Assembly: GCF_964204645.1 (NCBI RefSeq) | Contig: NC_134026.1 | Location: forward strand, 15,332,650-15,396,649 | Reading direction: 5' to 3' | Source: Tubulanus polymorphus | Lineage: Eukaryota; Nemertea; Palaeonemertea; Tubulaniformes; Tubulanidae | Length of the DNA: 64,000 nucleotides | Part shown: in pieces, positions 1 to 64,000 of the stretch | Layout: every line of letters starts with the position of its first letter | How positions within the stretch are numbered: the stretch's first letter is position 1 | Notes under the pieces: generated by a model | Told to the model about the DNA's origin: nothing | What the model saw: the letters and a program-made list of their open reading frames with translations, nothing else | Database searches by the model: none | Position numbers and translations under genes: made by a program

Positions 1-202
1 ACCTCTGAAAAGTAACAAATTGAAATTTTTTTCAGTAACGTTTCATTGACATATGAAAGAAAATGTTCATTTTATCAGTAATCAACAGTAAGACCCCCAG
101 TAACACCTTTCATATTTCTGTTCAAATCAAACAAATCAAATCAGTATTTCTTGTTATAAAATAGTATCAAATACTGAAAATCAGTAACAGTTGGCAGCTC
201 TG
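1..202. mobile_element. Right-end fragment of a CAGAG-ended (hAT6-like) element
   Basis: The stretch ends at 202 with TTGGCAGCTCTG, the inverse form of the CAGAGNTGCCA terminus carried by three complete elements in this window. Short CAGTAAC/CAGTATT words recur just inside that end, as subterminal motifs would. The rest of the element lies left of the window, so neither its other end nor its target duplication can be seen. It cannot be an end of the neighbouring hAT gene at 372-3966, because that element would need a CAGAG end here, not CTCTG. Confidence 0.35.
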
Positions 203-223
203 TATAGGTGTAGGTACTATATA

Positions 224-311
224 CAGTGAAACCTCGTTACAGCAAACTATCTACATTTGTTATATCGAATGAATCGTTGTATCCGAGTTTGTTGTAACGA
301 GGTTCCACGGT
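224..311. mobile_element. Short pogo/Tigger-like palindromic MITE
   Basis: CAGTGAAACCTCGTTACA at the left faces TTGTAACGAGGTTCCACGG at the right, an imperfect inverted repeat around a loop of roughly 35 bases. The end sequence is like that of pogo/Tigger-type non-autonomous elements. A TA target duplication is not clearly preserved on the right. It has no coding capacity. Confidence 0.5.
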
Positions 312-371
312 GTTTGAATCATCACTACACTCAAAATCCTTCAAATTCTGCTTCTGATTCACTAGTCTCGG

Positions 372-3300
372 CTAATATTCTTTGGATGGCATAGTGTAAT
401 CAGAACCAGAATCTGAAAGATCAGATTCATTGGTGCCAGAGGAATCAGAATCAGAATTGTCCTCTGCACTTTCAGACTCTGTGGCAGGGGCAGTGCTTGT
501 TGATGCTGTTTCTGTGTTTGTTGGATTTGTCTTCCTCTTTCTTTTATACTCGGTTGAAGTAATTGTACTGAAATTTACATTAATATCATTGTCCACTCTC
601 AGAATTCTTCGCTTTTTAGACATGTATTTTTCAAGGGCAATTTCTATTATATCATCCTTCTCTTCCACAGTCCAGCAAGCATCATTACACTTAATAACCA
701 TAAGGTTTTCCATAGTATCTGCCTTTATACTAAGGCGCAGGTCTGACAACAACGCAGTAAGCTGGCTGAAACATTTTTCAATGAAACTATTACTCGGTGA
801 AAATGTCAGCACGATATTTGCAACCATACAGATATTTGGAAAATTATTCCATTTAAACTCCAAAATTTTGGCCCATAATCTTATAGCATTTAATTTGGAG
901 AAAAAGAAATTCCTTGTTTTCTTCAATTTGGGCCATTCTTTCTCGATTTTGCTTGGGTCAAATCCAGCCCTCTCGAGTGTCACAGAAAATATCCTGGCTA
1001 TGTTTTTGATTGTTTCAATTTCTTGTTGAGTGTCATCCCAGTTGGCTGGATCCAACCAGAGCATATCTTGAAAGAGCTGGCTATCAAATGACTGAAATCT
1101 TGCTTTCAATGCTGTCTCTACTACTGGCAAAACCTTTGTTTGAGGGTACATATCTGAGATTCTATATTATCTAGAGATGACTGGAAGCCAGTTACCTGGA
1201 CATACGAGTAGTCTTGGTTTTGGACAGCTCTGTGAGCATGTCCAGGTTTCAGAACCTTCCAAGTAACTGATAAGTTCTCATCATCATCAGTATTCAGAGT
1301 TGCCACTTCTCCGGATTTCTCCGGAATTCCAGATTTTAAAAAAATCCAATTTCATTTCTGCATTTTAGGGAGAAGTCAAATAACCACAAAAGAAAACATC
1401 GCGAAAAAAATAAAATCAATTCGGTGTTCGACCCTAAACATCAAAACATGACGGCTCCGTAGAGGGGTCGAAAAAGCCGTATTGTGCTGCCACGTAGTAG
1501 CAACAACCCCGCAGTACACGATTAAACCATAGAACATAGTTCTATGATTAAACCAAGATGACGCAACGATCGAAATCGACTGACGCTTCGTTTGTTTTTT
1601 GGCTCCGGTTTATATATGAAGTGTATTTGACGGAACCAATCGCTATTTGAAAAAAAGATCTATAGGCGGTAATGAAAGTGAGGCCTATAACGCGTATTGC
1701 GCCAGAACGCATCTCCTGGCGTTGTTATTTCAAAAAATTTTTTGGGGGAGGGCCCCCAGACCCCCAACTTATTTTCCGGATTTTTAGCTTCGCATAAGTG
1801 GCAACTCTGAGTATTAGATTCTATATTACAAGCATCTAAGAAATACATGCAATCTTTATCATTCAGCTCATCATTTCCAGTTACAACAAAGTCAAGATAA
1901 AGTGGAACTTTGAACACTGAGATCTCGCTTTTCTCTAGATTCATTGAAAATTCAGAGAGATTATCTAGCAAGGCTTTGAAAAAGCATGCTGAACCTAGTA
2001 ACTTTAAGTTTTTCAACTTTTTCAGAACTCTGCGCGTTTTGGCTTCTAACTTTTTGAACGAATCATCAGGATGCGCTAACCCATTTTCTATCATAAGTAT
2101 CAGTAAACCCCAATTGTGGATCAAAGCAGATAATCCCCGCCTCTTGTGACTGACGAACCTAGTACCATGGACTTTGGGGATAACATACGAACTAGTTTCC
2201 TGTGCTTTAGCAATACTTGCTAATCTACGCTTTAATTTTCCAGATCTCTTGAATAAATAATACAATGTTAGCATCAAATCATCTAATTCTGAAAAAGTTT
2301 TATCTTTTTTCAGAGAATCCCCTAGGGCCAGCTCTGCACGGTGATTAACGCAATGCTAAGTAACCAGCCAGGCTCTACCTTCTTTTTTTTATTTTGTGAG
2401 CAACCCATTGTAAATACCTGTGTTCACACTTGCTCCATCACTACAGGCACATACCGTGAATTCAGTATAATCATTTTTTTCATTCCAAGTTTTTCAAGAA
2501 AAACATCAACACAGTATTTTAGACTGGCAGCATCGGCACCACCAAATTCTTCACAATCTTGCAAAGCTAAACAATAATAAATTGGCATGCCAGACTTGAC
2601 AACTCTTGCAAGCACAAGCTCCTTCTCAGCACCTGTTTTTCTTGCTTGTGAACCATCTGTAAGGACTAAATGACCCAGCTGATACAATGATACCGCAAAG
2701 TTTTTCTCTGATTATGTCGGCTATACATCTAATATATTCATTACAAGACTTGCCATCCTGGGATCCTGATATAAGAGGTACACCATTTACCTTTTGCACT
2801 TGAACAAATGTGCCAAAGTGACACAGTGAGGCACCACCACATGCCATAAGGTAAGCAGTTTTAAGTAATTTTTCATGGGCATCCATGCCTGCAGCCCGTA
2901 AAGCCGTATCAATCTTTGGTTGAGTCGCAGCTGGCTTTGTGCTGGAAACCGTATTGCTAGTAGCAGTACTAGATGCTGAGGAAGGTTCATTAGAAGGCAC
3001 TTGACCTGTAGTAAGTGTCTGGATATCTAGTCCAACCTTGTGTGCAGTTGAGTCCACATGCCTCTCCACATTGTGTTTGGTGACATAATTTGTGCCAACA
3101 ACATACCGGTCAATTTCTTTTAGAGCTTTGCCTTTGATTTGCTGATCTCTTTTGATGGCGTCTACATATTTGGCACACAGTGAGCAGTACACCTGAAAAT
3201 ACAGTGTATAAGACAAAAATAAACTTAATATTTTTGGCCATAATCTCTACTAGGTAAGGCCTAAACTTTTTTTCTGAAAATAAATCGGCATTGTAAGCCA

Positions 3301-3966
3301 CACAAGTCTAGACCAATTAATGTTCTACATTTAATATTAGCAGCATTTATTTTTCTCCTAGTTATAGCCAGGGAATCTTTGACATTATTGAACTGGAAAT
3401 TCAAATTGTTGTCTGCCTGGGTTTTTAGCACATGTGTATTTATTATCGTCGATGAAAATAATCAAAAACATCCAGTAATACTAATAGGTTAGCCAAAAGT
3501 CAAAACATCATCTAAACATGTTATATCAAGCCTCCTTTTTTCCGTAACAAAAAATATTAAGAACTATTAAGAATCAATTTATCTGTCCATATTATGCATC
3601 AATTTGTCCGGTAAATGAATTATGAATTGGCGTAAATTTGTTTGTGTTTTCATGTCGGCGATAATTTATTTATTGCTTTCGTGGCCCGTAACGTGGCGCC
3701 ACCTACATTGTTTTTTATGCTAATGAATAGGTGATGGCATCATAGCAATGTCTCCGAGCGTCGGCCATGTATGCTGAGTAAACTATCGCCGATTAATGAA
3801 AACAATACGTTTACTCGGTGATTTATTGATTTAAAATACTAACCTGTGCGACCCATGGTTTGTTGTTTATCGTCATGACCTTTGGAATGATACATGGAGG
3901 GACTTTATCCCATGAATTAAAGGTAAACAGTTGAACGGAATTGCCTTTCACCTCCGCTATTTGCAT
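372..3966 (-). pseudogene. Decayed hAT transposase gene with BED-type finger and intron
   Basis: This is a hAT cut-and-paste transposase in several frames. The first exon (about 3966-3843) starts MQIAEVKGN and ends at a CACAG|GTTAGT donor. After a 650-base intron, the next exon starts near 3192 (TTTTCAG|GTG) and completes a BED-like finger, with YCSLCAKYVD followed by HNVERHVDSTAHK. The central catalytic-domain region has frameshifts near 2670 (before LTDGSQARKTG), near 2450 and between 2424 and 2277. The 372-1151 part carries the hAT C-terminal dimerisation region (NICMVANIVLTFSPSNSF to LMVIK), then a serine/aspartate-rich tail. Another transposon splits the reading frame at 1295-1809, and there is a further shift near 1140. 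It is a fossil similar to ZNF862/KIAA1586-type hAT proteins. The superfamily call is firm; exact boundaries are not. Confidence 0.8.
1295..1809. mobile_element. Non-autonomous hAT6-like element, 515 bp, in hAT pseudogene
   Basis: The element begins CAGAGTTGCCACTTCTCCGG and ends AAGTGGCAACTCTG, with 14-base perfect terminal inverted repeats. It is flanked on both sides by the 6-bp duplication AGTATT (1289-1294 and 1810-1815). CCGGATTTCTCCGGAATTCC-like words lie just inside the left end and TTCCGGATTTT inside the right end. A CCCCCAGACCCCC tract near the right end resembles one in the copy at 9163-9960. No convincing reading frame is present. Hopping into the transposase exon separated codons that read through on either side (LDACNIES and TDDDENLSVTW). 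Assignment to the 6-bp-duplication hAT group (hAT6) is inference. Confidence 0.85.
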
Positions 3967-4640
3967 CACAATCAAATCACATGAATGAGATCGGTGTAGG
4001 AATACACAAAAGACCAATGGGAACATTTCAGTTCATTTACTACATTTATATATTAACATAATTCATTCTGAAAACGTAAAAATGCACGTGGCAGGTGCAT
4101 GATCATTTAGATCGAGGTGAGCTGAAATAAACACTTCTAAAAATGAATTAAGGTGCGTGATGGCGCGCGGTAGCGATCGAGCGCCTTTCCCGGCAAGGCC
4201 TGCTTAAGTCACTCGAGTTAGTCACGTTTTTTCTTTCAGCTGTAAATTTGTCTATGCAAAATCATTTCCACACAATCCGATAGGTAATCTAGCAATTATC
4301 AACATGATGATAGATTCCGTTAAGACACTGCAATATTCAAATAACAACTATCCAAAAGCTTGCTCTAACTTGGTCCCCGTCTACAATAAAACCATTCCGA
4401 TTCCCAGTCCCTGTGTGTAACATTTCATGTAACGATGTAAGACAACACCGATCTCTTAGCTCTTTTAACAAGTAATCAGTTCAAAGTTCGATTAATTCAA
4501 CTACAGAAATAACCACCAAGCAAGCTTTTAGTACAACCATGTCAGCAAGCCCATTTTTAGAATTTCTTTCTTGTTCTATCTACCTTTCCCATCATCCTTG
4601 TGCTAGACTAGTCTAGCAAAAACCATGAATTAAAAACCAA
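3967..4640. other. No gene recognised
   Basis: AT-rich sequence upstream of the hAT pseudogene. I see no convincing exon, tRNA or terminal repeat here. A promoter for the hAT gene could lie in it, but no TATA box stands out. Confidence 0.4.
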
Positions 4641-4655
4641 AAACCAGGAAAGGGT

Positions 4656-4912
4656 ACAGTACTCGATGGAAATATTACAATTATTGGAACTAAAATCTGT
4701 AATTCCGAGTAGTACATACCCTTTCGTATGATGGGAATTCCCCCCACCTGCCCCGCAAAGCTTCATTTTTGGGTCTGCTATGGCGTAAAAAAATGGCGGA
4801 TTATGGCGGTGGCTAATTGCAACACCGCAGGGCCAGGTTGTATAGAAGAACCATTAGTACTACTCGGAAATACAAATTTTTGTTCCAAAAATTGTAATAT
4901 TTATCTTCCTTT
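4656..4912. repeat. Imperfect inverted repeat, relic of a DIRS-like terminus
   Basis: Bases 4665-4715 (GGAAATATTACAATTATTGG to ATTCCGAGTAGTAC) are repeated in inverted orientation at 4850-4910 (AGTACTACTCGGAAATAC to CCAAAAATTGTAATATT). The core TTTGTATTTCCGAGTAGTAC resembles the terminal sequence of the adjacent DIRS element (TTTGTATTTCTGAGGGATAC). The interior also has the GGCAGG-TGGGGGGAATTCCC composition seen in that element's internal complementary region. It may be a solo remnant of a related DIRS element. Confidence 0.4.
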
Positions 4913-5073
4913 CTTTTCAGGGTAGAAGGCATGATGTCAGTCAACATGTAAGTAATAGTATTTCAAATATGCGTCCTTTGGATTTAACATTCTTAGTCAT
5001 CGATTATTTTTAGCTGACTTCAGACCAGTGGGCTATTGCATTCACTTTTCGTCCATTGCTCACCAATCATTTG

Positions 5074-5205
5074 TATTTCCTTCAGGATACGTTACGTGGG
5101 GCACATTTTTAGAAGTTACCTTATTTTGGGAACTATACCGCTAAACATTTTTTGGAGTACCCGGTACCGTACGGTGGCGCCCCCACGAGCCACGTGACTC
5201 AATTT
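5074..5205 (+). repeat. DIRS left inverted terminal repeat
   Basis: This matches the reverse complement of 12016-12174. Shared blocks include GGGAACTATACCGCTAAACA, TTTTTTGGAGTACCCGGTAC and GGTGGCGCCCCCACGAGCCA. The outermost bases ATTTCCTTCAGGATACG recur, complemented, in the internal complementary region at 11878-11908. That recurrence places the element's end at about 5074. Confidence 0.85.
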
Positions 5206-5603
5206 CTTCCTTAGCGCCGCCATTTTTGTGTGGTTTTGGGAGCTGCCGTTTTCGATATTATTCGTGTTCGTGTTCGTGATGATTCAGTTCTGTTGGCTAG
5301 CAGGACCGTTCTAGCACTTCATTTCTTCGGTGAGTCCGTTCCTATTCATTTTACCGAACAGAATTGCAATAAATTCGATCGTAAATACTCGCGGTCGGGG
5401 CAACTCCGACCACATGCACGTGTTTTTCTTTCCCACGGTCGGTTGATTTGTGCGGTGACTTCTCGCTAATAGCAAGCGAGCAGTCCGAGCCCGCTGACAA
5501 TCCGTTTTCCTAAATAATTAATTAAGAAATTAATTATTAGATTAAATTGTCCAAGTTGTTCTAAAATTTTTGTTCTTTCAGAATTGTAGTACTTAATTTT
5601 AAT

Positions 5604-7719
5604 ATGTCGGACACTAGTCCTAGAGATAAAAAAGCCTGTTCGCGGGTGCATGAAATGTCTGGTTCCTCCTCTCCTACCGGCGCGGTACGACCTCCGGTGG
5701 GGATGCAGGCCGGCGTTCCCTCATGGGAGCCCTCCGTTGTAAGTTCCGGGCGGCAATCCCGCAACAAGAGGGCGAAGAAAGTCGTTGAGTCGTCGGGTCT
5801 CGGCCAACCGCCCCCTGTCGCTCTTGCTACGACAGTGGCCCAAGAGGCCATTAAACCTCCGCCCGAACTGGTTCCTAATTTTATTCCGGTTCCTCCATAA
5901 GAAAGCCAGTCCCAACCCGGCTGGAACCATCTACTGGGTCTCGGACGGGTCCAAACGAGTCGTCATCCGAGACGACCGTACATGCTACGGCCCCGGCTAA
6001 CCGATCATATCCGAGTCCGGGGTCCGTTGCTGTACCAATGAAAAGCCTTGACTCGTCTGGTACAGGGATTTCGATCAGACTCAAATCTCCCAGACCAGGG
6101 ACTGGGTCATCTCACTCAGCCGATCCAGGACTGCCCTCTTCCAAAAGGCCGGATTCTCGTTTTTCTCCACAAGCTCGCTCGCCCATGCAACGCTCCCCGG
6201 GAGCGAGGCGCAGGAGACGGTCACCGTCGCCCTCAGGCTCGACCTCATCCAGTAGGAAGACGTATGACCGTTACCGGCGTTTCCTGGTCCAGCTCCTCAT
6301 CGAGGTCTCGATCCTCGAGTAGGAGTCCAGTGCGTTCTCCACGCTATTACCGTAGCCGTTGAAGGAGGTCCCTTTCGCCGGAGCCGGCTGCCTCTACGTC
6401 GGCTGAGGATTTCAAGGCACTTCAGGCATAAATGCATAGTCTGTTGGAGTCGGCAAAAGGTCACCTTGGCTCGACCGGAGCCGGAGCGCCCCAGCCGCTT
6501 TCATCTGACTCAGAAAACTCCACTCTCGAGGAGGGTTCCCTCCCGGTACCCGACCCTGAGGATGTTGATGAATATTCCTTGGAGGCAGGCCACGGCACGC
6601 GTTTAGGCTCTAAGGAGCCATCGCCTCGGGTCCCGCCCGAAGGGTCCATTTCCCATCCTCCGTTGACGTTTGACCGACTTCCCAGTCCTGCGGCCTCGAT
6701 CAACACGACTTTTGACAGTTCGACACCGGCAGATTCGAGAGGTTTTCCGCAAGCATGGCGCCACCGTGCCTAAGCCTCATAAGTCTCATGAGTGTATGGC
6801 CTCGTATGCTGCCTCCGCAGGAGACTCTCATGCTCTCCGCGAGTCCTGCGCAGTGATGGCCGAGTGGACACGGATCGATAGGCACTTGTGGGGTCAGGAT
6901 CGGCTAACTGGTTTTGCCTACCCCCCCCGCCGGAATCGGGTCTCAAGCAGGGAAAGTTCCTTTCTCTTGCTGAGCCACCGATCCCCGGTTTTAGAATGTC
7001 CTATTATCATACGCCCGGGTCAACTGAACGTTTGCATGGTTCGGTCGACGCGGACGTTAGATCGATTTTTTTTCTCACCGTCGGTCGCGCCCGTCCTTAA
7101 CATTCATATGCCTAAGGCAGGGGTGACCTCTTCCTTGTCATTCCTGGAAAATATTACGCTTATCGGGAGTTTCCAAGATATGGCCATGTTGTCTCTGATT
7201 GGGGAGCTCAGAGAGGTTCAGGCCCTCCTGGAAAGGGAAACGGCGGAACCTTCGGAGGTCGCGGATGCCCTAGCGGGTATGGATAGAATCATCCAGTCAC
7301 TGGGTCGGTCGGCTTCGCATGCGATTATTCTTGCCGTCAGAGCTCATGCCAACATGATCCTGGCAGCAAGGACCTCATTGATCAAGGATTTTGGAGCTAA
7401 ACTCCCAGAGGTGACCCAAGATTCTCTTTTCTTGGCTCTGCTGGGTCACTCCAATCGCCTTTTTTCTGGCTGGTGTGCCCCAGTGGCAGCGGAATTCCAA
7501 AAAATTAAAGAATCGCAGGCGAAGTCGCATCGAGCCTTTAATATCCCTAGGAAGCAGCCTGCACAGACTGCCAGCTCAGTGGCGTCTCCAGCGACCCCTC
7601 CTGTGTTTTCCGGTCACTCAGCTTCGGTGAGCAACCGGGGAAGAGGCAGATCGTTTAGGGGTAAGGGTAAGGGTAAGGGTAAGTCCTCTGCCAAGCCCTT
7701 TTGTAAAGCCCAAAATTGA
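5604..7719 (+). pseudogene. DIRS gag-like ORF, frameshifted
   Basis: The first frame starts MSDTSPRDKKA at 5604. The coding signal then jumps between frames at about 5900, 6040, 6360-6430 and 6760. The middle has an RS-rich stretch (SRSRSSSRSP near 6290-6340) and the 3' part encodes a conserved block (FRKHGA, SLIGELREVQALL). It ends in a basic GRGRSFRGKGKGKGK tail made by four GGGTAA-type repeats at 7661-7684, just before RT. The same block order and the FVKHGA/FRKHGA motif occur in the second DIRS fragment at 18281-19716, so the family relation is firm. Gag of DIRS elements is thought to package the RNA. Several frameshifts make it non-functional. Confidence 0.75.
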
Positions 7720-7732
7720 AGTTTCCGGGCCA

Positions 7733-8790
7733 GTGGGCGGTCGTCTTCAAGCGGCGACCGACCACTGGTCCGATAAGTTTGGAGACGGATGGGCCACGAG
7801 GGTAATCTCGAAAGGTTTTCGCCTCCGATTCGAAACGAAGCCTCGCCTGATGAGACAACCTCCGGACATGAGACCCAAGAGAGGTCAGGAGGCACACATC
7901 ACCCCTGCAATCGAAGAGTTGTTACTGAAGGGCGCACTCCAGCCGGTACAAAACGAATCCTCTCCGGGCTGGAACTCGAGACTGTTTACAGTGCCCAAGG
8001 CCTTCGGAGGCCTACGCACGGTAATAGACTTGTCCCTTCTCAACAGACATCTCAGGGTGCCAAAGTTTCGCATGACCACACCGATGCAAGTAGTTCAGGC
8101 GCTCCGCCCCGGTCAATGGGCAGCGTCGATCGCTCTGAAGGACGCATACTTCCAGGTGCCGATACATCCCAAATCGCGTTGCTACCTCCGGGTCAAGTGG
8201 AAGGGTCGTCAGTACCAGTTTTCGGCTCCTCCTTTCGATCTAAGCTCGGCGCCCTGGGTGTTCACTAAGCTGGTCAAACCAGTCCAACGATATCTTCATA
8301 AAGGTGTGAAGAGGTTCGTATATCTGGACGACTGGTTAATTGTGGGCAACTCTCGGGACGAATGTCAGGCATCCATGGACTTGGTTCTGGACCTGGTGCG
8401 GGGAATTGGGCTTCAGGATAAATCTCGATAAGTCCCAATTACACCCGTCGCAAACATTCACCTACCTGGGCATGGAGTTCAACCTTCGCAAGGGCCGGGT
8501 GTTTCCCACTCAGGCCATGGTAGACAAACTGCAAGCTGTATCCGGCCTGTCGAGCACACCTCGGTCAGCGCGGTACTGGTCAAATGAGCTACATGTCCCT
8601 GGTGATTCCGCTGGGTTGCCTTCACAGCCGGCCATTTCAACGTTTTTGGAAGGCCTGCTGGCTGTGTTCGACAGGAGATTGGGAGGCTCTGCTGCCGCTT
8701 CCTCCTCCGGGTCTGGATCCAGAGCTAAGTTGGTGGACGTCCCTTTGCAATCTCAGGAAGGGTACATCTCTGGCACCACTCTGAGCCCCC
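7733..8790 (+). pseudogene. DIRS reverse transcriptase
   Basis: RT palm motifs are clear. They are LFTVPKAFGGLRTVIDLSLL, then SIALKDAYFQVPIHPKS (first catalytic Asp), WKGRQYQFSAPPFDLSSAPW, and the YLDDWLI box at about 8320-8340 carrying the catalytic Asp pair. The open frame from 7733 stops at 8431. The signal continues in the frame from about 8340 (LGFRINLDKSQLHPSQTFTY, LGMEF) through the thumb and connection region. A frameshift near 8420 therefore breaks it. No methyltransferase domain, found between RT/RNase H and recombinase in many DIRS1-group elements, was seen. Confidence 0.85.
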
Positions 8791-9162
8791 CTCAGGCTGT
8801 TTACCGACGCGAGTCATGTGGGTTGGGGCGCTCATTTGGAGAATTCTCAGAAGGCCGGGAGATGGTCTCATCAGGAGGGGTTTCTCCATATCAATCAGTT
8901 AGAGCTCTTAGCGGTGCGCAATGCCCTGGGTTTCTTTCACAGGAGGTTGATAGGCAGACACATGTGGTTAGCCACCGACAACCAGACGGTCAGGGCCTAT
9001 CTTCTGAACCAAGGAGGCACCAGATCGGTTACGCTTACCGCTCTCATGGCGGAGATTCTTATCTGGTGTCAAGCTCGAGGAATTCACCTTTCCGTGGTTC
9101 ACCTAGCGGGCAAGAGGAACGTCGTTGCCGATGCCCTTTCCCGTCAGGATGCGGCCATTTCT
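8791..9162 (+). pseudogene. DIRS RNase H domain, cut by insertion
   Basis: The frame contains DRS-like RNase H motifs: GWGAHLENSQKAGRWS, then LHINQLELLAVRNALGFFHR (catalytic Glu), LATDNQTVRAYLLNQGG (catalytic Asp) and VVHLAGKRNVVADALSRQ (final Asp in ADALSR). This is the usual gypsy/DIRS-type RNase H, which removes the RNA strand during reverse transcription. The domain follows RT directly. The reading frame is interrupted at 9163 by a transposon and resumes at 9961 with TEWSLHPEVAVRVG, the typical segment between RNase H and recombinase. Confidence 0.85.
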
Positions 9163-9960
9163 CAGAGATGCTAGTTTTCCGGAAATATCCGGAATTCCGG
9201 AAATTTAGGATCGCCGATGTCAATTCCGGAAATTTGGTGAGAATTCCTCGCGGCGACCAGTAATGGCACAGACCGTAAAAGCGTTCGTTTGCTTGTACTC
9301 GTCGTCGCTTCTGTGTTATTTCATCTTGGTCTCTGTTTCCGAGGACGTTCTGCTACAATGTATATATGTGTGCTTGTTGTGGTATCTGTGCGTGTGTAGG
9401 TGGAGCGCCACTGTTGTGATGCCATTTCCAATTATCTTTACGCGCCGTTGTACATCGTCCCGCTGACGGCCAACAATGTGAAGATGCACGTGGTAATAAT
9501 TAAGATGATATTTAATAAATATCATCTTAATGATAACCATTCACGGAAAGATTGTCAGTCGGGAGTCGGCCGATATAAAGGCAATTGACAGCGGTATAAA
9601 AATTAAATTTAACTGGCCCTGGCTAGAGTGTAAGGACAGTAATGGGGACTACTTATCGAACTACATTCGTAAGTTAGACTTAGTTGGCGTGGCGTACTGT
9701 GTCGTTTGTAAAGACCAGGTCAAATACGGTAGTGGCGGGAAAAAAGATATTCTTCGTCACCCGGATAGCGCGCGGCATAAGAAGGCAGCGAGGGATGTGA
9801 AGCACAACGAATGCCTGCCGTCGTATTTTCAGATGAAAGATGCCGATCGTGATACTGCATCTCCGGCGATGCAAAAACGCAAAATTATTCCTGGGGGAGA
9901 ATTTTTCAGACCCCCTGTTCTAAATTCCGGAATTTTGGTACTTTGGCCCTAGCATCTCTG
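9163..9960 (+). mobile_element. hAT6-like element, 798 bp, inserted in the DIRS element
   Basis: It begins CAGAGATGCTAGTTTTCCGG and ends CCTAGCATCTCTG. The 6-bp duplication ATTTCT flanks it exactly (9157-9162 and 9961-9966), and removing one copy restores the DIRS frame. TTCCGGAAATATCCGGAATT words lie inside the left end. It is closely similar to the copy at 21196-22039 and shares end structure with 1295-1809. It carries only a BED-finger exon, no catalytic domain, so it would need a transposase from elsewhere. Compared with the second copy, about 45 bp are deleted near 9530. Confidence 0.9.
9530..9870 (+). pseudogene. BED-type zinc-finger fragment of hAT6-like transposase
   Basis: The frame reads HGKIVSRESADIKAIDSGIK, then FNWPWLECKDSNGDYLSNYI, then the finger YCVVCKDQVKYGSGGKKD with a following ILRHPDSARHKKAARD. 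The C-x2-C ... H-x5-H spacing is that of BED-like fingers, which bind the transposon ends in hAT transposases. About 110 residues of the N-terminus remain; the RNase H-fold catalytic core is absent. In the sister copy the corresponding start (MSTHGKIVSRES at 21648) is better preserved but the frame shifts after CKDSNG. Confidence 0.7.
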
Positions 9961-11471
9961 ATTTCTACCGAATGGTCGCTTCACCCGGAAGTGGCAGTTC
10001 GAGTGGGGTCCCTGGTAGGCGATCCATTAATAGATCTGTTCGCCACCAGGTTCAACAAGAGGTTCCCGCTGTTAGTGTGTGTCCCCGTTTCCGGACCAGA
10101 TGGCCTGGAAGATAGACACATTCTCGTTCCACTGGGACGGGATCCTAGCGTATGCGTACCCCCCGATTCAAGTCTTATCAGCTGTCCTCGACCAGATATA
10201 GCTGGCATCCTCTTGTCTGATTGTTCTGATCGCGCCTTGCTGGCCAGCTCAGGCGTGGTTCAGTCGTCTTCTCAACCTTCTGTGCGACAATCCCAGGTGC
10301 TTGCCGCAATTTCCATCCCTCCTGTCGCAGAGGGGTTTCCAGCAGCACCCGGCACTACATATGCTCAACCTTCATGCCTGGCCGTTGTCGAGCGACGCTT
10401 GACGAGTGCAGGCTTTTCAGTCAGGGCTTCCTCGTTCATCGCTAAATCCGAACGCCCTAGTACAGGCGGGATTTATAACTCAGTGGAAGATCTATAGCGA
10501 TCGGTGTAGTCAACGGGGTTTGATCCATGCTCTTCCCCTGTAGCCGCCCTTGCTGAATTTTTCCTCTTTTTGAGGTCAAAGGGCAGCAGGTGGTAACCAT
10601 TAAGGGTTACCGGTCTGCTATCGGCCATACTTTCAGGGCCGCTGGTTTTCCGGACCTGACTACTGATCCCAGTATTTCCCAGCTCATTGCCGGTTTCGCA
10701 GTAGCCCGGCCGAAAGTGCCTCGGGAAATCCCTCCATGGGACTTAGGGGTGGTCTTGAGATTTCTCATGGCACGTCCGTATGAACCCCTCTCCGAAGTGA
10801 GTCTGTCCAAACTCACTAAGAAAACATTTTTGTTTTTGTTTTTGGCTATGTCCGCTAGGAGGTCCGAAATTCATGCATTAACGACTCGACCTGGTCATAT
10901 CGTTTTCGGTCCTGGTCATCGTTTTGTTGTTCTCCGCCCTTACCTCAATTTTATCGCTAAGAATCAAAGACCAGGTGCGGTTGGTAGAGAGTGGAGGTTG
11001 GAGGCTCTAACGCATAGGGTTCAATCTGACCTTCCAGATCGGGCGCATTGTCCGGTTGGGCATTGAGATTTTATTTGCGTCGGACAGCCTCACTTCGGGG
11101 AAAGAGGGATCGGTTGTTTATTACGCTGAATGAGCAGTCCTCGAAGGATGTCTCGAAGGATACTATTGCTCGGTGGGTTTCAGAACTCATTCGTAGATGC
11201 CGAGTCTACTCGTGTTGTCAGTCATCAGGTGCGCGCGATGGCGACTTCGTGGGCAGCTTTTTCGGGCGCATCCATAGAGGAGGTTTGTCAAGGTGCCTTC
11301 TGGAATAGTCAGAATACTTTCGCCTCCTTTTATTTGCAGGATGTGTCGGGACAGTTGGGTTCTCTTTTGTCGGTGGGCCCAGCAGTCATTGCAAAGGGCG
11401 TTCGGGTTTTTCCCTCGGGGTCTGCTCACTCCAGTTCTCATCCTGTAGATATATCGGATCCGTTTATCCAA
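9961..11471 (+). pseudogene. DIRS tyrosine recombinase (with upstream linker), frameshifted
   Basis: After the insertion the frame gives GDPLIDLFATRFNKRFP, a segment typical of DIRS elements upstream of the recombinase. The recombinase core begins around 10450. It includes QVVTIKGYRSAIGHTFRAAG in the N-terminal DNA-binding part and MSARRSEIHALTT with the first catalytic Arg. SHQVRAMATSWAAF carries the H-x-x-R motif and NTFASFYLQDV the catalytic Tyr. All four catalytic positions can be read, but they lie in at least three frames, with shifts near 10140, 10500 and 11050-11130. Tyrosine recombinases join the circular DNA intermediate to the target. Confidence 0.8.
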
Positions 11472-11877
11472 GTCAAAATGATTATTGATTGTTTTGCGTT
11501 ATTTTGGCTGTTTTTGTTTGTTCCGTAGCTAAGACCCAGGGGTTTTTTGCTGCCGGATTATCCTGGGGAGTGTGTTTGCCGTTCTGATTTAACAGGATTC
11601 ATTTTCTCTCATAACCTGTAGATATGTGAGCTTAAGCTAGGATATATCTGTACATGTATATGTTTTCTGTTGCTCCGGGTGTGAGTATAGTCTGGAATCT
11701 TTGTGCCGGGAGCAATTATATTTAACTTTGCTTGGACCTTGTTGCCGAGAGCGATGGGTTAGTTCGGTAATTTGGTTTTGGCGCAGTTTTCAGGGTGAGT
11801 AATTTCCTTTTTTGAACATGCTTTATTTGTGGTTTTAGTTTACACACATTTTTTGGGAGCCTTGGCTAATCCTTCTA

Positions 11878-11965
11878 AAATGTGCCCCATGTAACGTATC
11901 CTGAAGGAAATATCATAATTTTCCAGAGTAAAATTTGTATTTCTGAGGGATACTTATGTGGGGCA
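11878..11965 (+). repeat. DIRS internal complementary region
   Basis: TGTGCCCCATGTAACGTATC CTGAAGGAAAT is complementary to the outer left end (5077-5110). The next bases (ATCATAATTTTCCAGAGTAA to GATACTTATGTGGGGCAC) are complementary to the outer right end (12125-12174). The two complements are fused in the order expected for the bridging template used to circularise DIRS elements. This fixes the element as DIRS-type rather than Ngaro- or PAT-type. Confidence 0.88.
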
Positions 11966-12015
11966 CAGGATATTCCCGCCTGCCTTCCCCGCTCGGCTCT
12001 TTGCGCTGAGTTTCG

Positions 12016-12174
12016 GGAGAAATTGAGTCACGTGGCTCGTGGGGGCGCCACCGTACAGTACCGGGTACTCCAAAAAATGTTTAGCGGTATAGTTCCCAAA
12101 TTAAGGTAACTTTTAAAATGTCCCCCACGTAAGTATCCCTCAGAAATACAAATTTTACTCTGGAAAATTATGAT
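12016..12174 (+). repeat. DIRS right inverted terminal repeat
   Basis: Reverse complement of 5074-5205 over about 115 bases. It is extended by an outer segment (CCCACGTAAGTATCCCTCAG to CTCTGGAAAATTATGAT) present only here and in the internal complementary region. Unequal terminal extensions are normal for DIRS elements. Confidence 0.85.
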
Positions 12175-12249
12175 TTTTCCATGATCCGTGGACAGAATGC
12201 AATTGTTAAGGGACATTTTGAAGATGCTTCAATGGATTGCAGGCCTCTC

Positions 12250-14960
12250 GCTGGTAAATAAATGTTCACGGCCAATCTAAGCACAGCAGGTGCTCAGCCA
12301 TTAGGGGGGTCATGTCAACGGTCTGGCCGATCGATAATCATTCGTATGCTTAATACACTACGCTCAAAGCTATTTTAGCACACTCAAACGCAACTTCAGT
12401 AGCCTGTAATTTCACTACTAATTGTTTTTTTTCTGTGAGGCTGATCCCATGTCATCATTTATTTACTTAAGTATCATTTGGAAAGTAAACCTCAAAAAGT
12501 AGGAATTAGAGGGCATTTGACCTTTCAGCAAAAGTTGAAAGCCGTGGGTTTACTATTTTTTGAGTAATTTACAAAAAAAGTGTAAAAAAATCGATTTATT
12601 TTCATTGGCTTGCATGCTTGCAAGCCCATATTGCTATCACACGGATTGATAACTTGCTTGGAGAGTCGATAGTTTTCGTTAGAAACCCTCTTGGGCTCTG
12701 ATATTTACATACATTTAATGCTGCAATAAAATCTAGGCTCCTTTCTTATATTGGCTATATCGGTTGTCGTTTTCATTGTTTTATGATTCTGTTCAATCGT
12801 TTTAGTTATTTCTGCGGCGCATACCAGCCTTAGTTGAGGTTGCGTGATCATTCTTGAAATTGGTATTCATGTGCGGCATAGTGCTGTCGACAATTCAATT
12901 CGTTGTTTATTGGCACAAGAAAATTTCAAAATAAAACATTTACTTTCACGTTTTTGAAAAATTCTTTTCATTTTCTTTTACTTTCATTTGGTGCTTGCAA
13001 TAGGGGCCATTTGAAAAATCTCTGTATGAACATTTATATTTATCAGTTTAGATATCTAGATGTTGTAATGGGTCCAAAAATCAAATTTTTGCTAACAAAT
13101 GAGGTTATAACATAACTTTTTAATCTGTTGGAAATGAAATTTTGAATATCGCGTTCATTTAAGAGAAATCGACGAATTTGTGACGATTTTTAAAGAAATT
13201 TCAAGGAGCATTTTGTTTCATAAAACGTCTAGAAGGCCGATGTACAACGTTACATTGAAGTAAAATAACTGCCCCCTGCGGTTGGCTGAGCTCCCGCTGT
13301 CAATCAATGTAAGGGCATATTTGATTGACACAGACAAATCGGTCTTTTAATGTTCTCATCTATTAATCTGCTCGGTTCTAGTTTCTCATTTCCCATGGGA
13401 GCACCTTATATGTTTATTTTTAATTTGATAACCGTAGTATCGATTCCGTCTCCCCATTGTCACGAGTAATGTGACCGGATGCCTCAATACCAAAAAAATA
13501 CGGAAGCCGGATTTCAAAAACGAATATAAATTTATTACACTATGTACATCAGATTCATAATTCGTACAACGAAGAATAAGAATACTCGGCACTGGCAACC
13601 GACGAACAACGAACGATGATGAATTAGACACTCGGCACTGGCAACCGACGAACGACGAACGGAACGACGAACGATGAATTAGACACTCAGCACTGGCAGC
13701 TGACGAACAAAACACGCGGCACTGGCAGCTGACGATTACGATATCGGTTGAGTACCCACCATTACGGGTCGATACCGGACCGGCATTCAGCCGGAAACTA
13801 GTATACCTTCGTACACTAAACACTATAAGATATAAGCTGGAAACAATTCCAGAAATTACCAAAAATGCAATAATCTAAATTTAATGCAATTCATTATCAG
13901 ATTAAATAATAATCTCAATATTAAGTCTTCAATCTATATATATATGAGTTAACAGTCAAATGCCAATACTTTCTGAATCTTATATCTAGATTCTAGCACT
14001 AAAAATTAAACAATTATAGAATTGATAGAACTATTCAACTACAACTCCATCTGAATTCCATTATTATAGAATGTTAAATACGAGAAAAATACTAGAGGAA
14101 AACCCCTCAAACTCAAGGATATAGTGTAAGAAAAATGTCGAACTTACCCCACAACGTGACCACAACCACGCTGGTCATTGCGTGAGCGTACACACGCAGG
14201 CTTATGGCGAAATGCATTTAACAAATCGAACCAAGCAAATATATAATACCCATTATTGTAACGGGTCAAAGAATATGAAAGACATCGGCAGAGTGAAGGA
14301 TATATACTACCCTACTGAGTTACACGAGTGACACCCATACCTATTTCATTATGCAAATAACCGAAGATTCAATCGATATGCTACTTCACAGAAGATTATG
14401 CGCGCACAATCGAATAGGCCCAAACCTTGTGTATTGCCGCGATGATTGCTGATTAGATTTCGATGATGTTGTTCACCGAAATCAGCAGAATATACACATC
14501 CATGAAGTGTTCAAGAAAAACCTTTAAGATGCATCAATCAGATGGCGCCTATACATTACAAAGATAACATTCTGCGCCCTAGATATTAAGATCCGTGGAT
14601 CTCTTGTTAGAATTTCTTGCCTGCCTACTTAAAGCAATCCTATCGTGAAATTATTAAAAACCATGTAAGTCGATAAAATTTATCTAGTCAGTAACCTGCA
14701 CTGGACTCAAATTTGAAGAACTTGAGTGCTTCTGTCCTGATTGGTCCGTATGATAATGAAAAACCCCCGATAAAACTCAGGCTCTCACTAAGTTTGTACC
14801 GTATGTTAACGGGGGACTCATAGTTGTTTTACGTCATTCTAGGGATGTATTAAAATAATGGACATTTTTTTTTTGAGACAAAAATTCACATTATCAATTT
14901 TTCGAAGATTTCAGACTTAAGTTATCAGTCAGTTATCATCAAAATGTCACACTGACCTAA
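12250..14960. other. Non-coding stretch with one short tandem array
   Basis: No gene is recognised. Between 13584 and 13737 a GC-richer tandem repeat has about four degenerate units beginning ACTCGGCACTGGCAACCGAC, with unit lengths of roughly 46, 55 and 29 bases. The long minus-strand open frame over 13386-13862 arises from this repeat and has no recognisable protein features. The remainder is AT-rich and unassigned. Confidence 0.5.
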
Positions 14961-14970
14961 ATTGAGTCCT

Positions 14971-15190
14971 TTTTAGGCCAGCCGTAGGCTGAGCCTATTA
15001 CTATACAAATGGAGCGAATTTAAATGACATGGTTTCCACACAAAAGGCTCTTTTGCTTGCCAAGTGAGGGCATATTCGAACAAATCACGTATTTAAGCGT
15101 AATCCATTCTCGGAATCGTAGCGAGCAGAATTTTGAAATAGGGTCTCATAAAAATGTTTTCTGCATTTTTCACGAAAGTTAAATCGGGAA
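14971..15190 (+). repeat. Dispersed repeat R3, copy 1
   Basis: The block starts TTTTAGGCCAGCCGTAGGCT, continues GAGCCTATTACTATACAAAT and GGAGCGAATTTAAATGACAT, and is repeated with moderate divergence at 27043-27260. The two copies are in the same orientation. Its class is unknown and no ends could be defined. Confidence 0.65.
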
Positions 15191-15994
15191 AATTTCAATT
15201 TTTATCAGCCAATCAGGAAGTTGTGTCTTCCCTGTGATTGGTTTATCTGAAAATATCAGCAGCTGTTCACGTGAATTATCGCGATTTCATTACTGGCGCT
15301 TTTGCGCATGACGTCATGTATCAACACGCGACAATACTTCCGCGTTCGCTACGTGTTCGCTGATTGGCCCATTTACTGGGAAATTCCACAGAAGCCTAAT
15401 GTGGTTTGTTACAAGCGCTGTGATTGGCCCGACCCGATTCTGGCATGGCTTTAGCTTAGTGGGTTCGAATCCCTTGACGGGAATCTGAAGATGATGGATC
15501 CTATCAATATCTATTGAAACAAATAAGTTTCCCGGTTGGGCAGCCGCGGATATCTACCGGAAGTGTTCCGGTTCGATATTTCGAGGTTTTGAGGAATTTT
15601 GGAGTGATATTGAAATCCGGTAAATACCAGCGGTAGATTGTGAAAACCCATTGCATGATATTTGTATTACTTAATCAACGAAAAGCGTCGGGGCCGCGCC
15701 AGGAGTTTTCGTGATTCAAGTAGCGCAATAGCCTACTTCTTCGTGTTCGTCCACCTCAATTTTCATTCCGCCGATCTCTGACACGGCTCTGTGCCCGTCG
15801 GCGCTGTGATTGCACTTTCGTATCACCAACATTTTTTATTTCTATATCAGGGAGGTCTGGAGAATAAAAAAGTCAAAATTTGGATATCACATAGGCCTGA
15901 TTTCATCGAATAAGTCGACCATGGTCGTTACGTTTCCGTACTTATTACCACCTAAAACCGTCTGAACAATTTTGTCACAACCAACATTTCGTTT

Positions 15995-17378
15995 ACAGAT
16001 ATCAGGGTTCACGTGAACCCGCGGTCGTCTACTGTTTTACTTCCGGATTTTATTTTAAGATTTAAAATTGTATTTCAAGATCGATTTCTATGAAATCTTT
16101 AGTTGATTTGGTGTTTGGGAGGAATTTTTATTTGCTCTACAGAAAATTCATCCTTGACAATTGCGCAAGGTTCGCGAAAAAAATGGTTTTACCAAATCGG
16201 GTGTATGACCTTGATATGCTAATTAGCCATGTGCCCGAATTGTAAATTCAATCAAATTTTATTCTGCCAAAAAAATGTTAAATACAATTCGCTTTCCGAG
16301 AGTTAATGGTATGCTGCATGGAACAAAGTTGTTTTGAGATGGGTCTTGAAGCTATTGAGGTCGAGAGATAACCATCTAGATAGTTCGTGAGAGTTCCAAA
16401 GTTTTGAAGAGGCTTCAAGGTAATGTCTTGATATTTGGTTTATACGTGTATCTACCCTAGACACATCTTCAGGCCAAAAACTGGCCCTGTCAGATTCAAG
16501 ATGGCCGACTGGCAGCCATTGTTGTTCGCCAAAATTAGCACTTTTTACACATTTTTGAAGTTTTCGAGGGAAATTTTGAAGACACTTTTATCAATAACCT
16601 TGATCATTCGTATATATTTGTTTCCCCCGAGGGCCCATCGGCATGAGAAAAATTGGGTCGATCGGACTCAAGATGGCCGTCCTGTGACCTTTTTTGTTCC
16701 CAAAAATGTCAATTTTGGCCTGAATTCTGAGTACTGTAGCTTTCTAATGGTGTGCCATGTTTCATTGCAATTTGTAATGGGTATTCTTTGGAAAGGGATC
16801 TTTTATATCCGAGAGGGTATTTTTGACCAGGCAATTATGACGCACTTGGCGGCCATCTTGGAGTCATCAGTACTCATTCGTAGGTGGAAAAAAGTTTTTC
16901 CACATCATAATTGATACTTAAGCATATTTTGCAACTATAATCAATTGGAAAGTTGTAGCTCATGTTCTATGATCGAGGTGAGTTTCAAGCTCATTGGTTT
17001 TTGTTTATGGCCACCAGGGGGCGTTGAACAATACAATAACTTAGTATTTCTATATTACATTCGTACCTATGCATATTTTGCTACGACAATCAATTGGAAA
17101 GTTGTAGCTCATGACATGGTCTATGATCTTGGTGAGTTTCAAGCTCATTGGTTTTTGTATATGGCCACCAGGGGCGTTGAACAATACAATAACTTAGTAT
17201 TTCTATATTACATTCATTCCTGCTGTCTGTGTTAACACACGATTTTACTATGTAAATGATATTGAGCAGGGAGTGTCTATTGATAAATATAACCCACAGA
17301 TTACATCATTTATAAAAAGCAAATCTGACAGGCTGGCCATTGTGCCCCTTGGGGCTCTTGTTGATATATTTTTTCTCA
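15995..17378 (+). repeat. Dispersed repeat R1, long copy with internal sub-repeats
   Basis: The ends (15995-16280 and 17212-17378) match 38571-39135 in inverted orientation, including TTGATATGCTAATTAGCCAT and the terminal GTGCCCCTTGGGGCTCTTGT. The middle carries two CAAGATGGCCG motifs and two copies of a unit of about 140 bases ending GTTGAACAATACAATAACTT (around 17018-17050 and 17165-17200). This middle matches 22500-23440. The GCCCCTTGGGGC palindrome beside the CTCTTGTTG end recalls Helitron/Helentron-type terminal hairpins, but that class is only a guess. Confidence 0.65.
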
Positions 17379-17569
17379 TTTCATTTTCAAGGAAATGAAT
17401 TTTTGCATACCGGTAGCCTTTACATGACAGTTTTTTTTACGTCACACCAGTTTAGCGAGCCACTGAACCATCAGTCATTTATTGAAATTTAGGATTGATT
17501 TCCTGCCCTCTGACGGCATCCTGAAGCTCACAATTAACGTCAGTAAATGTGCCTAAAATTTGGATCATT

Positions 17570-17925
17570 TTTTGCTTTTGATGTCATCATCTTATCCATA
17601 TAAGCCATATGCACGAATTGCAAATTCAATAGAATTCTAGAATTCGTAAAAAAAAGTCAAATCCAAGTCAATTTTACTTAATTGTCAAAAAATTTTAATT
17701 CACCAAATTCAATTTTATTTTTTTCTACATTCAAATTATTCATAACACTATTGGTAAGGATTGATCTGCGGTATTCGTTCTTGCCAGCCCCAGTGTCTGT
17801 TAGTAAAGTAACTGATAAAACACGTTAATTGTTTTGATAGAGGGAGAGTTTTTTGACAAATAAATTATAACCCACACAGCGCACATCATTTGATTCATGA
17901 AAAGCGAATGTGAAGAGGGGCTCAT
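17570..17925 (+). repeat. Diverged R1 copy
   Basis: ATGCACGAATTGCAAATTCA, the Asn/Glu-neutral AT-rich middle, GCCAGCCCCAGTGTCTGTTA and AACCCACACAGCGCACATCA appear in the same order as in the R1 copy at 38571-39135 (reverse strand). Similarity is patchy and the terminal palindrome is degraded to GAGGGGCTC. Confidence 0.45.
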
Positions 17926-18280
17926 TTTCATCAATTGAAGGCTCTCTCGAAGACTTTTCAGCTAATCCAAGGCCGACGGAAGCAATTTTTGAGTGGTACA
18001 ATGGTACGGCCATTCCTGTATCCAAGGTCAAGAACAGGGGGTTGAGGGTTTCCCCCGAAAATTTTTTGTTTTTTATGAATCTAATATGCGTTTTCCCAGC
18101 ATATCAGCTCATCTACAATACGTTAAAAATAACTTTTGAGTGGTACTACCTCAAAATATTACCAAGCATCCTACAGTGGTAAATGTATTGTATGAAAATC
18201 CGTTAAAATGATGATCTGATTTTTAACAATACTTTGTTTGAAGAATGACTTTTATATTATTCACCAAATAATCCATTACC

Positions 18281-20030
18281 GTGACCTTTTCCGCTGGTCA
18301 ATCACTGGTTCAGCCGGTTCGGCAGGTTCAGACTACAGGATCTGAACCAAGCGCGCGCGCCTGCGGTAGTCGAGATGCCGGCACAAGCCAGCTGGTACCA
18401 TACCGGTCCACTCCGGTATGGGCACTGGTCCGGTCCAGATGTCAGCTGGTTCTGAACTTTTGGTTCGGTCATCGGTCGTGCAGTGCGTCCGATTCTAACG
18501 TTAGTCGCTACGGGATTATAGTTCGCTCTCCCACCAGGTCCAGACGCCGTGAACGTAATAAACGGGCGAGGTCTCCTTCTCGCAGGTTAAGGATAGATTG
18601 CGAGTGGGATTACGATCGTTATTGCAGAAATTTTCACCAGAATCCCCCTCATCGTTCGTCGACGTCGGTTAGCGAAGAAGGCGATTCTTCTACTGGCAGG
18701 TCTCTATCCTGTTCCAGGGACTGTCACCGAAGTCGTCATGATCGTCGGGATAGGGGAAAATTCCTGACTCAGAAGGATTTCTGTGTATTCGAAGAAAAAA
18801 TTTTAAACTTGTTATCATCGTCACAACAAGTCGTTATTGCAACTTCTACAACAGGTAAGCCTATACCTGATTGTCCGATTAGAAGTTCGCCAGCCCACTC
18901 AGTTATTCGGAATTCTGACTCTGAATTCCTAGATGCTGGGGTAGGGTCTGATTTTAATGAGGATCCGGTCCCAGAAGCGGCAATTCCTTCTGGTGTCGTT
19001 CCCGCCGCAAGCAATTTTGGGTTGCCCCATTCAATGGGGACTTCCCTGGCTCGCAACGTTTCTATGTCTCGTTCAGTTTTATCCGAACCCGCAGGGGACA
19101 TGCCATTTAGAGCAATGATTAGTGAGTTTTTTGTCAAACACGGAGCAACTCGCGCCCACAGCGGCTCCTCTGGTCGGTGAGTCAATGGAAGCTTTTCGCC
19201 CTCCGGACTCTGATCTTAATGTTTTACGCGAATCGTCAGCGGTTTCAAGAGAATTCTGCTAGAATAGATACGCAATTATGGGGTGAATGTCGCCCCGGAA
19301 CATTTTCGTTTCCCTCTCCAGAACAGGGTATGAAATCTGAAAAATATTTTAGTTCATGCGATCCGTCTATAGGTGCATTTCGCTCCCTGTATTATGCTAT
19401 TCCCGGTACTGTGGATCATAGTCATAGCTGCCTGGATGCTGATTATACTTTGATCAGCCCGTATACTGGTTCAGCGCAGTCGGGTATTCGTTTGCCTAAG
19501 TCTGGTTTGGTGGCCATGACGTCAATCCTAGACAATCTTACCAGGGTTGGTTCGTGCTCTGCGCTTTCTCAGGCAGCTTCAGATGCCGGTTGGAGAACTA
19601 GCGCACAGCTTCAACAACCGCCTCAAGCCTCGTCCGGTCATAAGAGTTCCGGTTCTTATCGGGGCAAGGGGAAGGCTCTGAGAAGGGGCTCTTCCTTTCG
19701 GAAAAACTCGGAATGAATTCTCTGGACCAATGGGAGGTTGTCTGCAGCAGGCAAACCCAAGGACGTGATTCAAGGGCTCCGGTCAATGGGCAGCTTCATT
19801 GGACCTGAAAGATGCTTGCTTATTTTCAGGTTCCAATTCACCCAAAATATTGGCTATTTCTCAGGATAAGGTGGAAAGGCCGCCAGTTCCAGTTCTCAGG
19901 TTTCCTCCATTTGGCCTCGTGGGTTTGCACCAAGTTGGTCATAGCCAGTATTTTTCTTGATTTGTATAAAAGAAAAAGTCAGTATTTGTTTGTATTTTTT
20001 GATATTTTGTGGATGGATGGATTCTGACTT
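18281..20030 (+). pseudogene. Second DIRS fragment: gag plus deleted RT
   Basis: A frame of about 300 residues (18281-19180) has an RS-rich centre (RSPTRSRRRERNKRARSPSR) and ends FRAMISEFFVKHGA, matching the gag of the full DIRS copy. The gag signal continues at 19177-19716 (LWGECRPGTFSFPSPEQG, SLYYAIPGTVDHSHSCLDAD) and ends in a basic GKGKALRRGSSFRK tail. After it, the N-terminal RT region is deleted. Only AYFQVPIHPKYWLFLRIRWK and GRQFQFS remain (19812-19960), before the homology stops near 20020. No terminal repeats, RNase H or recombinase are present. It is a truncated relative, not a copy, of the first element. Confidence 0.75.
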
Positions 20031-20246
20031 GTGAAATTGCGGTCAATTTAATACCACGTCGCTAATACATTTGTATATACGCGCATCAGCAGTCAGTCGC
20101 GTGTGTGCGAATATAGGTTACAGTATGGCTGCTTTGTGTGTTAGTAATCACCTGAGCGAGTCTATATGTAGTACAATGACTCGGTGATGATGTTAGTGTG
20201 TACACAGCGCTCTCATACATCGGCAGGCGCGCACGTATTGTCAGCC

Positions 20247-20520
20247 TCATACTAATTGACAAATTGAGTGAATTAAAATCTCCTGATGAAGGGCCTCTGC
20301 TTATTGGGCGAAGCTTTATGAAATCCCTGTATTTTAGGCTAAAAAGCTGCCCTCAGCTTATTGGCCAAGTCAGCTTAATCGCTGGAAAATTCAGGTGGTT
20401 GTGTTGTCAGGAACAACTGGCTCATACGCTGCCTCTCTTTTGGGTGGTGTGCTAATTTAGAGAGGATGGTACTTATTTGATTTTGCGGTTGACCTACTGC
20501 GAGCGCCGTAGGCGCAAAGC
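20247..20520 (+). repeat. Dispersed repeat R2, copy 1
   Basis: It starts ACTAATTGACAAATTGAGTG and runs through TCTCCTGATGAAGGGCCTC and GTATTTTAGGCTAAAAAGCT to GCGAGCGCCGTAGGCGCAAA. It is repeated at 28222-28490 at roughly 85-90% identity and partly, inverted, at 47045-47165. Both long copies begin at the same base, so 20247 is probably a true element end. It could be a SINE or MITE; no RNA polymerase III boxes were recognised. Confidence 0.65.
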
Positions 20521-21195
20521 TACTCTAAGGGGGGGGGGGTTAAGGGAGCCTCCCCAAGACAACTTTGAAAATAGAAATGCATGTTCGTTCAAATTTTAAT
20601 GAATATTTCGTATGAAAATGTCACTGAAAAAATGTAATTAATCCTTGAAACATTTTCAGAATAAGTTTTCATTAGGTCTAATAATCCAACAACATACACT
20701 GGTGTCTCATCATTTATGGAGAATTGCAAATTTTTTGATAACAGTGTCTATATCTATATCATAGTTATATGTATGCATTCCCCTGGGTACATGCCTATAT
20801 AGACTAAGTTTTGGTGTGACAGTTGATGATTTGCGCATTTGATTAAAAAAGTATTGATTTTCACTTTTCAAAGGTGATGATAAGTCTTGATTTTGACCAT
20901 GGCCTGACAACTATGAACCCTGGCTAGAGTAGGGCCTGATGGGCTTATATATTATGTTGATTGCTACATTTTCAATGATTTATCCTGCTAATATTTTTTT
21001 ATAAATTACCAGATCGTCTCAAGTATTGTTTAATTATTAGACTGATAACTTGCGCCATCTATCCAAGTGATCATTATTAGTTACTTATGCATACTCAACT
21101 GTACTTGATTTTGCGTCATTAATTTAATTTATGTATGTGGTTGGTTTGCGACGATATTTTAGTGGTCCGGCTTCATTTTCCCAGTTTTCTCTGTT

Positions 21196-22039
21196 CAGAG
21201 ATGCTAGTTTTCCGGAAATATCCGGAATTCCGGAAATTTAGGATCGCCGATGTCAATTCCGGAAATTTGGTGAGAATTCCTCGCGGCGACCAGTAATGGC
21301 ACGGACCGTAAAAGCGTTTGTTTGTTTGTACTCGTCGTCGCTTCTGTGTTATTTTATCTTGGTCTCTGTTTCCGAGGACGTTCTGCTACAATGTATATAT
21401 GTGTGCTTGTTGTGGTATCTGTGCGTGCTTAGTCGGAGCGCCACTGTTGTGACGCCATTTCCAATTAAAAGTCAATTATCTTTACGCCCCGTTGTACATC
21501 GTCCCGCTGACGGCCAACAATGTGAAGATGCACGTGGTAATAATTAAGATAATATTTAATAAATATCATCTTAATTATTACCACGTGCGTGCTATTTCCT
21601 GAGGCACGCAGCTTTGTAACTTTCTTTTTGCGGGACGGTCTGCAAAATGAGCACGCACGGAAAGATTGTCAGTCGGGAGTCGGCCGATATAAAGGCAATC
21701 GACAGCGGTATAAAAAATAAATTTAACTGGCAATGGCTAGAGTGTAAGGACAGTAACGGGTCTACTTATCGAACTACATTCGTAAGATAGACTTAGCTGG
21801 CGTGGCGTACAGCGTCGTTTGTAAAGACCAGGTCAAATACGGTAGTGGCGGGAAGAAAGATATTCTTTGTCCCCCGAACAGCGCGCGGCATAAGAAGGCA
21901 GCGAGGGATGTGAAGCACAACTAATGCCTGCCGTCGTATTTTCAGATGAAAGATGCCGATCGTGACGCTGCATCTCCGGCGATGCAAAAACGCCCGTTCT
22001 AAATTCCGGAATTTTGGTACTTTGGTCCTAGCATCTCTG
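21196..22039 (+). mobile_element. hAT6-like element, 844 bp, second copy
   Basis: CAGAGATGCTAGTTTTCCGG at the left and CCTAGCATCTCTG at the right, flanked by a perfect 6-bp duplication TCTGTT (21190-21195 and 22040-22045). It is very similar to the 798-bp copy at 9163-9960 over its whole length. A BED-finger reading frame starts with ATG at 21648 but shifts frame after about 30 residues. Internally at 21531-21587 there is a near-perfect hairpin. No catalytic domain is encoded. Confidence 0.9.
21531..21587. repeat. Near-perfect palindrome inside hAT6-like element
   Basis: CACGTGGTAATAATTAAGAT and ATCTTAATTATTACCACGTG are exact inverse complements around a 17-base, itself partly palindromic, centre (AATATTTAATAAATATC). 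The left arm is present in the sister copy at 9489-9525, where the right arm is cut by a deletion. It could be a tiny MITE or a hairpin generated by a repair event. Confidence 0.8.
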
Positions 22040-22394
22040 TCTGTTATTTGACACAAGATAGCTTTGTAACTTAATCAGTCAGTCTGAGATTTGTTGCTCT
22101 ATCTGAGTTTGTTGAAAGAAAGAATGAATTCATTTCTGAAAGAAGAAATAAATGGAATTCTGTAAGATAATAATTATTTTCCTGCCTAATGTCACATCCG
22201 GATATCCCTTTGTGCACCGTTAGGGCTGTGGTGATTGACCTTTCTTAAAGAAGTAATTTATACTCGTTGAGGTATGCCGCTACTTATTGTATCGTATCGT
22301 ATGCCTAACATTTTTGGTTTACCTTTATCAGCAGTGTGAGGTTGGCATTAAGCCAATTCATGTAAAATCGCGGAACGTTTTTTTATGTGAGCAT

Positions 22395-23520
22395 TTTCAG
22401 CCCACATGGGACTTAAGTCCCAGCGGGCTATTGCGTTCACTTTTCGCCCGTCGTCTGTCCGGCGATGGAATCCAGTTATTTCGGGAAGTTTTAATGACGC
22501 TTCAATGTAATGTCTTGATATTTGGGTTACACATGTATCTACCCTAGACACATCTTCAGCCCAAAAACTGGCCCTGTCAGAATCAAGATGGCCGACTGGC
22601 ATCCATTGTTGTTCGCCAAAATCAGCACTTTTTTCACACTTTTGAACTATTTGAGGGAAATTTTGAAGACGCTTTAATCAATTACCTTGATGTTTCGTAT
22701 GTATTTGATTCCCCAAGGGCCCATCAGCTTAAGAAAAATTGGGTTGATCGGACTCAAGATGGCCGTCCTATGACCTTTTTGGTGCCCAAAATTGTCAATT
22801 TTGGCTCGAACTCCAAGTTCTGTAGCTTCCTACTGGTTTGCCATTGCTCATTGCAATTTGTGATGGGTATTCTTTGAAAAGGGCTCTTATACCTGAGACA
22901 GGTATTTTTGATCAGCCAATTATGACACAATTGGCGGCCATTTTGGTGTCATCAGTACTGATTCATAGGTGGGAGAAAGTTTTCCACATTACATCGAAAC
23001 CTAAGCATATTGTGTTACCACAATCAATTGCAAAGTTGTAGCCCATGACATTATCTATAATTGTAGTGAGTTTTAAGGATATTAGCTATTCTAGATGGTC
23101 ACCAGGGGATGTTGAATAGTAGAATAACTTAGTATTTCCTTATTAGATTGGTACCAAAGCATATTTTGTTACCATGATCAATTGCAAAGTTGTAGTTCAT
23201 GACATGTTCTATGACTGTAGTGAGTTTCAAGGTCATTGGCTTTTGCGTATGGTCACTAGGGGGCGTTGAATAGTAGAATAACTTAACATTTCCTTATTAA
23301 ATTAGTAACGAGGCATATTTTGTTATCACAATCAATTACAAAATCGTAGCTGCTGACATGTTCTATGATTTTGGTGAGTTTCAAGGTCATTGGTTTTTGT
23401 ATATGGTCACCATGGGGCATTGAATATTGAAATTGTTAGATTGTTGAGCATTTGAAACCACTTCCCAATCCCTGGACCCTAGTTTTCATTGGTTCTCGGG
23501 TTGAACGACGTATAATCGAT
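22395..23520 (+). repeat. Dispersed repeat R1, copy with three tandem sub-units
   Basis: It opens with TTTTCAGCCCACATGGGACT and GGGCTATTGCGTTCACTTTT, then a CAAGATGGCCG region like 16490-16900. Three sub-units of about 125-130 bases follow, each with CAATTGCAAAGTTGTAG-like, GACATGTTCTATGA and GGTCACCAGGGG-like words (about 23025-23110, 23160-23280, 23310-23420). It ends TTAGATTGTTGAGCATTTGA. The same end appears at 62998-63025, on the far side of the KDZ transposon. Confidence 0.6.
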
Positions 23521-25399
23521 GCGACTGAAGATAAAACGAACCTCTGTCGATGACATGGTTAACTGTGTTATAACTCTAGGAAAAACTGTTTTTGGCGGGA
23601 AAATTCTTAGCTCTCGCGTTTAAAATTGCAATGACCTCGATTGGGGCGCGTCGTCTCTACGAGCGAATGGGATTGGCTGTTTTTGGGATATACGGGGAAT
23701 TCCGGCGCTACTAAAATAATTATGGGAAAGCCATATAATGGCGTACGTTTCATTGGACTAGGTGCCGTATATGTGCCGATTTCAAATGCTCAATGCTGGT
23801 GAGGATGTAATTATTTCACTCATCTTTCATGGGTATTGTTTCATTTTAATACCCGGTGATTGTTTTGATTGACATTGAGGTGTAAGCGAATATTCACTTA
23901 CACGAGGCCTCCACATGCACGCGGAGTGCTACACCACACACACACACACAAGCTCGTACACTACACTACTAAGGGTGATGCTGTAACGCATGCACGTTTG
24001 ACATGAAAATAGGCTGAATAATCGTAGCAGAAGATGAGTGCTGTGTTTTCTGTTCGATAGAATTTGTAATAAATTGTAATTTCTTGTGACCTGAAAATAC
24101 TAAGCAGCAAACTATAAGGTCTGTTGGTGTCTGAATATTGTAGTGATAAATTCCAGGATTTAAAACGATCTAATAGCCGATTTCCTCTGTACCGGTATTT
24201 TAGCTTCCCTGGCCAACATTGCTAGAGGTAAATATATAGACCCAATATTCAGCCACCCTCTGATATATGACATCATATGAATTTTAGGCCATCCCCAAAT
24301 AATGGTCTGTTTGCCGTAACCCGACCAACCCGACTTCAAAGGTACCGAGTGAAAACTTTTTTCTGTGATTCATTGAAATAAATTTTATTTTTGATAAAAA
24401 CGTCTGACCGACCCACTGCTGACTATGAGCTACGTATGTTTGAATTCAAGTGTGCATCGTGTGAAAACATGCCTTGACATGTGGCGTAGTTTAAGTTTTC
24501 CAGGAAACTGGCAGTGTTCCAATAAGCTGCCATTCATTCTAATAGTAACTATATTAAAGCTTGTAACGTAAAAGCGCGCACTTATTCAATGTACTGTTTC
24601 ATTTTTAACACAGAGATGACGCTCTGGACGAAGTTATAATTTTCGAATAATTCTTGAAATCTACGCTATTAGACAAATTTCCCGTGCACAACGTAGATGA
24701 TTTTTGCGATATTGTTTCCATGTAAAAAAGCCCTAAGGTGAAAAATTTGGTTTTTTTGCCCAAAAATTTTGCAAAAAAAAATTCTACCTACTTACCGACT
24801 CATCCTGAAAAGTTGAGTCGGTGTTGCGGCAAACAGACAATTATTTTGGGATGGCCTTATTTGAAAATATAAAATAGTTTCCCTGCCGCGCCTACCTGTA
24901 CCCTACAAAATTTTGGACGTGGACCGTAAAAAATGGATATCTTTGGTCTTATTTGACTACAAAATAATTCTTTAAGAAAGATAAAATACAATATAAACTT
25001 CTAGAACTTTGAAGTCACGAATTGTAAAGATTTTTTAAGCAATGCCCTTACTCCAAACAACCTCTAGCTTTCAAGGTAAATCGCACTTTGCCCATGGGCA
25101 ATTTATTTGATGAAATTAACAATGTATATCTGGTTATAATATGAGGCCTGGCAAGGACATAAAACCAGCACTTCTCATGCGTGTAAGCACTTAAGATTTG
25201 AGTTCAGAATATCAGTCCATCATGTATCACGTCACTGGCACAGTTTTTGGATCCTCACTTTAAAGTTAAGAATCAAATGAAATTAATCTTTGTCATCCGT
25301 TTTACTCTAACTTAAGATTAAAGGACTAAAGCCTGAGCTATAATTTTGGTTGTTTCCATCCTAACTGGGCTAAATTCTATCATTTTAACCTTATTTCAG
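23521..25399. other. Intronic or intergenic sequence, no gene recognised
   Basis: AT-rich sequence upstream of the first recognised SMC6 exon. I searched for a preceding SMC6 exon ending in phase 0 and did not find one I could defend. A short CA run (23936-23950) is present. Confidence 0.4.
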
Positions 25400-25483
25400 G
25401 CTGCACAGACAGACAAGTACCCCACAGTGCTAGACATGTTGGAAATAGAAGATTCAGTAGTTGCAAACTGTTTGATTGATCAG
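25400..25483 (+). CDS. SMC6: SMC6 exon (hinge region, part 1)
   Basis: An 84-base exon between a good acceptor (CCTTATTTCAG) and donor (CAG|GTATAT). In phase 0 it reads AAQTDKYPTVLDMLEIEDSV then VANCLIDQ. The motif TVL..LEI....VAN.LID is diagnostic of the hinge of SMC6, a subunit of the Smc5/6 DNA-repair and chromosome-maintenance complex in the nucleus. It joins exactly to the exon at 51782-51868 (RGIES), as in SMC6 proteins where LID is followed by RGIE. An open frame extends upstream of the acceptor, but those residues are intronic. The upstream exons were not found in this window. Confidence 0.8.
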
Positions 25484-27042
25484 GTATATATATTGTCATA
25501 TCAATTCAAGGATGTTATGATTTTCTAGCATGTATCGGCATAACTGTCACAAATTTTTGTCCCTGGTTGAGATGAAAAATATTTTAGGTTGATATGAAAT
25601 CTTCCATTCACACTTGAACATATGTTGGGCAAATGCCCATCAAAATTGTAGTTTCCGTGATTTCTCAACCAGAAGAAACTTTAGTATACATATAGCGACC
25701 TGAGATGTGACTTATTGAAAAAAGGAGCGCGAATTAGCCGTAATAGTTAGCGGAATAGTTATCTATTTATCCTTCACTGCGTGCGTATAGTTCATATTCA
25801 ACCCGCGGGTGATGGTAACTATGAGAATCAACACAAGCACATGTGCGCGCTAGTACGCGTAGCCTATGTATAATTGATAAAATAAATATTATTTGTTTAC
25901 CGTATTCACTGACCTACAGTGCTACTCATTTATATACGATGATCATGGCATATACAACGTTAGCAACACTTACAATGGCAAGAGTTTATTTATTCAAAAA
26001 AATTGTGGTATTTCTCAGTAATGGCTGAACTAAAATTCAAACCAGTTCCATATTTGATATTTGTGAATACATCACATTTGAAAATGAATTTACACAATAT
26101 TCTATTTTGATGGGTTTTGCTCTTTAAAAAAGAAGGGATGTGAAATAAAAATGCGTCTTTGATCTCTACTATATATCATCTGAGCTATAACTTGCTGCTC
26201 ATCGATGGCAATTCTGATGCGTGAGAAGCTCATATGTTTATACATGTGGTCTACAGCATTCTAGGCCTATATTCCTTGAATTATCAGTGGCATTGGTCGA
26301 ATATAGAAACAAATATACTTGTAGTGATCAGTATGATTTAGTTTGTGATAAGTGCTATCTTCTGGTAAGGCCAAAAGAATCAGGTCCATTGTCTCTCACA
26401 GTGGGACAGATAAAACAAGGGTGGAAGGTTTTTATTTTTATTTTCTTTAATGTATAAAAAAGAACAAATAAAAAATGTTTCATGATTTTTGATGGGTTTC
26501 GTCGTTAGTTAACAAATGACGACATCGAACCGGCAGTATACAGAGATCGTATATCGTAATCTGGGCAACGTTAACACTCTAATTATTCTTAAGTAAATAT
26601 TGAGAAATGTCAGGTATCAACCAGACATTACGTCAGATGATGAATAGACATTAACACAAAGTGAGACAACGAGCAGTTCCTCAGCCGAGGAGTGTGAATC
26701 TACAGCCATAACTTTGCCATCCACACCACAGTACAGGGAACCTTGAAAGCTCATTGAAATGGATAGAGAGCACTAGTTTTTTCAACAGCACCAAGAGAAA
26801 ACTATTTTCATAGAAACTTTTACATAAATCTGAGAGGTTAGGTAGGACTTATTTTGTATAGCGGCACCCTCATAAAGAACAGTTTAAGAGAGGTACTTTA
26901 AGTACTTATATCACAAAGGACATTAGGTATCTAAACTCATGAGGCTGTCTGTACATAGGCCTATGGCCTTCTTTGATGGTAGATAATGATATGATATGAT
27001 GATATGATAATTAAAGATGATTACTCGTCATCAGGTGAACTC
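25484..27042. other. Start of the 26-kb SMC6 intron, no gene recognised
   Basis: AT-rich with no recognised element. A 78-codon open frame around 26221-26457 contains YTCSDQYDLVCDKC after a possible acceptor at 26287, but I cannot place it in any family. GATAT repeats occur at 26982-27010. Confidence 0.4.
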
Positions 27043-27260
27043 ATTTTTAGACCAGCCAATGACTGAGCCTATTGCTATAAAAATGGAGCAAATTTAAATG
27101 ACATGATTTCCAGAGCTAAGGCTGTTTGACTCTGTGACTGAGCATATATTCTTGCAAATCATTTATTAAAGCATAATCTATTCTCCAATTCTTAGGGATC
27201 TGAATTTTTTTAAAAAGGCCTTGCTAATATTTACAGGAGGTATTTTACGAAATCTGAATG
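27043..27260 (+). repeat. Dispersed repeat R3, copy 2
   Basis: TTTTTAGACCAGCCAATGAC, GAGCCTATTGCTATAAAAAT and GGAGCAAATTTAAATGACAT parallel the copy at 14971-15190. It lies directly before the CTCGGCCGAG cluster at 27315. Confidence 0.65.
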
Positions 27261-27314
27261 CAAAAATATCGAGCTATAAAATACGGTCCCAATTGACAAG
27301 TTACTCATGCATTT

Positions 27315-27441
27315 GCTCGGCCGAGCATTATATCAGAGAGTAGTTTACTCGGCCGAGTGATTGATTGAATTTACCAATCGACTCAACCGAGCTTATTAAA
27401 AGTTAAGTTCTAATAGAATTAACTGATCTACTCGGCCGAGT
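27315..27441. repeat. Cluster of CTCGGCCGAG palindromes
   Basis: GCTCGGCCGAGC (27315-27326), ACTCGGCCGAGT (27347-27358) and ACTCGGCCGAGT (27430-27441), with a degenerate ACTCAACCGAGC near 27380. The same word occurs in the subterminal part of the KDZ transposon (62480-62497), whose termini are full of single CTCGG units. The cluster may be a relic of a related element's end. Confidence 0.6.
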
Positions 27442-27800
27442 TTAGTAAAAGTTAAGATTCATCTCCCCAGTGTGGGTTGGTAGAACACATGCACTTATCA
27501 CTTTACTCAAGTACCCTAATTTTGTCAGCAACACTCTGGCGTCATTACTAGGCAGAGAACTTATACTTCTGCTGTATACCTCCATTGTATTCGGAAACTG
27601 ATTCGAAGTTAACACGTTTTTACTTCGAATTATTCCTGGTACAACTTAGGTGTAATTCCATCACAAATATCCGATATTCACGTTTTCAACGATTCTTTTA
27701 AAACATTTCTCCCCCTTATTGCAACTTCGCAATTGCAAAATCATGATGTTAATGCAATGTTGAAATGTAGAGGGACTACATTTTCTTATTACATGTATTC

Positions 27801-28229
27801 CAGAGGTGCCAACCTGTACGTATTTTCCATAATTGCTACGGGAATGAACCTCAATTTACGGGAGTTCGTTTTTCTGAAAATTTTCTTTTTTTTAAGTCAA
27901 AATACAGGAGGGAAAAATTATGTTACGTAATGAATAAATGTCATTTTTTGAAAAATAATCGTATTATTGTTTGATATAAACGTGCTAAGTTAGTTGCGCA
28001 ATGTCAGTGTGATGACCTCTTGCATTGCCGCTCAGAACCCGCTGCGATAACGATGGAAGACACTGTCCGCGGCTTACATCAAGGCGAAATGAATTCGTTG
28101 TATTCCGACGATGATTGGTCAGAAATTAATAAACCGATTGAAAGTGACGATGAAGGCCCTCCAGAAAAAGGGCGGCGTAATCTGCAAAAATTCAAGGTGG
28201 AATATACTGCCACAAGACAAACTAATTGA
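27801..28229 (+). mobile_element. Left end of another CAGAG-ended element with ORF fragment
   Basis: CAGAGGTGCCAACCTGTACG at 27801 fits the CAGAGNTGCCA terminal pattern of the hAT6-like elements, and TTTACGGGAGTTCG words follow inside it. At 28053 an ATG opens MEDTVRGLHQGEMNSLYSDD, then a run rich in acidic and basic residues, but no catalytic or finger motif. The frame runs into repeat R2 at 28222. No matching CTCTG end with a 6-bp duplication was found, so the element is probably truncated. Confidence 0.4.
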
Positions 28230-28490
28230 CAAATTGAGTGAATTAAAATCTCCTGATGAAGGGCCTCGGATTATTGGGCGAATCTTTATGAAATCCATGT
28301 ATTTTAGGCTAAAAAACTGCCCTCGGCTTTTTGACCAAGTCGGCTTAATCGCTGGAAAATTTGGGTGGTTGTGTTGTCATGAACGCTGGCCCGTTCGCAG
28401 CCTCTCTTTTGGATGGGTGCTAATTCAGAGAGGGTGGAACTTATTTGATTTTGTGGTGGCTACTGCAAGCGCTGTAGGCTCGAAGCTTCT
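28222..28490 (+). repeat. Dispersed repeat R2, copy 2
   Basis: It starts ACTAATTGACAAATTGAGTG exactly like 20247 and ends near GCAAGCGCTGTAGGCTCGAA. The apparent 130-residue open frame across it is probably incidental, since the same stretch in the other copy is not conserved as protein. Confidence 0.65.
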
Positions 28491-28522
28491 TTCAGGTATA
28501 TAATAGCCCTAAATCTGTAGGT

Positions 28523-28725
28523 TGCTCATAGAGTTGTTTAGCACTCTTTTGTGTTTTAGCAAACTGCTCATTCACACATTATTCCTGCTCTTGGTTAGAA
28601 GTATGAGCAGATATTTTTGTTCATGCATGTCAATTACACATGTGAGCAGAAATCAACGTTTTTGCAAGTTGCTCATGCACACATTATTTCTGCTCATGGT
28701 CAGAAGTGTGAGCGAAGATCAACCC
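28523..28725 (+). repeat. Two-unit tandem repeat
   Basis: TTAGCAAACTGCTCATTCAC then ACATTATTCCTGCTCTTGGT (from 28557) is repeated as TTGCAAGTTGCTCATGCACA then CATTATTTCTGCTCATGGTC from about 28663. The units are about 110 bases apart and share TGAGCAGA-like words. Function unknown. Confidence 0.55.
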
Positions 28726-29983
28726 TCAATATATAAAGAGTTCTAACTTCATATTGGATAAAATAAAACCAATTGCATATACTGGACATACTAATTACTA
28801 TAGGTACCCGGCATACAAATACCCTATATGATATTTACGAATAATTACAGATAGTGGGTGTATTTTTATAGCTCATAATTACATTACTACGCTGGACATA
28901 CTAATTTTTCAGTTCAATGGTTACCATAGAGTTAATGAATCAATGCCACTAATTTGAACTGATATTTTTGTAATACAATAACTGGAGAAATACCCCTAAT
29001 TGTGACAGCCTAGTAGTTGCATTAGAATATTAATATGATAAACTATACACATATATATATATGTATATATAAGTGATAATTTCACCCATCACCATACTCT
29101 CTTCATTGCGTCAACCGGTCACAGCTCTCGGATTCCATTCTCATTGTTAACAGCGGATTTCAAGGAGTATTTATATATACATATCGCATTATCTTAAAGG
29201 ATTCATTTAATAATATATTAGTATGGATACCGTTACCGAACGAGCTGTTAATCATCTCAAAAGTGCGCTTAAAAACTATACAACTGTGACTAGATTGGAA
29301 GCAGGATGGTTTTTTATTTTTAAAGACAAAATCAAAAACAACCATTCGTGTTCTGTGATAGGATCCGATCGAATCCAGGACATAATCCCACTGTCCAAAA
29401 TCCCACATGCCGTATTCCCAGATACAAAATACCATAAACCAATATCCCACATTATTCCGGACAAAATACCACACTCAAGTATTTTAGGAATGTAGATACA
29501 TGATAAACAAGATATGTTATTTGGTTGTTCAAGTATTTTAGGATACTTGATTATGTGTTGAATTCAATATACCCCTGGGCATTTGATCCATTTTAATAAT
29601 AAGTTATATACACTAATTATTGATTGTCTCGGTGTGCTGCTGCTGATTTCTGTTCACCTTTCATTGCAAGAAAATTAGTGATTATGCTTAAGCGATATAG
29701 ATAGAAGCAAAGACAACTTTAATCAACAAGAATCACTTAACAATACATACTTTTTTTATCTAGAAATATTTTATTTCATTTATCACTTTCAAGAGTTGCG
29801 AACATAAAATTTACAGAAAAAGAGAGTCACATAAACTGCAGCACAGATGATTCTTTTACAAAGATAAAAAAGTAGATATATAAATGATAATAATGATCAT
29901 ACAAAGTTATACTAAGTTATTTTCAATAATGACGCAGAATGACTGATACTTTGATATTATATATATCTAATATTATAATAAGT

Positions 29984-31625
29984 TTACCTTAAAAGCCACA
30001 TATTTTGCCCGATCCCACGAAGAAATTCCCTGATGGTTTTTTGTCCAGTATTATAATCTTCACACAGATTTTTCAAACGGGTGCTGAAGGTCGACATATT
30101 TGCGGCGTACTCGTTCGGTTGGGCGTTGTCCGATATTGTCCTGTGCAATTGCAGCTGAAACCGACGCATTGTCCTGTTGAAAGCTGGCAACAGTTCGCCA
30201 AATTGAGGGATGATGATGCCCAACGATATTAAAAAACTTACAGTTCCACGATTCGCAAATATTGTTTGTACGTGCATCATCATTGATTGTTGCCTGATCC
30301 ACGTTCCACACTGCTGGTTGATACAGAGGCGGCACCCGCCTCAGTCGTACTAATCCATCAGGTTCCTCGAACTCTCTTATAACTGCCTGTAACGTATGTG
30401 GCATTGAAATAGTCCACTAACAGCTCGACAGCTCCATCAGGAATAGTGTCTAGTAAGTAAGCGAGTCCCGCAGGAACAACATCAACCGGGAGAAATGCTA
30501 GACCATCCAGCATTCCAACAAGCAGCTGAAAATTCTCATCTTCTTTGTACAATTGTGTAAGCCCCAACTGTTGTATCTTCCTCTATGTTGACTGCGTCAG
30601 ATGAAAAAACCACCCCTTTATTTCAACTAGCCCATCGAATGCAGTGTTCAAACATTTTGAACTGCCTTTTCAAAGTCTGCCATGACGAACTCAGGATCTG
30701 GAAACAGCTCCCATTTTTCGCACTCTCTTATTATAACCTACAAAATCAAAATAGAAAACAATTTTACAAACTTAATGTTATAAGTACGAAAGCGACCCAG
30801 GAACATTCAGATTATCATATTCTTATATTTACTCCGAGATAATGTATTCTATTTAGCGCCAAAATCTTTAAATCCGAGGTATTAGCTTGTAGTAAATGAA
30901 TTGAAAGAATTTGAAATTTTCTCTGTAAATTGTTTAATTTAGATTAAGATAGATAAACTACCTGTAACATCTGGTATGTGGATTCATCTTTCCTTTCAAG
31001 TAGACAATACGCGGCTGTAATTGCAGTTTCTCCGAGTGGCACCCGGATGACGTAAACCTGTTCAAATAATGGTGGTGCCATCGAAAAGGTTCCGTCCATG
31101 AACCATGCTCTTGCTTCTCCCAATTTCCCAATACCATTTTCTGTTGCAAATATTACTATTCGCCGCCCTGTGGTTCTGTTGTCGTATAGTAAAAATCGTT
31201 CTTCTTGTCCATTGTCAAGGGAGTTAGAAGCCCATTTTCCTTCGATGACTAGTTCCTCGAGACTTTGTGGCTCTTTAGGTAGATTCTTCCTTTTTTCACG
31301 ACGAATTGACCTTTTGCAAACTTCTTCCCTTGCCATTCGAGCCCTGACACCATCATCATCAACTTCTGCCATAACCCTGCTATATATTTGGACCGGATTA
31401 GTTGCGGTCGCATCTGATGCAATTTTCTTCATCGCCAATCTTGTTTTGGTGACTGCTACGGCAGTGGTATCGGCGATATGGTTATGGTCCACTGTTTCCA
31501 TCGGATTTTCCATCTCTAGATCTGTTATGATTGCACCACGACACCCATCAGCTTTGTTTTTCGCACAGTTCCATCTTATTTGCTTTTTTGTAGTATATTT
31601 CTTCACGTACATGTAAACTATGCGA
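29984..31625 (-). pseudogene. FLYWCH-MULE transposase, frameshifted
   Basis: A Mutator-like transposase. The upstream exon (about 31610-30959) has a FLYWCH-type zinc finger (IRWNCAKNKADGCRGAIITD then DHNHIADT). The MULE core follows with the first catalytic Asp in ARAWFMDGTFSMAPPLFEQV. It ends at a CAG|GTAG donor after YQMLQ. The next exon starts near 30740 (TTTTGTAG|GTTATA) and reads VIIRECEKWELFPDPEFVMA; the second Asp is in VMADFEKA. The region ends with NNICESWNCKFFNIVGHHHP (Glu in CESWN) and REFLRGIGQN. Frameshifts or stops occur near 30645, 30385 and 30075, so it is inactive. No terminal inverted repeats were identified. It lies in the SMC6 intron, antisense to SMC6. Confidence 0.8.
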
Positions 31626-31829
31626 GTCAATCATAAACATCATTGAAAATTTTACTTTTTAGAAAAAATATAATCATATTACACAAATTCATATTTAGGA
31701 GGAGATTTGCGTCTAAATACTCAAGTATCTCTACTTGAAGCGATATACCCTGTAGACTTATCCACGTATAAAAAGAAACTTTATGTAAGCTACGCATTGG
31801 TCCAACAATTTTGATCAACCATAAATAAA

Positions 31830-33810
31830 ATGCGTAGGATATTTCATCTTAGTCGTTGAGAATTATAACTATTTATGCTGATGTCACGTGGTTCTACTGT
31901 CTCACAGTGTACATAATATAAGTCATATATGATATATGTCCAAGTTTCACTCCATCTCTTCCATGGTCTAGGTGATTAAATCTTTGTAATCTGGTTAGGT
32001 CTAGGCCTCATCTAGAACCAGGCAGTGCCATGCTACCTATTCATTTCTTCTCATATTTATGGGGTGCTACCAGTGTAATATGTTCTTCTTTCCTCTATGA
32101 TCTACGTTAATAATATGTTGACACAATTCTTCCTCTAGGAGTCCAATCGCACTTCCCAAGTGCAATCACATGCATGGGACATCAGCTTTTGTAGCTTTAA
32201 GACGCGGCTCATCTTTGCTGTCTCCAGGAATTATCATAATAGATCCCACTATGATACATGTAGATGTATATCCCATATCTCCCCCATATAATGCTAGCTT
32301 ATCGCTGTACTGCAGAAGAATGTTCCCTGATGTAACTGGAATTTGCAACCACCAAGATCTCCGTAATTAAAATAAACTAAATTATAGATTGATGACAATT
32401 GTTTATTTATAAAAGAACAATGAATTTCATATAAACTAAGAACAATAGGACAAGTGAAAATGTGAAAATGCATTGTTCAAAAAGAATACATTGTTCGGCT
32501 ACATCTTATTTCATTAACGCCGATAGTAACGTGTACTAGAGGGGTATCTTGCAATTACAAAATGATGCCACAATGAATATGTAAGGCTAAAGTTTCTCCA
32601 TTATATTTTATAAAAAATAACCCAGCCGCTGCGAAGAAACAAGGTATCATTTTTGTTAAGCCTAATCAGGAAAGAATATTTCCAACATAAATCGAATAAT
32701 TCAAAAGCTAGATTTCAAAATACATGTCCTGTTGTGAGTTAGAGTAAGCAGCTCAAATTTTAAAAAATTCAAGCATGTTTTAAAGCATTTTTCATTTAGA
32801 GTTCTGTTCGATTCAGAGTTTAAATTGGTCCATCCTAATGAGTTAACTATCAGTCAAATTTTAACTCAGTCAGAACAGTGAAACTGGCTTTTGTATTGGA
32901 CTTGTATTTTCTTGAATGGTGAAATCTTAAATTTGCTGCAAAAATGAATTATCGAAAGGGTCGTTTCAACTGGAAAAACTTTTTTGAAATTTCTACTGAA
33001 ATTTCTGTTCCTGTTTTTCCCAATTTTTGAGGGTACGTCAATTATACAACTATTTTTCTAAATAACCAGAATGGAAACAATAAGCAAGAGACTAGTTTAG
33101 CTCCCAGACCTTGGATCATTCCTACCGTGGCTTTTTCTCCAGTGGCTACTAAGCGTTCTATAGAATAAGCTTTAGTAAATATCAAAGTAACGCCATAAGA
33201 ATGGGAAGTTATGATTCAATCACGTGAAAATACTAATTATGTGCTATGAATTAAAAATCTAAAAATAAATGAAAATGCATTCTCTAAATCCAAGACAAGA
33301 ATCATTATCATCAGCATGAACAAAATACAAATGAACTTATATCTACTATTTCTGATTTTTAAATTACAACTTCAAAAACAATGGTTTTTTAAGAAACAAG
33401 AGTTTGCACACAGAAATACACAATCATTTCGACCACAATGGAGTGGACTAGTCTGACTAGTTGATGTACGAGTTCCAGAACAACGACTAGATACTAGACT
33501 AGGAGTGTTGTAGTAGGTTCGAGTCCAGACCTCGCGATATTCGGGATCTGATTTTAAACAAGTAAAATCGTTACGATATACTACTTATATTGACCCGCCC
33601 GGCTGGTATTTTCACCATAAAGAGAAGGTTTTAACTCTAGGCCGGCAGCATTTTATTTCTACGATTTTTATTTATCTGACCTGGCCAGGAAATGAGAAAC
33701 AAGGTATCATTTTTTGGCCGTAGTTTCAGTGTTTTGAAAGGTTTAAATAAGTCACGCAATTGAAGATCACAATATCCGTGATGAAACGGATAAGTAAAAT
33801 CTATGAATAA
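31830..33810. other. AT-rich intronic sequence, no gene recognised
   Basis: No exon, terminal repeat or known family is evident. A tRNA-like B-box word (GGTTCGAGTCC) occurs at about 33511 without a supporting A box or cloverleaf. Confidence 0.4.
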
Positions 33811-33811
33811 A

Positions 33812-33915
33812 ATATGAGTAAAATCCCACAATAAATGAATCGAATGCTAAAATATGTTTTAAATAAACATTTTAGCATTCAATTCATTTATTGTGGCATT
33901 TTACTCGTCTCATAT
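33812..33915. repeat. Long hairpin just downstream of the SET/recombinase gene
   Basis: ATGAGTAAAATCCCACAATA, AATGAATCGAATGCTAAAAT on the left is inverted on the right as ATTTTAGCATTCAATTCATT, TATTGTGGCATTTTACTCGT. The arms are about 43 bases with few mismatches around a loop of some 8 bases. The right arm contains the minus-strand AATAAA (33888-33893) about 30 bases after the stop codon of the gene at 33923, so the hairpin would sit in its 3' UTR or poly(A) region. Confidence 0.75.
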
Positions 33916-33922
33916 CAAGTCA

Positions 33923-36764
33923 TCACATTGTTTTTCCAGATTTAATGTTGCTAATCCTCGTTCGGATACTAGCTTCCGTTCTAGCAAGTCTTCTCACTAA
34001 CTCTAGAATCGTTCCATGTGGCACTTTCTTCCCCTCTTCAATGAAGGGATGAATCAGATCTTTGAAGATTGCCTTCTCATCTTCTGACCATCCCTTTCGT
34101 TTTGTTTTTGTTACTATAAAGAGAGAATGAAATTTTGAGTTGGATGTCTATAAACATGACAAACATGACAAGGTGAACTAATTGAAAGGCACACCATAGA
34201 ATTCTGATGATTAATCTCATAAATTATCATAATTTCACTGATGAATATATTGCTACGTGGCATAATCACCTAAAACACTAATTTTTCTAATAATTATACT
34301 ACAATTCTACAATTATAGAACTTGTCATTGGCACAATTCGGCATTTGATTGTCGTTATAAAATATGCCCAGGTACCAACATAATATGGAAATACTGATTT
34401 ATTCTGCTATTTAATGACCCCTAGTGACCATATACAAAAACCAATATAGTGAAACTTACCAAAATCATAGAACATGTCATGTACAATCGAGTAACAATCA
34501 TTACAATCAAGTAATTGTTAGGCCTGAGTGTCATTATGACTTATGCGAATCTAAACTGTTTCTCCATCTGGAGTTTGAAATTGAGCTGACACAAATAAAT
34601 AGAATTCCTTCAGCTGGAGATATACATATTTACCTAATCCAACTTCTGATGGCTGTTCATTTCGTTTTTTTCTGTGGCAGATGTTTTTCAATAGGAGCAC
34701 CTAAAAGAACAAAGCGGTATTTACTGACTAACCCATGAGGCGCTAGAAGTAATAAGCGAATGGAAAATTCAAGGGAAATTAAATCATTAAAGGGTGTTCA
34801 TGTATTTGCAGTTTCTAATTGCAATTGAGCTGACACAAGTAAATAGAATTCCTTGAACTGGAGATATATGTATTTACCCGATCCAATGTCTGATGGCTGT
34901 TCATTTCGTTTTTTCTGTGGCAAATGCTTTTTAATAGGAGCACCTAAAAGAATGAAGCAGTGATTACTGACTAACCCATGAGGTGTTAGAAGTAATAAGC
35001 CAATGGAACATTCAAGGATAATCAATTCATTAGAGTTTTCATGGATTTGGCGTAAATCCATGTAAATTTCAGAATCCATGTGTTGTCAAAGAGGAAGCCC
35101 TGTATCAGAGCCCTATTTACTATAATCAGGACACCTACTCATCAATGGGGAATCTGTCTCTTCTTCAATCAACACTTGATTGGAACAGGGAAGAAATGTC
35201 AATATTATCTGATGAACTCAAGGCAGTTCCAGTGTTACATGTTAACAAGGAAATGTCCTCCTAAGAAAGTATAGTTGCCAATGTCAGTTTTCAACGATCA
35301 ATAAATCAGAGGTTTGCTAGATACTACAGCTTGTTCAACTACAAATTCAGTTATTTCAGTTGCACATACCTGACCATTCATCATCGAAATTGATAAGAAC
35401 AGGACAATCTGAAAAAGAATGAATGAAAAATCAGTGCTCAATTCTATCAAAAACTAGTCCCTCTTTGTCTAATGAAATCTTAAATTATAAAATCTTTATC
35501 TCATCTAACTCAAGATACATCCACGATATTAGCGAAACAAGAGATCATACAGGCAACACATCTTCAACTGGGCACTGGCCTACCTTGTAGCTGTATTTCA
35601 TCCAGTCCCTTGCCTTGATAATTTTGCATCACTCCATTGTCCATGGCAATGAGCAGACGAGCCACTTTCGTTTTCTCAAGGACAGAACTTGATAGTCGAT
35701 AATGATCCATATGGATATTCAAAGAGTGACCCATATGATCACACACTAATTTCAGTTCTGTAGGAGCCATATCCATTATCTGTTAGCAAACCAAATACAA
35801 AATACTAAAACAAAATCCTAATACCTTTTATCTCCCAACCCACATGGTGCCAAGGACATTATTTTTTTATATTTTTTTGCGAATTAGGAGCAGAGGGCCT
35901 ATTCCCTTATACATTTCTATTGTTACCGAGATTAGGCCTATAGTTTGATACTCAATTACGTTAACATAAATTCATAGCAAATGGCCTGAAGCACACTGCT
36001 CATATATACCTGCGAAGTTGTAGCCAGATACTTTCTCATTTTCTTGGTTCTTATATACTCAGGTTTTTCTAGACCAGGGCAAAGTGATGTAACATTTCGC
36101 ATTGCCTGGCAACCATCTAGGGGTGTCAGAGCATTCTTTGATTGCCTAGAAAAGCACAGAGCACAAGAATCAGTTTACATTCGTAACATCTATTATAGGT
36201 AGCATCTTGTTTCCGTGTAGCCTATACACTAGAGCAATATCCGATAAGAAGTCTTCTTTGAATGTGCGATATCATCTGCACGTATGTATCTTTTCTTGTA
36301 AGGAAAGTGGCCTTACTAAGGCAAATAAAGATACAATAATGCTAGGGCACCTAAAAACACAAAAATACTGTTTTGATGTCAAACACTGCCCGAATGTGGG
36401 TTCAATGCTTGGCAAATCCTTTTTTAACGGTTGGCTCGAACTGAACATGTGAAACTGCATCAGGTTTCAAAAGACATTTTTCATCCAACTATAGATCTAT
36501 AGCGGGAAACTCAAAATGATGGTTCTCAAAAAGATTTTTTCAGTTCCAGAAATTTGCGACTGAATAAGATGGAGTCTAGTGTACACGTAGTTAGGTAATA
36601 ACTTGTAACCATAACCTTACCTTGCAAATAAATATGGGTTCTTGGAAACAGATGTAGACTGTGTAACCAAAAACTCCATTGCTTCAACAAGGAACGGGGT
36701 TAAAAGAACAAAAACTTTCCTTAACCCCCGGGTACTCTTACCCCGTACCTCCAGCACCGTCATC
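33923..36764 (-). CDS. Catalytic recombinase and Myb/SANT-like exons of the fusion gene
   Basis: Exon 36764-36621 reads LEVRGKSTRGLRKVFVLLTP ending in YLFAR, the strand pair and helix before the second motif. Exon 36145-36010 ends EYIRTKKMRKYLATTSQ, where K-x-x-R replaces the usual H-x-x-R. Exon 35779-35584 has HMGHSLNIHMDHYRLSSSVL, containing the third-motif His and the candidate nucleophile Tyr in HYRL. Then come two tiny exons (39 and 66 bases) and the last exon, KRKGWSEDEKAIFKDLIHPF to TRISNIKSG, a Myb/SANT-like helix bundle, ending TGA at 33923. The active-site set is R, K-x-x-R, H, Y; whether it cleaves DNA is unknown. Confidence 0.75.
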
Positions 36765-39700
36765 CTTTAAATAAACAAAAATTACATTATCAATGTAACA
36801 CCTGCCATTTCTTAATTGGCTCCATAAAAGAATCAAATTTACACTAAGTCCAATAAGATATAAGTTATGAGGATCAAGTTATGGTACATACACCTTGTTC
36901 ATTATGCTTTTTTAAAATAGTTACAAGTCATTTTCCCTTGAAACGTTTTTCAGAATGGCAAGTGAGGCTATTCTAAAACAGTTTCTCAAAAAACCTCATT
37001 TAAAATATCTTACCTTTTAGCTTTTTCGGTAATGTCGAGGGATTCAACGATTTCTTCACAGTCTTGAACCGCCATGACTTTCGCGAAATCAGATGTCTTA
37101 ATTTCCTCAATTTCTGCAACTCTTCTCTTATTAGAGATTAAAATTCGAACCATTAAATGCTCAGCTAATGAGCGCCACTCAGCAGAATTGAGTTGATCTT
37201 TACGCGTCAGTGCAGAAATCTCCTTTTCTGACCAAACCTTTAGCTTAATAAGGTCAGACGTTAGTGGTATTTTGTCTACACCGTTTATTTTCAACAACTT
37301 TTGACGTCTGCTCAATATACAAGAGAGTCGGTTATTCCAATGGGCTTCATATAAAATCTTGAATCTAGAAGCTTCTTCTTCGATCTCACGCTCGTTTGCA
37401 ATGATGCCATTACTCTGTTTTAAGCAAACACATTGCTTGATGTAATGACCCTAAGAAAGGCCCAACTGTGGTGAAATACACCCTAAAGCTTTCACTGCCT
37501 TAACAACATTCCAGAAATTGCAAGGTTTTAAAATGCTGTTAAGGTCATGTTGTGTTCTGCCACAGACTGAATTAAACTGTTGAACAAAGCGAACTAGTGA
37601 CCGTATTTTTGTACGCACATTATCTTGATCTTTCCGTCTCTGTTCTTCCTTTGTTCCTAATCTACCTAGCTGTAACTTAGCGAAATCTCGGATCAAGCTT
37701 TCCTTTTTGCAAATGTCTACAAGACCAGGATTTGATTTTGTTTCACGCAGACCAATTAGGAGGGTTTCTAATTTTATATCATCTTCTTCATCAACAGAAA
37801 TACAGGGTAGCAATAAACATCTGCCATTCCTCAAATAATTGATTTCCGGCTGTTCATTGCATGGTTTGAAAGGGCATGACGATTTGATATGAACCCATAA
37901 GCTTTCCTTGTAATATAATCCGTAACAGAATTCGCATGGCACAAAGTCCCAAGGACGTTTCTCCAATGCTGATGATGGAATCAACCGCCTCGCCAGTACC
38001 AGTTCTCCTCGACCTTCCTTAATGACCTTAAACACAAGCAAGACAGTGCATGAAACTAGAGGATTAGATAAACCATGCAAACTATGAAAATTTAGAATAC
38101 ATGTAGTACTATTGACAAAAGGTTTGTGAGCACAGATTCAGTGGCAGAGTTAGGTATAATCGATATAAAGAAAGTCCCATTAAAAATAACAAGAACTATG
38201 AAAATGAAATATGTAAAAAAATGTTTCGGAAAAGCACAGATCATTCACAAAATTGGGAGTCCAGTTTCAGCGTGTGTATAATTGCTAGGTATATCCAGAT
38301 TTGCTCTAGAATAAATGGTAACCAGAAAACTTACTAAGACAATGGAACCAGGACATCCCAGCCTGCAGGATAGATTAATTTCAGCAAAATAGCAGCTAAA
38401 ATCAGGCAACTGAAACCTGATACCCCAAGTTGTGGGATATACATAAATCATATCCAGAAAATAAGGTAAAACTTAATACACAACTGACAGGGAGTTGAGC
38501 TATGAACTTCTGAAAACTAATACTGGACACCCAAGTTTGGGCATATAATATTATACCCATAAACAAGAGCCCCAAGGGGCACTATGGCCAGCTTGTCAGC
38601 TTTCATTAAATGGCAAATGATGCATTCTGTGGGTTATATTTGTCTAAACACACTCCCAGCTAAGATTCAATACTTGTAATTTACACAATACAATCGTGTT
38701 TTCATAAATAGCACAGACAGCGACTGGAGCTGGCAGGAACAAATACCTCAGATAATTCTTTTTCCCTTTGTCTTATTGATTTGAATGCAGAATGAGATTG
38801 AGCTTTCAGAAATATGCTCAATAAAATGAAATTGAATTGGTTTTGATATTTTTTAAGAATAGAATTTGATTGAATTTGCAGTTTGAGCACATGGCTAATT
38901 AGCATATCAATGTCATCAGTCCGATTTGAGAAAAAGCTATTTTCCAGCACTTTGCATAATTTTCAATGATATTTTCTGTAGTGCAAATAAAACTATTCCT
39001 CCCAAAAAACCAAATCAACTAAGGATTTCACAGAAATCGATCTTGAAATACAATTCTAAATCTTAAAATAAAACCCAGAAGTAAAACAGTAGATACCGCG
39101 GGTTCATGTGAACACCTGCTGATCTCTGCGGCTAAGGCAATCATAGAAGAGTCAACAGATATTTTTGCGTTCACATTTTCACGAAAAAGCTCATATAAAT
39201 TTTAACGAGGCCCTCCTTCAAAATTCAGCTACGTAGAGTTTGAAGAATGGATAATGCTTTAATGAATGATTTGTATGAATATATGCTTAGTTGCACAGTC
39301 AAAAACCCAGTTTAAAATATAAGAAATCATGATACCAAGAAATACATACCTTGGAGTTATGCTCGAAATTCCCCTTATTCTGGAGCAATAACAGACCGTT
39401 CTTTCGTTCCTTTGAGTTGACAGGCATCAGTAAAATTTTTTTTACATCATCTTCCAGACAGTGCACAGAAGTGTAATGGTAAGCAATCTTGGAAGTGAAG
39501 CATTTCCCACAATAAAAACAATAATCCACCTTTCTATAGTCTCTGCTTCCATCACGTTTTGGACGATATACAGGCAAGGTAACTAAAATTGAAATAATGT
39601 ATAACAAAATGACTCCCCTAGTGATGTAAGAAATCCTCGTGTGATTAATGACAAAATGAAACACATTCAATGTCAATGACTACTACATGTTTTGTGAATT

Positions 39701-42700
39701 TATGACACACATTATTTCTTTCTTGATAAATCGTGAAAAATGAAGGAATAGATTTTGAAAATTGAGATATGAAAACCTGGTAAATGATAGCTATTGAATT
39801 AGGAGGATAATTGATCATTAATACAGTTGCAGATATTTTGGCATAGAGACACTTAGTGTTATAAGGGTTTTATTATTACCTTAAAAGTCTTTAAGGAAAA
39901 TAATGAGAATGGCAGGAAAGTATGAGATAAATCTTCTGTTACAATGGAACTTGAATGCAAAATAAAATATTTGGTTATCTGTAAACGATGTACCTTGGGC
40001 CATCTTAGCTTTAACACGATCGGTAACATCATCAGGATCGATATCACCGTTGTCTTCAGCAATTTCTTCTCTGTTGGCATCATATTCATGAACATGCTTC
40101 TCAGAGTCATTGTCCGAGTCATTATCATGCTCATCACTGTTTGAAGATTCGTCTGGATAATAATCCTGATCATCAGCATGACCAAGCAAATCGTCTATAT
40201 CATCATCTCTGTCATCATCATCAGTACCATCACTAAGTCTCATAGTATCTGAGATAAACGAAAGTATTAACAATTATCCTCTTCACTTTCAACTACCACG
40301 TAATAGAAGATTGGCTAATTGAATGGTAAAGCTAATAATGCAAGGCGATTAAAACATTCGTGCCCCGAAACTTGGCTTCGATTTTTACATATTCTAACTT
40401 AGGTCTATATGAAAATTTTAATCACTTCTTGTGTAAAGCACACATTTCAGTGAATTCATTTTACACATGCTGAAACAGGTTTTTTTGCTGACAGGCAGAA
40501 AACTGTAATAACAGATAAAATGCAAGTGATGCAAGAGATCCTTGTGTGATAAAGAACATTCATTTGGAAAAACAAAAACATACCATGTCAATGGCTTGAC
40601 AGGTACATTTTATCAGGAATTTATGATCAATCAAGTGAACAAATAATTTCCAACTTTTTACTCCTTCTTCATCACCACCATTTTAATTAATTTCCTTTCA
40701 AGAAAGATTAACATTTCAAAATCAACACATGAACTTACGGGATATAGTCAAACATCAATACGGTTGCAGATGTCTTGTACATAAGCATTTTCAAGAACAA
40801 TGATGAAAATGGCAGGAAAGACAAATCTACACTAGTTTGTAGCAACTTGAATGTAAAGGACCCAAAATGCATAACATTACCTAAAGCCATGTTAGCTTTA
40901 ACTTGATCTTTAACATATTCATCAGCATCGTTAATGTAGCCATTGCCATCTGCAATTTCTTTACTGTTGGCATCAAACTCATCGTCACTGTTGGCGGATT
41001 CATTATGTACAGCAACACCAGGAATTTCTTCATCCATATTGTCGTCGTCGGCATCATCATCTTCATTAAGTGCAGCAGTGTCACATCTATGCATCACCTC
41101 GAGTTTCTTACGCAGAAATCCAACAAGTTTCATCGTTTCCAAGTTAGACGATTCTGAAAGTATTTACAATAATTCTAATGACTTTCAACTACAGTGTTAC
41201 ATAAGATTGGCTAATTGTATGGTTATACAAGGCAAATGATAGTCTTTACATAATGGACATGATATGCACATCGAAAGTCACTGTGCACTTCTTGGCAAAA
41301 AATTTGGTAATGATAACTTCAACTATAATCGAGCTACAGACATTTTGCTATGCACCTAGCAGAAGGAATGTGAACTAATGTAATAGGTAATTGAATGGTG
41401 ATTAACTAAAAAATGTCTTCTTTCTGTAAACTAAATGTTAGATTAGGATCTTGAGAATTAATGTGCGGAAGAATAATTTAAATTTTTGAACTCTTGACCT
41501 TATGGCTGCAAGTCACTCAACCAACCATAAGACCATTCAGACAAGGTCAAGGTCTGCGTAGACCAGAGTACCAAAACGGATACCACTACCACTACCACTA
41601 CCAAAATGCCTAATTAGTTTCCTAGGTAAGGGACAACTAGCAAATGGTAGCTGGATGTAAAGGGCCCCAAAATGCGCGATAAAAGATCTTTGGTTAATTT
41701 AAGATGATTTACCTTGAGCCAGCTTAGCTGCCACTTCATCTTCAACATTTCTATTAGCATTACTAATGTCACCTTCGTCATCTGTAATTTCTTTACTGTT
41801 GGCATCAAACTCATCGTCACCGTTAGCAGATTCATTATCTACAGCAACACCAGGAATTTCTTCATCCATATTATCATCGTTATCACGTTCTGCAGAACCA
41901 AGCCTAGCCTTTATTTCATCCGAGTAAGGGTATTCTGAAAATATTTACAATTAATCAGTCAATGTTTCCTTAAAAGTACAGGGGCCAGTTGGTCAAACAT
42001 TCGTTGAAGATAACTGGCGGATAAATACCATACTAACAATGAACATTTGATTGTCACTACGTCAATTATTTACTGGTTAATACAATGAGATGATGTGCTA
42101 CAAAATGTCGAATGGGCAGAATGGCTAATTAGTCTCCTAGGGATGTAAGAGAAAACAAGGTTAGGAAAACCTGGTTAATGCCTATTATGGAATTTGGCGG
42201 ATAATCGAATATTAATACAATTCCAGATATATGTTCTTCAGTAATTTTAAGAACAAAGTAAAAAAATTGCTGGAAAGCACAACCCATATCGACTGTTTTG
42301 ATGCAACTTGGGTGTAAAGGACCCAAAATGCGCGATAAAAGATCTTTGGTTAACTTAAGAGGATTTACCTTGAGCCATGTTAGCTGTCACTTTATCTTCA
42401 ACATTTTTATTAGCATTACTAATGTCACCGTCGTCATCTGTAATTTCTTTACTGTTGGCATCAAACTCATGGTTACCGTTGGTGGATTCATTATGTAGGC
42501 CTACAGCAACACCAGGAATTTCTTCATCCATATAATCAACTCCATCATGTTCTGCAGAACCCAGCCTCGGCTTCATTTTATCCGATTTAGGAGATTCTGA
42601 AAATATTTACAATTAATCAGTCAATGTTTCCCAAAATGTACAGGGGCCAGTTGTGCAAATGTTGGTTAAAGATAAATGGTGGATAAATACACAATAACCA

Positions 42701-43975
42701 ATCAATTTACCCTATGTAAACTAACCACTGGTTAGACTCTAACCAATGTTTGAGCAACTGACCCCAGGAATTGATTTAGCCAACTCAAAGAGACCACAGA
42801 TTTTTCTCAGAATTAAGTAAATACGTCCCAGTTAGCGGAGGTATAGTTTAGGATTAGAAAGACAAATTGATAACTTCTTGGATAAGCTACATAGATCTAC
42901 GTTGCTACAGAGCTAGTTTTGCTTTTTAGCGATAATTAATTAGAGAGATAGTCATAAGAAAATCTTCAAAAACCGAAGACTGTAGAGAGGGAACAATATC
43001 TGACCGCCCGCCCACCTGGACGTACACTGGCAACAACAATAACCCTCGAGTCCTGTGGTAAAAGGGTTACAAGTAATGACATTACTTAGCTTAGTACTGA
43101 ATCTTACCTCGCCACCATAAATGTTGACCATCACCATAATCAAATCGCAATTCATCACCGATATCAATATCTTTTGTGGCAAAGAGACACAAATGAGACA
43201 CACCAAATCTGCTGACTTTCTTCATGACACAGTTACTCAATTTATGGGGCGCATCGTTGATCATCCTTGCCATGGCTGATGTAGTATGCATAGCATCAAT
43301 ACTGAAAACATTTCATTTTGATTACTATTTGTCAAGAATTGTTATCATTTATTCACCTAGTATGTGAAGTCTACCAATAACAAATCAATAATCCATTTTT
43401 TATTGTTAAAAGTGAAGCTTGTAGGCCTAATGATCACTTACCATTCAAGTTTCTTTCCCACTTGATAAAAGTACATATAACAGCGTTTTGAACGATAGCG
43501 CTTCTCCCGCTTTGTAGCTTCTTCACCATTTATATACTCGCCACGATACTCGAGAACAAAATCTCCTTTTCTGAGGTCTTTAAGACTGAACACACCGAAG
43601 CCTATAGATACAGATAATATCAGTATAAGTAAGATCAGTATGATTAAGATTTTTCAGCTTTTACGGCTGCAAAAAGACAATATAATGATGACTTAATACA
43701 CTTTGATATGATTATGGATACCAGCTATCCAAGATACTTAGTCAAAGCGTATAAAATTCCATATTATCATCAATTGTAGGAAATATAAGATATAGGCCTA
43801 GTTAAGACAAAATTGCTACTGAAAATGAAGAAAACATAGAAGATGTGAAAGGAAAAACTGCAAATATCGCCTACCTATTTCATCATTAATAAATTTTACT
43901 TCAAAACCAATTGGATCACAGGAGTTATCAATGTATTCTTGACAAACTTTGGATGGTGGCACCCTTCTCCTTTTC
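33923..43975 (-). CDS. SET domain / tyrosine recombinase / Myb-like fusion gene, 15 exons
   Basis: Fifteen minus-strand exons with GT..AG borders join in a single frame of about 1150 codons: 43975-43875, 43601-43442, 43301-43108, 42596-42369, 41934-41713, 41153-40881, 40248-39994, 39582-39350, 38026-37014, 36764-36621, 36145-36010, 35779-35584, 35408-35370, 34943-34878, 34113-33923. Domain order is SET methyltransferase, acidic repeats, a C2H2-like finger, a second Cys-rich finger, a recombinase-like core and a C-terminal Myb/SANT-like domain. I recall multi-gene relatives with finger-recombinase-Myb order in fish and other aquatic animals, but no formal name. One in-frame TAG (37451-37453) interrupts the longest exon; all other joints preserve frame. 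The first coding exon upstream of 43975 is missing. The gene sits in the SMC6 intron in antisense orientation. Confidence 0.78.
34567..35045 (-). repeat. Tandem duplication carrying a duplicated 66-base exon
   Basis: Bases 34567-34800 and 34810-35045 are near copies in the same orientation, sharing GAGCTGACACAAATAAATAG and TGATGGCTGTTCATTTCGTT. Each contains the GAPIxKHLPQKK exon of the fusion gene with its splice sites. In the 3' copy (34704-34636) an extra base in the A run shifts the frame to a stop, so only the 34943-34878 exon can be used. If the pseudo-exon were spliced in, the Myb-like C-terminus would be lost. Confidence 0.75.
37014..39582 (-). CDS. Zinc-finger and N-terminal recombinase exons of the fusion gene
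   Basis: The exon 39582-39350 encodes VDYCFYCGKCFTSKIAYHYT with SVH, a C2H2-like finger, then NKGNFEHNSK. The 1013-base exon 38026-37014 starts VIKEGRGELVLARRLI and has a second finger-like cluster (FVPCEFCYGLYYKESLWVHI then C). It continues with an all-helical stretch and ends RILISNKRRVAEIEEIKTSD. The N-(K/R)-R-R-x-(A/G)-E motif holds the first catalytic Arg of the tyrosine recombinase core. An in-frame TAG at 37451-37453 lies in QLGLS*GHYIKQCV, inside a conserved segment, so it is a true nonsense change or sequence error rather than an intron. Confidence 0.75.
38571..39135 (-). repeat. Dispersed repeat R1, short copy (inverted) in an intron
   Basis: It begins (plus strand) AACAAGAGCCCCAAGGGGCA, the complement of the R1 end at 17345-17365, and finishes near ACCGCGGGTTCATGTGAACA, matching 16010-16025. 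It lacks the CAAGATGGCCG middle of the long copies. It lies between exons 38026 and 39350 of the fusion gene. Confidence 0.65.
39994..42596 (-). repeat. Four duplicated acidic exons in the fusion gene
   Basis: Exons 42596-42369, 41934-41713, 41153-40881 and 40248-39994 are all phase 1-1, so each can be added or lost without shifting frame. Three share MDEEIPGVAV, HNES/DNES, EFDANSKEI and a final (V/A)NMAxG-like end; the fourth is a diverged form (EYDANREEIAEDNGDIDPDD, KAKMAQG). Flanking intron sequence is also shared: AATATTTACAATTAATCAGT precedes two of them and GATAAAAGATCTTTGGTTAA follows two. This shows recent tandem duplication of exon plus intron. The product is a low-complexity, strongly acidic linker between SET and the fingers. 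Confidence 0.8.
43108..43975 (-). CDS. SET domain exons of the fusion gene
   Basis: Three exons encode EYIDNSCDPIGFEVKFINDE, then GFGVFSLKDLRKGDFVLEYR with GEYINGEEATKREKRYRS. The last exon gives AMHTTSAMARMINDAPHKLS and KDIDIGDELRFDYGDGQHLW. These match the SET core. GxGVF is the cofactor-binding start, EYRGE follows, RMIND stands where most SET enzymes have RFxNH, and GDELRFDYGD is the catalytic ELxxDYG. Its closest general resemblance is to KMT5A (SET8)-like enzymes that methylate lysine on histones; the His of the NH motif is replaced by Asp. Activity is therefore uncertain. Joins between the three exons are phase 1 then phase 2, all in frame. Confidence 0.8.
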
Positions 43976-45212
43976 CTGTACAAATGTATTATACATAAAA
44001 TAAATTAAATAATCTTTATCTCTTTTCCAGTTGGCATCGATCTGATGACATTTTTTGTTCTAAAACTAAAACGTCGCGACTTATGCCCCCAAATCAGGCG
44101 ATACGCCTGAGTGTAAAATATACCCAACACGTTGTGGGGCATAAGGAACCACTTAGCTCTGATGCATTTAGTACTAATTACGATTTTGGGAGTGCCCCTT
44201 TACTTTATGAGCATGTTCTACAGAGTAGTAGAAACCAAATAAAAGTGGAAAAGGTGGTGTGGGCTATTTTCGGGCACTCCCCAAAAAGTTCCTTCATTCT
44301 ACATTGTTAGTATTGATATATGGGCAGCATTCACAGCATTCAAGTTGTTAGAGCACATGTGAGTTAAGTGAACAGATTTATGATGTGTAGGCGGGTCAGT
44401 ATACCATTGACCTACATTCGCAAATTGTAATGTAAATGTTTTTCTTCTCACCATTGCAACCACTCGACATTTCTTATGTGTTATATAGATTGAATAGCAT
44501 AAAATAGCATGCAGACTGAGAATAAAAAGCATGCTTTGACTGGCTTGTCATCTAGTTTTGGTTAAGGGGGTTCGAACACGCAAGCACGTGGGTGCTAGCA
44601 CAGCGCTCCAGCCATACATTTGTCTACATTTGTTTCTTTAATTAATCAATTCATACATGGAATTGATCAATGGAATGGATTGAATATATTCACGCTGAAT
44701 AAACTGAATAACAAACTACATTCCTTGCCGTCCGCATGTGAATTCACTCATATAAACCATATTTGCAAATTGTGACTCCTAAGAAATTTCAAACTACAGA
44801 AATATTTTAGCCATACCTGTACCATGACTTTTCATTAATAAACAATACCCTATGCCAATTAACAATGATTCACACGAGAAAGATCACATATGGATGGCAA
44901 CGATGATCGTCAAAATACGCGCCAAAGTGAACTGTTGTTTTAGGTATGAAAAAATCTTTCATCTAATTCCATTTCTATGTGCCATGTTGGGTGGGTTTAA
45001 TTTGCCGAGAGCTCAGCTGTTGAACTCAAAGGATAATTTTCTAAAAACAGGGTAACATTCGCAACTAGAAATAAACCAAGTACCTCGAAATATTCACTAA
45101 AAGAAGGAACAAAAATCCAAATTATTTACTTCAAAGAGCAAAAACCTGATTGTTGATCATAATGATCTACTAAAACGATGCTTATTTTAATAAATAGCTG
45201 GCAAATCTTACC

Positions 45213-45281
45213 TGCATCAATAGTAGCAGGCCTCTTCTGCAAAAACTGCTTTTTAACCTCTCTGTTCAATGCTTCCATCTT
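45213..45281 (-). other. Possible upstream exon, linkage not established
   Basis: On the minus strand an ATG (about 45275) opens MEALNREVKKQFLQKRPATI and DA, up to a GCAG|GTAAG donor near 45211. It could start the SET/recombinase gene. However, its donor is in phase 1 whereas the exon at 43975 must be entered in phase 2, so it does not join directly. Either an intervening exon was missed or it belongs to something else. Confidence 0.3.
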
Positions 45282-45477
45282 TAAGCCATGCGCTGGTCAA
45301 ATAAAAAAGCCACACACTTATTAGTAACTAAGACAACATACAAAAATAACTAGATGTTACTAGACCTAGGCCTAGATGTAAAATAATTTTTGAACAGAAA
45401 AATTAAGCGGTACATCACCATTAGTGTGTTAGTATAGAAGGGAATAAATTCATCAGTTAAATGAGATAAATATGTAC

Positions 45478-45911
45478 GGTACAGCCCAGAAGAAACTTAA
45501 CTCCATTTTCGTTTGCGTTTAGTTTTATATCGCTCAAACCGCAGTTTTTTAGTTCCGAACGCGTTCGACACACGTTAGGGACGAATATCCATTTCAGAAC
45601 TACGCGTTTTGCTGCACGCTTATGGGTACAACGAAACCTTGAACGCCCGTATTAGGCGTTCATAATGTTACTGCATGTATTTTACCATGTAGTCACCCGA
45701 ATACAAGAAGATGCACTAGAAAAGAAGGGAGCTGCTATTAATATGTATAATAATATGATGTGCGCGCGCCAGACGCGTTGAATTTGAACCGCGGTAGTAA
45801 CTAGTTTGATTCGCGTTTCTATTTCGTTTTATCATAAACAAAAAACGAAAACGCAACGATCTCCAACGAACGCCGGACGCGTTATGAGTTATATTACTTC
45901 TAGGCTGTACC
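45478..45911. mobile_element. MITE with about 30-bp imperfect terminal inverted repeats
   Basis: GGTACAGCCCAGAAGAAACT TAACTC at the left faces GAGTTATATTACTTCTAGGC TGTACC at the right. The 434-bp interior is rich in CGTTT/AACGC words and has two long inverted motifs (TTTTCGTTTGCGTTT and AAAACGAAAACGCAA). It has no reading frame. The flanks do not show a clear target duplication, so the superfamily is unassigned. Confidence 0.6.
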
Positions 45912-46197
45912 GCACGTATAGCCTATTTTAAAACAGGGAAAAATAAATTGGATAAAAAGCAAATATGGCACCCCAAGTAGCTTGACATACCTACAGGTTT
46001 AACCTTACAAAACTTAACATCAACTTAAGACACCTGTAATGATTAATTATGGTAAAACAACAAACCAATTTCAGACTACTGACTAGTTTTACCCACAGAT
46101 AAACGCATAAGCAAAATAGCTGCCATCTTTTTGACAACCGAGACAGACTTCTGACTATCGTGACTGCACACCACAAGTTACGTGTTATACATTATTT

Positions 46198-46745
46198 AAA
46201 CCCAGTAACATAGCTATCCCACACTGAGTTTGTACGCATTAAGTTGTGGGATATACATAAACGTGGCATAAATCCAGCAATAGAGCTTAGATAACTGTGT
46301 GTGGACACAATTTGTGGGATATACATTATCTTATCCTAGAAACATAGCTATCCCACACTAGAAACATAGCTATCCCACACTGAGTTTGTACGCATTAAGT
46401 TGTGGGATATACATAAACGTGGCATAAATCCAGCAATAGAGCTTAGATAACTGTGTCTGGACACAATTTGTGGGATATACATTATCTTAGCCTAGAAACA
46501 TAGCTATCCCACACTGAGTAAGTTGTGGGATATACATACATGGCATAAATCCAGCAATAGAGCTTAGACTATGTTGACACAATTTGTGGGATATACATTA
46601 TCTTATCCCAGTAACATAGCTATCCCACACTGAGTAAGTTGTGGGATATACATACATGGCATAAATCCAGCAATAGAGCTTAGATAACTGTGTCTGGACA
46701 CAATTTGTGGGATATACATAATCATAACCCAGTAACATAGCTAAT
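46198..46745. repeat. Tandem array of about 115-156-bp units
   Basis: Four to five units each carry TAGCTATCCCACACTGAGT, TTGTGGGATATACATA, GGCATAAATCCAGCAATAGA, GCTTAGATAACTGTGT and a second TTTGTGGGATATACAT. Units start near 46212, 46368, 46502 and 46617. Each unit holds the word in both orientations (TATCCCACA and TGTGGGATA), so it can fold. The same word is scattered nearby (38437, 47303, 50486-50530). Confidence 0.8.
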
Positions 46746-47044
46746 TCAGACAACCGAGATTGTACAAGCCTAGTGTACATCAACACTGCGATCGGGGGAT
46801 ATACTCTACATGGCAAGAATTTAGCAAAATTGAGCTTCACATGAATATAGCCTACATCCAAGTAGTGGAATGACAGGGTTCGTAGTTGTCAGGCCCTGGT
46901 TAAAATCAAGACTATATCATTTATGAAAAGTGGAAATCAATACTTTTTTAATCAAATGCGCATATTATCAACAACTATCAAGCCTAAACTTGAGTCCAAT
47001 ATAAAGTTCATGACAAACAATGATTTCTTAACACAACTACCAGT

Positions 47045-47215
47045 ATTTTCCGGCAATTAAGCCGACTGGGTCAATATGCCGAGGGCAATTTTTAGCCTAA
47101 AATACATGGATTTCTTTAAACTTCGCCCAATAAGCTGAGGCCCTTAATCGGGAGATTTTACTTCACTTATTATCTCAAAATACACGGACTTGAAAAATTT
47201 GCCATTTTTCATATG
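47045..47215 (-). repeat. Dispersed repeat R2, partial inverted copy
   Basis: On the minus strand it reads TCTCCCGATTAAGGGCCTCA, GCTTATTGGGCGAAG and TAGGCTAAAAATTGCCCTCG, matching 20275-20390. The R2 start is replaced here by TGAGATAATAAGTGAAGTAA, and the 3' part is missing. Confidence 0.5.
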
Positions 47216-47219
47216 AGTT

Positions 47220-50200
47220 TTGCAGGTAAAGAATGGCCTACTTAAATGTGCTTAGGCCTAATACCATACATTTTCATTTTGAATAAAAAGAACATTGCAA
47301 GTTGTGGGATATAGATTTAAAGTTAAACCCGGAAAACATCCATATTTCTAATTCTGTCTTTGATTTTTCCAGGCCTACTCAATTTTGGAAATCGTTCAAT
47401 TTCGTAAAAATAACAGCCCAAACTATCCCAGATTAGGTGAAGTCTAGACCTTTTGTAGCTCTAATAAAGACAACCTAAGCACACTAAGACACTATCTTGT
47501 GTACTTACTAGTAATATTTCAGGATTTTGTAGTAACTACTTGCCTAATTTATGTTTAAATGAATTAGGGGCCATTCATAGAATACAAACGGTTGACTTCT
47601 GTGTATTTCAACCCCTCCCCCATGAACACTGTCTGTACATTTTTATAACCCCCTTGCGTACATACTTTTATGAATGACCCCCTTTGTAAAACTGAACCGT
47701 TCGAATCCTTAAACCTCATCTAATGTGGAATCAAAACAGCAGTTTAAACAATTTATCTATCCACAACGTACCGGGGTACATGGATTTACAGCAGAGGATA
47801 TTTGCAAAAATCACATTGTGTTTCGTGCCTAATGTACAAACTATAAACTCTCCCCCTTAGAAAAGTAGGAACACGTTGAGCTCACCCCTCCCCTGTACGT
47901 TTTGACCGGACTTTTAAAACAACCCTCCTCCTACGTGAGTACGTACTTAATACGTAGCCCCTTATTGGTATTGATGTCTTGGATTTAAATTAGGTTGTTT
48001 GCCCAGACCTCTAAGCCTAAATGGAACTTCACATGCTCGCTATGTATCGTATAATATCATTCTTAATCAACGGAATCGCCTAATTTAGGCTTATATGATT
48101 GACTTTAGAAGTTTTGCATTTAGATTAAGATAGGCCTAGGCCCTAAAGGTTTTCAAAAAATCTGACTCTATTTTTGTTAATCAGTATACTCGAGTAAATG
48201 ATTATTCTTAGAACAGGTTCCTACTTTGTAGTGGTGAGTGCATCATGCTCATTGCACTTGCATGATGTGTATTGATCCACTTATCGCTCTGAACAAAAAC
48301 CATAGGTCCAGATATCAGCTAGCCTATTCAGTACGTTTTTTATTTCATATCTTCAGGACACTAGAAAGAGGCTTTTTAGCCTGGACTTTGTCTCGTGATC
48401 GTCACGATTTTTGAACCGGAAGCCATATTGGATGGGCATTTAAAGTAAAGATTTAAACAATGTGCCATGAACCAATTAATTTGAGAAAAATATAAATTTC
48501 TTGTTGATTTCAACAAACAAATTTGGCTAGCATTAATAACGGTTATTAACCCCAGTGACAGTTGACAAAATTCGAAAAGTTTTTATGCACTGATTACCCT
48601 TACATCGTTTCAGCAAACACTTTATACAAATCTTCACTTAGATTTCCCAATCCTTCGAAAGATCATCACGATTCAGATATAAAAATCATTCGCACGGACC
48701 CGTGCGGATTACTCTGGAGGTTATTCGTACGGAACTAGGATCTGCACGCTAATAACTGTCGCTGATTAAGGCCACACCTGCGTACAGAGGTGCGCGACTT
48801 AGAAAACTCAAGAGTCTCACCTTACCCTAACCCTATCCCTTCCATACGAATAATTCCAGAGTAATCTGTACGAGTACGTACGAATAGCCTCCGGAATTAT
48901 TCGTACGCGTCCGTACAAATAGCCACTTCGTATAAAAATTGGGCCAAAAATCTAATTTCTATTGAAGATATCATAATATAAATCACTGCATCACTGCATT
49001 CTGAAGCTAGAACAGAGATTTGTTATTCAGTAAAATGCAGCAATAAATCGCGAGAGGTGCGGAAGATACAAACCCGAAGATACACCCTTTGAATGCTGTA
49101 TTTGTGAGAAAAACATGTACTATGGCTATGCTATTTCATAAGTGGCCTATGTGAACACTCAATTTTCAGAACTTCGACTTACTGTACGTACCGCGTATGC
49201 TTCGTCGTAGTACACTCACACTGTTCAATTCGTCGATTTTTTAAAAATATTGAAACGATGAGTGCGACAAAAAATCCTTCACCGATTTTGATGATCCAGG
49301 GCTTTCTGGTCGCAGAATAGTCTATATTTCACGGTTTTGCAGTTATTTGGCTCATCCACGCATAGTCAGTAACCTGTCTGTGGTTTTGTTTCACGATCGG
49401 ATATTTTCACAAACCACAGTCAGGAATGGGAAGGTCATTTTTGCAGGCAATTTTCGTCGGCCAATTTGACTGACGAGTAATTTGCCTGGCATTTCATTGT
49501 TTCTTAAGATATCCGTCTAATTTTTGTTGTAATCAACGCACAACAGATTCGTAGTTTGTCTGATACCTATAATACCTCACCTGACGATCTTAATCCATGT
49601 GCAAATCGGCCGTAAAGTGAGAGTAAATTTCCGTCGATTCGACGGTGGCCATTTTGAAAACTTGTGGAGGGTGCTGGCACCTGTGGTCTGAGACTAGGAC
49701 AACTACACAAACTAACAAAACGAAACGACGAAATTGAAAAAAATTAAGAAATCAACACTAATTCATATTTTTCTTCAACCAGAATTTATTATTTCATTAT
49801 TTTTTTTATGGAAAATATGAAGATTTGAAATATATGTTGGAAAACCATCAAAAATAAAAATTGTCGTTTCGTCTTGGAAGTTTTATATAAATCCTTTTAG
49901 GTCACCTTGTCTATCATGCCACCTGTGTAACAGAGAAATGGCGGAATTTGAGGAGAAATTAATTAATTTCTCAAAATAATGTCCATCAATCGCTCGAAAC
50001 ATACATAAAATTGGATTATTTCGAAAGGTACCTGTTTTAGTTTGTGAATGAAGCCATTAATTGTGGACTGAAGTCAATAGAAAATATATTTTTGAAGTGT
50101 TACTTTTTTCAACCATGTTTTGGCTCTTGTCATCCCTAACGTTGGTATAAGCCAATCCGATTATAAAAAGCTTACCACCAACGATTAGGTAACTAACTAA

Positions 50201-50577
50201 TCCACGCAATGATCCGACTGTGCACACACGATTAATCTGATTTCCCGTCACAAACTCTATATCACGTTCGCCATTCACCGTCAAATCAATTCAATTCAAT
50301 TTTATGCTTCTTTAACCGAAATGGCTCAAGGCCGTTTCGGTAGTTCATAGACATGCCACTACTACATTTTGGCAGCACCATAGTATATATATATATATCC
50401 AATCTAGTATAAAACCTTAAAATGCGCCGATATCATATATGAGACATACATCCCCTGGGGAGGACTGAGCCGCTTGGAAAAAAGTGGGATATTTTTGTAT
50501 ATCCCACTTTATTAGAATATCCCACAACAAAGGTTTTATATAGACAGTTTTCTCACATCTTGCCATATCTCTTTCCA

Positions 50578-50645
<68 letters not shown>

Positions 50646-51780
50646 TTTGAGCTAGTGATAAGAACTCTAATCCAAAATTATTGTCATTGAATTGATTAAA
50701 TTAGATGATTACTTTTGGGTTAGTAGTCATTAGAAAAACATTCAAGCACGTATGGATGTGAGTGATAAGAACTCACAAATACTAATTAAATATAGATTAA
50801 TATATATATTATCATTGGGAATCAATTACATAATCAATTAATCACATTTGCCTCGGTATTTACTGGATTTACAGTTGAACATTGCTCATTTAATGTTTTT
50901 TCCAAGTGTTTTATGAAAAGATGTATTTGTATTGGAGCTTTAATCGGGGATATAGCGGTCTGGGTGACATTTCCATTTGCTTTAGATTAGACATATATCT
51001 TAAAATTGTTCTTGCTATTATCAGTCAAATGCATTTTATATTTTTTCTTTTTATCATGTAAATTATGTAAAGAAATTAGAAACTATGGTTTATAATAAGC
51101 TCGATAAACATAAATCAATCAATCAATCAATAGTTTAATTTTAACATATTCATGTACACCTGAAATCAGTTCAAATGCAAACTAAGCTATAACTAATTTT
51201 CATTGTTTTCCTGATAAAATTAAAATAGTTTTATTTTCTTTGATCTTTTTTACTTAAATATTCATGTACACCTAAAGGTGAGCTGAAATCATGCAAACTA
51301 AATTATAACTAATTTTCATTGTTTTCCCGATCAAAGGATGATAGAAGCAGCAAATTGTCTTACTTTGATCTTTCAACAGTGTTAAGCTGAAATTAGCATG
51401 AACACATTAGACATAATGATAATTAATGAGTACTTTGCCATTATGACGCAAGTAATGATGGCACAGGTAAATGGGACGGGGCAAGCGGTACCACCAGTCA
51501 TATCATTACCAGACATCGTTAAAACATACGGATGGCCGCTCAGTGAGCTCAATCTAACTGGGCTTCGTGGACTTATTCCATAAATCGTCTTGATCTCTAA
51601 GATGCGGGATGGATCGAAGGTGGAAATCTTAAAATTTACATACTAGAGTGACATATGTGGCGTTACGCCAATCTCTAGTTCTTCTGCATTTGTTCAGTGT
51701 TAGTTCCATATTATCAGAGTGGTAAAAGCTTGGTATTGCTAGTGAAGTCAATTTGAATCTTACTATCTTGTTCTATTGTA
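47220..51780. other. Long intronic stretch with simple repeats, no gene recognised
   Basis: No coding exon is supported between the R2 fragment and the second SMC6 exon. At 48680-48915 there is a cluster of ATTCGTACGG / CCGTACGAAT-like words around TTACTCTGGAGGTTATTCGT and its inverse ATAATTCCAGAGTAATCTGT, forming a degenerate palindrome. At 50581-50643 lies a pure TA microsatellite of about 31 units. CAATCAATCAATCAAT occurs at 51114-51130. Confidence 0.5.
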
Positions 51781-51781
51781 G

Positions 51782-51868
51782 AGGGGGATTGAAAGCATAA
51801 TATTGATAGCGGATGATGAAGAAGCTAAGGTGGTCATGGACAAGCATCCTCCTCTTAATGTCAGAGAG
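51782..51868 (+). CDS. SMC6: SMC6 exon (hinge region, part 2)
   Basis: An 87-base exon between TTCTATTGTAG and AGAGAG|GTAAGA. In phase 0 it reads RGIESIILIADDEEAKVVMD then KHPPLNVRE. It continues LIDQ of the exon at 25483 as RGIE....LI....A..VM...PP.N..E, the conserved SMC6 hinge sequence. The hinge mediates dimerisation with SMC5 and contacts DNA. The next expected segment (an A(F/Y)T..GDQ motif) is not found before the KDZ transposon or up to 64000, so the following intron is also more than 12 kb. Confidence 0.8.
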
Positions 51869-52238
51869 GTAAGATTTCATAAGACTGCACAATAGTAACT
51901 CAACCATTTGATTGAGAAAAAGTGCATTGAATTCAAAATTAACTGTTGAATGGAACATTTTTTTCCAAAGTCGTTTTTGAACATTTGTATTTTTTTAAGT
52001 CAACAGTGTTCAGCTAATGCGTGAAATAACTTTTATCTCATTAATTTTGCCCGAATGAAAATGATATATTTTCTGTTCATGAAACATTTCGAAAAATACA
52101 TTTTGATAAAGAAATACATATCTTTGCTGAAAAATATATTTCCATATGGAAAATAATTATACACAAAAAACTAATTTTTATACATGAAAATACATTTTAT
52201 TTTTCTTAAGGGATTGGGTGGTACACTTGAAGTATACT

Positions 52239-52415
52239 TACCAAGTACACTATTCCGTGAAGTGCACTTTCCCAATGATAAAGTGCACTAACTTTACAAA
52301 AGCAGACTCAATGAGTACACTTATTGAGTACTCTATTTTGTGAAGTGCACTTTCCCTATGATAAAGTGCACTAATTTCACAAAAGTAGACTCAATGAGTA
52401 CACTTTGAGTGAACT
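52239..52415 (+). repeat. Two-unit tandem repeat of about 85 bp
   Basis: GTGAAGTGCACTTTCCCAAT, GATAAAGTGCACTAACTTTA and GACTCAATGAGTACACTT at 52257-52322 are repeated at 52341-52404 with few changes. AGTGCACTT and its complement AAGTGCACT alternate, so each unit can form a hairpin. Confidence 0.7.
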
Positions 52416-52934
52416 TTACCCACGGATGTGCACTTGAATTGAAATTTATTTTCATAAGGGTATATTCATGATGAGTCATGCAGTTGCATGTAATTATTAC
52501 GTGTGTATAATGCTGAGACCTTTTCATTCGACAGATTTTCATAAAGTTTACTTGGTTCATCTATTAAGGTTACTTTCTTAAATATTAATGCACGGACCCC
52601 CTGAACATGATGTGTTTCCATCACTCTTTAAGGTAATTCCAGTTTCCGAATGAAGTTTCTGCAAACTAAGTCATGGAAATGATCAAATAAAGACCTCGGT
52701 GGCAGATTCAGACGGGAACACAACATGCACGTGCTCTTGTCGCAATGTATATTCCTATGCCATTTTGAAAATACAACGGCAATATTTTTCAGGGCATTTT
52801 TTCCACCAGCAACTAATTAGATGCCTCAGTACCTAGAAATTGTATGAAATTGCACTGAAATTTCATATTTTTAAACCCTTGTTTTGATTGCATGGATACT
52901 TACATGGATATTTAAAAAAATATAAATTGATTGA

Positions 52935-53239
52935 TGGACAGGTCATTTATGATTGAAACTGCCGCGTCAAGCCCTATGGGGCTCTTGTTGATTTGCTGCA
53001 GCTAAATGCCGATTTTGGACAGGTTCTATGTATTGCCGCAGCATATTTACTTAATTTCTTCAAAAACGTATTCAAAGAAAAAAAACGTCATTCAGTAGAT
53101 TATTGCCGCAGCTTTCGCCGCTGCAGTCGCTGCACTTCCAACGCCACTGCATTGGGTTATGGTCACCATGGGGTGTTGAATAACTTAGTATTTCCTTTTT
53201 ATATTGGTACCAGTATAGGCATATTTTGTTATCACAATC
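52935..53239 (+). repeat. R1 copy split by the KDZ transposon (left half)
   Basis: CTATGGGGCTCTTGTTGATT at 52974 matches the R1 terminal word. GGTCACCATGGGGTGTTGAA TAACTTAGTATTTCC and GGCATATTTTGTTATCACAATC match 23400-23430 and 23312-23335. The repeat stops at 53239 and resumes at 62895 with CACAATCATTTGCTCAATTG, so the transposon inserted into it. Confidence 0.65.
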
Positions 53240-53240
53240 C

Positions 53241-53455
53241 AGGTATAAAACATGCCCATTTTCAAAAGATTACTCGGAACTTACGCGGCCGAGCAACTGC
53301 GCTGCTCGGTTTACTGCTCGGACATTCTGCTCGGTTTTGATAAATTAGCCCCGCGCAATATGAGCTGCTCGATAATCTCTGCTCGGAACTCTGCTCGGTT
53401 TCAATCGTTTGTAGATCCGCGCAAATACGAGCTGCTCGGCATGCTGCTCGGAATT
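53241..53455 (+). repeat. KDZ transposon left terminal inverted repeat
   Basis: It begins AGGTATAAAACATGCCCATT and continues with about ten GCTCGG (or CCGAGC) units, such as GCTGCTCGGTTTACTGCTCG. It is nearly identical to the reverse complement of 62691-62893. The main difference is one 12-bp unit (AACTCTGCTCGG) extra here. Such arrays at transposon ends are usually transposase-binding sites. Two CGCGCA words (53352 and 53418) recall the GCGCA half-site bound by NRF-1. Confidence 0.85.
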
Positions 53456-54960
53456 ATGCTCGACTAGGTGTTATGTCAAATATTGCGGAGAACCGGGATT
53501 TCCCCAGATACTCAGTAGGCCTACTCCACCGCTATAGCCACATATATACTGCATGGGCAGAAAAACTTGTATACAGGCCGGGGATTTTTGACTGAAATAT
53601 CATATCGCGACCGAGTGACTTATCGTGAAATTTCATGTCTCTCTACTAATGATATAGCGAATCGCACTCTTAGGCGAGAACGACGAAGTCCGAAAAGTTT
53701 ATCTAAGCTATTGATGTCTCCGTTAAACCATAGGCCCCTACATTTAAATTATTCACTTATACAAGAAATTGCTCAGCTCGAATATTCGTTCAACTTGAAC
53801 TATTTTCAAATTCCTTTCAACTCGCATATCTGAACGACCTCCCGGCAGCAAACACAAGTATCGATTAAAGACATGCACGTGTTTACTGCTATATTAGTAG
53901 GTTACCGATAGTAACAGTAGAACGATACACGCTACACAAAATCGCCCACAGAGACATTCAGTTCATTAAATCATGTTTTTGGAAGGTGGCTAAAAATCCC
54001 CTTTAGGCCATTCAAATTTGATACCGTGTTTCTCATTTTTTTAACATTCAATATTTATTTCATGAAGAAAACGATGTTTACAAAAATTACATGCGTCTTA
54101 CAATCACCATGCAGGCATTATAGCAAAACATAAAAATACATTTATATATATAAATAGATAGCGGTCATTGAACACGCCAAGCTCAACACGCGGGAGAAAT
54201 GTTATATATATTATGAAAAAAATACATTGTTTCATCAACACGCGCGTCGGAAAAATCATTGACGAAACTCTAGTAGAAATAAAACGAGCGCTCCCGCGTC
54301 TAGTGTAATAATTTATGTTGGTTTTTTTATAAAAGACAAAATACTCCCGCCCACATCAATAAATGATTGTTCATATGATCTTATTTCTTGTCGTGCTTGG
54401 AGATGGAAGAAAATGTCTTGAAATGCGCTTTGTCGGCAATGAATCAGGTGATTTTGTGTAGATCGGGGTTCCAAGTCCATTGCTCTGGCATGCGGTGATT
54501 TCGATCCCTCGAGATGCCATATTTACTGCATTTTCTACCGAAATAAAAATAAAAAGTTGACTCCCTCATGCTCTTTTTCAATACTCCTCCAAATATTTAA
54601 TTTCAAAGTTTTTTTTAAAAACAGGTTAAGTCAAATAAACACCTGTCTGCCTCCGTCACTTTTCATTACAATAAAACTTTTCTCATAAAGACTGCGAACT
54701 TCTTGGTAGTCAGTTTAACCATTGAATCTAAAACGAACTAAAGCAGTTAAGAATTAAGCCGAAATGGATGTTATCTTAGAATTGGAACAAAACATGTCAG
54801 ATTCAAGGGTCTCATTGACAATTTAGAAAGTGAGACACTATTTAAACAAAATAAGATTTGACGACAGACGGAATAACATCGATCGATTGTTGAGTAACAA
54901 CAGTATAAGCAAATACGCGCCTAGAAATGAACAAGTAATTTAAACTGTTAATTAATCAAT

Positions 54961-55124
54961 TAGTGCAGGCCTGTGGGAAAAAATTGGTGTGGGACCACCC
55001 TATAAAGCCCAGTCCTCTAGTCATAAATTCATTTGCGTTCATCAAGTCAACTACACTTTCATTCACCTGCGTACACTTGCGGATAAATAATAACTTAATT
55101 AGACCAGCTACAATAAATCACAAC
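54961..55124 (+). promoter_or_regulatory. TATA promoter of the NRF-1-like gene
   Basis: CCCTATAAAGCCC with TATAAA at 55001-55006 lies about 120 bases before the ATG at 55125, a spacing that would allow a start near 55030 and a leader of about 95 bases. The upstream in-frame ATG at 54963 precedes this TATA box, so the first 54 codons of the longest open frame are probably not translated. Confidence 0.6.
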
Positions 55125-56453
55125 ATGTATGCGTCGTCAAAAAAATGTTGGGCAGCTATTGAAAAAGCAGTGGAGAGATATAATAAGATATCCGGTGACA
55201 ATGTCGTGGCTGTAACAATGTATCGTAACAGAATTACGAACGTACATGAAATGGCAACGACAGGTACCGATTCATTTCTGAAAGTCGTGGCGGATCAAAA
55301 ACTTAACTTTGAGGCGGCCATGTCTCCTCAGCTTCCGAATGAAGAACCGGGAGCCTCAGTTTGCGATAAATCGTTGCCAGATGTGTGCGAAGTGTACGGG
55401 AAAAAATTATCTGCACTGGCCACCGACAGCGCAAGAGAACTGCTCAGTAATTTAGTTTTTGCGAGCAAAAACATATTAGGACACGGAAAAGATGTTAATC
55501 CTCATTGGGGAAAAGAGGATTTCAGAGCTCCGTGGTGGCCAGCTAATTGGCCTTGGAAAAACCCACGCTGCGATATTCGGCCAGAAAACGACCGAACCAA
55601 CAAATGGGCCGAAGCAGTACGGGCTGCGTGCGCAGATGCATATCGTTTTCATGATATGGAACATTTGACTGGTGAGTAGCAATTCTTGAAGTTTTATTAT
55701 ATATGATAAATATTTTAACTGCTAAATCATATTGAGAATCATTTCTGTTTAATTGGCTTTAAAGTCTTTATCAATCGAGAGAATTATTTATTTTAATAAC
55801 GCATAAGCGTTGATGGAATTGACGATTGAAACAATTCGCCCGCCACGGTAAAATGCATGTAGCAAATTCGACCGTCTAGTACTGCCCCTAGGTATAACTA
55901 AAGCGGGAAAAACGAACTAAGAGGGTGGTACAAAACTTTAAAAACCGTCTCACTAAAAGCCGTCCAATCATTATGAAGGTGGTAATTAATAATTATATTA
56001 ATGGAACTGTGGTCGGGTCCTTAAATACCCTAAAATTCTGAGCTTCCCCCTCAACTTCTGAAAATTGCCTCTGTAAATTTTTTTTCAACTCAATTTGTGA
56101 ATTTAACCCGTACTTATGCATAGGCATATAGCCCATTGACCGGACACCTCCCTACAATTTGCAATTAACTCACCACAATAGTCACATTGGTACCACTTGC
56201 CACATCTAATATAAAGGCCGTTTCTCTATCATTCATTGTTTTGTGTAAGCAGTGAAAAGGTCAAAAGAAATGGGAACTAATTTATATACAAATTTTATAG
56301 TTTTCAAAATTTTTTTCAAGATTTTTACTGGGGGGATGGGTATATTTACCGAGGGGGGATTATTAACTACATTCGTGTAAACAAGTTATCTCAAGAAAAT
56401 TACACGAAACTGGACCCTTCAAATTCTGATTTGACTGATATGTAGGAACCATA

Positions 56454-56489
<36 letters not shown>

Positions 56490-56516
56490 TGTATGTATGT
56501 ATGCATTGTATGTATG

Positions 56517-56579
<63 letters not shown>

Positions 56580-57336
56580 GCTAGTTTTAAGAAATGTTTC
56601 TTATTATTTAGGTGACAACTCAGTTCCAGTTGCAGCGCCCAGGATTCGACCGGTTCCTGCACCACGAGCACCTGCCCGAGCACCAATTGAAGAAACCGTG
56701 ATAGAAGATGCAATCATGAACTGCGTTGAAAACGGTTCTCTCTCCCAAGTGTGCAGTTTTGAAATGACCCTGTTACACGACCAAAGAGGTACAATTCCCT
56801 GATTTGATTGATATACATATATATATATTTATGGTATTAGCAATATTCAACTCTTATGAGTATTCAAAACAGGTGTAAACATTTATTCTTTTTTCCAGCT
56901 AATTTGCAGTCAACTGTAATTGAGAAAGGTGTCCCACAAATTGGTATACAGTACTCGGAACCAGCAGAATACAGTAAGTTAAAATCGCAAATTTCACTAT
57001 CGAATTAAATATATACACAAATAGATACACTGATATTAAATGATCAAATTAATTCATTATTCTCATTAACTATCTCTGAATTATTTTTAAAAATTTTTCA
57101 GGCAATACACAATCGACAATTAACAAGGAGAGTGTACTGCAAACAGTCGAAGAATCAGCATGCAGTAAGTTCATTAGCTGCTTTCCGATTAATCAACTTA
57201 AAGGACTCAACAAAATATTTTTATAAAATTACAATTACTTTTTTCAGAATTTGACGAAACATATACATGTACAACATCAAGATCAAGCAGTCGACAGAAA
57301 TGCCAGACCGAACGGATGAAAACCTATCAACAATAA
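55125..57336 (+). CDS. NRF-1/EWG/P3A2-like DNA-binding protein, transposon-borne, 5 exons
   Basis: Exons 55125-55671, 56612-56788, 56899-56973, 57102-57164 and 57248-57336, all phase-1 joins with GT..AG, give an intact 316-residue protein. Residues about 5-66 ([14 protein letters not shown] to FLKVVADQ, then LNFEAAMS) and 92-181 resemble the dimerisation/DNA-binding domain of nuclear respiratory factor 1. The second part holds [46 protein letters not shown] and [20 protein letters not shown]. The WWP..WPW.N.R.D.R.E pattern, then W..A.R......Y..H..E.L, is the NRF-1 signature. NRF-1 binds GCGC-rich promoter palindromes in the nucleus. The C-terminal 135 residues are low-complexity and look disordered, with a Pro/Ala/Arg stretch. 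It may bind the transposon's own ends or host promoters; that is inference. Confidence 0.82.
56455..56578. repeat. TATG/TA microsatellite in intron 1
   Basis: About twelve TATG units (56461-56520, interrupted once by CAT) run into some 28 TA units (56521-56577), only about 35 bases before exon 2 of the NRF-1-like gene. Its closeness to the acceptor at 56611 could affect splicing. Length is likely to vary between individuals. Confidence 0.9.
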
Positions 57337-57443
57337 ATTTAACAATTTTACAAATAAAAATTAGCTGTCCAATGTTTCAATATCTTTTTCTCAATCTATG
57401 CAACGTCTGCATATTATTGCATTTTTTCCTTTTTATCTCGGTT

Positions 57444-60400
57444 TTATATACATAAAAATAATGAAATGTTTCTCATGAAGTTTTCAATATTCATGTATGC
57501 CAACTGGGCCTTTAATCTGATGAGACCAGCATTTGCCTGTTCATTAATCTGACTGTTGATCTTCTGAATATCTAGATTGGCTCCATATGTGTCTTATTTG
57601 TACCCTATACAGCATCTGAAATTAGAATGGAATTGTAGGCTATCAAAAAATATTGAAGTTTACGTCATCAAAGCGCTTTGTAAACTCTAACACAGACGGA
57701 AAAGTGAAAACATTAGCCCCCTGGACTTCATTGCAAGTTAGCTAAAAAAAAACTTACCCAGTGTGATTTTTCCAATGCATCCTGTCTACACAGAATACAG
57801 TTTCCTTGAAAAACTCTGGCTCTCTGAAAATAAATCAAAAGGAAACCTGTACTTTTGTCTCAAACCTAATTCAGTCCATTAGAATTGAAACTAATTTCAA
57901 ATAATATCTTCTATCTTAGTACTGGTACTAAGAATAGTGACTATAATCAACTTACCTATTCAAACAATACGAGTGAAGCTTGCAAGCATTGTCATAAACA
58001 ATAATTTTTGGCGCTTTCGCGAATCTCGTTTTGAATATACTAAAAGGGTGCCTTGGTGACTCATGACTTGACATGACCTAGTAAATAATCATATTCAGCA
58101 TTGTTACAGGTACTAGATTGCCATAGTTTTTTTTCAAAAGCATAACTTGTCATACTAACCTGGAATCCATAACTGATCCCGTGTGGACAAAATATTGTGA
58201 ACACACCCGGAGTAAGCACACGATGACTCTTGGAATATTTTTGACAAGTGTTTACATCACTAGCTCTGCATGCCGGGCCTTCATTTCCACTATCCATTGT
58301 ATATCGAACATCACTGAAATTACAGATTGACAATTGGGAATACTTATAATTCTAAGAATTTCACATCTACTCATAAGGAAAAATTTTAGTCGTTCGTATG
58401 TAACTAACCTGTGTTGTTTTGGAAGACTTGGGAAGAACTCCAACGATTTAAGTAATTCTGCGGATTGTGCCGGTCTGTAATTGTCCGTGTCATTTCGTGT
58501 AACCTAAAAATTCATTGTTTTGTAATAACAGATCAATAATAAGGTTTTTTTGAAGTTGTTTAATCCAAGAAAGTTTGGTGAAGAACCAAAATGATTTAAA
58601 TTAGTAGCTTAATGTGGAAAATTTACCTGAAAGCAAAACTTGGATCTTTCTATGATATCAATGACTAATCCTAGTACATAGGCAGTCAACTCTGATTCAT
58701 TATGACAATCCAGTATAAACTGAACAAGTATTGGTGCTCTCTTAAGCAGTTCACTCACATTCGCGTGATTGTCACTGTTGAAATATCTAACATCACTACC
58801 GAGAAGATCGTAGAGCAAGTCAACAGTCCCTTCATAATCATTGCACTGCATTACTGCACAGATGGGTCCATTGCAGGCCAAAGCTTTAAACAACACGCGT
58901 TCACAAGATCTCGCTTTTAGACATGAATTTGATTCGACCAACAATTTGAGATTAGCCAGGTGACTGTGTTTAGCTAACATGCTCTCAAGCTGTTTTTTTT
59001 TTCAGTTTTACCAAGTGATTCAGACGCATATTTATGGAGTAATTTTTTACATTTTGAATCTTGTATGAAGACTCTATCCTTATGTTTTGTGCCTTCAACC
59101 TGAACATTCTCTACCCGGGGTGAGTCATCTTTTATGTTGCGCAGCAGATCTTTCCGAAATCCCAGATCTATACCATCACAAATTATTGTACGAGGTTGAT
59201 CCTCACAAACTGGACATGAAAATTCATGAGACCAATCGAAGTCTAATAATCGCACAAACACATTCCACGCACGCTGTAAAGTGTGAAGTGGAATCGCCTG
59301 TTCATTCAATAATTTTGCAGCTGACCGTGACATAGCCCTTAAATGAAATAAAAATTATGTTTTAGCAATTTTAGAAGAAAAGTGTACACTTGTGATTGGA
59401 AAATAGCAAAAAGTATAAATACCTCTGAAATGATGAGAGCGGGTTCCTTGCTTCTACCATTAAATGCATATACTTGAATAACAAACGATAATCCACTAGA
59501 CTTGAATTATTCAAATTCACTAAAAGTTCTTGCTGGCCATCGAAAAATAAACGACAATCACAATCACCAGTGGCGGGGATGTAATACACTACAAAAAAAA
59601 TACAAAAAAATACTGAATACTAAGAAGTCAAATAAGCATTTATTTTAGGGACAAATAATAATATAATGTTTAGACATTGTGATTAATATTATTAAATGAT
59701 TGATTATTTTTACATTACCTTTAATAGGCCTGACAGCACCATCTCTTATAGTATAAGACTGTCCTCCGTTTTCCGTATATATTGTAGCATTCTGCGATTC
59801 CCATCCCATTAAAACAGGATCTCGCTTATCCCACGGGAAATTATGTTTGCAACTAGGAGTTACCAATGACGGAATAAGAGCTTCCGGATACCCTAAGCCC
59901 AGTTTTCGTGTCCTGAGAACTTCCCGCAGACTGCTTGGCAATGGATAGGGTATTTTCAGTGATGACACCGAACTGATCTCTCTCTGCGCAGTAGGTTCAT
60001 CATCACTATTTGCTTTTGACGGTAAATCAAAATTATTTTCTTCGCACCAGTCTTTATACTCCACAATATGAGGGCAATTGTTATTGAAACGACATGTTCG
60101 GCAAATAAAATGTCCTAACCGACTGTTCCATTTGATAATATGTACACCAGAAACGGCAGCGACGAAGGGTTTGTTAGAAAGAATAGCTACTGAAACGGTA
60201 TCAGAAACTTCATTCTCTAAACGATTTTTATACATTTCTGCGACTGCAAAGGAATGTTTGCAGTATCTACTCGTGTAACGCATTTTGAAAGTAGCAATGT
60301 CTTCAGTAACGATTTTACTGAGTGCATTCAATTCTGAATGAACATTCATTCCCTCTTTGCAGTCACATGTCAATAACAGACAAGTTTCCGCTCCACTATA

Positions 60401-61252
60401 AAATTTCTGTCCGTTTTTCACTATAAAATATTCTGCGCCATCCGCAACAACGAAAACTCCACCAGTCACTTCCCAGTGCTGTTCATTCTTAAGTAAGTCC
60501 AAGAGGTAGCTTTGAGTGTCGGTCATATCACACGAAACCACAGCAGAGACAACCCTGGAATGAAAATAATAAGCATACATTACACAGTAACTATTAAACA
60601 GAGAATAGGAAAAGGAGCCGATGAACAGCAGAGTGATTTCAGCCCATTCCATTAGGCTATAGAAATTTAAGGTCAGGTTACGCAGGTTTGACAAATTTTA
60701 ATATATTTATAGCCTAGATATAGAGTGTAGGCCTATAGACTCCCGTAACCGTAGATAGTTTTAAATATTTACACCTGATTTCGAATGAACCGATTGCCAA
60801 ACATGTTTGATACAAATAATTAATAAAATTACTGTTGCCATGACAGGCACATGTTCAAATCTTTAGGCTAGAATAAGACAGATGCCAAATTTGTGTTATC
60901 GAACAAAAAAGAATGAAATATATTCGCTTCACGTCACTAACCAAAAACTATATTATATTAATAAATTAGGTTCGAGAGAGGCCAGAAGACTAGGTAGATT
61001 TTTTTAGTTCATAGCTTCTAAAAACAGTTTAGCTTACCCTACAACACTGGATTTTGGTTTTTCATGTGTTCTTTTTCGATTTCGAATGGTGCCGACGGCG
61101 GCGGCAACGACAACGTTGTTGTCGTTTTTATTGCAGTCGTCATGCTCTCGATGGCTTAACCTGGATATTCTAGAACGTTTGCGAGGCCTTTCCTCGGAAT
61201 CTTCGCAATCCCGTTTTTTTCCTGCTGACATCGTAATTGACCGAGTAGACAT
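57444..61252 (-). CDS. KDZ (Zisupton/HMGXB3-like) transposase, 9 exons
   Basis: Exons (approximate): 61252-61038, 60554-59719, 59588-59423, 59337-58627, 58504-58410, 58313-58160, 58077-57956, 57823-57758, 57615-57444. The N-terminus is basic (RPRKRSRISR, likely nuclear signal). Exon 2 has Cys/His clusters of SWIM/CxC type (LLTCDCKEGMN ... YCKHSFAV; ICRTCRFNNNCPHIVEYKDW). Exon 3 gives ATGDCDCRLFFDGQQELLVN. Exon 4 has FSCPVCEDQPRTIICDGIDL GFRK, with the probable first catalytic Asp. Later exons have LTPGVFTIFCPHGISYGFQ, KIIVYDNACKLHSYCLNR (second Asp), FCVDRMHWKNHTG and INSQINEQANAGLIRLKAQL (candidate Glu). Two faults: a one-base indel in a ten-A run (58993-59002) and an in-frame TAA (57594-57596). 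Confidence 0.8.
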
Positions 61253-61299
61253 GATAGTTTTACTGTTTATATAATCTCTGGTCACTTCACCACCGATCA

Positions 61300-61500
61300 A
61301 ATTGTGAAAGCAAAGCGCACCACAGTCTCGGAGTGTAACAAAACTTTCGGTAATTAGGTCTAACCGAAACCGGTCCTGCTAAGTACCAAAGCGCACCGTT
61401 TAAAATAACGGTTCTCGTACGCCGCGTGATGACTTTTCACACGGTCTAACTAAAAGGCCGGTCCTACGCATTTTTATCGTAATAAAAACAAGTATCCCTG
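61300..61500 (-). promoter_or_regulatory. Putative upstream region of the KDZ transposase with repeated boxes
   Basis: AGGTCTAACCGAAACCGGTC CT at 61357-61378 and CGGTCTAACTAAAAGGCCGG TCCT at 61442-61465 are imperfect direct repeats about 86 bases apart. They lie just upstream of the transposase start, in a locally GC-richer stretch (GTACGCCGCG). They may be binding sites; no TATA box is evident. Confidence 0.3.
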
Positions 61501-62439
61501 TTATTTTCATCGGAGCTAGGCCTAAACTATAGTTTCACAATTATAGTGATTTGCATATCCCCTATTAAATTAATGAATTTAATCGATAACAGAATGAATA
61601 TCGGCCCGGGCGGACCCATGGATGCGGCTCTGCCAAAGCTTGAGACTCGTAGGCCTATTTTTGATAAATAAAGTAAAATAAAAAGTAAAAATAAGTATAA
61701 ACTTTTAATGATTTAATATTAAGACTTGGCGTATTGAATGACACTGTAAAGTATATAAAAATTAGAAAGGTTTAGCTTACCTCATCGAGAATAAAAGTTT
61801 TTTGGCAAGAAATTTGTGAACTTATATCATTAACTAAAATCATCGTATATAACTTGTAACAATTAATTTTTCTATTTGAACGTCAAGACGCATATTTATT
61901 CATATTCTGATGTACAAATTCTAGTCACTTCAAAAACAGCCCATCAGATTAGTTGACATATATAGGCCCATTTGTGAATGGATCCGAGGTGGATGTTCGG
62001 AGCAAATTTGTAATTCGATCGTATGACAAGATCATTCGTTTGAAGCCGTCATCGGCCTTTGGCACACGATTGTCGAGTATACAGATAATTCATGCCACGC
62101 GAAAAATACATACCAATAGGCCTACGAAATAATTCATAGATTTAGTTCAGTAAAAACATTACCAGAAAAATAAAATCGTAAACAATTAAAGACGCCTCTA
62201 AATCAACGGCTGTTGTCACCTGTCTCTTCATGGGTAAAATATGATCAATAGTTCACTCAAACATCCAAAAACCTAATGATATGTAGTTCTACAACTAATG
62301 AACAATATTTTTTTTCATGTATTTTTTTTCTCCGTCAAAGGCGCGCTCAAAAATGTATCAACGTTTGCTCCAGTGGTACATCATCTCTACGCGAATAGCA
62401 ACATCGGCGTTAATTACTTGCTACTATGACGCTAATCCG

Positions 62440-62560
62440 AGCAAAGTTGCGTTACTGGAGCAGTTACTCGGCAAAAAAAATCCTGCTCGGCCGAGTAAGT
62501 CTTTCTGATCGGTGTAATTACTCGGCCAGATAATTATCTATTGTTCGGGTAGCATATAAA
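62440..62560. repeat. Subterminal CTCGG motifs of the KDZ transposon
   Basis: Inside the right inverted repeat, CTCGG units recur: TTACTCGGCAAA (62465), CTGCTCGGCCGAGTAAG (62483-62499) and TTACTCGGCCAG (62519). The left side has no equivalent inner cluster after 53470, so the two ends are functionally asymmetric. Confidence 0.6.
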
Positions 62561-62690
62561 ACCCAAAGACAGATATACGGCCAAATCATTCAGAGTTTAG
62601 AGGTTGGTGCGTTCACTACGTAGAGTTCAGCGATGACAGATGTTCCGAGCAACCCGAGTATCGTGCCTTTGCTCGGTATTTCATACGTTC

Positions 62691-62893
62691 AATTCCGAGC
62701 AGCATGCCGAGCAGTTCGTATTTGCACGGATCTACAAACGATTGAAACCGAGCAGAGATTATCGAGCAGCTCATATTGCGCGGGGCTAATTTATCAAAAC
62801 CGAGCAGAATGTCCGAGCAGTAAACCGAGCAGCGCAGTTGCTCGGCCGCGTAAGTTCCGAGCAATCTTTTGAAAATGGGCATGTTTTATAGCT
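62691..62893 (-). repeat. KDZ transposon right terminal inverted repeat
   Basis: Reverse complement of 53241-53455 minus one 12-bp unit, with only a handful of base changes (for example CCGTGCAAATAC in place of CCGCGCAAATAC). The outermost bases on this side read GAGCTATAAAACATG inward, against CAGGTATAAAACATG on the left. High identity between the arms points to recent activity or gene conversion. Confidence 0.85.
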
Positions 62894-62894
62894 C

Positions 62895-63090
62895 CACAAT
62901 CATTTGCTCAATTGAAGCTTTTGACATGTTCTTTGATTGTGGTTAGTTTCAAGTCATTGGTTTATGTATGTGGTCACCAGGGGTAATTGAATATTGAGAC
63001 TATTAGATTGTTGAGCATTTGATACCTCTTCCCAAGTGGGCATGGTATCCCTGGACACCTAGTTTACCCTTTGTACTCATATCCTCAAAT
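62895..63090 (+). repeat. R1 copy split by the KDZ transposon (right half)
   Basis: It starts with the duplicated CACAATC, then AGCTTTTGACATGTTCTTTG and GTGGTCACCAGGGGTAATTG. It ends ATTAGATTGTTGAGCATTTG, the R1 end also seen at 23432-23452. Confidence 0.65.
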
Positions 63091-64000
63091 ATCATTCTTA
63101 TAGAAATAAATGTGACCAAGATATTTCTATTGCACTGCAACCGTGAATTTGAACTGGAATAACTACAGCCAGCATGCAACAATTGTTTTATTAATGAAAC
63201 AACATGGTGGATGGTTGAAATCACGCAAGTTTTAGTACTTTAATGAATTGCACGAAACCATGATCCCTAAAATGAGTCAATTGATTAAGTCTATTCGTAA
63301 ATCAATTTACGTTGGCTGCATTTCCGGATGATTTCTGGCTCTAATCAACGTTTTTGGACAGAAATGGTGGGAATTTTAATACGGAATTTTACTTCCGCGT
63401 TCAGTTGACGACTCGGATCGATGACAACGACACTGGAGTTAATGTAATTAAGGTGAGAATCCGTTAACCAGGGAATGTTTTAAATGATTTCTTTAATAAC
63501 ACGAGTACATATGGTAGCGAATAAATGTACTCGGTGAAGAAATGGTCATTGTTAATGCCTAGCTTTGTGGGATTCGCCTAGAGTAGCTTAAGGCCCTGAA
63601 TATAGTGGGTAGAGCCAGTCAGTGGAATGCCTAAGTGGGTTGGTTAATACTTATGTGTACGAAAATTTATTTTGATTACTTTCTTTCCAGCTATTATTTG
63701 TGGAATGAACTGGTCACTACAGTCTTCAATTCCTTTGCGGATTCTCGCAGGAATATAGTTGGGTGGAATATATTTAAACCACAGTGCGCAAGTGTACGTT
63801 TCAAATCAGGCTTTTTCGACATTGGCAGTCAAAGTTCTATCTAAACACTCTAACTTAAGCTCAACTGTCTCAGATGCTGTAAGTACTTGATGTTTTGCTT
63901 AAAACCCTTTAACTGGCAATCGGTCGCTAGCGACCGATTTGAATAGACCAGCTATAGTGAATAGAATAGTCAAGTATTGATTTCAGTGAAGCATTCTAAC
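63091..64000. other. No gene recognised to the window end
   Basis: AT-rich sequence in the presumed SMC6 intron. A possible splice donor (AATTAAG|GTGAGAAT near 63452) follows a short open stretch, but no SMC6 or other family sequence could be read in it. Confidence 0.35.

Follow-up and report, generated by a model that had tools for sequence, protein, structure and literature searches.

Introduction

NRF1 is a regulator of animal mitochondrial genes, and members of the NRF1/EWG family bind the sequence GCGCATGCGC as homodimers; the half-site of NRF1 is TGCGC, to which the word TGCTC is related. To our knowledge, an animal genome normally has a single conserved NRF1 gene serving as host regulator; for the amphioxus B. 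floridae, three Nrf1_DNA-binding genes are listed (PMC8122590, Table 1).

DNA-binding proteins encoded beside a transposase are known from other systems. TnpA of En/Spm binds subterminal repeats; transposition depends on it, and it also regulates the element that encodes it (PMC2613891), while the Myb-like protein of Harbinger binds terminal inverted repeats (TIRs) and aids nuclear import of the transposase (PMC9179366). KDZ (Kyakuja-Dileera-Zisupton) transposons generate target-site duplications of 7 or 8 bp, and some fungal KDZ elements carry a TET/JBP gene (PMC12730594).

Here we describe a complete two-gene KDZ-like DNA transposon of 9655 bp from the nemertean Tubulanus polymorphus, in which an NRF1-like gene accompanies the transposase. 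It lies at positions 53240-62894 of the window, by which we mean the whole 64,000-nucleotide stretch of DNA that was analysed.

Results

Structure and insertion of the element

The features of the element are as follows.

53240..62894, no strand: two-gene KDZ-like transposon, from its TIRs and from the 7-bp duplication and termini as in sister copies
53233..53239, plus strand: left target-site duplication CACAATC, from flank comparison and the empty paralogous site in L040
62895..62901, plus strand: right target-site duplication CACAATC, from flank comparison
53240..53455, plus strand: left TIR; its TGCTCGG repeats are often spaced by 12-13 bp
62691..62894, minus strand: right TIR with TGCTCGG repeats
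55125..55671, plus strand: NRF1-like exon 1, dimerisation and DNA-binding regions together, from a Pfam match
56612..56788, plus strand: NRF1-like exon 2
56899..56973, plus strand: NRF1-like exon 3
57102..57164, plus strand: NRF1-like exon 4
57248..57336, plus strand: NRF1-like exon 5, closing with the stop codon
57444..61252, minus strand: KDZ-like transposase of nine exons, from gene model, homologues and alignment

The element ends are CAGGTATA...TATAGCTC, with termini CAGG...GCTC that are common to the sister copies, and the TIRs of about 215 bp comprise two segments (53241-53386 with 62748-62893, 146 nt, 99%; 53389-53455 with 62691-62757, 67 nt, 97%). CACAATC stands on both sides, the duplication matching at 7/7 positions, and an uninterrupted paralogous target site is present in L040. 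The TIRs and the duplication thus confirm the arrangement proposed in the first-pass annotation, in which one pair of terminal repeats encloses a KDZ-like transposase and a five-exon gene.

The NRF1-like gene

Both gene models are predictions from splice sites and homology. The NRF1-like gene comprises five plus-strand exons with GT/AG introns and encodes 316 amino acids without an internal stop, in keeping with its earlier description as unbroken. Exon 1 matches the Pfam profile Nrf1_DNA-bind (PF10491) with E 1.7e-13 and a score of 51.2 bits, well over the 23.5 that serves as cut-off, which upholds the initial reading of an NRF-1-like DNA-binding gene, and part of the dimerisation region is matched as well. 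The protein matches two PDB sequences, both of human NRF1 (8k3d, 8k4l); an AlphaFold model of exon 1 from a three-row alignment reached a pLDDT of 38.9, too poor for use. All three residues with which NRF1 reads bases, R206, N242 and R244 (PMC10810270), are present. Protein searches, which reach only relatives of similar length sharing exact words and thus neither show nor exclude other phyla, returned no match at E<=0.001 with the single sequence and two proteins, both from T. polymorphus, with an eight-row alignment.

T. polymorphus also possesses an ordinary multi-exon host NRF1 elsewhere in its genome. Whereas the host gene spreads the NRF1 region over about five exons, the element genes hold it in one; they are multi-copy and transposon-borne, are 18-28% identical to host NRF1, and encode a short divergent tail.

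The window copy of the NRF1-like gene is separated from sister copy L037 by about 10 nonsynonymous changes and 2 synonymous ones. In L037 the gene is interrupted by one stop codon in exon 1 and one in exon 5, the frame is lost in L039, and dN/dS among sister copies is too noisy to reveal purifying selection. The intact gene had previously been taken as a hint of selection or very recent insertion; we retain recent insertion as the reason and see in it no sign of selection on this copy. Constraint is visible only between families.

The transposase and its KDZ affinity

The transposase is encoded on the minus strand in exons 61252-61038, 60554-59719, 59588-59423, 59337-58627, 58503-58409, 58313-58160, 58077-57956, 57823-57758 and 57615-57444. 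The two faults previously ascribed to it could be located: in exon d the reading frame slips within a homopolymer run (58974-59001), and the last exon contains a stop codon (approximately 57594-57596).

Homologues number 35 proteins at E<=0.001, up to 46% identical, 11 of which carry a precomputed PF18758 assignment, and six of seven aligned homologues match PF18758 at E<=0.01. PF18758 gave no direct match to the window transposase at E<=1, and a genome-wide search with this profile found matches at other loci and none at the window transposase; we therefore call the protein KDZ-related by its homology to PF18758 proteins. Its sole profile match was CxC4 (PF18717), at 22.6 bits under a cut-off of 26.9. 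Two aspartates and a glutamate (D460, D755 and E814 in read-through numbering), invariant in all eight aligned sequences, are putative DDE catalytic residues.

The homology to KDZ-domain proteins, which extends over the catalytic part, and the 7-bp duplication, of the same length as that described for two Kyakuja families (PMC12730594), agree with the KDZ-type classification made at first pass. The element differs in its TIRs, since Kyakuja-1/2_LB are reported without TIRs (PMC12730594), and in its NRF1-like gene, which is unmentioned in the available parts of KDZ accounts.

Recurrence of the gene pair

The search for further elements with both genes, suggested as a check in the first-pass annotation, was productive. 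Besides the host gene, the genome contains 20 NRF1-like loci. At 14 of them a KDZ-like transposase lies no more than 20 kb away, convergently oriented in every case (14/14), and the other six have no detected transposase nearby; these locus counts, like the counts of ends below, include several sister copies and are hence not independent. The Nrf1 profile scored above its cut-off at 17 non-host loci and five host exons. The base-reading residues are largely kept across the 20 loci: R206 is arginine in 16 of 17 covering loci and N242 asparagine in 18 of 19, while the position of R244 holds arginine in 12, lysine in five and another residue in two of 19. When only the first transposase probe was used, 11 of 21 NRF1-like loci (host gene counted) were paired, whereas 2000 position shuffles gave 0.38 pairs on average and never more than 4.

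Nine copies retain both ends, with duplications matching at 7/7 positions in seven and at 6/7 in the remaining two. Seven elements combine both genes, both ends and the 7-bp duplication, which is perfect in six, and these two-gene elements span families whose proteins are no more than about 25-48% alike. Identities of the two proteins run in parallel (window-A 38/38%, A-B 96/96%, E20-E26 96/95%, E19-E22 88/89%), with a correlation of r 0.93 over 21 pairs, a value driven by the close pairs. The two genes thus diverge largely in step, and they have descended jointly through several diverged families.

Conversely, an NRF1-like match is missing from the surroundings of 11 of the 25 transposase loci; the four inspected (L038, C7:12731280, C5:12735656 and C4:11839644) are all deleted or truncated, and a sound sister element that lacks the gene may exist among the other seven. 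C7:12731280 and C5:12735656 were rejected as controls lacking the NRF1-like gene, their downstream transposase exons being missing too, as was L058/L059, which lies inside a 99.9% duplication and shows neither visible terminal repeats nor an NRF1 match. At C4:11839644, ends of the window type (11839466 and 11850918) enclose broken transposase exons and no NRF1 match; the interior has no window-like DNA for 53338 to 57816 and contains copies of the flanking host repeat. It is a wrecked copy and therefore an unfair control for the end repeats.

Short repeats at the element ends

Sixteen element-end matches were found, of which five single ones, 76-81% alike, stand outside the comparison (C2:13561161, C5:13622944, C6:11792136, C6:13788966 and C4:14764563). 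TGCTC/GAGCA was over-represented relative to shuffles (p<=0.02, uncorrected) in 8 of 12 ends and in two of three further ends, giving 10 of 15 with both window ends included; the five ends without over-representation were both of A, both of B and the right end of E22. The canonical half-site TGCGC was over-represented in only one of the 15, the right end of C7 (p 0.030, uncorrected). In the window element, the density of TGCTC/GAGCA is 35 per kb over the terminal 600 bp and 1.8 per kb in the interior. The repeats sit about 30-250 bp from the tips, and the TIRs stop 1.4-1.7 kb short of the start codons.

Discussion

Our findings show that the pairing of a KDZ-like transposase with an NRF1-like gene is well established in this genome, and that it is old and repeated rather than a single capture. 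It recurs across several diverged families and thus represents a lasting two-gene transposon lineage. We judge it somewhat more probable than its alternatives combined that the window copy is a recent insertion of such a cut-and-paste lineage, whose NRF1-like protein would bind the element ends and act in regulation. The protein would dimerise as NRF1 does, would bind the TGCTC/TGCGC words crowded at the ends, and would join both ends for the transposase; it would also control transcription of both element genes, since both read inward from the ends. In this role it would resemble En/Spm TnpA and the Harbinger Myb-like protein. Binding of the ends is suggested by repeat composition and analogy; what binds the TGCTC repeats could instead be the transposase itself or a host protein. 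Among the three functions envisaged at first pass (binding the element's own ends, targeting promoters or regulating the transposase), the first is favoured by the end repeats, which point to it short of proof.

With En/Spm the element shares many short subterminal repeats and a DNA-binding protein, here predicted, encoded beside the transposase; the protein family and transposase superfamily are unrelated, and end binding in Tubulanus is deduced. Harbinger, too, is an animal transposon with two genes that have diverged in a largely congruent manner (PMC9179366), yet it combines a Myb/SANT rather than an NRF1 fold with another transposase. The fungal KDZ elements resemble ours in carrying an extra gene linked to DNA or chromatin control; that gene, however, encodes an enzyme and is found in several transposon lineages that are unrelated to one another (PMC12730594).

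Such cargo offers another interpretation, namely that the NRF1-like gene is a passenger or selfish helper whose targets are host genes or chromatin; it might, for instance, mimic NRF1 at open CpG promoters. NRF1 is indeed a promoter activator (PMC10810270), TET/JBP is a chromatin-related precedent within KDZ (PMC12730594), and TGCGC is enriched in so few ends. Against this, the uniformly convergent layout and the co-divergence with the transposase resemble a core gene, in contrast to the spread of TET/JBP over unrelated lineages, and TGCGC is absent by inspection from nine target duplications and occurs only two, one and one times in the 1-kb flanks (about 2 kb each) of the window element, A and B. 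We regard this as unlikely, if worth keeping in mind. Rather improbable, in our estimation, is that the main task of the protein is to repress or activate the two element promoters, without direct recognition of the ends: NRF1 itself is a transcription factor and both genes face inward from TGCTC-rich ends, but the repeats of the window element occupy the zone of end-binding factors near the tips and the TIRs finish well before the start codons.

A chance event, in which a transposon inserted around or recombined with a host NRF1 paralogue, would suit the single copy that the earlier reader had in view and the six NRF1-like loci without a detected transposase. It is refuted by the 14 convergent pairs, by ends and duplications common to diverged families, by the 11 first-probe pairs where about 0.4 were expected, and by a host NRF1 that is located elsewhere with another exon structure. 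The NRF1-like gene would probably derive from an animal NRF1 copy, intronless in the matched region, that was captured by a KDZ ancestor.

The first-pass annotation knew of no NRF-1 described as transposon cargo, and our literature searches agree: no publication was found that treats KDZ or a transposase together with NRF1, nor one on the Tubulanus genome and transposable elements, and in the broader literature no such element appeared among the matches listed, as far as titles and abstract openings tell. A transposon lineage has thus kept its own diverging NRF1-like gene beside the transposase in several families, so the fold by which NRF1 reads DNA has found a second use as part of a mobile element. 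An animal KDZ lineage with a predicted dedicated DNA-binding partner would parallel TnpA and the Harbinger Myb-like protein. It is tempting to speculate on the reverse direction, in which NRF1 would have arisen by domestication of a protein that bound the ends of an ancient KDZ transposon, and GCGCATGCGC would be a relic of end recognition; we hold this to be very improbable, and were it true, the ribbon-worm elements would be surviving relatives of the source of NRF1. If the NRF1-like proteins bind the element ends, these families would provide a natural series of proteins with matching diverged sites, in which the evolution of NRF1 specificity becomes directly testable.

The element and its two genes

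We find the KDZ-type element carrying an NRF1-like gene to be real and recurrent in the palaeonemertean ribbon worm Tubulanus polymorphus, whose genome (267.8 Mb in 77 contigs) was searched; the function of the gene is what we infer. The window corresponds to C2:15332650-15396649.

Features of the element in the window
53240-62894, two-gene element with inverted repeats and flanking duplications
55125-57336 (+), NRF1-like gene: five exons, GT/AG introns, 316 amino acids
61252-57444 (-), transposase gene: nine exons, with one reading-frame slip and one stop codon

The NRF-1 signature reported by the first-pass annotation is borne out by the Pfam profile Nrf1_DNA-bind. The match takes in residues 23-181 of the window protein and positions 52-208 of the 213 in the profile, with a score of 51.2 bits, above the cut-off of 23.5, and the PDB sequences matched by the protein are both human NRF1. 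Identity to the worm's own host NRF1 is 18-28% among 11 NRF1-like sequences compared. In the host gene the matching region is divided among about five exons, whereas the mobile version holds it in one, which fits either the capture of an intron-poor copy or an old loss of introns.

The two transposase faults described earlier, the frame slip and the stop codon, are indeed present and were entered as X in a homologue search with residues 350-840 of the read-through. This yielded 35 homologous proteins, the best (46%) in Amphiura and others in Branchiostoma, Ptychodera, molluscs, Clytia and environmental sources; 11 of the 35 carry the KDZ domain PF18758 and 8 carry CxC4. The only direct Pfam match of the window transposase is CxC4, at 22.6 bits and below the cut-off of 26.9. 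Among aligned homologues, six of seven match PF18758 at E<=0.01, and D460, D755 and E814 are unchanged in all eight aligned sequences.

The inverted repeats measure 146 nt (99%) and 67 nt (97%), the termini read 5'-CAGGTATA...TATAGCTC-3', and CACAATC lies on either side. At locus L040 a related dispersed repeat runs continuously through the insertion point with no element within, and the left and right window flanks each align to it with a 7-base overlap at that point; L040 is thus a paralogous empty site for the window insertion. A 154-bp tandem unit at window 22999-23426 is similar to both flanks (TGGTCACCA, CACAATC), and the element is therefore located within a dispersed minisatellite-like repeat, noted also at L040 934-1413 and at locus L067.

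Recurrence across the genome

Nine copies retain both ends: the window element, L037 and the first seven listed below. As to whether other elements hold both genes between shared ends, a search proposed by the first-pass annotation, seven of the nine (window included) do so, the exceptions being L038 and L008.

Further copies and derivatives
C2:11.80 Mb, copy A, both ends
C10:6.96 Mb, copy B, both ends
C2:13666046-13674317, copy E20, both ends
C5:13862619-13871278, copy E26, both ends
C4:11778262-11783817, copy E22, both ends
C4:15810392-15815040, L038, internal deletion derivative with a perfect 7-bp duplication
C9:6095208-6095463, L008, short palindromic derivative (about 256 bp) from two element ends
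C4:11839466-11851019 (L045, L067; transposase locus C4:11839644), old copy with two window-type ends

The 7-bp duplications are perfect in seven of the nine and match at 6/7 bases in L008 and A. Duplications of 7 bp are reported in Kyakuja, and of 8 bp in Zisupton and one Dileera family (PMC12730594). The left end CAGGTATA occurs in eight of nine copies (CAGTATA in B) and the right end TATAGCTC likewise in eight (GATAGCTC in L037). The NRF1-like exon of E22 begins at most about 230 bp from the tip and has lost its frame, so this gene is damaged. L008 is a MITE-like relative and could be mobilised in trans. Only a left end was seen in E19 (L019) and in the copy at C1:16.09 Mb (L036).

Genome-wide, the Nrf1 profile gave 22 matches over cut-off, five being exons of host NRF1 (C3:7491174-7492411) and 17 single-exon loci outside it. 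Protein searches gave at least 28 NRF1-like matches at 21 loci, the host gene being one, and at least 24 transposase matches with the middle exon and at least 59 with the C-terminal part; from these lower bounds a list of 25 transposase loci was merged by hand. A transposase lies no more than 20 kb from 14 of the 20 NRF1-like loci outside the host gene, and every one of these 14 pairs is convergent. The middle-exon probe by itself pairs 11 of 21 NRF1-like loci; when positions were shifted at random within 1.5 Mb, 2000 times over, the number of pairs averaged 0.38 and never exceeded 4.

No NRF1-like match lies near 11 of the 25 transposase loci, and none of the four inspected is structurally sound. 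Those at C7:12731280 and C5:12735656 are truncated; L038 lacks the equivalent of window 54245-59309, that is, the entire NRF1-like gene; and the stop-ridden copy at C4:11839644, with broken transposase exons and no NRF1-like match, has had its interior replaced by other DNA, including copies of the flanking host repeat.

The NRF1-like exons of L024 (C3:14153559) and L025 (C3:14175022) are oriented in opposite directions, some 21 kb from each other, and are 99% identical over 379 nt; both keep the NRF1 profile, with K at the R244 position, and the genome searches detected no transposase there. A different KDZ branch is present at L058 and L059 (C2:16.47-16.50 Mb). The KDZ-domain genes there pass the Pfam cut-off and have no NRF1-like gene beside them; they sit in a duplication whose copies are 99.9% identical for 6.3 kb or more.

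Co-divergence and constraint

The identities of the two genes (NRF1-like/transposase) move largely in step across pairs: 38/38% for window-A, 30/32% for window-E20, 96/96% for A-B, 96/95% for E20-E26 and 88/89% for E19-E22 (r 0.93 over 21 pairs, owed largely to the three close pairs). An exception is the window against E19/E22, with 29% for the transposase and 47-48% for the NRF1-like gene over short aligned parts.

The selection hinted at earlier for the window copy finds no support in its comparison with L037, where 10 nonsynonymous and 2 synonymous changes are counted over the summed exons. Exons 1 and 5 of the L037 gene each contain a stop codon, and the reading frame of L039 is lost. From few changes each, dN/dS in the other NRF1-like pairs is 0.47 for window/L039, 0.35 for A/B, 0.67 for L020/L026 and 0.43 for L020/L023, with 0.29 for L025/L024 from two changes; for exon b of the transposase it is 0.47-0.49, again from few.

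Constraint on the NRF1-like gene shows between families. Human NRF1 reads bases through R206, N242 and R244 (PMC10810270). All 20 non-host loci were compared at these positions, several of them sister copies, so that the counts are not independent. The R206 position holds R in 16 of 17 covering loci, with L in L023. At N242, N is kept in 18 of 19 loci, the odd one being L022, which has R where its frame is lost. At R244 the 19 loci show R twelve times and K five times; the remaining two are L022 (L) and L031 (a stop).

The element ends and a proposed function

Many ends are dense in short words over their outer 300 bp. Against dinucleotide shuffles, with six word sets tried and p uncorrected, TGCTC/GAGCA was in excess (p<=0.02) in 8 of 12 ends, and among three ends found later was raised in E26 right and C7 right, not in E22 right. 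It did not exceed shuffles in the four ends of A and B, which carry CTCGCGCGAG and TTGCGCGAG in place of that excess; the GAGC/GCTC core was raised at both A ends (p 0.007, 0.027) and not at the B ends (p 0.156, 0.103). Among the 15 ends TGCGC was in excess only at C7 right (p 0.030, uncorrected). In the window, TGCTC reaches 35 per kb over the end 600 bp, compared with 1.8 within the element and 1.4 beyond it; for TGCGC these densities are 8.3, 1.2 and 0.9. The window repeats start about 30-50 bp from the tips, often spaced 12-13 bp. Close to the right tips of E20 and E26 lies TTGCGCATGAGCA, two half-sites arranged as in the NRF1 palindrome but for a single altered base.

As the ends are crowded with TGCTC-type words, we think of the NRF1-like protein as their predicted binder, though the transposase itself could be the end binder. 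The NRF1-like protein would bind the ends, might pair them for the transposase and may regulate both genes, each reading inward. One model for it is TnpA of En/Spm, a binder of subterminal repeats on which transposition depends and which also controls its own element (PMC2613891). Another is the Myb-like protein of Harbinger, which attaches to the TIRs and helps import (PMC9179366).

In the open literature, a scope outside which most subscription papers fall, we found no KDZ element or transposase paired with NRF1. In fungi, TET/JBP is known as cargo of KDZ elements (PMC12730594), and Table 1 of PMC8122590 lists three Nrf1_DNA-binding genes for Branchiostoma floridae and at most one for each of the other eight species.

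Other features

Open frames at window 6667-8431 (+) lie in a stretch of about 50% GC, against 35-42% in most of the window. By resemblance they may encode a DIRS-like reverse transcriptase, and the open frame at 30944-31630 (-) may be the N-terminus of a FLYWCH/MULE-type transposase. In L059, a frame of 830 codons at 85-2574 (+) is, on similar grounds, a putative Penelope-type reverse transcriptase with a GIY-YIG end.
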